Source of the DNA: Lentisphaerota bacterium
GTDB taxonomy: Bacteria > Verrucomicrobiota > Kiritimatiellia > RFP12 > UBA1067
Assembly (NCBI GenBank): GCA_012838435.1
Contig: DUPH01000024.1
Location: 1-34,673 of the forward strand
Length of the DNA: 34,673 bases
Reading direction: 5' to 3'
Both the position numbers and the translations under genes were made by a program. Positions 1-34,673 of the stretch are shown here, one piece after another (the stretch's first letter is position 1; each line of letters starts with the position of its first letter). The notes under the pieces are model-generated. The model was not told the DNA's origin and did not search any database. It worked only from the letters and a program-made list of their open reading frames with translations.

Positions 1-511
1 GCGCGTTGTTCGCATCGGATGCGTTGTCCCACCGCGAGAGTTCGATGTCGATCTCCCGGTGCGTGTAGGGGGCGTCGTCGTTCCAGGTGAAGAGGCCGAG
101 CACGGCGCGCGCATCGAGCGCGTCGGCATTCGCGGCCAGTTCGTCCGGAAGCTGCGGCCAGCCCTCGGCCAGCGGCGGCGCATAGTCACGGGGCACCACG
201 TAGGCGGCAAGCTGCGTGGCGTAGATGTCCGAGCCGCCGGTCGTGATGTCACATGTCCAGGTGCCGTCCGACGCGATTGGCGAGAGCGGCGCCGCGAAGC
301 TCGGCTTGGTCCACCACGTATCGACAAAAATGTAAACCGCCACGGCATGTGTCGCACAATCAACATTCTCGACGCGCCCGGCCAGATTTTCCGTTGACCC
401 GTAAGGCGGCACATGGGTGAACGCCACCTGCGGCTCCGCGGCAGTGGCGAACCCGGCGATCAGCATGAACGCCGCTGCCGCGCTGACAATTCTATGACAT
501 GCATTCATCAT
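1..511 (-). CDS. Secreted GH16-like protein, 5' part only
   Basis: The reading frame opens at 511 and runs off the left edge without a stop, giving about 170 residues. The N-terminus (MMNACHRIVSAAAAFMLIAG...) is a clear signal peptide with probable cleavage after ATAA, so the product is exported. The mature part is a beta-rich sequence with many Trp and Asp residues. Near the window edge it reads EIDIELSRWDN, which resembles the EIDIE/EIDxE catalytic region of family 16 glycoside hydrolases and their laminarinase-like relatives. The rest of the active site is outside the window, so the family call is tentative. No strong Shine-Dalgarno sequence precedes the ATG, and the second ATG at 508 is equally possible. 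The gene stands alone before a repeat-filled gap. Confidence 0.6.
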   Translation of the reverse strand, partial: MMNACHRIVSAAAAFMLIAGFATAAEPQVAFTHVPPYGSTENLAGRVENVDCATHAVAVYIFVDTWWTKPSFAAPLSPIASDGTWTCDITTGGSDIYATQLAAYVVPRDYAPPLAEGWPQLPDELAANADALDARAVLGLFTWNDDAPYTHREIDIELSRWDNASDANNA

Positions 512-593
512 GGTGAGATGGTAGCCACTTCGTGTGGATTCTGCAAGCAGGCGTTTTGGTTGATTCGTTTGGAATGGCATGGATCGAGTTTAT

Positions 594-745
594 TTAACGC
601 AGAGGCGCAGAGACGCAGAGGTTTTTTGGGGGGGCATTGCTCGGTTTTTCGGAACCGCCGAGACGCCAAGGTTTTCGTGAAGTTTCATGGTTCGGGTTTT
701 TCACCACGAAGGCACAAAGAACACGAAGGGTTTCTGAGGGTTCGT
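594..745. repeat. Dispersed intergenic repeats (GCAGAGACGCAGAG and CACGAAGGCACAAAG types)
   Basis: The gap from 512 to 954 has no convincing gene. It carries degenerate copies of two short intergenic motifs: GCAGAGGCGCAGAGACGCAG at about 598-619, and CACGAAGGCACAAAGAACAC at about 703-725. Open frames across them spell low-value peptides such as NAEAQRRRG and TTKAQRTRRV, which are typical spurious translations of this repeat type. Related copies occur at 2690-2720, 27597-27625, 27755-27778 and 30434-30466. Confidence 0.7.
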
Positions 746-954
746 ATGAACCACGAGATGCACTCAACAAACAAAAAGCGAAAAACATTGCTTGCTGTGC
801 CTTCCAAACACACGCCCGACTCGCATCCCCTGTCACTAGCCGGTGTCACTAGCGGTTACAGTGAAGGCTAGGCATGGAATAACTCTTTGTGGTACCATGC
901 GAATTGATGGGCGTTGCTGTGCCCGCATCATCCATAAATCCAAGGTTTAAAATC

Positions 955-2283
955 ATGTCCACGACAATCGATCCCTCCACACTGAAAATCACCGACATGC
1001 GTTTTGCCGATATCGACGGCGCGCCCAAACGCTGTACACTCATCAAGATCTACACCAACCAAGGATTGATCGGCTACGGCGAGGTGCGCGACGCTTCGAG
1101 CCGCACCTACGCCGCAATGCTCAAGAGCCGCATCCTCGGTGAGAACCCCTGCAATGTGGAAAAGATCTTCCGCCGCATCAAGCAGTTCGGCGGCCACTCG
1201 CGTCAGGCCGGCGGTGTCTGCGGCATTGAGGTGGCGCTCTGGGACTTGGCAGGCAAGGCATGGGGCGTGCCGGTGTGGCAACTCCTCGGCGGCAAGTTCC
1301 GCGACACCGTGCGCATCTACTGCGATACCGACTCCGAAGGTGGCGGCCGTGACATGGGCAAAGCGCTCAAGGAACGCATGGCGCAGGGTTTCACCTACCT
1401 CAAAATGGACCTCGGCATTGAATTGCTTATGGACAAACCCGGCTGTCTCAGCGCACCCGGCGGCTTCCTTGAGACCATGCGCCACTACAAGAAGACCGTC
1501 TTCAGCACGCCGCACGGTTCGATCGATCCGCGCGCCATGCGCGGTGAAGCGTACGACCTCTTCAGCACTGCCCACCCCTTCACCGGTATCCACATCACCG
1601 AGCAGGGGCTCGACTTCCTCGAGCAGTATATGGCCGACGTGCGCGCTGAAATCGGTTACGAGATCCCGCTCGCCATCGACCACATCGGTCATGTTCCGTT
1701 GGAAGACTGCATCAAACTGGCTAAGCGTTTGGAGAAGTTCAATCTGGCGTGGATGGAAGACCCGGTGCCGTGGCAACTGACCGAGCAGTATGTCCGGCTC
1801 GCAAACGCCACCACGACGCCGATCGCCACCGGCGAGGACATCTACCTCAAAGAGAACTTCATGCCCCTGTTCAAGTCGGGCGGCATCGCGGTGGTTCATC
1901 CTGACGTGCTCTCTGCCGGTGGCATTATGGAGACCAAAAAGATCGGTGATCTCGCTGAAGACCACGGTGTCGCCATGGCGATCCACATGGCCGAGAGCCC
2001 GATCGCCTGCATGGCCGCCGTGCATGTGGCCGCCGCCACGCGCAACTTCACCGCGCTGGAGGTACACTCTGTCGATGTGCCGTGGTGGGAGGATCTGGTG
2101 GCCGGGCCACCCAAGCCGCTCATCAAGGACGGCTTTATCGCGGTTCCCAACGCCCCCGGCCTCGGTATCGAGGCGCTCAACGAGGAACTCATCAAAGAGA
2201 AGAGCCACCCGCAATTTCCTGAGCCCTGGACCTCTACCGAACAGTGGGACGCCGAGTGGGCCAATGATCGTCAATGGAGCTGA
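955..2283 (+). CDS. Mandelate racemase / muconate lactonizing enzyme family sugar-acid dehydratase
   Basis: This is a 442-residue enolase-superfamily enzyme. The start at 955 is preferred over 889 because AAGG at 942-945 gives good ribosome-binding spacing. The N-terminal capping domain covers residues 1-120. In the barrel, Lys150 sits in YLKMD, the three metal ligands are Asp242 (AIDH), Glu268 (MEDP) and Glu294 (TGED), and His344 (AIHMAESP) is the likely second general acid/base. Family members abstract the proton alpha to a carboxylate, most often dehydrating sugar acids in the cytoplasm. The substrate cannot be read from sequence. About 90 residues separate Lys150 from Asp242, compared with roughly 30 in most relatives, so there is an unusual insertion around residues 158-220. 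There is no partner gene in an operon. Confidence 0.88.
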   Translation: MSTTIDPSTLKITDMRFADIDGAPKRCTLIKIYTNQGLIGYGEVRDASSRTYAAMLKSRILGENPCNVEKIFRRIKQFGGHSRQAGGVCGIEVALWDLAGKAWGVPVWQLLGGKFRDTVRIYCDTDSEGGGRDMGKALKERMAQGFTYLKMDLGIELLMDKPGCLSAPGGFLETMRHYKKTVFSTPHGSIDPRAMRGEAYDLFSTAHPFTGIHITEQGLDFLEQYMADVRAEIGYEIPLAIDHIGHVPLEDCIKLAKRLEKFNLAWMEDPVPWQLTEQYVRLANATTTPIATGEDIYLKENFMPLFKSGGIAVVHPDVLSAGGIMETKKIGDLAEDHGVAMAIHMAESPIACMAAVHVAAATRNFTALEVHSVDVPWWEDLVAGPPKPLIKDGFIAVPNAPGLGIEALNEELIKEKSHPQFPEPWTSTEQWDAEWANDRQWS

Positions 2284-2300
2284 GTTGATGATCTCGAGCT

Positions 2301-2430
2301 GACGCTTCCCTGTGAAAACGTCGGCGGCAAGGGGTATTCCGCGCGACGCTGCTTTTTGAGCATGAGTGCGGTGACAGGGTGGTGTACAAAAGCGGTGCCG
2401 CGAGGCACACTTTGTCCTTACACTTCGTCC
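2301..2430. repeat. Partial copy of the 210-bp intergenic repeat
   Basis: This segment contains GGTATTCCGCGCGACGCTGC, a TTTTTGAGCA-GAGTGC stretch and AAAAGCGGTGCCGCGA. They appear in the same order and orientation as in the longer copies at 30494-30715 and 32133-32342. It lacks the CCGCCGGTCAAGCAGACGC part of those copies. Confidence 0.75.
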
Positions 2431-2454
2431 AAAACACTTCGTCGCTGGCGCAAT

Positions 2455-2495
2455 CGACTAAGTGTAAACGACTAAGCGTAACCGACTAAGTGTAT
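2455..2495. repeat. 14-bp tandem repeat, three copies
   Basis: Three head-to-tail units of CGACTAAGYGTAAM with a 14-bp period lie at 2455-2468, 2469-2482 and 2483-2495 (last unit short by one base). They lie in non-coding sequence between the dehydratase gene and rnhB. Confidence 0.75.
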
Positions 2496-2532
2496 GTCTC
2501 CGCGCAGCGGGAAATCATGTCGAAAAATGAAA

Positions 2533-2620
2533 CCATGGAACACGGGCAAGATGCCCGTGCCACACCCTTTTGCAAGACACGTTATTGCGGGCGAGGACGC
2601 CCGCACTCTTTTAAGTCGAG
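2533..2620. repeat. Palindromic intergenic repeat (ACGGGCAAGATGCCCGT type)
   Basis: The element has a nearly perfect palindrome around ACGGGCAAGATGCCCGT at about 2541-2558. A second palindrome-like block, GCGGGCGAGGACGCCCGC, follows near 2587-2605. The same element, starting TGTGGCACGGGCATCTTGCC, recurs on the opposite strand at 27665-27720. Spurious translation gives HGQDARAT, a peptide I have seen widely in PVC intergenic annotation. Confidence 0.75.
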
Positions 2621-2689
2621 GATACTCGCTCCCAAAAAAATCTGCGTAATCGTAAATCTGTGGATAAAAACCCGAGCCATGCCCCCAAA

Positions 2690-2750
2690 AAAACCTTCGT
2701 GTCCTTCGTGACTTCGTGGTAAGAATTTTGGGGTGCGGGCTACGCCCGCG
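2690..2750 (-). repeat. Composite 3'-flank element after rnhB
   Basis: Read on the minus strand directly after the rnhB stop, there is a short hairpin (GCGGGC-GTA-GCCCGC, 2735-2749). It is followed by an ACCCC spacer, CACGAAGTCACGAAGGACAC repeats and a run of seven Ts. The TonB-receptor gene is followed by the same modules in the same order at 27568-27625. The T run suggests a possible terminator role, but it is not directly adjacent to the hairpin. Confidence 0.55.
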
Positions 2751-3392
2751 TCAGAAACTAAACTCTCTCTGGTCGGCATCTTGCACCGGACGGAAGGTAT
2801 GGCGATGCTCGGGACAGGAGCCATGCCGGAAGAGTGCGGCCATGTGTGCATGGACGCCGTATCCCTTGTGTTCGGCGAAACCGTACTCCGGGTAGCGCTC
2901 GGCGGCCTTCACCATGTAGCGGTCGCGGCTGACCTTCGCGACCACGCTGGCGGCCGCGATCAAAAGGCTCTTGGCGTCGCCCCGCACAATCGCGGCGGAG
3001 GCGCAGGGCAACCGTTTGACCGGCAACCCGTCCACGAGTGCGAGACCGGGCATCTCGGGCAGTGCCTCCAGTGCACGCCGCATAGCCAAAGACGTCGCGG
3101 CCAGAATATTTAGGCGGTCGACCTCCGCTGCGCTACACCAGCCAGTGGCGCAGGCCACGCCCGGCGTAGCGGTCAAAATATCGTAGAAGGCTTCGCGGCG
3201 CGACGCGCAGAGTTGCTTCGAATCGGTCAGCCCCGCCAGACTGTCGCCATAGAGGCTCTCAGCGAGGTCGGCCGGCATCGTGACCGCCCCTGCGACCACC
3301 GGGCCGGCCAAGCATCCCCGTCCGGCTTCATCCACACCGGCGAGCACCACTCCGGGCCGTTCCGCCCAAGCCTTTTTTTCATATTCTAGCAT
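2751..3392 (-). CDS. rnhB: Ribonuclease HII
   Basis: This 213-residue protein removes RNA from RNA-DNA hybrids, cutting 5' of single misincorporated ribonucleotides and starting ribonucleotide excision repair in the cytoplasm. The four metal-binding acidic residues are visible: Asp21 and Glu22 in GVDEAGRG, Asp121 in LVDG, and Asp139 in RGDAKSLL just before the ASVVAKVSRDR helix. The GYG motif near residue 178 that reads the 2'-OH is present as HKGYGVH. Length is normal for the family. The gene lies downstream of the rplQ terminator and so probably has its own promoter or depends on read-through. A repeat-derived hairpin follows the stop. Confidence 0.96.
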   Translation of the reverse strand: MLEYEKKAWAERPGVVLAGVDEAGRGCLAGPVVAGAVTMPADLAESLYGDSLAGLTDSKQLCASRREAFYDILTATPGVACATGWCSAAEVDRLNILAATSLAMRRALEALPEMPGLALVDGLPVKRLPCASAAIVRGDAKSLLIAAASVVAKVSRDRYMVKAAERYPEYGFAEHKGYGVHAHMAALFRHGSCPEHRHTFRPVQDADQREFSF

Positions 3393-3410
3393 CCAAGCCT
3401 ATCCCCGAAA

Positions 3411-3440
3411 CAAAAAACCGGACACCTTGCGGCATCCGGT
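3411..3440 (-). terminator. Rho-independent terminator after rplQ
   Basis: On the minus strand a 10-bp stem (ACCGGATGCC / GGTGTCCGGT, with two G-U pairs) closes a GCAA tetraloop and is followed directly by TTTTTTG. It lies about 45 bp after the rplQ stop and ends the ribosomal-protein transcript. Confidence 0.88.
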
Positions 3441-3484
3441 CTTTCATTTCATACGCGCACGGCGCGCGTACAGTCCCGCAAGGG

Positions 3485-3904
3485 TTACGCCTTCTTTTCG
3501 CTTTCGGCCTCGGGCGCTGCCTTTTCGGCCGACGCCTCGGGCTTCTTAGGCGTCACGACCCACTGCAACAGGCACATTTCAGCGCCGTCGCCGGTGCGAT
3601 GCCCGAGCTTATAGATACGCGTGTAACCGCCGGGCCGTCCTTCCATGGCCGGGACCACGCTGTCGAAGAGTATCCGCACGGCTGCGGGGCTCTGCAAGCG
3701 GGAGGCCGCCAAACGGCGGGCCGCCAGCGTACCCTTACGGGCCAGAGTCACCATCTTCTCGGCATCGCGGCGCGCCTGCTTGGCTTTGGGCAGCGTCGTC
3801 TTGATACTGCTGTTGATAATCAGGTTCGTCACCAGACTGCTCATCAGCGCCTTACGGTGCGATGTCGAGCGCCCGAACTTTTTAGCTATTCTCTTATGAC
3901 GCAT
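3485..3904 (-). CDS. rplQ: 50S ribosomal protein L17
   Basis: This 139-residue protein of the large ribosomal subunit begins MRHKRIAKKFGRSTSHRKAL, the standard L17 N-terminus, and has the RPGGYTRIYKL motif near residue 92. The L17 core ends near residue 118 (CLLQWV). About 20 extra residues rich in Lys, Glu, Ala and Pro follow, similar in composition to the N-terminal extension of S11 in the same operon. The start has a GAGG ribosome-binding site. The rpoA stop is 12 bp upstream, which is the usual rpoA-rplQ pairing. Confidence 0.97.
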   Translation of the reverse strand: MRHKRIAKKFGRSTSHRKALMSSLVTNLIINSSIKTTLPKAKQARRDAEKMVTLARKGTLAARRLAASRLQSPAAVRILFDSVVPAMEGRPGGYTRIYKLGHRTGDGAEMCLLQWVVTPKKPEASAEKAAPEAESEKKA

Positions 3905-3915
3905 GTTTCAAAACC

Positions 3916-4944
3916 TCAAACTGTTTGCTCTTGCGTTTGCGTTTGCGTTTCTTTGTTGTCTTCGAGCAACTCAGGATCAACTTTGTACCCGAGAGTGAGC
4001 CCCAACTCGGTCAGCTTGTCCTTGATCTCATTGAGCGACTTCTTACCGAAGTTACGATACTTCAGCATGTCTGCTTCCGTTTTCATTGCCAATTCGCCGA
4101 CGGTGGTAATGTTGGCGTTGTTCAGGCAGTTGGCGGCGCGGACGCTCAGTTCGATCTCATTGACGCTCATATTCAGAACACGGCGCAGGCGTTCGCGTTC
4201 TTCATCGACCTTCTTCTCGGTATCCTCGAATTCCAAGATCTCGTCGCTGTAGTCCACGAACACGTCCAAATGGTGGCGCAGCACGGCGGCGGCGGTCTTC
4301 AGCGCATCTTCCGGCGAGACGCGGCCGTCGGTCCAGACATCGAGAATCAGCTTCTCGTAGTCCGTGCGCTGGCCCACGCGGGTATGCTCCACCGTGAAGT
4401 TCACGCGCGACACCGGCGAGAAGACGCTGTCGATCGGAATACGCCCGATCTCCTGCTCCTCACCTTTGTTCCCCTCCGCCGGGCAGAAGCCACGGCCGAT
4501 GCGGGTCTCCGCCTCCAGCGTCAGCACGCCGTCCGCGTCAAGCGTGGCGATGTGCTGGGTCGGGTTGAGCACGTCAACCGCATTATCTTCCGCGAAATCC
4601 GCAGCGGTGACCACGCAGGGGCCCTTACGGTTCAGCTTGAGCCAGACCGGGTTACGGCTATAGCTCTTGAGCAATACGCGCTTCAGGTTCAGGATAATGT
4701 CGGTGACATCTTCGCTCACGCCAGGCAGCGAGGTAAACTCGTGGCTGACACCCTCAATCCTGACGGAAGTGATCGCGACACCTTCAATCGAAGAGAGCAG
4801 AACGCGACGCAACGAATTTCCGATGGTGCGGGCGTAGCCCACCTCGAACGGCTCCGCAGTGAAGCGCGTATAGGTGGCGGTCGCCGTGTTTTCTTCCTTC
4901 TGCACACGGCGGGGCATTTCAAAACGACTCAAACGAATCGGCAT
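3916..4944 (-). CDS. rpoA: DNA-directed RNA polymerase subunit alpha
   Basis: The 342-residue alpha subunit dimerises to start assembly of RNA polymerase. The N-terminal domain is seen from residue 28 (FTAEPFEVGYARTIGNSLRR, a dimer and beta-contact region). The C-terminal domain, which binds UP elements and activators, is at about 245-325 (NMSVNEIELSVRAANCLNNA, then KYRNFGKKSLNEIKDKL). The last residues (TQTQTQEQTV) come from a short run of repeated CAAACG/GCAAAC hexamers and are not conserved in the family. AAAGGACGG lies upstream of the ATG. The 56-bp gap to rpsD holds a GC-rich inverted repeat (GGCCGCG / CGCGGCC) of unknown role. Confidence 0.98.
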   Translation of the reverse strand: MPIRLSRFEMPRRVQKEENTATATYTRFTAEPFEVGYARTIGNSLRRVLLSSIEGVAITSVRIEGVSHEFTSLPGVSEDVTDIILNLKRVLLKSYSRNPVWLKLNRKGPCVVTAADFAEDNAVDVLNPTQHIATLDADGVLTLEAETRIGRGFCPAEGNKGEEQEIGRIPIDSVFSPVSRVNFTVEHTRVGQRTDYEKLILDVWTDGRVSPEDALKTAAAVLRHHLDVFVDYSDEILEFEDTEKKVDEERERLRRVLNMSVNEIELSVRAANCLNNANITTVGELAMKTEADMLKYRNFGKKSLNEIKDKLTELGLTLGYKVDPELLEDNKETQTQTQEQTV

Positions 4945-5000
4945 GTTTCCGTCCTTTCGGGCCGCGCACCCCGGAGGGCCGCGGCCATCAGCACACGCGC

Positions 5001-5630
5001 TTAGCGCGAATACAATTCGACAATAGCCTGCTCATCCACGATCGGCGCGATCTGTTCGCGCGTCGGGATACTCAGAACTTCGGCGCGGAAGGCCTTCCGG
5101 TCCAGCGAGAGCCACGTGGGCATCTGCTGCGTGGTGGCGGCCTCGAGACTACGCGCGGCAAGGTCTCGGCTACGCGGGCGGTCACGGACCTCGATCACGT
5201 CACCGACCTTGAGAATCATGGAGGGCACGGAGGCCTTCTTACCGTTCACCGACACGTGGCTGTGCAGTACGAACTGACGTGCCGCGCGGCGCGACGGCGC
5301 AAAACCGAGACGGTAGACAAGGTTGTCCAAGCGGGTCTCGAGCAACTGCAGCAGCAACTCGCCAGTAACGCCCTTGCGGCGCATCGCCTCTTTATAGAAG
5401 CGCTTGAACTGGCCCTCCTGCATGCCGAACTGGCGGCGCAGGCGTTGCTTCTGACGGAGCTGCTCGCCGTAATCAGACATCTTGCGGCTGCGGCGAGCGC
5501 CATGCTGGCCCGGCGCCGGATGCCCCTGCTCAATGGCACACTTGGCCATATAGCAACGCGCACCCTTCAGAAAAAGCTTCTGCCCCTCACGCCGACAAAT
5601 GCGGCAAACGGGACCTGTATACCTGCCCAT
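5001..5630 (-). CDS. rpsD: 30S ribosomal protein S4
   Basis: This 209-residue primary rRNA-binding protein of the small subunit nucleates 16S assembly. The start is set at MGRYTG (5630) rather than 5666, because GGAGGAG precedes it and the family begins MGRY. Cys9, Cys12, Cys26 and Cys31 form the zinc-binding C+ version of the N-terminus. The S4 RNA-binding domain covers about residues 98-160 (RLDNLVYRLGF...HVSVNGKKA). The ATG lies one base after the rpsK stop, with its ribosome-binding site inside the rpsK 3' end, so translation is probably coupled. Confidence 0.97.
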   Translation of the reverse strand: MGRYTGPVCRICRREGQKLFLKGARCYMAKCAIEQGHPAPGQHGARRSRKMSDYGEQLRQKQRLRRQFGMQEGQFKRFYKEAMRRKGVTGELLLQLLETRLDNLVYRLGFAPSRRAARQFVLHSHVSVNGKKASVPSMILKVGDVIEVRDRPRSRDLAARSLEAATTQQMPTWLSLDRKAFRAEVLSIPTREQIAPIVDEQAIVELYSR

Positions 5631-5631
5631 G

Positions 5632-6303
5632 TTAGACTCTCCTCCGTTGGCGCGGACGGCAGCCATTGTGCGGGATCGGCGTGCAGTCCTTAATCAGCGT
5701 GACTTGAATGCCGACGGCTTGGATCGCCCGCACCGCCGACTCGCGTCCCGCGCCCGCACCCTGAATCCTGACTTCCACCTCGCTCATCCCCTTGGCCATC
5801 GCTTGGCGGGCCGCATCCTGCGCCACCATGGTGGCAGCGAACGCGGTACTCTTGCGCGACCCCTTGAAGCCGGCCTTGCCCGCCGAACTCCAGGCGATCA
5901 CGCCGCCGCGGGCATCCGTGATTGAAACCAGTGTGTTGTTAAAAGTCGACCGGACAAAGGCGATCCCGGCGGGGATCGACTTCCCTCTGCCCTTCTTCTT
6001 GGTGGCGTCGGCGGCCTTGACGGGATCGTCGCCCTCGGCCATCACGGCCTGCGCCTCGCTTATAGCCACCTGCTCGGGGGTTGCCTCCTTTTCAGCAGCT
6101 TCCGCCTTCTCAGCTTTCTCAGCCTTCTCAGGAGCAGCCTTCTTCTCAGGAGCCGCCTTCTTCTCAGGAGCCGCCGCCTTTTCGGCCTTTTCAGCCTTCT
6201 CGGGGGCAGCCTTCTTTTCAGGAGCCGCCTTCTTCTCAGCAGTCGCCGCCTTCTCGGGGCTCACCGCCTGCTCTTCTTCTTGCTTCACATCTTTTTCGCT
6301 CAT
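5632..6303 (-). CDS. rpsK: 30S ribosomal protein S11 with long KEAP-rich N-terminal extension
   Basis: The C-terminal ~120 residues are ordinary S11 (from about residue 104: [16 protein letters not shown], and the end [13 protein letters not shown]), which sits on the platform of the 30S subunit near the E-site mRNA path. The first ~100 residues are low-complexity Lys/Glu/Ala/Pro. They contain an almost exact duplication of a 24-residue unit ([20 protein letters not shown]...) at about residues 23-46 and 47-70. The usual S11 is about 129 residues. A shorter start at Met88 (6042) would give a normal length, but it lacks a better ribosome-binding site, and the uninterrupted repeat frame argues that the long form is made. 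GAGG stands 11 bp before the first ATG. Confidence 0.93.
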
Positions 6304-6336
6304 GCGTATTCAGCCTCAAAACATATGGCGGACACA

Positions 6337-6373
6337 GCGCGGGTTCCTATCCTCAAGAGGAACAAACCCGCGC
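6337..6373 (-). promoter_or_regulatory. Stable hairpin in the rpsM-rpsK spacer
   Basis: A 9-bp perfect inverted repeat (GCGCGGGTT / AACCCGCGC) encloses 19 bases that can fold further (TTCCT / AGGAA or CCTC / GAGG). It lies in the 86-bp gap between rpsM and rpsK. No T run follows, so it is not a simple terminator. It could be an mRNA element for ribosomal-protein feedback or a processing site. Confidence 0.5.
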
Positions 6374-6389
6374 CCTGCCGTCGCCGGGT

Positions 6390-6794
6390 TTATTTTGCCT
6401 TGGCCTTCATCGCCGCGCGCGCCGACTTGTCACGCACCGCGCCCACCGTCCGTTTGCCGCCCTTGCGGGTCCGCGCATTCGTACGGGTCCTCTGCCCGCG
6501 GACTGGCAGGCCGCGCCTATGACGCAGACCGCGGTAGGTGCCGATACTGATCAGCCGGCGAATGTTCTGCGACACTTCGCGCCGCAGGTCGCCCTCGACC
6601 CGGTAGTTCTCTTGAATGAAGGCCACGATCTGCCGGATCTCGTCCGGGGTCAGATCATCTGCCTTCTTGGCCGGGTCGATCTTACAATTCTCGACCACGT
6701 CACTGGCCCGCTTGGGACCGATTCCGTGAATGTACCGGAGCGCGTACTCGACGCGCTTTCTGCCCGGAATATCCACACCCATCAATCTCGGCAT
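6390..6794 (-). CDS. rpsM: 30S ribosomal protein S13
   Basis: This 134-residue head protein of the 30S subunit contacts the P-site tRNA and forms bridges to the large subunit. Its N-terminus [20 protein letters not shown] and the central IYGIG-like motif ([10 protein letters not shown], about 22-31) are standard. So is the basic C-terminal tail with [20 protein letters not shown] near residues 89-110. The tail ends in Lys/Ala residues. It follows rpmJ by 14 bp in the same operon. Confidence 0.97.
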
Positions 6795-6808
6795 GGTTGT
6801 CTTCTCCG

Positions 6809-6922
6809 TTAACCCTGACGCTGCTTATGGCGAGGATTCGTACAAATAATGCGCACGATGCCCTTGCGACGCACCACACGGCAACGCTCACAAATGCGTC
6901 GCACTGAACTGCGAACTTTCAT
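6809..6922 (-). CDS. rpmJ: 50S ribosomal protein L36
   Basis: This is a 37-residue gene. Its sequence begins [20 protein letters not shown] and ends NPRHKQRQG. Cys11, Cys14, Cys27 and His32 form the zinc-binding site of the C+ form of L36, a small protein that stabilises domain V of 23S rRNA. GAGGAAG lies about 6 bp before the ATG. It is the first gene of the ribosomal segment here. The map gene ends about 80 bp upstream, and infA, often found between them, is absent. Confidence 0.95.
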
Positions 6923-6954
6923 GGTTTTTCTTCCTCGTTCAAAAAAGGTGTTGG

Positions 6955-6983
6955 ATTTAACCAAAAGTCCGTTGACTTGTCTA
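6955..6983 (-). promoter_or_regulatory. Candidate promoter upstream of rpmJ
   Basis: On the minus strand, TAGACA (6978-6983) and TTAAAT (6955-6960) are separated by 17 bp and lie 33 bp before the rpmJ ATG. The -35 box matches five of six and the -10 box four of six sigma-70 positions. It would drive the rpmJ-rplQ operon separately from adk-map. Confidence 0.35.
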
Positions 6984-7003
6984 CCCTAAAATGTGAAAAC
7001 TCT

Positions 7004-7753
7004 TTATGCCAGCGTCAGAATTTCCACACCTTCCTCAAGCACGGCCACGGTGTGCTCAAAGTGCGCGGACGGTTTCCCGTCTCGCGTAACAACTGTCCAC
7101 CCGTCATCCTGCACCGCCACATCCGACCGCCCCAGATTGACCATCGGCTCAATCGCCAACGTCATCCCGGGCTTCAGGACGGGGCCGCGCCCCGGCGCCC
7201 CGTAGTTCGGGATCTGCGGATCTTCGTGGAGGTGACGCCCCACGCCGTGGCCGACAAAATCCCGCACCACCGAACAACCGCCCGCCTGCACGATGCCCTC
7301 AACCGTATGAGAGACATCGGAAAGCCGACACCCGGGCCGGACTGCGGCCACCGCCGCCTCCAGCGCCCGGCGCGTCGTTTCGACGAGCCGGATCACATCG
7401 GGGTCCGTCACCCCGACCGTCACGGTCGTGGCGCTGTCCCCGTGGAATCCCTTGTAATACACCCCGACATCCAGACTCACCACATCCCCCGGCATGACAA
7501 CCCGTTGCCCAGGGATGCCGTGAATCACTTCGTCGTTGATGGAAATGCATATCGCTCCCGGGTACCCCCGGTAGCCCAAAAAAGAAGGTTTGGCGTTCAT
7601 GCCCGCGATCAGCCGCCGGGTCAGCGCATCCAACTCGCCTGTCGTCACGCCGGGCTGGACCGCCGCCGCCACCTGCTCCAGCACAGACGCAGTCATCCGG
7701 CAACTCTCCCGCATCGCATCCAGCTCCGCAGCGTTTTTCAAGGGGATCTTCAT
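7004..7753 (-). CDS. map: Methionine aminopeptidase, type I
   Basis: This 249-residue cytoplasmic metalloprotease removes the N-terminal methionine from new proteins. The five metal ligands of the pita-bread fold are Asp95 (SLDVGV), Asp106 (HGDSATT), His169 (GHGVGRHLHE), Glu202 (IEPM) and Glu233 (HFEHT). His78 and His176 complete the active site. Length is typical of the short type I enzyme without an N-terminal zinc extension. Its ATG overlaps the adk stop in a TAATG junction, so the two genes are translationally coupled. Confidence 0.97.
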   Translation of the reverse strand: MKIPLKNAAELDAMRESCRMTASVLEQVAAAVQPGVTTGELDALTRRLIAGMNAKPSFLGYRGYPGAICISINDEVIHGIPGQRVVMPGDVVSLDVGVYYKGFHGDSATTVTVGVTDPDVIRLVETTRRALEAAVAAVRPGCRLSDVSHTVEGIVQAGGCSVVRDFVGHGVGRHLHEDPQIPNYGAPGRGPVLKPGMTLAIEPMVNLGRSDVAVQDDGWTVVTRDGKPSAHFEHTVAVLEEGVEILTLA

Positions 7754-8397
7754 TAAAGCGCGCGCCTAGCCCTCTCCACAATCTCGTCAATGGGTCCCGT
7801 TCCCGGCACGCGCCGCAACACGCCGCGCGCCTCGTAAAATTCAATCAACGGCATCGTCTGCGTCCGATAAACGGCCAGCCTGTTCTTCGCGGTCTCGGGG
7901 TTGTCGTCCTTGCGCACCTTCAACGCGCCCCCGCAAGCATCGCAGATGCCGTCCACCCGCGGCGGAAGGTTGGTCACATGATACCCGGCCCCGCACACCG
8001 AGCACATCCTGCGCCCGGCAATCCGGTCCACCAAAATCTCGTCGGGCACCTCCAGCAGCACCACCGCCGCCAGCGACGCGCCGCAACTCTCAATCGTGCG
8101 GTCCAGCGCCTGCGCCTGCACCACCGTGCGCGGGAACCCGTCCAGCAACAACGCGCGGGGGCCGTCAAGCTCCGCCATCAGGTCGGCAACGATCCGCGCG
8201 ATGAGCGCGTCAGGCACCAGCTCGCCACGCTTCATGTATGCGTCCGCCTCGTCCCCGGCCGCCGTGTGATGCTCTACCGCGTCACGCAACAGCTCGCCGC
8301 TCGACACATGCCGCAGCGTCTTATCCGCAGCCACCAGCCGCCCGGCAACCGTTCCTTTGCCCGACCCCGGCGCTCCCAACAGAATGACGACGTCCAT
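7753..8397 (-). CDS. adk: Adenylate kinase
   Basis: This 214-residue enzyme catalyses ATP + AMP = 2 ADP. The start at 8397 (MDVVILLGAPGSGKGT) is chosen over 8478 because the extra residues come from a repeat-like leader. The P-loop is GAPGSGKGT (8-16). AMP-binding residues lie in SSGELLRDA (32-40) and DGFPRT (86-91). The LID domain carries Cys132, Cys135, Cys152 and Cys155, a zinc site typical of many bacterial long-form kinases. secY, its common upstream neighbour, is replaced here by repeats and two tRNA genes. No strong ribosome-binding site is seen. Confidence 0.96.
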   Translation of the reverse strand: MDVVILLGAPGSGKGTVAGRLVAADKTLRHVSSGELLRDAVEHHTAAGDEADAYMKRGELVPDALIARIVADLMAELDGPRALLLDGFPRTVVQAQALDRTIESCGASLAAVVLLEVPDEILVDRIAGRRMCSVCGAGYHVTNLPPRVDGICDACGGALKVRKDDNPETAKNRLAVYRTQTMPLIEFYEARGVLRRVPGTGPIDEIVERARRAL

Positions 8398-8426
8398 CTT
8401 TGTTACACTCGTCTCTGGCACATTAA

Positions 8427-8510
8427 AAATCAAGAGCCAGAAATCGAGAGTCTGCCATCGGCCATGTCGCCATGCCAAGCTCCCGACTCACGCTTCCTGA
8501 CTCCTAATTG
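8427..8510. repeat. Degenerate intergenic repeat between adk and tRNA-Lys
   Basis: The segment holds stretches such as TCCCGACTCACGCTTCCTGA and CTCCTAATTG. They resemble the AACTCCTAAATCCTAACTCC-type filler at 33640-33685. No gene is supported here. Confidence 0.4.
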
Positions 8511-8534
8511 ACAAAACCGGCCGCAAGCCGGTTT
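8511..8534 (-). terminator. Terminator after the tRNA genes
   Basis: On the minus strand, a 7-bp stem (AACCGGC / GCCGGTT) with a five-base loop is followed by TTGTC. It begins a few bases after the CCA end of tRNA-Lys and fits an intrinsic terminator with a short U tract. Confidence 0.65.
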
Positions 8535-8539
8535 CTCCA

Positions 8540-8615
8540 TGGTAGGGGTGCACGGACTCGAACCGTGGACCCAGTGATTAAGAGTCACTTGCTCTACCAA
8601 CTGAGCTACACCCCC
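8540..8615 (-). tRNA. tRNA-Lys (CTT)
   Basis: This 76-nt gene on the minus strand begins GGGGGTGTAGCTCAGTTGG. The anticodon arm is AGTGA-CTCTTAA-TCACT, giving anticodon CTT. The T arm is CACGG-TTCGAGT-CCGTG. The acceptor stem GGGGGTG / CACCCCT pairs with one G-U, and CCA is encoded. Confidence 0.96.
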
Positions 8616-8625
8616 ATAAAAAGCA

Positions 8626-8701
8626 TGGAGCGAGTGATGGGTCTCGAACCCACAACCTCGACCTTGGCAAGGTCGCGCTCTACCAATTGAGCTACACCCG
8701 C
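8626..8701 (-). tRNA. tRNA-Gly (GCC)
   Basis: This 76-nt gene on the minus strand begins GCGGGTGTAGCTCAATTGG. The anticodon arm is CGACC-TTGCCAA-GGTCG, giving anticodon GCC. The acceptor stem GCGGGTG / CACTCGC pairs with one G-U. The discriminator is T and CCA is encoded. It lies 10 bp upstream of tRNA-Lys and is probably co-transcribed with it. Confidence 0.96.
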
Positions 8702-8768
8702 TTCAAAAGAGTGAGTGTAAATTTATCATATTGATCGGGGACACGCAACAGGGATTTTTGAAAAAAAT

Positions 8769-10937
8769 TTAGCCGCGCGCAGCGCGGTAGTGCGCAGCGA
8801 TCTCTTCGGCAGTCAGTGCGCGCGCGTAAACCGCCACTTCGCCGCAACGCCCCTCGAACCCGGCGTCGTTGTTTTCCGCCGTGCCGCCGACCCATATCGT
8901 TTCGGCACGCGCAGGCAACGCCTTGACCGCTGTGAGTTCGGGTGTTGTGCGCCCGTCCAGATAGACACTCACCCGCTCGCCGTCGCGAACCAGCGCCACA
9001 TGGTGCCAGCTCTCTGCGGCCACCCAGTTGCGCAGCGGCACGTCTGTCTGTCCAGCGACCGCCCCGGCAAGGTCTTTGCCGGTGTGGAAGATCAACCGCC
9101 CCGGCGACCGTGCGGTACCGCTGATCGCCAACCGGTCACCCGCCGCACCGCACGCGAACAGGTATCCGGTCACCGGCCGTGCGTCGTTCGGCATGCAGTT
9201 GTAAAACCAAAGCTCCACCGTGTAGGCGCGCCCCAGATCCGGCAATGGCGCCGTGAACGGCACGCCGACAAAGTGCGGCACGCGGCTCTCTTTACCCAGT
9301 CCAGGGAAGGCCGGTGCCTGCGCACCCGGCATGGCGTAGGCCGTCGGATGGCCGAACGTGCCGAGGCACGCCCCGTCCACCGCATTCACGGCACTGGGCC
9401 CGTTCCATTCGTCCATGCGCCAGAAGATCGCCGGGCGGGAGGCCAGCACGGCGGCGGCATACGGCACCACCGGTGCCGGTCGCTGCGGGCGGCGCTTTCC
9501 GTCGTACAGCCCATCCAGCAGACGCTGAACCGTCGCGATGATGGCGGGCTCGGCACCGGCCTCCAGACAACTCGAACGCGCCAGCCATGTGGTGTATCCC
9601 CCCATCGCCATCTGCTCGGGCGGCGGCAGATAACCGTCATACCCGTTGGCCAGCATCACCGTGAAGGTATGCTCGAACGGACTCTGCGCCGCGATGCGCA
9701 GTCCGGTGATCGCAAACACTTCGCAAGGAACCCCCACCATCGCCAGCGACCCGATGCGCAACGCTTGCAATTTCAGCTTCCGGGTCGGCGGCATGTCGGC
9801 CAGAATCAACTGTTCGCGCGCGTACACGCTGCTCTGTGAATCCGCCTTCTCCCGCCCGGCCTCGACATCAGCCAACACGCGCTTCGCCCACTCCGTCTTG
9901 GGAGGGCGTACCTTCAATTCCAACTCGCACTCGCGCATGTCAAGCGGCAGCCACGTCTGCCACTCGATCCGCCGATACGCACGGACCGCCGCGTTCGCCA
10001 CCGTTTCAGCGATGGACTGCTTGTCAAACGGCACCCGTTTCTCCAGCGTGTAGTCAACGAGATAAGCGTCACCGCTCACGCCGTTCGCGAGCACACCGAC
10101 AAACGGCTGGCCTTCGCCGCCCGCTTCGAGCAACTCGCCCACCCGCTGCGCGAAGATGCCGAAGTAGTCCGCCGAAAGCGCTGCGGACCCGACATAGTGA
10201 ATGGAGAAACTCCCGAACAGGGCCAGCGGCGAGCCATCCAATCTGCGCACGGCCAGCACATTGACATCCGGATTCATCGGCCCGGACGGCTCTTCCCAAT
10301 CCGGATTGCGGTGGCCGGGATGCATGGTCGCGCGTGTGGTGAGTTCACCGAACGGATCACGCTTGATGCGGTCGGGACGGGCGATCCAGCGACGCGACTG
10401 CACCACCTCCGGCAGCTTCTCTACCGCCCACCCTACCTGAGCCGGTTCGCGCCGCTCCATGGCTTTGCTGATGCCTTCCGCGATCTTCCCCGGCAGCCAG
10501 GCGCGGTAACGCAAATCAGGATCGGTGCCCAAGATGCCGACCGACGCCGGCGCGGAGTGCGTGTGGGTGGCGGAGATGAAAATCCGCTCCGTCGGGATGC
10601 CGGTCATGCCGCTGGCCAACCGTTTGGCTTCATCCATCAACTCGCGGTCCAGCACACAGCTATCGACAACCGCCATCGCGATCTGCCCGCGACCGTCATC
10701 CAGCACCAAGCAGCGGGCGTGCAGTGGATCCAGTGCTTTTTCCGCGTAGACCGGCTTAAAGTTTCCATTCACCACGATCGGGAAATGCTCGGGCGTGATG
10801 TCCTGCGCAAAGGCTCCCGCGCGGAAAACACCCGGCCGCTGCGGAATGATCGACCCACCCCATGTGAAACGCGGTGCCATCATCATCCCTGCAAGAGCCG
10901 TCCCCGAGACAGCCAGCATATCTCTTCGATTTACCAT
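8769..10937 (-). CDS. Neutral-ceramidase-like Zn hydrolase with C-terminal LamG domain, exported
   Basis: The protein has 722 residues. The start at 10937 (MVNRRDMLAV) is preceded by AGGAGGGG. NRRDML followed by a hydrophobic stretch looks like a Tat signal. Residues 35-480 fit the neutral/alkaline non-lysosomal ceramidase fold. The four expected zinc ligands can be matched: a His in ATHTHSAP (about 125-127), His247 (SIHYVG), Glu406 (PCEVF) and a Tyr in GYDGYLPPPEQ (about 433-436). Ser288 in NGVSGD may be the nucleophile. From about 495 a concanavalin-A-like LamG domain follows (FWRMDEWNGPSA..., ending YARALTAEEIAAHYRAARG), likely for carbohydrate or surface binding. True ceramide activity is unproven, since many environmental members of this family are uncharacterised. 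It is the last gene of a three-hydrolase cluster. Confidence 0.82.
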   Translation of the reverse strand: MVNRRDMLAVSGTALAGMMMAPRFTWGGSIIPQRPGVFRAGAFAQDITPEHFPIVVNGNFKPVYAEKALDPLHARCLVLDDGRGQIAMAVVDSCVLDRELMDEAKRLASGMTGIPTERIFISATHTHSAPASVGILGTDPDLRYRAWLPGKIAEGISKAMERREPAQVGWAVEKLPEVVQSRRWIARPDRIKRDPFGELTTRATMHPGHRNPDWEEPSGPMNPDVNVLAVRRLDGSPLALFGSFSIHYVGSAALSADYFGIFAQRVGELLEAGGEGQPFVGVLANGVSGDAYLVDYTLEKRVPFDKQSIAETVANAAVRAYRRIEWQTWLPLDMRECELELKVRPPKTEWAKRVLADVEAGREKADSQSSVYAREQLILADMPPTRKLKLQALRIGSLAMVGVPCEVFAITGLRIAAQSPFEHTFTVMLANGYDGYLPPPEQMAMGGYTTWLARSSCLEAGAEPAIIATVQRLLDGLYDGKRRPQRPAPVVPYAAAVLASRPAIFWRMDEWNGPSAVNAVDGACLGTFGHPTAYAMPGAQAPAFPGLGKESRVPHFVGVPFTAPLPDLGRAYTVELWFYNCMPNDARPVTGYLFACGAAGDRLAISGTARSPGRLIFHTGKDLAGAVAGQTDVPLRNWVAAESWHHVALVRDGERVSVYLDGRTTPELTAVKALPARAETIWVGGTAENNDAGFEGRCGEVAVYARALTAEEIAAHYRAARG

Positions 10938-11056
10938 CTCTCCCCTCCTCTTCCTGAACGTGGCGGCCGACCACAACGGCACCGCCCCGGAATGTTCCGT
11001 TTGTTGACGGCGTTAACGTATCAAACCCCTCACCCTTTTCCAAGAACGCAAAAGAG

Positions 11057-11105
11057 GTGGGCGGCGTGACCGCCGCCGGTCAAGCAGACGCTTGCCCCTC
11101 CCGAT
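11057..11105. repeat. Short copy of the 210-bp intergenic repeat
   Basis: It contains CCGCCGGTCAAGCAGACGCT followed by TG(C)CCCTCCCG, matching the start of the longer copies at 30494 and 32133. It sits in the 189-bp gap between the ceramidase-like gene and the clan-A glycosidase gene. Confidence 0.75.
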
Positions 11106-11126
11106 GCTCTGTGGTGAAGCGGCCAC

Positions 11127-13712
11127 TCAACGCACGATCTCGTAGAGATACGAGGCGCAGACGGGATCGGCGGCGACATCGGCCACGAAGGTGAGCTGGC
11201 CGTCGGCGTATGTCGACGGAACCACTTGGCGGCGGCGACCGCCGGGCGTCAACGTCCACACCTGCCACGCTCCCGCTGCGAGGCGGATCTTAACGGTGGC
11301 ACGTCCGGCACGCATAAGATGGGGTTGTGAACCCCACGCCAGCAGGATGCGCCGCCCTTCATCGGCATAGGTGGTCCCTGTGTTTTGCACGTCGGTCAGA
11401 TGAGTCAGCAGCAACCGGCGCGAGGAGGCGATCGGCTCGTTGTCGAGGGTGCTCGCCCAAATCGTCGCGGCACTCCCGTCAAGATCGGCGACGAACGGCC
11501 CCGCCTTTACGGTGCCGCTCTCGGCGAAGCCGCCCACCGTGCGCGGTGTGTCGAGTGTGAACGAACCGGCGGTCGAATCGATCACGACGCCATCCGGCCC
11601 CGACTTCTCGACGATGGCCTTCATCTCCGCTTGCGGACGGTTGAACGGCCATACGTCAAGCGTCTCGACACCTTCGGGAGCCGCGTCCGCCACGAGCGAA
11701 CCGATCTTGACGCGCCAAGCCGCCCAGTCCATCGCCCACGCGTTGGCGTAGCTGCCCTTGTGGTTGTCCGGATCGGCCAGTTTCGCGGGCGACAGCACGA
11801 ATGCGCAGGTACGTTCCGCCACATCGAGGTCGCGACGCAAAAAGAGGCAGATCGACGCGCGTTCCGCAGCAAGCCCGAGCGGATCACCGGACATATCAAA
11901 GAAACCGAGCGCCTTCGCGCGGTCAAGACCGTGGCTACCGTGCGTCCAGGCGAAGCGGACCAGACCGCTCCAATCCTGCCGTGCGCCGAGCGCCCCCGTG
12001 AGGATACCGCCGACGCCGCGGAAGCGTCCCGGCGCGGCGAAATTGTATTCCGTGATCGTGAACGGGCGGTCGAGAATCCGCGTCACCGCAAGGCGCTGCG
12101 TGCCTTGGTCAGGACCGCTCAACGGGTTTGTATTCGGACAGGAGGTCGGCAGGCTCCAGTCGCGATCCAGGAAGCGCGGATGGTCGACATAAAAGTGGTC
12201 GTCGGCGTAGTCGAACTCCCGTGCGCGGACGAGTTGCGATGCCGCGCTGTCGTTCCAGAAGTAGTTGTTCATGTTGGACGTGAGCGCCTTACACTTCATC
12301 TCCTCGCGAAGGAACTTCGTGACGCGCCGTGCAAAACGCGCCTCGATCTCGGCGAAGGCTTTCTCATCGAACTTGTCGACGATGCCGAGTTGCTTCAAGG
12401 ACCACCAGACGCCATTGAGGTTGCCCTCGTTCACAAACGAGAGCGTCGCCAGCGCGGGCTCGTCCGCAAGACGGCGTCCTGTGTATCGGTTGACGTGGCC
12501 GAGGAAAGCGCGCGCGTAAGCGAGGTAGTTTGAGAAGGCGTTCTCGTTGAAGAAAACGAGTCCCTTGAACTCCGTCATCGAGACATCGCCCGGACGGTCG
12601 AAGCCGAGCGACTTCCAAGAGATCGGACGACGGGAAACGAACAGGTCGGTCGTCATGTAGATGCCGTTTTCCACGCAAGCGGCCACCAGCGCATCGAAAC
12701 GCTCCATCGCCTTCGCGTTTAGTTCCGTGGAGCCGGGGGGCGAACCTTCCACAAGACAGCTCTCGTGATGGTGGAAACGCAACATGTTGTAACCGATGCG
12801 GCGCAGGTTGCGCGCAAAGCGGCGGGCCGTCTCGGGGTCAGGCGCGTTGGCGTCGCCGCAGATATTCACGCCATAGAAGCGCTGGGGTACGCCGGGCAGC
12901 TTCTCAAACTCGAAGTGATTGCCCTTCGCTACCAGCCAGCCGTGCTTTCCGGCGGGCGCTTCCGAACTCCCCCCGCCCATGCCGGAAAAATCAAGGACCG
13001 ATCCCGGTTCGATCTCGATCTCCGCCGCGAGCGGCACCCACTCTGCCCCAGCCGTCAGGCGGACCGGACCGACCTCACGGAACGCGAACGGGCGTTCGCC
13101 CGAGAAACGTGCGGCGAGTTCACCGCGAAAGCCGAACTGGAGTTCGTAGACGACGAGCCCCCAGTCGCGAATCTCGCGCACAAGAACCTCTGTCGGCTTG
13201 CGGAAGTCGACCTTGAGACGCAGGGCACCGGACGCGTCCCGCAGCGCGAACGACGTCACCCGGTCGCTACGCAACACATCGCGATTAGGGCGTCCTGCGT
13301 CAAGCGCGACCGTTTTATCGTCCGCCGTCACGCTGCCGCCGGCGTAGAGCGTTTGCGAGAATGTGGTGCGCACGGCCGCCCGTCCGGCAGACTTCGGCAC
13401 GTTGTTTGTCGGCAGGCTCCAGACGGCTTCGACCGCGCCGTCGGCCGACGTGAAGGTCGCCCGTCCTTCGATGGATTCGCCGCTCCCCTTCGGATCAAGG
13501 TTGACGCGGAAGAGATGGACAGACTTCGGTTCGGTGAACTTGGGCTCTGTCGCCGACCGACGGTTCCAGCCGTGCGCGAATACGCAGGGCTGGAAGTAGA
13601 GCGACGCATCGGGAAACTCAAGCGAACCGGCATAGCCGCCCAGAACCGGCAACGTGTCACCAACAACCGACAGCGTCAGCGCCGCCATCACTCCAAACAG
13701 AATCTTCTTCAT
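11127..13712 (-). CDS. Secreted clan-A glycoside hydrolase (GH5/GH42-like), subfamily unknown
   Basis: This 861-residue protein has a signal peptide (MKKILFGVMAALTLSVVGDT). Residues 25-260 form a beta-rich N-terminal region. A TIM-barrel starts near residue 275 (QRFYGVNICGDANAPDPETA; IGYNMLRFHHHES at 306-318). Glu429 in SFVNEGN has the Asn-Glu pair of a clan-A acid/base, and Glu555 in TITEYNF fits the nucleophile. The 126-residue spacing is normal for the clan. The C-terminal 200 residues look like beta-sandwich domains. The substrate cannot be read. GAAAGGG lies upstream of the ATG. It sits between a GH20-like gene and a ceramidase-like gene on the same strand, which suggests work on a glycoconjugate. 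Confidence 0.82.
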   Translation of the reverse strand: MKKILFGVMAALTLSVVGDTLPVLGGYAGSLEFPDASLYFQPCVFAHGWNRRSATEPKFTEPKSVHLFRVNLDPKGSGESIEGRATFTSADGAVEAVWSLPTNNVPKSAGRAAVRTTFSQTLYAGGSVTADDKTVALDAGRPNRDVLRSDRVTSFALRDASGALRLKVDFRKPTEVLVREIRDWGLVVYELQFGFRGELAARFSGERPFAFREVGPVRLTAGAEWVPLAAEIEIEPGSVLDFSGMGGGSSEAPAGKHGWLVAKGNHFEFEKLPGVPQRFYGVNICGDANAPDPETARRFARNLRRIGYNMLRFHHHESCLVEGSPPGSTELNAKAMERFDALVAACVENGIYMTTDLFVSRRPISWKSLGFDRPGDVSMTEFKGLVFFNENAFSNYLAYARAFLGHVNRYTGRRLADEPALATLSFVNEGNLNGVWWSLKQLGIVDKFDEKAFAEIEARFARRVTKFLREEMKCKALTSNMNNYFWNDSAASQLVRAREFDYADDHFYVDHPRFLDRDWSLPTSCPNTNPLSGPDQGTQRLAVTRILDRPFTITEYNFAAPGRFRGVGGILTGALGARQDWSGLVRFAWTHGSHGLDRAKALGFFDMSGDPLGLAAERASICLFLRRDLDVAERTCAFVLSPAKLADPDNHKGSYANAWAMDWAAWRVKIGSLVADAAPEGVETLDVWPFNRPQAEMKAIVEKSGPDGVVIDSTAGSFTLDTPRTVGGFAESGTVKAGPFVADLDGSAATIWASTLDNEPIASSRRLLLTHLTDVQNTGTTYADEGRRILLAWGSQPHLMRAGRATVKIRLAAGAWQVWTLTPGGRRRQVVPSTYADGQLTFVADVAADPVCASYLYEIVR

Positions 13713-13751
13713 CTTTACGTGAACCCTTTCTAATCCGCCCGGCGCTACTTC

Positions 13752-13792
13752 TGCGTTGGGCGTTCGACGTTCTGCGTTCTGCGTTCAAACGG
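13752..13792. repeat. GCGTTCTGCGTTC-type intergenic repeat
   Basis: This low-complexity run is built from GCGTTSGRCGTTC and TTCTGCGTTCTGCGTTC. Similar text occurs at 32095-32132 and, in other register, at 33600-33640. It occupies nearly the whole 81-bp gap between the two glycosidase genes. Confidence 0.6.
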
Positions 13793-13793
13793 C

Positions 13794-14897
13794 TCACCCA
13801 CGAGGCTGGCTAAGCGCCTCAGCAAAAAGATCAATGCCACGGATATTGAACGCGGTATTCTCATCGTTGTCCGTGGAGGCCCAAGGCGCCATCATGAACC
13901 CCAGCAAACGTTCGGGGGCCACGACCTGCCGACCAAGCTTCACAAGCTTTCCGATCACATCCTCCGCACCGGCATTGACCTGCCTGCGCTTCCAGCCGAC
14001 CCAATTCGTGCCGCACGGGATCTGGTCGTAACCGGCCTTCTCAAGATCCCAGAAATTGATCAGGCGTTTATGGTCGGCCGTCTTGTTCGTGGCGAGATCG
14101 AAGCCGCCGTAGCACTCGTCGTAATACCAGTTGGAGAGAACGACGCTCTTGGGACAGCGCTGCATAAATTCGGGATGGCTCCATCCGTAATCGCTCCACG
14201 CCCACGGGCGGGCGCCGAGTTTCTCCACTGTCCGCACGAGGTGCTCGAAGTCGTGCATCCAGAACTCGCCGACGCGGACAGAGATATAATACGCGCGACC
14301 GCTTCCAGCCTGATGCTGGGCCGTCTCCTCGTCGCACCCAATGTGGATGAAGCGCGGACGGTCAAAGATCTTGTAGGCATCGCGCAGCACGTCCTCGCAC
14401 ACCTTGTAGTAGGTGGGCGTGGAAAGCATGCGGCGATAGTACTTCAGCCACCCATTGTGCGTGGTGGAGAAGTTCAGCTTCGGAATCGGCTCAAGCCCCA
14501 TGCCCCGCAGCCGATTGAGTTCGGCACGGAGCTTTTCCACGCTCCATGACCCGGTGATGGCAAGCTCAGGGTGGCTGGGGTAAACGACACCCTCCCCGAG
14601 GTCGATCACGACCATGTTCATCCCCTTCGCGGCGGCATGATCCGTGACCTTACGCCAGAGATCATCTTTACAGCGGAGCGTCGTGTCCGGCAACCCCTTT
14701 TCAAACTTGGAGAGGTCCATACCCTCCGGGAACCAATCGCACCACATGTTATGACCAAGGTGCAACAACACCGCCTTGATGGCTTCAGGAGCCGTGGCAG
14801 ATGCAGCGGCCCGGCCGACCGCTCCCTTGGCGACATTACCCGCACCGAGAGCCGCAGCAGACAGCGCCGCCGACTTCACAAATTCACGTCTCTTCAT
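13794..14897 (-). CDS. GH20-like beta-N-acetylhexosaminidase, Tat-exported
   Basis: The protein has 367 residues. The start at 14897 (MKRREFVKSAALSAAALGAG) is preceded by GGGAGGAAAG. KRREFVK plus the alanine-rich hydrophobic segment looks like a twin-arginine signal. The barrel contains HIGCDEE at about 185-191, with Asp189-Glu190 matching the HxGxDE catalytic pair of family 20, where Glu is the acid/base in substrate-assisted hydrolysis of terminal GlcNAc or GalNAc. Aromatic residues of the sugar pocket are plausible in WAWSDYGW (about 228-235) and SNWYYDE. It is shorter than classical GH20 enzymes and lacks the N-terminal alpha/beta domain. It is the first gene of the three-hydrolase set. 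Confidence 0.8.
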   Translation of the reverse strand: MKRREFVKSAALSAAALGAGNVAKGAVGRAAASATAPEAIKAVLLHLGHNMWCDWFPEGMDLSKFEKGLPDTTLRCKDDLWRKVTDHAAAKGMNMVVIDLGEGVVYPSHPELAITGSWSVEKLRAELNRLRGMGLEPIPKLNFSTTHNGWLKYYRRMLSTPTYYKVCEDVLRDAYKIFDRPRFIHIGCDEETAQHQAGSGRAYYISVRVGEFWMHDFEHLVRTVEKLGARPWAWSDYGWSHPEFMQRCPKSVVLSNWYYDECYGGFDLATNKTADHKRLINFWDLEKAGYDQIPCGTNWVGWKRRQVNAGAEDVIGKLVKLGRQVVAPERLLGFMMAPWASTDNDENTAFNIRGIDLFAEALSQPRG

Positions 14898-14973
14898 ATC
14901 GTTCTTTCCTCCCTTTGGATCTGCCAAGATCATAGCACAACGGTGGTAAATGTCGACAAAGAGGCCGAAAGAA

Positions 14974-15022
14974 TCGATGGAATCGAAAGAATCGAATCAT
15001 TCGACTCAATCGATTCCATCGA
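14974..15022. repeat. Inverted repeat of TCGATGGAATCGA
   Basis: A perfect 13-bp inverted repeat (14974-14986 and 15010-15022) surrounds 23 bp that are themselves GAATCG-rich. It lies directly beyond the terminator of the giant gene and upstream of the GH20-like gene. Confidence 0.7.
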
Positions 15023-15056
15023 AAAAACCTGCCGTCTTTCGCCGCCGTTACGGCAG
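15020..15056 (-). terminator. Rho-independent terminator of the giant surface-protein gene
   Basis: On the minus strand the stem CTGCCGT / ACGGCAG encloses 14 bases and is followed by GTTTTTTC. The first arm overlaps the last codons and stop of the gene. Confidence 0.82.
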
Positions 15057-18000
15057 CTCGACGCCGATCTTGTAGAAGGCACCGCCAGCGGGCGGGTTAG
15101 GATCGACGAAGGTGTTCGTCGGATAGGTCGCCTCAACGGTGGCGATCGGCGTGAACGGCTGCGTCAGGCTGGTGGTGCGGTACACGATGTACCGGTCGCC
15201 CCAGTAGCTGTTCCACGTGAGCTTAAGACCGCCCGCCGCAGCGTCGAACGCGACCGCGAGCTGGATCGGGCTGATGGTGTAGGCCAGCGGAAGCTGGTTG
15301 TCACCCTCGCTCCACTCCTGCGTGACGTCGCCCATGTCGGCGTAGACGCGCACGTGGTGCGTACCGCGTGTCATGGCGGCGGTCAGGCCGCCCACTTCGA
15401 TGACGCGCACCTCGCCGGGTTGCATGACGCCAATCTCGACCGTCGCGTCAGGCGTCTCGCCGATAACCACAGGGTTGACGTGCGAGATGAAGATACCCGC
15501 ATAGCCGGCGTTCCCCGCGATCTGGCCGCGATTCTCGACGGTGAAGCGGATCGCGAAAACCTCGCCCGTGACCGTCGGGGCCGGGCCGATGAACTCAATG
15601 GCTGTGACGCCGAAGTCAGCACGCACATAAGGATTGCCAGCCTCGTCAACACCGCCGGGGACTGTGCCGGTGTCACCCGTGTCCGTTCCGGCACCTGTGT
15701 CGCCTGTACCCGTGTCACCGCCGACACCCGTAGCGGGTTCGGTTGTACCAGTATCACCCGTGTCGCCGGTACCGGTATCACCTGTACCAGTTCCAGCACC
15801 ACCGGTGTCGCCGGTAGCGCCAGCGTCCGCTTCACCCTCATCCACGTCGCCCACGGTCGCGCCAACGACAGGGCCAGTGCCACGGAAGATGACGATCTCG
15901 GAGTCGGTGTCCGTGACGGTGACATCGGTTATCGAGATTCCGGAAGCCGTGGCGGTGTTGGTCACAAAGCCTGCCAGGAAGTCGGCCGGTGTCAGCGTGT
16001 AGGTCGCCGTGAAGGTCGTCGAGTTGGTCTCGCCGGGCTGGAGCACGGCGATCGGTCCGCCGATCACTTCGACGAGCGGATCGTCGATGGTGATGTCGTG
16101 GAGCGGCACCCCGCCGTCATTGATGACGGTGAAGGTGTACTCGATGGTCGCACCTTCGCCCTCGCCGAGGCAGTAGGCCCCGAAGCCGAAGTTGTGGAAC
16201 TCGAAGCCGCGCCCGGTCTCGACGTCGCCGCCGAAGATGGCAGAACCATCGATGGAACCGCCGTAGAGTTGGGCGGAGGCATACGGAGCCACGACAGAGC
16301 CTTCGTGCGTGAAGCTCTCCACGACGATGTTCGTCGCATCGACGTAGTTGAAGATCACGTGGCTTGAGTCGATGCCGCTGAGGCGCATCGCGCTATTCAC
16401 GATCGAAACATCGGTGCCGTAGATATTGACCAGTACGACAGAGTCAGCGGGTGCTTCGATGATGTAGTCGGATTGCGACATACTCCAATCCTCGGCACGC
16501 ACATGGAAGACGTTAAGCCAAGGATCAGCACCCGTCAGGTAACCGAAGTACTCCTGCGTGAAGTCATTCACCACCACGCCGCGCTCCTCAAGCGCAGCCA
16601 TCTCAGTGCTGCCCACCTCGACACGGGCGTAGAGATCGAGCCACGTCTCGCCGGTACCGTCACGCGACACGTTGCCGGAGGCGTCGAACGTGATGTTCGT
16701 CGCCTGGTAGACCACGTTGCCGTCGGACATGTAGCGCTCAGGGCCGTAGCGGGTGCCGCCGTAGACGATGTTGCCGTTGACACCGAAATAGCCGTCGTAG
16801 AGGTCACCGCCAACGATCAACATGTCGGTGGTGCCGTCGGTGTAGACGGGCAGCGGCATGCCGACGATGGGCTGGCCGACGCTGTAGCCGTCCGTGAAGC
16901 TGGCGGTGCCGCCAACCGCGAGGCGGTACTCGGTATCGCCGCCGGCAGCGTGGAAGTCGCCGAAGATGAACGCGTTGAAGTTCGTGGCGAAGTAGAGCCA
17001 TTCACAGGCGACGCCCGGCGCACCGGGGATGTAGCGACCTTCCTTGATGAGCTTGATCGAGGGATCGATGTTTTCGAAGACCTCGCCGAAGTCGTAGCGC
17101 ACGCCACGGTCACCAGCGTTCAGGGTGATCTCCGCAAGGATATCATCCAGAATGTCGGTGTTGGTGCCACGTGTCTCGCCGCCGACAGTCCCGAGGAGGT
17201 CGGTCGTTGAGATGTAACCATCAGGCTGCGTCTCGGTGATCGTGTAGACCCCCGGGAAGAGACCGGTGAAGTTGTAGTAGCCGTTCTCGTCGGTCGTCGT
17301 GGTCACGTTGACCGAGTTGCCGAGCGCGTCGGTTCCCGTGAGCGTGATCGTCACGCCGGGGATGCCCTTCTCGGTGTCGTTGAAGACCTTGTCGTAGTTT
17401 TCATCATGCCACACGTAGCCGCTGATCGAGGCAGGCGCGACAACGGGATCGGCCGCGTGGTCGTCCGTGTTGTCGGTGACCGTCACCTCGGTGGTAGACG
17501 TGGTGATAGCGGCGCGGTTGACGAGCAGTTTGCCGTACAGGGCGGCGAAGTCGTTCTCGGCGCGCGCCGTGACCGTGATCGTGCCGGTGACACCGGGCTC
17601 GAGTGTTCCGAGCGTCCAGAGCTGGACCTGACCGTGTGCGCTCGTAGGTGCTGGAGCGGCGCTGACGAAGGTCATGCCCTCAGGCAACGTATCGCTGACC
17701 ATGACATCTGCGGCGGCAAGGTTACCGTTGTTGCCGTAGGTCAGGGTGTAGACCGCCTCACCGCCAAGGCGCACAGTCGTGGGGCCGCTCTTCGCAATCC
17801 AGACGTTCGCGAGCTGCTTCACGACCACGGGGACGGAATCCTCATTGTTCGTGTAGTCAGTCTCCTGGCGATCATTGCCGATGCGCACCGTGTTGACAAG
17901 CGTCTGGTCGGAGACATCGGCGTTGACACGCGCAACGACCGTGACGACACCAGCGGCGTTCGGCGCAACATCGCCGAGGTTCCATGTATAGACATTGCCG

Positions 18001-19343
18001 GAGACCGCATCATACGCCGGCTCGGACGAGACGAAGGTCAGGCCCGTCGGCAGGATATCCTTAAGCACAGCATTGTCGGCGGGCCACGGCCCGTTGTTAC
18101 GCCACGCGAGCGTGAACGTCACAAGTTCGTTCGTCAAAGCGGCAACCGTGTCGGCCGTCTTTGTCACCTCGAGGTCGAGGGAACGGATCATGATGTCCGC
18201 CTCGTCCGAGTTGTTACTGAGATCGCTCTCGGGCGTGGAGGTGCTGATAAGAACCGTGTTGTTGATATCCGGCAGGACACCGGCCGCGACCGGATCATCG
18301 ACACGCACCGTGAAAGTGAACGACGCCCACGTACCGGTGTAGTAAGTCGCAAAGACCTTCTTGATTGTCGGTGCCGTGCTACCAGTGTAGGTCATCTTGA
18401 CAACGAGGTCCTGATAGTTGGGCGCAATCCCTGAAATATCCAGACCATCCAGCGGTAGCGGTGCCGGGATATCTGTGAACGTAGGCCCAAGGTCATAGAC
18501 AAAGTCGTCCCCGACCACACGTCCAATCGAGTACGCGAGGGTTGTGCCTGCAGGAATATCGGCCTCGGCCACGAACTTCTCCCACGCCACAACTTCATTC
18601 GAGGTGTAGAGTCTGCGCTCGACGACGCCTGCGCCACCGAAGCCGACCGACTGCGCGTTATTGGAGAGCGGCGTGAGACCCGGCATGACGACCCAGACCG
18701 CACCACCGGTTGCTTCCGTGGGCACACCTGAAATCAGGTCGCCTACCCCGTCGCCGTTGATGTCGGCAACTGCACTGCCGAACGTGCTGAAGTACGCAAC
18801 ACTTGGCATTTCCCCGGCAGGCATCCCGCCCTGGCCGTCTGCAAGCTTGGTAATCGCCTTGACCGTGCCGTCGGGATTCATGAGCGTCAGGAAGTAAACG
18901 ACACTTCTGGAACTCCCGGAGGTGGCCGGGGACCCACCCATCATGATATCCGTGACGCCATCGCCATCGACATCGCCAAGCACGCCAAGCGCCCTCACAA
19001 AACCATTGGCACCGAACGTCCCCGCCGGAATGCCGGACATGCCGTCGGCCAGCTTGACAACACGCTTGGCTGTACCGTCGGCGTTGAGCAGCATGACAAT
19101 CGCGCCACCGCCATTGACATTGTTAGTACCCGTGAGCCGAATGGAGCCAAGCAGGACATCGGGGACACCATCGCCATCAAAGTCACCCAGCGGGTAGGTG
19201 GTAATACCCGCCATTGCTTGGTATCCGCTGATGAAGCCCGCCGGCACGCCATTGTAGCCATTGGTCATGCGAACCGCGCGTTTGACGGTGAGGTCCGGAT
19301 TGAGCAGCGCAATGAAGCCCGCGCCCAAATAGTTATCCGCCAA
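15048..19343 (-). CDS. Giant surface protein, C-terminal segment (FG-GAP, DUF11, SdrD-B, choice-of-anchor A, CARDB)
   Basis: This 1431-codon frame has no credible ribosome-binding site; the apparent TTG start at 19343 lies inside an FG-GAP repeat. Residues 1-215 hold three FG-GAP repeats with Ca-binding DxDxDG loops ([30 protein letters not shown]). DUF11 domains follow at about 390-620, and an SdrD-B/Cna-B-like domain at 638-745 ([16 protein letters not shown]...[11 protein letters not shown]). A choice-of-anchor A domain covers 780-1055 (NAFIFGDF...LAVGGTASF...GGDLYDG). A Gly/Thr/Asp-rich linker ([13 protein letters not shown]) runs from 1171 to 1230 and a CARDB-like domain from 1240 to 1350. 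The C-terminus ([13 protein letters not shown]...FYKIGVELP) is a small beta-module with no recognisable sorting signal. Confidence 0.78.
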
Positions 19344-22300
19344 TGCACCTCGATGAAGATGTCTTGAACGCCATTGCCGTCAACATCGCCAATGGGCGTC
19401 GCTCCGGTCCAATTCTTGCCCAGAGCCGTAAATTCCGGCGTACCCGGGATACCATTCACACCCGGCCGGTAATTGATGGCGCGTTTGACCGTGCCGTCGG
19501 CATTCAACAGCAACAGGAAGACATTCAGGCGGCTTTGGTTTCCAATGAAAACGTCGGGCACCCCGTCGCCATCCATGTCCGTGCCACCACAAATCTTGTA
19601 ACCCGCCTGATCCGAGGACGTGAAGAACCCTGCCGGAACGCCATTCATGCCGTTCTGTATCTTGACGGTCGACTTTGCCGTGCCGTCACTGTTCAGCAGA
19701 ATGACATAGGCTCCGCCAGGGGCTGTTTGCCGGGCAAGAATCACATCCGGCACGCCGTCGCCATCGACATCGCCGAGGCCGGAGGCGTAAATGCCGACTT
19801 GCTCGTTGGCGGCAAACGTCCCCGAAGGAATGCCGTTCCGGCCATTGGCAAGCTCCACCGCCGACTGGACGGTGCCGTCGGAATTCATCATGAGCACCCA
19901 GGCGCCGCCCGAATTAAAAGCCCCGTCGTCGTTGTACACTGCACCGATCAACAGGTCGGGCACGCCGTCGCCGTTGACATCGCCAATCGCTACAACAGAA
20001 CTGCCGAAATAGTCTCCAGACATGAGGCTGCCCGCAGGCAGGCCGCCCTTGTCATTGGCGATCTTGACCGCTCCCATCGCGCCGTAATCGCCTATGACTG
20101 CCTTGTTGATGCTGGGGCCGAGGTCACCAAGAAGAACATCGAAGCTCCGCGCGCCCGCGCCCGCTTCCGGATAGTAGACGACCGTGCTGCCATCAGGATT
20201 ATTTATCGAGACAAGCGTTGTGCCTTCGGGGACGATCTCGGAGATGACCGTGTCTCTCGCCACCGCATTACCGAGGTTATTGTACTCGATGGTATATTTC
20301 AGGAAATTGCCGCTCTCGGTCCAGTCGGAGTCACCTGTCCTGGCGTCAACCACGGACTTGCGCACGGCAACGTCAGCCCGGTAAACCACGGTTTCCGTGC
20401 TGTCAGTGTTGTTGTCCAGATACTCCTCAGCAGGCTCCGAATCGTTACGGTTGCGGATGGTGACGGTCGCGGTATTGACGATAGGCGTCCCGCAGGGGAC
20501 GTCAAGCGCCACCGTGGCCGCGAATGTGATGGTCTGCTTCTGACCGGGGAGGATGCCGACATTACGGTAGTAATTGGCACTGGTTACATCCGCCGATCCG
20601 AAGAACCACGCAACGCCATTGGTCGTGACCACACGCGTCAGCGGAACGGACGTGGTGATCTCATGACCGTCGGCATCGATCGGCAGCACCGGCTCGCCTT
20701 CGGCGTTGACGAGTGCGAGGATGCCTGCGGCACCGTCATCCGTGAGTTCCAGGCTGGCGGGCAGGACGTCTTTGACTTCAATGCCGTAAGCGATCTCCGT
20801 GCCGACATTCTCGACAACGATCTCATAAACGATCTCCTCGCCGGGAACAAGTCCGGGGGTGTCGCCTTCAGTGGAACCGGTCTTCGTCAGCGCCACATCA
20901 CTGGCGGGCGTACGGACGGTGTGCTCGTCGGCATTATTATCCGGGTTCTGATCCTTGCCGGAGACGAATATCTCGACGAAGTTGTTCAGCGCCGTACCTG
21001 GCGGAAGCGCCGCGGCACCTGTCGGCGGCGTAGCAATCACCGTCACGGCGATGCTATAAGGGCCAGCCGAGCCGGGCAACGTACCGACCAGCCAAGCGAT
21101 GTGTTGCACCGGAACGACGGGCTCTTCCGTCCAGCCGCCCGAAAGCGGATCGGCAGGGTCGAACGGGGGCACAGTGGCGCTACTGCCGGAGTGGTAGTAG
21201 GCGGTCACAGCCGCAGGGCCGTCGGCCCGCTGCTCGACGAAAGTGACATCAACCAGACCGTCGCCATCGGCATCGGGCAGGCTATCGATGATGTACACGT
21301 TCTCGCCCGCCTGACGGGTGGCGTTGTAATAGGTCAGATTCCAGTCAAAGCGGTCGCCGGACTGCACGATGGCGGGACCGTCCTTGACGATGGCTGGATC
21401 TGGATACGGCGTATCGACCGAGGCCTCGTCATCGTTGGGCTCGGTGCCGTCCTCGGGCGTAACGGTGCTGACCGTGACACTGTTGGGCAGGTGCGTTCCG
21501 GGGGCGACCGTCGAAGCGACGACGCCCTTGTACTGGATCACGACGTCGCCGGAGAGCCCGGGCAACACACCAGGAAGCAGCCCGGCCTTGGTCAGGGCGT
21601 TCGAGTTGGCCACGCTCCAGGTCAGAGCACCGTCAGAGACGACAGGCTGGCCGATGGTGTAGCCGGACGTGAGCATGACGGTAGACCCCTCGACGTAGCT
21701 GATGCCCGTCGGGAACTGGTCGGTGATAACGAGGTCGCGCGCGGCCATCTGGCCGGAGTTGGCGACGATGAGGTTGTAAGTCACCGTATCGCCCGCCACG
21801 GGGAACTCCGGCGAAGCAACCTTGCGCACGCGCAGTTCGGCGTTGCGCACCAGCACCAGATCCTCGTCGGACGAAGTCGTGGTGTCACTGCCGGCCGTCG
21901 CCGTACCGGTAACACGGTTGAGCAACTCGGCGTTGGTCTTCAGATCGTTCTTGGCGCGGACCGTGATCTTGAGTGTGCCACCCTCCCGCGAGCGTAGCTT
22001 GGCACCTTCGCCACGGTAGCCGTTATTACCGCTGATGTTGAAAACGATGCGCGTGTTGCCTTCGGAAGTCGTCTCAACAACGGAGGGCACGACCTGACCG
22101 CTGTTGTTTGCCGGTGCGCCGTTGGCCAGCGCGGCCGCGTTCCACGCATGGGTCGCGGAGAGGAACTCGGCGCCCTGAGGCAACGTGTCCACGATCGTCA
22201 CCACATCGTCATCCATGCCGGAGTTGTTGTAGTAGGTGACGATCCAAGAGAAGGTGTCGCCCCGGCTGACGACGTCCGGGCCTGTCTTCTCGACGAGGAT

Positions 22301-24205
22301 GCCCGGCGCGTTCTTGATGGTCGTCACGACCTCATTGCCAATGGCTTGCAACAACTCGGAGGAAAAGACGCCGGTCGTATTGAAGATCTGGACGCCCTCG
22401 GGGGAACCTTCGGTGCCCAGTCCGGGGCCATCGAGGTCGTTCTTGACACGCATGCCGACGACGCTCGTGCCGCCGACGGGGTAGAGCTTCAAATCACCGA
22501 TCTCGCGGTCCATCTCCCAGGCCACCCAGCGGGTCTGCTCGCCGAAGGGGCTGGTCCAGACGTCGCCGTTCTTGGTACCGGGGGCAAAGTTGGCGGCGAT
22601 CGTCGCGCCGTTGATCGGCGTCATGGGGGTCAGGAACGACGGCGGAATGTTGTCGGTGGCGGAGAACCAGACACGCTCGCCGTTGGGGCCGGTGGCGTGC
22701 ACCAGCACCATCTCGTCGGGGATGCGGTCCACCACGAAGGTGCCGCGCGAAGGCGCGTCGCCCGTGTTGTAGAGCGCCAGCTCGTAGTCGAGGGTGCCGC
22801 CGGAGGGGATCAGGTCGAGCACGTCGTTCTTATGCACCTTCAGGCTGGGTGCGAAGCGCACAACGGCCGAGGCGACGTCGGAGGCCGGGCCGGGCGAGCA
22901 ACGCGCCGTGGCCGTGGCCGTCGAAGAGAAGGTAAGCTGCTGGCCGAAGACCAGCCCGCCGCTGACGGAGGCCTTGAGCGTCGCGGGAGCCGTGGCTCCA
23001 GGAGCGAGGTTGCCCATCTCGAGCACAAGACGCCCATTCTCGGGGTCGAACTCGACGATCGAGGCCGGTGAGACACTGTCAAAGGAGATGTGCTGGCGCA
23101 CGCCGTTGACGTTGGCGCTGGGCCAACGGATCTCAAGCAGCACGTCCTCGGCCATGGCGGTACCGCGGTTCATCACGGTCACGGTGTAGGCGAGCTGTCC
23201 GGGCTTCTCAAGCACGGAGGGCGCCACCTTGCCAGGAGCGGAGAAGGCCAACTTGGGCTTATCGACTGAGACGCGCGTCGTCTCGTCGTTGGTGGCGCGC
23301 AGGGTAGCGGCCATCTTGGTACCACCGGCCAACGGCGTGTAGCCGAACGCGTTGAAGATACCACGGTTAGTGATCAGCTTGTCGATGCAGGGCGTAGGTT
23401 CAAGCAGCGTCGGGCTGACCGTCACGTCGAAGTAGCCGACTGCGGAGCGCGGCGCGCCATCGATCCAGCCGGCCGCGCCGGGCTCAGAAAAACGGGAATT
23501 AACGGCGGGGATATAGAACGCCACCCATTTGACGTCGGCGGGGTTCGCGGGCAGCTCCGTGCTCCAGAAATCGCCACCATCGACGTCAATATCGGCGGGC
23601 GCGTTGGCCGGACCGTAGGCGGGCGGCGCGCTCACGTCGCCGGTGTCCACCGTGGAGTAGAAGATGACCGCGTTGGTCTGGAGCCACGGGTCGGTGAACC
23701 ACGCGCTCTTGAACGTGGTGCCTGCGGGCACCATGTCGACGAAAATCAGGTCGTTGAGCGCCACCATGCCGGAGTTATGGACGGCCAGGCCGTACGGGAA
23801 GGAGGCGCCGGGCTTGACAAAGAGTTCGCGGTCGTCCTCGCCAGCGGTGATACCGAAGTAGGAATCGAGGTTGTCGCCCTTGGCGAAGATGCCGTAGGGC
23901 GTCTCGTCCACGGGCCATGAGACCTTAAGGGAACTAGAAATGGGATCGGTATAGATGGAGTCAAGCCACACGGTATTGATATAGCTGCCGATACCGGGCA
24001 GCGGCGGCGTGTCGAGCAACCGCACACCGAAGGAACCGGTGAAGGTGGCGCCGGGGGTGAGCGTCGGGTAGTTCGTCCAGACCACCGCCGGGAAGGGCTC
24101 GCCGCCGGCCGGCGGCGTGTAGGCGGGTACATAAAAGCCACCTGCGGGCGAGATGTCCACCACCGGGATGTCTGTCCCGCCAAGATTGGGATCGATCTTA
24201 CCCAT
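19265..24205 (-). CDS. Giant surface protein, central segment (DUF11 array and FG-GAP repeats)
   Basis: This 1646-codon frame begins with [10 protein letters not shown] but has no independent ribosome-binding site and no signal peptide. Residues 1-1370 are a series of beta-sandwich domains of the DUF11 type, recognised by recurring phrases such as [31 protein letters not shown] and [11 protein letters not shown]. Each is followed by a conserved NNxDExS-like end. Residues about 1385-1625 hold four FG-GAP repeats with [30 protein letters not shown] and [10 protein letters not shown]. After the fourth, the frame leaves the family ([14 protein letters not shown]...), showing a frameshift near 19345. 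The true continuation is the next frame from 19343 onward. Confidence 0.78.
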
Positions 24206-24816
24206 GAGGTCGGAGAGAGGTTGTCATAGACAACGACGCCGTACATCGTCTCGCGGCCCTCGCTGACGTAGCTATTGCGGGCCTCAAGGGTGAAGCGGTT
24301 GACCGTGCCGGGGAAGGTGTAGTTGCCGGAGGCGAGCGTGTAGATGCCCGCGCCCGTGCGCTTGGTCACGCCGGGGGCGGGAACACTCTTGATCAGCGTA
24401 TTGACTGTGGCGGATTTCACCGTGTCGGCGTTGGCGGCCGACGCAGTGGCGCTATTGGCGGTCTTGGAATCGTTGAGCGTGCCGTTCTTCGTGCGGACCG
24501 CGAACCAGAGCGTGTCGGTCGTGCCCTCGGGCTTGGTGCCGAGGTCCCAGTAGACGCTACGGGCGGGGATCTCCACGCCGTGTACCGTTACCGGCACCGC
24601 CGTGTAGGTGCCGCCCTGCGAAGCTTCAACAAAGGAGACATCATCGTTCTGGCCGTGCTCGGCCGGGTAGGTCATCGTGCCGTCAGCCTTGAGCGGCAGT
24701 TTATCCCAGACGACGAGGTTCTTGGCCTCAACATAGCTAACCGAATAACGGATGCGGTAGACGATGCGCTGGCCCGCCAGCACCGACTCGGGAGCCGATT
24801 TGTCGAGCAGCAACAC
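23746..24816 (-). CDS. Giant surface protein, second segment (after the in-frame TGA)
   Basis: The frame continues that of the N-terminal piece directly after a TGA; its apparent GTG start at 24816 has no ribosome-binding site. Residues up to about 200 (LLLDKSAPESVLAGQRIVYR..., ...ETMYGVVVYDNLS) are DUF11-like. Beyond position 24214 the translation turns into Arg/Ser/Pro-rich shadow sequence. Only 24214-24828 is therefore meaningful. The sense continuation is the frame that contains DLMGKIDPN. Confidence 0.65.
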   Translation of the reverse strand: MLLLDKSAPESVLAGQRIVYRIRYSVSYVEAKNLVVWDKLPLKADGTMTYPAEHGQNDDVSFVEASQGGTYTAVPVTVHGVEIPARSVYWDLGTKPEGTTDTLWFAVRTKNGTLNDSKTANSATASAANADTVKSATVNTLIKSVPAPGVTKRTGAGIYTLASGNYTFPGTVNRFTLEARNSYVSEGRETMYGVVVYDNLSPTSWVRSIPILAGQTSRWWTSRPQVAFMYPPTRRRPAASPSRRWSGRTTRRSPPAPPSPVPSVCGCSTRRRCPVSAAISIPCGLTPSIPIPFLVPLRSHGPWTRRPTASSPRATTSIPTSVSPLARTTANSLSSPAPPSRTAWPSITPAWWRSTT

Positions 24817-24828
24817 AGAAACCGGGGT

Positions 24829-25320
24829 TCAGGAGACCGCAAGGTCAGAGACCATCGGCGACACAACACCTTCATTAAGGGCCACGATGACCGCCAATTC
24901 CGGGTGCGCCACGGGATCAATCTCCGCCAGCGATACCTCGCCGTCGTAGTCGACAGGGCCGAGGACGGTCGCGCGGGTGAGCGCATTGATCACGCTAACC
25001 CGAACATCGGCAGGAGCCGACCAAGTACCGGAGAGCTTGAGCGTCCCCCAAGCGCCGAAGCTCGGCGGCTTGATGCGCACCGTCTCGTAATTGCCCGAGG
25101 TCTGGCCCGCGATCAGCTTGACGACGCCGGAGGCGGAGACGACGGTCGTTCCGGAGGTGGTGCGCACGCCCAGATTGTCATTGTACGTGTCCGTCCATGT
25201 GCCAGCATTGTTGTCGATGACCGGCGCGGCTATAGCGGCGCCGCCTAATGACAGAACCGCGGTCAGCGTAGCGAGCAAGCTGAAACCGCGGCAGATGAAA
25301 CCCTTGGTCATTGCATGCAC
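24829..25320 (-). CDS. Giant surface protein, N-terminal segment with signal peptide
   Basis: This 163-codon frame starts at GTG 25320 (AAAGGGAC stands 8 bp upstream) or at ATG 25311, nine bases later. MTKGFICRGFSLLATLTAVL and ending AAIAA is a Sec signal peptide, so the product is exported. The mature part (TWTDTYNDNLGVRTTSGTTV...) is a beta-rich domain. It ends at TGA 24829, after which the same frame carries on with a DUF11 domain (LLLDKSAPESVL). If the TGA is real, the cell would make only a 150-residue secreted fragment. Confidence 0.7.
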   Translation of the reverse strand: MHAMTKGFICRGFSLLATLTAVLSLGGAAIAAPVIDNNAGTWTDTYNDNLGVRTTSGTTVVSASGVVKLIAGQTSGNYETVRIKPPSFGAWGTLKLSGTWSAPADVRVSVINALTRATVLGPVDYDGEVSLAEIDPVAHPELAVIVALNEGVVSPMVSDLAVS

Positions 25321-25326
25321 TATCGT

Positions 25327-25480
25327 CGTCCCTTTCTAAGCTACCGGGGTACATCCCACCCATACCGCGACCGCACGTCCGCAACAAGCGGGATGGCATT
25401 ACCACAGCACCTGAAAATTGATACACTCCGGGCGTGCCAGTAAGGTTTACATGAAAACAAAACCTTTTCCGCCCTCGAAT
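25327..25480 (-). promoter_or_regulatory. Structured 5' leader of the giant gene
   Basis: The predicted transcript has about 160 nt before the start codon. It can form a first hairpin at 25430-25474 (inner stem AAGGTTT / AAACCTT, outer stem GGGCG / CGCCC). A second can form between 25352-25357 and 25390-25395 (CATCCC / GGGATG). I do not recognise a known riboswitch class. Confidence 0.4.
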
Positions 25481-25487
25481 GCGACAT

Positions 25488-25517
25488 TTTATAGCCGATT
25501 TTACCCCCAGAAGTCAA
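25488..25517 (-). promoter_or_regulatory. Sigma-70-like promoter of the giant gene
   Basis: On the minus strand, TTGACT (25512-25517) and TATAAA (25488-25493) are 18 bp apart, each matching five of six consensus positions. Transcription would start near 25481. Confidence 0.6.
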
Positions 25518-25554
25518 GTGAAGTCCCGGATTTCCTAAATTTTCACACTCACTC

Positions 25555-25583
25555 TTGACCAACAACCATCCATGTGTTACGTT
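25555..25583 (+). promoter_or_regulatory. Candidate promoter of the TonB-receptor locus
   Basis: TTGACC (25555-25560) is five of six for a -35 box. After 17 bp comes TACGTT (25578-25583), a weak -10 box that overlaps a palindrome. The weak -10 box makes this a moderate call. Confidence 0.4.
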
Positions 25584-25600
25584 TTTACAAATCGTAACAC
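25574..25600. promoter_or_regulatory. Operator-like palindrome upstream of the TonB receptor
   Basis: GTGTTACG (25574-25581) and CGTAACAC (25593-25600) form a perfect 8-bp inverted repeat with an 11-bp AT-rich centre. It covers the predicted -10 box and start site of the receptor gene, the expected place for a repressor. The half-site does not let me name the regulator. Confidence 0.5.
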
Positions 25601-25637
25601 CAGCAACTTCACAGTAAGCCATGCGAGGGTAGATCAC

Positions 25638-27566
25638 ATGACACTTCGGAAGCTCAGAAACCCGCTGTTCGCGGTACTCGGTACGGGCCTTTTGTCAGCA
25701 ACAGCCCAGACGACAACCAACAGTGCGGACGCCGCGCGCGCCCCCGCATCGGAGATTGAGGTTGAAGTGATAGCATCACCTATCACGCAGTTTGAAGAGA
25801 CCACCCTCGACGGCGCGAACCGCGTGGTCGTGGGGCGCGACCAGCTTGATCGCCTGAGCGCCACCGACCTGCCGACTGCCCTGCGCCAAGTGCCCGGTGT
25901 CTCGATCTCGCGCTACAGCCCGGTCGGCGCCTATGGTGGCGCACAGGGCGGATCGGTCTACATCCGCGGAGCGGGCACGGCCCGGCCCGGCGGCGAGGTC
26001 CGGATCTATAGCGACGGCGTACCGCGTGAATCCGGCGTCTGGTCGCATCCGTTGATGGATATCGTACCCATTGATTTCGCCGAACGCATCACCGTCGCCA
26101 AAAACCCGCAGCCGCAGCATTACGCCGGTACCTTCGGCGCGGTGGATGTCGAGACCCGCAGGCGGCAGACCGAGGGGCACGAAGCCGAATTGTCCGCCGC
26201 TTACGGCCGTTTCAACACGCTGATCAGTTCTGCCGCAGCCGGTGGCAAGATCGACCTGTTCGATTATTACGCCGGGGCCGCCTACAAATACTCGGAGGGC
26301 GCGCGCAAACATGGCGAGGCCGAACTGCGTAGCGCCTTTGCGCGGGCCGGATGGGATCTCTCCCCACATGACCATCTCTCGTACATCTTCCTGGGCACCG
26401 ACAACTGGGTGCGTGATCCCGGCCCGAAAGGCGGTCCGAGGCCGCAACGCGACCAGTTCAACACCGAGACCCTGACCCACGCGGTTCGCCTCGAAACCCA
26501 ACGCGACCGCATCCGCGGATACTCCTTGCTTTACTACGAGGACGGCGAAATCCGCTGGCGCAAGGACCATCTGTCCGACGGCGTCCTGACCTCACCGGCC
26601 GGCTTTTCCAACACCGACTGGGACAACTACGGATTCCGTTCGTCGTATGACATTCTGTTCGACCGCCTCACGCTCACCGGATCGCTGGACTCATGGTCCG
26701 AAGGCGGCGAGACCTGGAACATCCGTTCATTCGACAACCGGCGGGTCTGGGGCTATAACGGACGTTTCTTCACCACGGCCCCCTACCTCGGTGCACGTTA
26801 TGATTTTGACGTAGGCCACGACTGGACCCTCACGCCTTCGGTCGGCGCACGCCACTACATCAGCACTGAGTTCGACGACAAAACCGCGCCCTGCGCCGCA
26901 TTGACCCTCTCCCGCGAAAAGTTGAACATCTTTGTCTCCCACGCACGAGGCGTCCACTACCCCGGCGTTTACATCCGCGGTGTCTCACCCTCCACCTGGC
27001 GCACGCTGGAACCCGAAACGCTACACACCACCGAAGCGGGCGTCCAAATGGGAATCGGTGAGCAGGCGGCGTTGCACACCACGTTGTTCCATACCGAGGT
27101 CGAAGACCGCATGGACTCAACCTCGGCCGGTTACTTCAACACCGGGGACATGAAGGCACAGGGAGCGGAAGTTTCGCTGCATCTCTATCCGCGCAATGAC
27201 CTCTCATTTTTCGTGGGCGGCACCTACACCGATCCTGACACCCATCCGGTCTCGCGCATGCCGGAAGTCACCTTCACGGCGGGTAGCTCCTACCGCATCA
27301 CGCACGCGCTCCGCTGGGATTTGGATGCCCAATACGTTACCACGCAGTACGCCTACAGCATGCGCTCGATCAACCCTGACCTGGAAAAGCTCGATGACTA
27401 TCTGGCCGTCAACACGCGCCTCTCGCTGGACCTGCGTGCGCTTTGCCCGCTGGACGGCGAATTGTATGTGGCTGTCGAGAATCTGACCAACCGGCATTAT
27501 GAATATTTTCCGGGCTACCCGATGCCGGGCATCATGTGGTACACTGGCATGAAGGTGAAGTTCTGA
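25638..27566 (+). CDS. TonB-dependent outer-membrane receptor
   Basis: This 642-residue protein starts at 25638 (MTLRKLRNPLFAVLGTGLLS), chosen over 25572 because GAGGGT precedes it and a signal peptide follows directly. The plug domain is visible at about 40-165 (EVEVIASPITQFEETTL near the TonB box, then LPTALRQVPGVSISRY and GGEVRIYSDGVPRESG). The rest is a 22-strand type barrel with frequent aromatic-ended strands and a terminal Phe (TGMKVKF) read by the Bam machinery. Its cargo crosses the outer membrane using TonB energy. The ECF transporter genes just downstream suggest a vitamin, metal or metal-chelate. The TonB/ExbBD genes are not in the window. Confidence 0.93.
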   Translation: MTLRKLRNPLFAVLGTGLLSATAQTTTNSADAARAPASEIEVEVIASPITQFEETTLDGANRVVVGRDQLDRLSATDLPTALRQVPGVSISRYSPVGAYGGAQGGSVYIRGAGTARPGGEVRIYSDGVPRESGVWSHPLMDIVPIDFAERITVAKNPQPQHYAGTFGAVDVETRRRQTEGHEAELSAAYGRFNTLISSAAAGGKIDLFDYYAGAAYKYSEGARKHGEAELRSAFARAGWDLSPHDHLSYIFLGTDNWVRDPGPKGGPRPQRDQFNTETLTHAVRLETQRDRIRGYSLLYYEDGEIRWRKDHLSDGVLTSPAGFSNTDWDNYGFRSSYDILFDRLTLTGSLDSWSEGGETWNIRSFDNRRVWGYNGRFFTTAPYLGARYDFDVGHDWTLTPSVGARHYISTEFDDKTAPCAALTLSREKLNIFVSHARGVHYPGVYIRGVSPSTWRTLEPETLHTTEAGVQMGIGEQAALHTTLFHTEVEDRMDSTSAGYFNTGDMKAQGAEVSLHLYPRNDLSFFVGGTYTDPDTHPVSRMPEVTFTAGSSYRITHALRWDLDAQYVTTQYAYSMRSINPDLEKLDDYLAVNTRLSLDLRALCPLDGELYVAVENLTNRHYEYFPGYPMPGIMWYTGMKVKF

Positions 27567-27567
27567 T

Positions 27568-27780
27568 GCGGGCGGAGCCCGCAACCCAGTTTAATCTCAC
27601 ACAAAGGCACAAAGGACACAAAGTTTTTTCACAAGAGGCTCTTACAAAACCCCTTGATTGCAGGTGTGGCACGGGCATCTTGCCCGTGTTTCATGGGCGA
27701 GACGCCCATGTCACGAGGGATTTTGCAAGCGCCTCACAAATCCTATTCCCTTAGTGGCCTTCGTGCCTTCGTGTGAGGAA
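27568..27780 (+). repeat. Composite 3'-flank repeat block after the TonB receptor
   Basis: Directly after the stop are a GCGGGC-GGA-GCCCGC hairpin, ACAAAGGCACAAAGGACACA repeats with a T run (about 27600-27627), the ACGGGCATCTTGCCCGT palindrome (27665-27720) and a CCTTCGTGCCTTCGTGTGAGG stretch near 27760. The order matches the block behind rnhB. No gene is seen between 27567 and 27828. Confidence 0.6.
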
Positions 27781-27828
27781 CAATTTGCTCAATTTCGATG
27801 GAAGCTGGAGCCTGAGACCAGAAACCAC

Positions 27829-28377
27829 ATGATTCGGCCTAGAGAATATGCCTTTTGCGGCCTGTTCGGTGCGGCGGCGCTGTTGCTACCGACGCTTTTC
27901 CATCTGCTACATCTGGGGCATGTCTTCATGCCGATGTATCTGCCGCTGGTGGCGCTGGCTTTTTTTGTGCGCCCCGCTGCATCCGCGTTGACAGCTCTGC
28001 TGGTACCGTTGCTCTCCGGCGCGGTCACCGGCATGCCGCCCTTCATGCCGCCGGTCGCCCCGGTGATGGCGCTGGAACTGGCACTGATGGCGCTGATGAT
28101 CGGCGTGTTGCGCCAAGCGGTGCCGCGCATGCCGGTCTGGTGTCTGCTCGCGCTCGCGTTGGCTGTCGGACGGATTGTGAACGCATCCCTGTTCTATGTC
28201 GCCGCGCGCATCTTGGAGTTGCCAGCCGGTTTCGTGGCCGGCATCTCGCTGCTCAGCGGCTGGCCGGGTCTGCTGCTAATGTTGGCGGTCATCCCCGGCC
28301 TCGTGCATGCCACCGGTCACGCGCAGTACCATATCCATGACCCCGGAGCCTCCCATGACGAATCCCCTGTGTCCTGA
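27829..28377 (+). CDS. ECF transporter substrate-binding (S) component, substrate unknown
   Basis: The protein has 182 residues with about six membrane segments. The start MIRPREYAF at 27829 is chosen because upstream residues derive from repeats; no clear ribosome-binding site is seen. Features typical of S components are the FMPMYLPLVAL helix, the loop SGAVTGMPPFMPP and long hydrophobic helices ending LLLMLAVIPGLVHA. In this transporter class the S component binds the substrate in the inner membrane and topples when EcfT/EcfA hydrolyse ATP. His residues cluster at LFHLLHLGHVF and in the C-terminal tail (HATGHAQYHIHDPGASHD), which hints at a metal or metal-chelate ligand. The 3' end overlaps the methyltransferase gene by 23 bp. 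Confidence 0.75.
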   Translation: MIRPREYAFCGLFGAAALLLPTLFHLLHLGHVFMPMYLPLVALAFFVRPAASALTALLVPLLSGAVTGMPPFMPPVAPVMALELALMALMIGVLRQAVPRMPVWCLLALALAVGRIVNASLFYVAARILELPAGFVAGISLLSGWPGLLLMLAVIPGLVHATGHAQYHIHDPGASHDESPVS

Positions 28378-28981
28378 TCCGCGACAACCCTTTTTCGACA
28401 GTATCGCCGACGCCTGGGACGGCTGGCACGACCTGCCCGCGCTCAACGCGCAACTGGCCGATTTCTTTGAGCACGTCGGCGTGCAACCGGACGAGTCGGT
28501 CGTGGATGTCGGCTGCGGCACCGGCAACCTGACGCTCGCCCTGCTCGCGTGGCTCGGCCCGCAAGGTCGAGTGACCGCGCTCGACATCTCGCCGGCCATG
28601 TTGGCGCGCGCCGCGCGCAAGACGACCGACGCGCGCGTGACGTGGCACGAGGCACCGGCCGACCGCATACCGCTGCCAAACGGAACATGCGACCGCATCC
28701 TCTGCTTTTCCGCCTGGCCTCATTTCGACCGTCTGGACCACGTAGTCGCCGAGTTCAGCCGCGTGCTGTGTCCCGGCGGTCAGGCCCACATCCTGCATCT
28801 GATCTCCAAGGAAGAGGTCAACCGCATTCACAGCGAGGCCCATCCCACCGTCCGCGCCGACCGCCTGCCGCCGGTTGACGATGTGGCCGATCTCTTCCGC
28901 GCGAACAGCTTTACGGTGATCGAGACCGAAGACAACGCATCGCGTTACCTGCTGAGCGTGCGCAAGGAGCCGAGAGCATGA
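28355..28981 (+). CDS. Class I SAM-dependent methyltransferase in the ECF locus
   Basis: This 208-residue protein starts at 28355, six bases after GGAG, and within the end of the S-component gene. Motif I is VVDVGCGTGNLTLAL (about 49-63), followed by VTALDISPAML (73-83) with the acidic residue that binds SAM ribose. A later motif is FSAWPHFDRLDHVVAEFSRVL, as in UbiE/Methyltransf_11 proteins. The acceptor is unknown. It is cytoplasmic, has no signal, and overlaps ecfT by ATGA. Its place inside a transporter operon suggests that it modifies the imported compound or a close product. Confidence 0.88.
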   Translation: MTNPLCPDPRQPFFDSIADAWDGWHDLPALNAQLADFFEHVGVQPDESVVDVGCGTGNLTLALLAWLGPQGRVTALDISPAMLARAARKTTDARVTWHEAPADRIPLPNGTCDRILCFSAWPHFDRLDHVVAEFSRVLCPGGQAHILHLISKEEVNRIHSEAHPTVRADRLPPVDDVADLFRANSFTVIETEDNASRYLLSVRKEPRA

Positions 28982-29730
28982 TCGCTTTCAGCGAGGCTTT
29001 TGGTGGCGGCAACGGCGCGGCGCGGCGGCTTGCCCCCGCCGTGCGCCTGTTGTGCGGCGCGTGGGTCTTTGTCTGCTGCGCGGTCGTCCCGCTCGATTCG
29101 CCGACGGGCATCGCGCTCTTTGTTGTCGCGTGGTTGGCCTGGCTGTTCGGTTGCGCCATGCCGCCGCGACGGCTTGCCCTGTCGCTGGGCTTCGCCATCT
29201 GCCTCTTCACGCCACTATTGCTGCTGGCACCTGTTGCGTACTGGAACGGCTCCGCCGCAACGTGGACCGGGGCGTTGCGGGCACCGCTACGTGTCGGTGT
29301 GCGCGGCGTGGCGGGCGTCACGATAGGCGTCGGCGCGCTATCGCTGATCCCGCTCTCCGAGTTTGCCGACGCGGTGGCGGCCTTGCCCTTGCCGCGCGCC
29401 GTAACCAGCCTGCTGGTGCAGATCGTGCATCAGGCCGCGTTGCTGACCGACGAAACGCGACGCATGGCCGATGCCCTGCGGGTGCGCGGCGTAGCCTCAG
29501 CGCGACTCGCCGTTCGGCTGCGCGTGGTGACAACGTTCCCGGCCAGTTGGTTGACGCGGCTGGCGCTGCGTGCCGCGCGCGCAGGCGATGCGATGGAGGT
29601 GCGCGGTTTTGACGGCCTGCCGCCGAGTGTGCCGCCCCTGACTTTTTCCCGTTCCGACTGGCTGGCACTGACCGCTACCACCCTGCTCGCCGTGGGTGCG
29701 CTTGTGCTGCGCTGGAGGGGGTTCGCATGA
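28978..29730 (+). CDS. ECF transporter transmembrane component EcfT (CbiQ-type)
   Basis: This 250-residue membrane protein couples ATP hydrolysis to the S component. Hydrophobic segments lie at about 24-58, 65-88, 108-125 and 228-246. The cytoplasmic coupling region carries two short helices with the Arg-Gly motifs of this family, ADALRVRG (164-171) and DAMEVRG (204-210), which fit into EcfA grooves. ATGA overlaps join it to the methyltransferase gene upstream and to ecfA downstream. The dedicated S-T-A arrangement is that of group I ECF systems. Confidence 0.9.
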   Translation: MIAFSEAFGGGNGAARRLAPAVRLLCGAWVFVCCAVVPLDSPTGIALFVVAWLAWLFGCAMPPRRLALSLGFAICLFTPLLLLAPVAYWNGSAATWTGALRAPLRVGVRGVAGVTIGVGALSLIPLSEFADAVAALPLPRAVTSLLVQIVHQAALLTDETRRMADALRVRGVASARLAVRLRVVTTFPASWLTRLALRAARAGDAMEVRGFDGLPPSVPPLTFSRSDWLALTATTLLAVGALVLRWRGFA

Positions 29731-30431
29731 GCGCGGCACTCGCCATCCATGATCTGCGTGTCGCCTATCGTGCGGGCGACCCCGAAGTTCTGCGCGGCAT
29801 CTCCCTGACGCTCGAACCCGGCGAACACTGCGCCCTGCTGGGGCTCAACGGCTCGGGCAAGACCACGTTGCTGCGTGCGGTCGCGGGGTTGCAGCCCTTC
29901 AATGGAACGATCACGGTCTGCGGCATCGCGCTCCAGCGCGAGACGGTGCGCGACGTGCGCGACCGGATCGGATTTCTCTTCAGCACGCCCGATGACCAGC
30001 TCCTGTTTCCGCAGGTGCTGACCGACGTGTCGTTTGCTCTGGAACGAGCCGGTCGCCCGCAGGCGGAAGCGCGCGAAGCGGCACTTCAGACGTTAGAGGC
30101 GCTGGGAATTGCGGCCTACGCCGAGCGCGCGCCGCACACGCTGTCGCAAGGCCAACGCCAGCGGGTGGCGTTGGCGGGAGCACTGGTTGCGCAACCGCCG
30201 CTGCTGTTGCTGGACGAACCCACCGCCTCGCTGGATCCGGTCGGACGCGATGAACTCGCACAGGTGCTGACGCGTCAACCGGCGGCGCTGCTGCTCGCCA
30301 CGCACGACCTCGCCTTCGCGCGGCAGGTCGCCCGGCGCTTCATCATGCTTGAAGACGGAAAGATCACCGCTGACACCGACGCCCCCGCGCACATCGAAGC
30401 GGCCTTCGCGCGGGAACGAAGAGTTTTTTGA
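29727..30431 (+). CDS. ECF transporter ATPase EcfA (CbiO-type)
   Basis: This 234-residue ABC ATPase shows Walker A GLNGSGKTT (39-47), Q-loop Gln91 in TPDDQLLFP (the DDQ form typical of ECF ATPases), signature LSQGQRQR (139-146), Walker B LLLLDEP (159-165) and switch His193 in ATHDL. There is only one ATPase gene, so it probably works as a homodimer, as CbiO does. It is the last gene of the operon. After the stop the sequence enters repeats and no terminator is obvious. Confidence 0.93.
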   Translation: MSAALAIHDLRVAYRAGDPEVLRGISLTLEPGEHCALLGLNGSGKTTLLRAVAGLQPFNGTITVCGIALQRETVRDVRDRIGFLFSTPDDQLLFPQVLTDVSFALERAGRPQAEAREAALQTLEALGIAAYAERAPHTLSQGQRQRVALAGALVAQPPLLLLDEPTASLDPVGRDELAQVLTRQPAALLLATHDLAFARQVARRFIMLEDGKITADTDAPAHIEAAFARERRVF

Positions 30432-30433
30432 TT

Positions 30434-30466
30434 TTAACGTAGAGGTGCAGAGACGCAGAATTTTTT
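30434..30466. repeat. GCAGAGACGCAG-type repeat copy
   Basis: ACGTAGAGGTGCAGAGACGC followed by AGAATTTTTTGCGGGGG matches the copy at 598-630 (AGAGACGCAGAGGTTTTTTG). It abuts the ecfA stop codon. Confidence 0.7.
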
Positions 30467-30493
30467 GCGGGGGCTGCCGGGACTGCGGGTACT

Positions 30494-30715
30494 GTGGGCG
30501 GCGTTCACGCCGCCGGTCAAGCAGACGCTTGACCCTCCCGGCGCTTCGCGAGCCTGACGGAAGTATCTGGAGTGCGGCGGCAAGCGGTATTCCGCGCGAC
30601 GCCGCTTTTTGGGCAGGAGTGCAGCGGAGGGCGGCGCGTAAAAGCGGTGCCGCGACCCGCGCACAGCGCGGCTCTCTTACTTCCGCCCTGCCCGCTATTC
30701 ACTATTCACTTCTTT
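30494..30715. repeat. ~210-bp direct repeat, copy 1
   Basis: From GTGGGCGGCG through CCGCCGGTCAAGCAGACGCT, GAGTGCGGCGGCAAGCGGTA, TTCCGCGCGAC, AAAAGCGGTGCC and ACTTCCGCCCTGCCC to CTATTCA, this copy matches 32133-32342 in order and orientation. It differs by scattered substitutions and a short length change after AAAAGCGGT. Its right end overlaps the stop of the gene at 30702. Confidence 0.88.
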
Positions 30716-31295
30716 TGTCATTTTGAAGTTTTAACTTGCGCATGAAATCCAAACTCTCTTCAGTTGATTGACACTCCTTGAAAAGAATGAGCATCGCGCA
30801 GTCAACATCTGCCAAGCTATGTTCGACTTTTGCCGCCTGATTAAAGAACGGCACGGGGTCTTTCGGCTGAGAGCTAAAGGCTCCCGCCAGCACCTTCATC
30901 CCTTTGTATTCTGTTGCTAGGTGGATTGTAGCCTTATACTCCCCTTTTGCCTGCCCACCCGTAAAAACGAATTTCTCAAAAATCGGCTCCGCCTTGAAAT
31001 CGTGCAACGCATCGCCAGCCACTAAAGCATATCCATGCTGGCCGTTTCTTTGCCCCCATACAAGCTCAAATGTCGCATCCTTCAGAGGCGAGAGATGCCC
31101 ATTGCTCAAGCATTCAAATTTGACGAACTGCCCTTTTTCGATGCGTGCAAGCGCATAGACATGGATGACCTTCCGCTTGACCGCTGTTAACGTGGTTCCC
31201 GCTGACCTTAACCCCAAAAACGCTCTTACTCCCCGATCTGGACCAGCCATCGTTGACGCGGCAAAAAAGAGTGCGATAAGTACAAGTGTCTTCAT
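30702..31295 (-). CDS. Secreted protein of unknown function
   Basis: This 197-residue protein starts at 31295 (MKTLVLIALFFAASTMAGPD), with AAGGAG upstream and a clear signal peptide. I do not recognise the family. The mature part is mixed alpha/beta with two Cys residues late in the chain (VDCAMLILFKECQS), a FVFTGGQAKGEYKATIHLA stretch and a Lys-rich end. Its ATG overlaps the stop of the upstream gene in an ATGA, so the two are coupled and may act together in the periplasm. The 3' end runs into the ~210-bp repeat. An open frame extends to 31355, but those residues belong to the neighbour. Confidence 0.6.
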   Translation of the reverse strand: MKTLVLIALFFAASTMAGPDRGVRAFLGLRSAGTTLTAVKRKVIHVYALARIEKGQFVKFECLSNGHLSPLKDATFELVWGQRNGQHGYALVAGDALHDFKAEPIFEKFVFTGGQAKGEYKATIHLATEYKGMKVLAGAFSSQPKDPVPFFNQAAKVEHSLADVDCAMLILFKECQSTEESLDFMRKLKLQNDKRSE

Positions 31296-31912
31296 TTTTT
31301 CTCCTTGAAGGCACTGGGATCGACTTTGGGGGGCGAAGCTCTTGGGTGCCCCCAATTCGGCTCGCCTTTTCTCAAAATGGGGTTGCCGTCCGCGTCTCTT
31401 GGCTGAAGAACCGAAAAATCCTGAGGCAACCTGTACTGCCAGTTGAACAGGCCATAAACAACCTTGAACGAGAACCCAGCATCTTGGTGTCCAGTAAGAG
31501 GAACAAAGTTACCGTTGGAGTCCTTCTTCAAATAAGCCAAATAGCCCGTCCTCCGTTTTTCTGGAAGGCAAAGCTCTTCATAGAAGGGCGCGGGCAGAAT
31601 GCCGTTGAACCCTGGACGGCCACCTGGATCTTGGACAAAGGTTATCGAAATCATATTGGTGTTCAAGTCACCTTTGAAACATGAGCGCACGTAACAGTTG
31701 GCGGTAAAAACCGAATACTCGCCACCATTGTGTAACCTGACAAATTCAGCAGGAATATCGGTCAGTTCAACAATGTTTGAGACGCTCAAGAGAAGGATGT
31801 AATCGGACTGCTTCTGAAAGTCGTCGTAGGTCAGTCGCATGTCAACCGGTCTCGCCTTTAGAGACAGGACTAGCAACACAAAACACATGATCGTTATCTT
31901 ACACGTCTTCAT
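31292..31912 (-). CDS. Secreted protein of unknown function, coupled to its neighbour
   Basis: This 206-residue frame starts at 31912 (MKTCKITIMCFVLLVLSLKA), where GGAG lies 8 bp upstream; 31918 is an alternative. After the signal peptide the sequence reads TYDDFQKQSDYILLLSVSNI and later FTANCYVRSCFKGDLNTNMI, a pattern I associate with small exported proteins of unknown function. It is also rich in Pro/Gly loops. No catalytic motif is visible. The start sits five bases after an attC-like element, and the stop overlaps the next gene (ATGA). Confidence 0.6.
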   Translation of the reverse strand: MKTCKITIMCFVLLVLSLKARPVDMRLTYDDFQKQSDYILLLSVSNIVELTDIPAEFVRLHNGGEYSVFTANCYVRSCFKGDLNTNMISITFVQDPGGRPGFNGILPAPFYEELCLPEKRRTGYLAYLKKDSNGNFVPLTGHQDAGFSFKVVYGLFNWQYRLPQDFSVLQPRDADGNPILRKGEPNWGHPRASPPKVDPSAFKEKK

Positions 31913-31920
31913 ACTCATTG

Positions 31921-31992
31921 CTCCAACGCACAGCGTTATCGAGTCCGCCTCGCGAAGGCGGGCAGTCCCGAATGATGTGGTCATGTTAGTTG
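31921..31992 (-). other. attC-like element 2 (possible integron recombination site)
   Basis: This is a 72-bp imperfect inverted repeat. Its ends are CTCCAAC (31921) and GTTAGTTG (31985), close to but not exactly the RYYYAAC / GTTRRRY ends of attC sites. The core ATCGAGTCCGCCTCGCGAAG followed by GCGGGCA is nearly the same as in the element at 32862. It lies directly before the start of the gene at 31912. Confidence 0.35.
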
Positions 31993-32094
31993 CTCGGGCC
32001 ATATAGGGTCAAGCGTACATTGTGGTCGGAAAGATTTGCCGAAAGGATCTGACCTAAAACGCGCGGTTACTTGGGGGTTCGGACATTGCACTTC

Positions 32095-32132
32095 GATGTT
32101 CGATGTTGGGCGTTCTGCGTTCAGCGTTCGAA
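32095..32132. repeat. GCGTTCTGCGTTC-type repeat copy
   Basis: TTCGATGTTCGATGTTGGGC followed by GTTCTGCGTTCAGCGTTCGA resembles the repeat at 13752-13792. The stretch 31993-32094 next to it shows no gene or structure that I can name. Confidence 0.55.
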
Positions 32133-32342
32133 GTGGCGGCGAGACCGCCGCCGGTCAAGCAGACGCTTGACCCTCCCGGCGCTTCGCTAGCCTGACGGAA
32201 GGTTCTGGAGTGCGGCGGCAAGCGGTATTCCGCGCGACACCGCTTTTTGAGCAGGAGTGCAGCAACAGGGCGACGCGCAAAAGCGGTACCACCCTTACAT
32301 CTTACCTATTACCTCTTACTTCCGCCCTGCCCTCTATTCATC
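32133..32342. repeat. ~210-bp direct repeat, copy 2
   Basis: This is the second long copy of the repeat at 30494-30715, in the same orientation. Its right end (ACTTCCGCCCTGCCCTCTATTCA) touches the stop of the DUF3592 gene at 32338, just as copy 1 touches the stop at 30702. Together the copies flank the two secreted-protein genes and one attC-like element. Confidence 0.88.
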
Positions 32343-32853
32343 TTGTTGTCACGAGCGTGTTAAGAATACCGGTATCGCTCAAAGAACTGGTCAGCCACAA
32401 CGCCGCGAAACCCGTTGTAAATAACAGCCACGTTGTTCCAAACACGAGCAAAATGATCGTAGACAGGTTTAGTCCGTACGACAACACCGCCCGCGACGGA
32501 TTGGCGGGGTCATATCGAACGAGTACGGTTTTGGCCGCCGCAAGCCTATCCGCTATTTCTTGATGCATCGATCTCTGGCCACTGCCAGCATAACCAAATG
32601 CGATTCGATCACCCGTATGCTGCTTGCCGGCAACCGTATAGTTGTACCGCACGTCTACCCTGTAAGTTGGTCCCCCTTCCGAGTCGCTTGATTCAGTGAC
32701 CATACAGGTTTCGATGTGCCCTTTAGTCGTCGGCCATGTCTTCGCCTTGTTGGACAGGACCAGGCTGCGTATGCCGTAGCCGAGGATGCCGAACCCAACG
32801 ACGAAGAACAACGATATGAACAGCGTGAAACCGATTGTAGGCATGACCTTCAT
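32338..32853 (-). CDS. DUF3592-like membrane protein
   Basis: The protein has 171 residues. The start at 32853 has AGGAG close upstream. One membrane segment lies at about 6-32 (GFTLFISLFFVVGFGILGYG) and another at about 128-155 (LSTIILLVFGTTWLLFTTGF). They flank a soluble beta-rich domain with WPTTKGHIETCMV, YRVDVRYNYTVAGKQHTGD and VLVRYDPANPSRAVL. This layout and these phrases fit DUF3592, a family of unknown function. It sits between an attC-like element and the ~210-bp repeat, and looks like a stand-alone cassette. Confidence 0.72.
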   Translation of the reverse strand: MKVMPTIGFTLFISLFFVVGFGILGYGIRSLVLSNKAKTWPTTKGHIETCMVTESSDSEGGPTYRVDVRYNYTVAGKQHTGDRIAFGYAGSGQRSMHQEIADRLAAAKTVLVRYDPANPSRAVLSYGLNLSTIILLVFGTTWLLFTTGFAALWLTSSLSDTGILNTLVTTR

Positions 32854-32861
32854 CTTTCTCC

Positions 32862-32943
32862 TGCCAACGTTATAGTGTCATCGAACCCGCCCCGCGAAAG
32901 TGGGCAACCTTCAAATGAAGTCGATACAACTTGCAAGTTGACC
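32862..32943 (-). other. attC-like element 1 (possible integron recombination site)
   Basis: This 82-bp imperfect inverted repeat has ends TGCCAAC (32862-32868) and GTTGACC (32937-32943) that pair. The arms GTTATAGTGTCATCGAA and GTTGTATCGACTTCATTTGA pair with gaps. The core ATCGAACCCGCCCCGCGAAA followed by GTGGGCA is shared with the element at 31921. The upstream gene's stop (32911) lies inside it and the next gene starts 9 bp after it, as in gene cassettes. Confidence 0.38.
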
Positions 32944-33123
32944 AAAGCCAATAAACAACCAAAAAAGGCATAAAGGGACGTAGAGCGCGATGCAGGCAAC
33001 CGTGACCCATTTGTTTGTGATGCAAAAGGGAACAATGCCTGAAATCAACAAAATCAGAGTATAAACCGCAATCAGATGTTTTGTTCTGCGTTTCATTTTT
33101 GTTGGCGCACTATTGCATTTCAT
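32911..33123 (-). CDS. Small two-helix membrane protein overlapping the antitoxin gene
   Basis: This 70-residue protein has a basic start (MKCNSAPTKMKRRTKH) and two membrane segments at about 17-35 (LIAVYTLILLISGIVPFCI) and 40-62 (VTVACIALYVPLCLFWLFIG). The ATG overlaps the antitoxin stop in an ATGA, so translation is coupled; no separate ribosome-binding site is needed. I do not recognise a family. In its position one expects a RelE/ParE-type toxin, which it clearly is not. It may be a membrane-acting effector or simply an unrelated passenger. Its 3' end lies in an attC-like element. Confidence 0.55.
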   Translation of the reverse strand: MKCNSAPTKMKRRTKHLIAVYTLILLISGIVPFCITNKWVTVACIALYVPLCLFWLFIGFGQLASCIDFI

Positions 33124-33350
33124 GAGAGGAGGGCGAAAGCCTTAGCAAAGACTTGATCGGCATCGCAAAGGACGACATCCCCACGATCCATCTCCGCACA
33201 ACGCCGACACACCTCCTGCTTCCATTTCTCAGGAAGCGAGGGAGAATCAAGCGCATCAAGGCTTTCAATCAACTTTTCTGCAACAAATGCTCTCAAAGGC
33301 GTCGGCAACTCGAGGGCATCCATGATAACCTGCTCGGCTGTAATGCTCAT
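33120..33350 (-). CDS. Addiction-module antitoxin component (TIGR02574/PF09720-like)
   Basis: This 76-residue protein starts at 33350 (MSITAEQVIMDALELPTPLR), with AAAGGAG 12 bp upstream. The pattern is that of the putative addiction module component family: an N-terminal helix, then AFVAEKLIESLDALD, then a W...EVCRRCAEMDRGDV stretch and a final VFAKAFALLS helix. Such proteins are unstable antitoxins, usually followed by an overlapping RelE/ParE toxin. Here the overlapping gene instead encodes a tiny membrane protein. A longer frame to 33572 exists, but it runs through repeat sequence (TTKNTKNTKG) and is rejected. Confidence 0.75.
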   Translation of the reverse strand: MSITAEQVIMDALELPTPLRAFVAEKLIESLDALDSPSLPEKWKQEVCRRCAEMDRGDVVLCDADQVFAKAFALLS

Positions 33351-33687
33351 GTATTGATCTTGCTCCTTTCCCGAGTTAACTCTGGAAGCAACGTAGCATA
33401 GTTGGGAAAGGGGGCGCAATGAAACTTCCAAAAATCTGGCGAAACAGAGCTGTTTCCCTTTCGTATTTTTGGTGTTTTTCGTGGTTAAAAATCTCCTATT
33501 ACCAAAAAAAGCGGCGGGCAGACTTGACATCCACCGCACCGCTCTTTTGACCGGAGTCAGGTACCGGAACAACTCCTTGCCTATAACTTGGAGCGTTAAA
33601 CGTTTTTTAACTCAGAACGCTGAACGTTGAACTCTGAACTCTGAATTCAAAAACTCCTAAATCCTAACTCCTCCCTCCTAACTCGCA
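33351..33687. repeat. Gene-free gap with low-complexity intergenic repeats
   Basis: The stretch includes a CGTATTTTTGGTGTTTTTCG piece near 33463 that reads TTKNTKNTKG on the minus strand. It also holds the GAACGCTGAACGTTGAACTC and AACTCCTAAATCCTAACTCC runs at about 33616-33685. No gene or strong terminator is seen. Confidence 0.55.
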
Positions 33688-34356
33688 TCAGGGCTTGCCG
33701 TACACTTCAATCTCAGTGTAGTGGTTCATCTCGTTCGAGGTGTTACCCTTGCTGTAGAAGCGGACGTAACGGCCCTTCACGCCGCTGATGGCGAAAGGAC
33801 GGCCCTCGTTGGTCTCGATGTACTCTTTCTCTTTGCCCTCGCCCAACTTTGAGGAGTTGTCGTGGTCGTTGTTGAAGACCGTGACGACGCCGTCAATGAA
33901 GTCCGGATCATTGGAAATCTGGCAGATCACGTCACGATAGACGCGCGCTTCGCCGTGGTAGTGCCATACGCACGCGGCATAGATTTCCTTCTCCTTCTCC
34001 AGATCGACCTGCACCCACTGCGTGCCGGGGCCAAGCTCGACATACGTCGCGGCATCGTGCTCTTTGTCGCCATCGGTGATGAACGACAACTCGCCGATGA
34101 TCGGCTCCGGATCGCTCGACGTGACCTTGCAGTCCCGCGAGAGCACCTTGTCAGCACCTGCCGGAACACTGATCGGGGGCCGCGGCCTGCCGCCGCGAGC
34201 CGGCTCGAGGTTCGGCGAGCGGATGTCTTTGGGCGTACCCGTGAACTGCGGTTTCGGCAGTTCGATCTTCAACTGTACCCTAGCGCCGTCCTGCGCACCC
34301 GCCACCACGGCAAGGCCCATCACAACGGCTGCCACTATCATTCCAGTGTGTTTCAT
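33688..34356 (-). CDS. Secreted discoidin (F5/8 type C)-like protein
   Basis: This 222-residue protein starts at 34356 (MKHTGMIVAAVVMGLAVVAG), preceded by GGAGGAGG, with a signal peptide cut near VAGAQ. After a Pro-rich spacer, residues 85-222 read like a galactose-binding beta-sandwich: ITDGDKEHDAATYVELGPGT, WVQVDLEKEKEIYAACVWHY, ISNDPDF, and the typical end VKGRYVRFYSKGNTSNEMNH then TEIEVYG. Such domains bind sugars or surfaces. There is no attached catalytic domain, so it may be a free carbohydrate-binding protein or an accessory subunit. No operon partner is evident. Confidence 0.78.
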   Translation of the reverse strand: MKHTGMIVAAVVMGLAVVAGAQDGARVQLKIELPKPQFTGTPKDIRSPNLEPARGGRPRPPISVPAGADKVLSRDCKVTSSDPEPIIGELSFITDGDKEHDAATYVELGPGTQWVQVDLEKEKEIYAACVWHYHGEARVYRDVICQISNDPDFIDGVVTVFNNDHDNSSKLGEGKEKEYIETNEGRPFAISGVKGRYVRFYSKGNTSNEMNHYTEIEVYGKP

Positions 34357-34442
34357 ATGTCCTCCTCCTTCTCTCTTCTGTTCATACCCGTCCAACCTGT
34401 CGGCCTTATCCGACCCGTCAGACCCTAAAAGCGTTCACTTCA

Positions 34443-34673
34443 TTAAACGGCGGGAAAGGCACCATATTGCCTCACCGGACTTCTCACCCGATCCATCCAC
34501 GCGGGCTGCGCCCGCGCCACCAAAGCACCGCATCCTTCCAACGCCGCGCACGCAGCGCAAATCTCTCTCCATCCCAGTCCGAGGTAGGCGGTCGAAAGCG
34601 CATCCGACACCGCCGCCGTCGGGGCGTACGACCATGCGGCAGGATGCCGCGATGCCGCGACACCGCGACGCAC
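34443..34673 (-). CDS. C-terminal fragment of an ApbE-like FAD:protein FMN transferase
   Basis: Only the last 76 codons are inside the window; the gene enters from the right edge. The stretch WSYAPTAAVSDALSTAYLGLG matches the C-terminal VxAPTAxxADALSTAxFxLG signature of ApbE proteins, where Asp and Thr help bind Mg and FAD. ApbE attaches FMN to Thr residues of flavoproteins such as Rnf/Nqr subunits in the periplasm. The tail (RSPVRQYGAFPAV) is ordinary. With so little sequence the call is tentative. Confidence 0.5.
   Translation of the reverse strand: MRRGVAASRHPAAWSYAPTAAVSDALSTAYLGLGWREICAACAALEGCGALVARAQPAWMDRVRSPVRQYGAFPAV

Follow-up and report, generated by a model that had tools for sequence, protein, structure and literature searches.

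A predicted NikR-controlled TonB/ECF operon with an embedded methyltransferase as a candidate nickel-acquisition system

A block of five plus-strand genes encoding a TonB-dependent outer-membrane receptor, an ECF S component, a SAM-dependent methyltransferase (MT), EcfT and EcfA was analysed in a 34,673-nucleotide stretch of DNA from a Lentisphaerota bacterium (referred to here as the window). We favour, somewhat above even chances, the reading that the operon is a NikR-controlled TonB/ECF nickel-acquisition system that imports a chelate, with the MT methylating the incoming ligand. Nickel as the predicted cargo element is well supported because a candidate NikR operator precedes the operon, nikR is linked to the block, and the operator appears to be shared with a NikMN-type transporter. 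The original prediction had proposed that the cargo could be a cofactor or chelate that is methylated on entry; this reading holds in part, and the link to nickel, which it did not reach, was added by the operator, nikR and NikMN evidence.

Organization and conservation of the operon

The five genes were assigned from open reading frame calls and profile matches (Table 1), and the gene set and its single-strand arrangement agree with what had been described. The S, T and A components are encoded together, as expected of an ECF transporter, and EcfA is matched best in NCBIfam by models of ECF ATPases and of CbiO (E ~1e-50). The TonB receptor matches the NCBIfam siderophore and B12 receptor models far below cut-off and has weak similarity to BtuB.

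Table 1. Features of the operon and its upstream region (window coordinates)
Feature	Position	Strand	Basis
Predicted NikR operator GTGTTAC-N13-GTAACAC	25574-25600	.	exact match to deltaproteobacterial NikR consensus (PMC545781)
TonB-dependent outer-membrane receptor	25638-27566	+	Pfam Plug 7.4e-14
TonB-S gap, 265 bp, ~150 bp extra sequence	27567-27831	.	comparison with L013, L014, L015
ECF S component, unnamed family, 181 aa	27832-28377	+	predicted structure, structural matches
Class I SAM-dependent methyltransferase	28355-28981	+	Methyltransf_25 1.3e-22
EcfT, CbiQ family	28978-29730	+	PF02361 5.9e-12
EcfA ATPase, single A subunit	29727-30431	+	ABC_tran 3.1e-31

The overlaps of 23, 4 and 4 bp reported earlier are exact when the MT is started at ATG 28355. 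The MT frame is open from ATG 28307, and the start at 28355 is backed by an identical start and 23-bp overlap in L014, the closest sister whose operon is complete. The tight coupling claimed for the locus is seen in the overlapping S, MT, EcfT and EcfA genes but not between the TonB receptor and S, which are 265 bp apart. About 150 bp of this gap is missing in a 96%-identical relative (L013), and in L014 and L015 the two genes are 13 and 10 bp apart, respectively. Because of the short gaps in the latter two loci, a single transcription unit that includes the receptor is probably the ancestral state, which would have been loosened in the window.

When species genomes of bacteria and archaea were scanned with S, 31 loci were obtained, in 29 of which S is closely related (53-96% identity). 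The hosts of these 29 loci are MAGs labelled Kiritimatiellae, Verrucomicrobia, Myxococcales, Deltaproteobacteria, Acidobacteria, Thermoanaerobaculales, Gemmatimonadetes, Planctomycetes, Raymondbacteria and others. The cluster includes the MT in every one of the 27 loci that reach past S, and the MT mostly adjoins or overlaps S (L032 and L041 end within S and were left out of this count); in many loci the S-MT junction is a 4-bp overlap of the ATGA type. S and MT are fused in a single frame of 381-384 aa in three loci (L026, L036 and L040), whose hosts are three MAGs of Acidobacteria and Planctomycetes. L039 also has a single S-MT frame, with a truncated S half, and was left out of the fusion count. 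Absence of the MT from the orthologous loci of relatives had been raised as a possible refutation, and this outcome did not occur: the gene is retained in 27 of 27, three of them fused. The idea that the ECF transporter is a dedicated one, accompanied by an MT of its own, is borne out.

The TonB receptor is present within the block in most loci, and no recurrent biosynthesis or export genes were found near the block across ~30 loci. S, MT and T are correlated in their pairwise distances (r 0.66-0.81), as expected of genes that travel together. In a separate sample of 379 genomes from the phylum of L029, S was found in nine, and four new loci from this sample (L129, L131, L132 and L133) again have the TonB-S-MT-T arrangement. 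In a genome from the order of the window (G202), S is on one contig and MT-T on another. No MT was found beside the distant relatives of S in two Prevotella genomes or in L134.

In one locus (L027) the MT lies five genes downstream of S. The genes in between encode a response regulator, NAD-linked [FeFe] hydrogenase subunits and a LarC-like Ni_insertion protein (PF01969, 3e-89). The [FeFe] hydrogenase fits a nickel-limitation response because NikR control has been predicted for a nickel-independent hydrogenase in D. desulfuricans (PMC545781).

A predicted NikR operator and a probable link to nickel

The palindrome upstream of the operon is a non-chance element, although it sits just outside the locus as originally drawn, at 25574-25600, with its 3' end 37 bp upstream of the start codon of the TonB receptor. 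The NikR consensus inferred for deltaproteobacteria is GTGTTAC-[N13/14]-GTAACAC, which precedes nikMNQO-type nickel transporters; operator variants with inverted half-sites have also been described (PMC545781). The palindrome matches this consensus letter for letter, and a genome scan found GTGTTAC-N13-GTAACAC in only one exact copy in the 4-Mb window genome. The palindrome does point to the regulon, as had been suggested. Three other near-matches in the window genome, with 1-2 mismatches, are fewer than a reversed control pattern yields and were set aside.

Over the 29 loci (314 kb), allowing up to one mismatch yielded six sites, and none in shuffled sequence; allowing up to two mismatches yielded 13 sites, compared with ~1.4 expected from shuffled sequence. 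Operators with at most two mismatches precede the homologous operon in L013, L014, L018, L033, L039 and L040, and inverted half-site variants occur at L017, L020 and L025. A recognisable operator is absent from more than half of the 29 loci.

The genome of L014 contains both a classical and a new transporter. At its locus L076 a CbiQ-type gene follows a canonical NikMN-type fusion, with GTGTTACGTTTCCCGAATTATTAACAC ~20 bp before the start codon of the fusion, and in its TonB-S-MT-T-A operon GTGTTACGTTTCTGAAAAACGTAATAC lies 27 bp ahead of the start of the receptor gene. Because these two sites precede the NikMN gene and the TonB-S-MT-T-A operon, respectively, one operator appears to be common to the classical nickel-type ECF transporter and the operon described here. 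With a predicted operator upstream and a NikR encoded in its genome, the operon of the window is an apparent member of the NikR regulon that would be repressed by nickel.

The distribution of NikR was also determined. The window genome encodes one NikR, which scores 154.7 bits against the PRK04460 equivalog model (NCBIfam cut-off 105), and no NikR was found in the other listed genomes of its family and order. NikR is present in 24 of the 30 genomes that carry the block, compared with 83 of the 241 genomes of the window's phylum. Additionally, nikR adjoins the block in nine of 29 loci (L020, L026, L028, L029, L030, L031, L034, L037 and L041), for which the chance under random placement is ~2e-15.

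Nickel users and other nickel importers were sought in the same genomes. Of the 30 block genomes, 23 contain proteins that match the large-subunit family of [NiFe] hydrogenase, although many of these matches are short and may be complex I homologues. LarC occurs in 21, and CODH is above cut-off in three. A CbiM/NikM transporter is present in only six of the 30, and for most block genomes the block is the sole ECF-type candidate for nickel uptake that was found. In the window genome, whose assembly is ~90% complete, [NiFe] hydrogenase, LarC, CODH and CbiM were not found. The window genome without a nickel user found in it and the loci without a recognisable operator, more than half of the total, count against the nickel reading.

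Sequence and predicted structure of the S component and the methyltransferase

The predicted model of S (pLDDT 88) has the standard fold of an ECF S component. Its best structural matches are TmRibU (Z 16.8, 158 residues aligned, 2.7 A), 4hzu_S, BioY and PanT, at 10-16% identity, and matches to S components score above unrelated helical entries in the comparison. The window S matches Pfam ECF_trnsprt (PF12822) below threshold (E=0.007; 1.4e-5 for the best member of the family), has no sequence match in the PDB, and has no family-level sequence match to the named S families (BioY, ThiT, QueT and others). The original prediction that S lies outside the S families that can be named agrees with this result, as only the generic ECF_trnsprt match was obtained and no clustering with a known family was seen.

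Sequence features separate S from the known nickel S components. NikM and CbiM carry an MH-type N-terminal metal-binding segment. This segment is not conserved in the alignment of S proteins, in which the invariant residues are F23, H24, G29, P34, M68, P69 and GWPG; the window S starts with MIRPREYAF, unlike the NikMN protein of L076, which carries the MH-type N-terminus MHMADALVS. None of 30 S proteins matches CbiM (PF01891). NikM chains are absent among the listed structural matches of S, a result with which a likeness to NikM is still compatible. Judged from the model, S is a vitamin-type ECF fold that belongs to a family without a name. It has the six-helix fold of the vitamin-type S components RibU, ThiT, BioY, FolT and PanT (Z 12-17), but differs from them in its low identity, in its link to NikR and in its fusion to the MT in some genomes. 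Vitamin-type S components usually transport organic molecules, which also counts against the nickel reading.

The MT model (pLDDT 93) has a confident, Rossmann-like class I fold, with Z ~23 against known methyltransferases, and shares this fold and the SAM motif with the UbiE, DVU_1556 and BioC-like class I enzymes. It differs from these enzymes in that it is tied to a transporter and scores below every cut-off of the curated NCBIfam models shown, the top match being the DVU_1556 family (68 bits vs 155). Motif I (GCGTGNL) is intact. Numbered from 28307, G69-C-G-T-G and D93, the acidic residue that follows beta-2, are invariant, as are W37, D38, W137, P138, H139, H164, N172 and H175. The WPH139 motif together with H164, N172 and H175 looks like an acceptor pocket. 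The conserved histidines were also considered as a nickel site, which was rejected: related MTs in unrelated contexts carry H139, and two of three carry H164, N172 and H175. No common neighbourhood was found for plasmid relatives of the MT.

Proposed mechanism, alternatives and significance

A nickel chelate is the better guess for the cargo than a cofactor. We infer a chelate rather than the free ion because the TonB receptor and the vitamin-type S component both suit organic complexes, and the gene set points to methylation-coupled entry of nickel, which would probably be carried by a small organic molecule. Under nickel scarcity, NikR would come off its predicted operator (25574-25600). A nickel species, in all likelihood a small chelate, would then cross the outer membrane through the TonB receptor, and the dedicated ECF transporter, in which EcfT and EcfA serve the new S family, would carry it across the inner membrane. 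The MT would act at the cytoplasmic face beside S, and in some bacteria it would form the C-terminal half of the S polypeptide. The C-terminus of S components is cytoplasmic and SAM is cytosolic, and we infer that the MT is cytoplasmic and modifies the imported nickel ligand. Methylation of the arriving ligand would free the nickel and leave the ligand trapped or inactivated. It is a tentative proposal, short of an expectation, that methylation of the chelate ligand on the cytoplasmic side of S makes import irreversible and releases the nickel, in what would be a vectorial methylation-coupled metal uptake.

Other explanations place the MT or the cargo differently. The MT could be biosynthetic, using SAM as the donor of a methyl or aminocarboxypropyl group to make or finish a nickelophore that is secreted, while the transporter imports nickel. 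TonB receptors usually import chelates and opine metallophores are built by SAM-using enzymes, both of which suit this idea, but we consider it unlikely: action on the imported ligand is favoured because S and MT are fused in three loci, which places the enzyme at the entry point and not in a biosynthetic complex, and because partner genes for biosynthesis or export do not recur in the ~30 loci. It is also rather improbable that the MT acts away from the cargo, with the transporter, a chaperone or some other part of the cell as its substrate, and is co-expressed for regulation. The MT does come from a wide family that occurs in unrelated contexts; its linkage in 27 of 27 loci and the S-MT fusions in the Acidobacteria and Planctomycetes MAGs speak against such a role.

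The remaining alternatives concern the cargo. The transporter could import an organic cofactor, or a precursor of one, that contains nickel or is related to it, for example a precursor of the nickel-pincer nucleotide; the MT would be a salvage remodeller, and NikR would control the system as a part of nickel metabolism. The vitamin-type fold of S, its lack of CbiM/NikM sequence, the LarC-like gene inside the L027 block and the presence of LarC in 21 of 30 genomes are in its favour, but LarC was not found in the window genome, NikR otherwise controls nickel supply, and we know of no methylated nickel-pincer cofactor; this explanation is quite doubtful. A cargo without any link to nickel (cobalamin, haem or another vitamin), with the operator coincidental or belonging to another regulator, is very improbable. 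It could draw on the weak similarity of the receptor to BtuB and on the distant Prevotella S relatives, which adjoin TonB receptors without NikR or MT, and is countered by the operator, the nikR linkage and the sharing of the operator with NikMN. Cobalamin uptake in particular was rejected, as the window has no cobalamin riboswitch and the BtuB similarity is weak.

The preferred reading, import of a nickel chelate by an operon under NikR, can be compared with known systems. The block shares with the deltaproteobacterial NikMNQO and NikKMLQO transporters the ECF architecture, a CbiQ-type T component, a single CbiO-type ATPase and the matching NikR operator (PMC545781), and in the L014 genome it is apparently in one regulon with NikMN. 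Unlike these transporters, its S is not CbiM/NikM by sequence, the N, K and L subunits are absent, and a TonB receptor and an obligate MT are added. The block appears to resemble the NikMNQO nickel transporters in working and regulation, but its S is unlike NikM in sequence. The TonB-dependent nickel receptors that have been listed include FecA3, FrpB4, CntO and NikH (PMC11247825). Compared by role, the block shares with these systems a TonB-dependent outer-membrane step and apparent nickel control, but at the inner membrane the receptor is partnered by an ECF transporter that comes with an MT. No description of the TonB-S-MT-T-A gene set was found in the open-licence literature searched. To our knowledge, nickel ECF transporters are known solely with NikM-type S components.

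If the preferred reading is true, the operon would provide nickel with a second ECF route of uptake in several phyla, mostly in genomes without NikM, and would give a first hint of metal uptake coupled to methyl transfer. The gene set is defined and testable, and may serve as a sign that uncultured bacteria are limited for nickel.

Local features of the window

In the window, the gap between the TonB receptor and S component genes includes an extra segment of ~150 bp, in which two short palindromes occur (CACGGGCATCTTGCCCGTG and CATGGGCGAGACGCCCATG). This segment is missing from the near-identical relative L013 and looks like a small mobile repeat. On the minus strand, one large surface-repeat-like protein is apparently broken into three overlapping ORFs in different frames, which suggests frameshifts or assembly errors.

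Coordinates of the features discussed (L numbers denote loci with S component homologues in other genomes)
Feature	Locus	Positions	Strand
TonB-S gap	window	27567-27831	
Surface-repeat-like protein, whole	window	19265-25320	minus
ORF pieces	window	24829-25320, 23746-24816, 19265-24205	minus
QueD-like gene	L016	5860-6336	
S-methyltransferase insertion	L027	2894-7976	
Distant S relative	L042	7962-8465	
Distant S relative	L043	8010-8462	
Lipoprotein-like pair (example)	L019	4955-5470, 5542-6021	

Variation in other genomes

L016 alone among the loci seen has a 6-pyruvoyl-tetrahydropterin-synthase/QueD-like gene, which overlaps the EcfA end by 4 bp. In L027, the S component and methyltransferase genes are separated by an insertion that comprises the genes for an NAD-linked [FeFe] hydrogenase together with a response regulator gene and a LarC-like gene; a second, full-length LarC is encoded elsewhere in this genome. 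Distant S relatives (27-35% identity) adjoin a TonB receptor in Prevotella genomes (L042 and L043), with no methyltransferase alongside and no NikR in the genome.

Small genes upstream of the receptor

Two conserved, small lipoprotein-like genes precede the TonB gene in L017, L019, L020, L023, L031 and L033, which are loci of Myxococcota, Raymondbacteria and related ones. The proteins have no Pfam match and carry the strings 'NDFNN...PPWTIC' and 'YPEVVVVN...', respectively; they are possibly periplasmic or outer-membrane components of the TonB/ECF/methyltransferase system.
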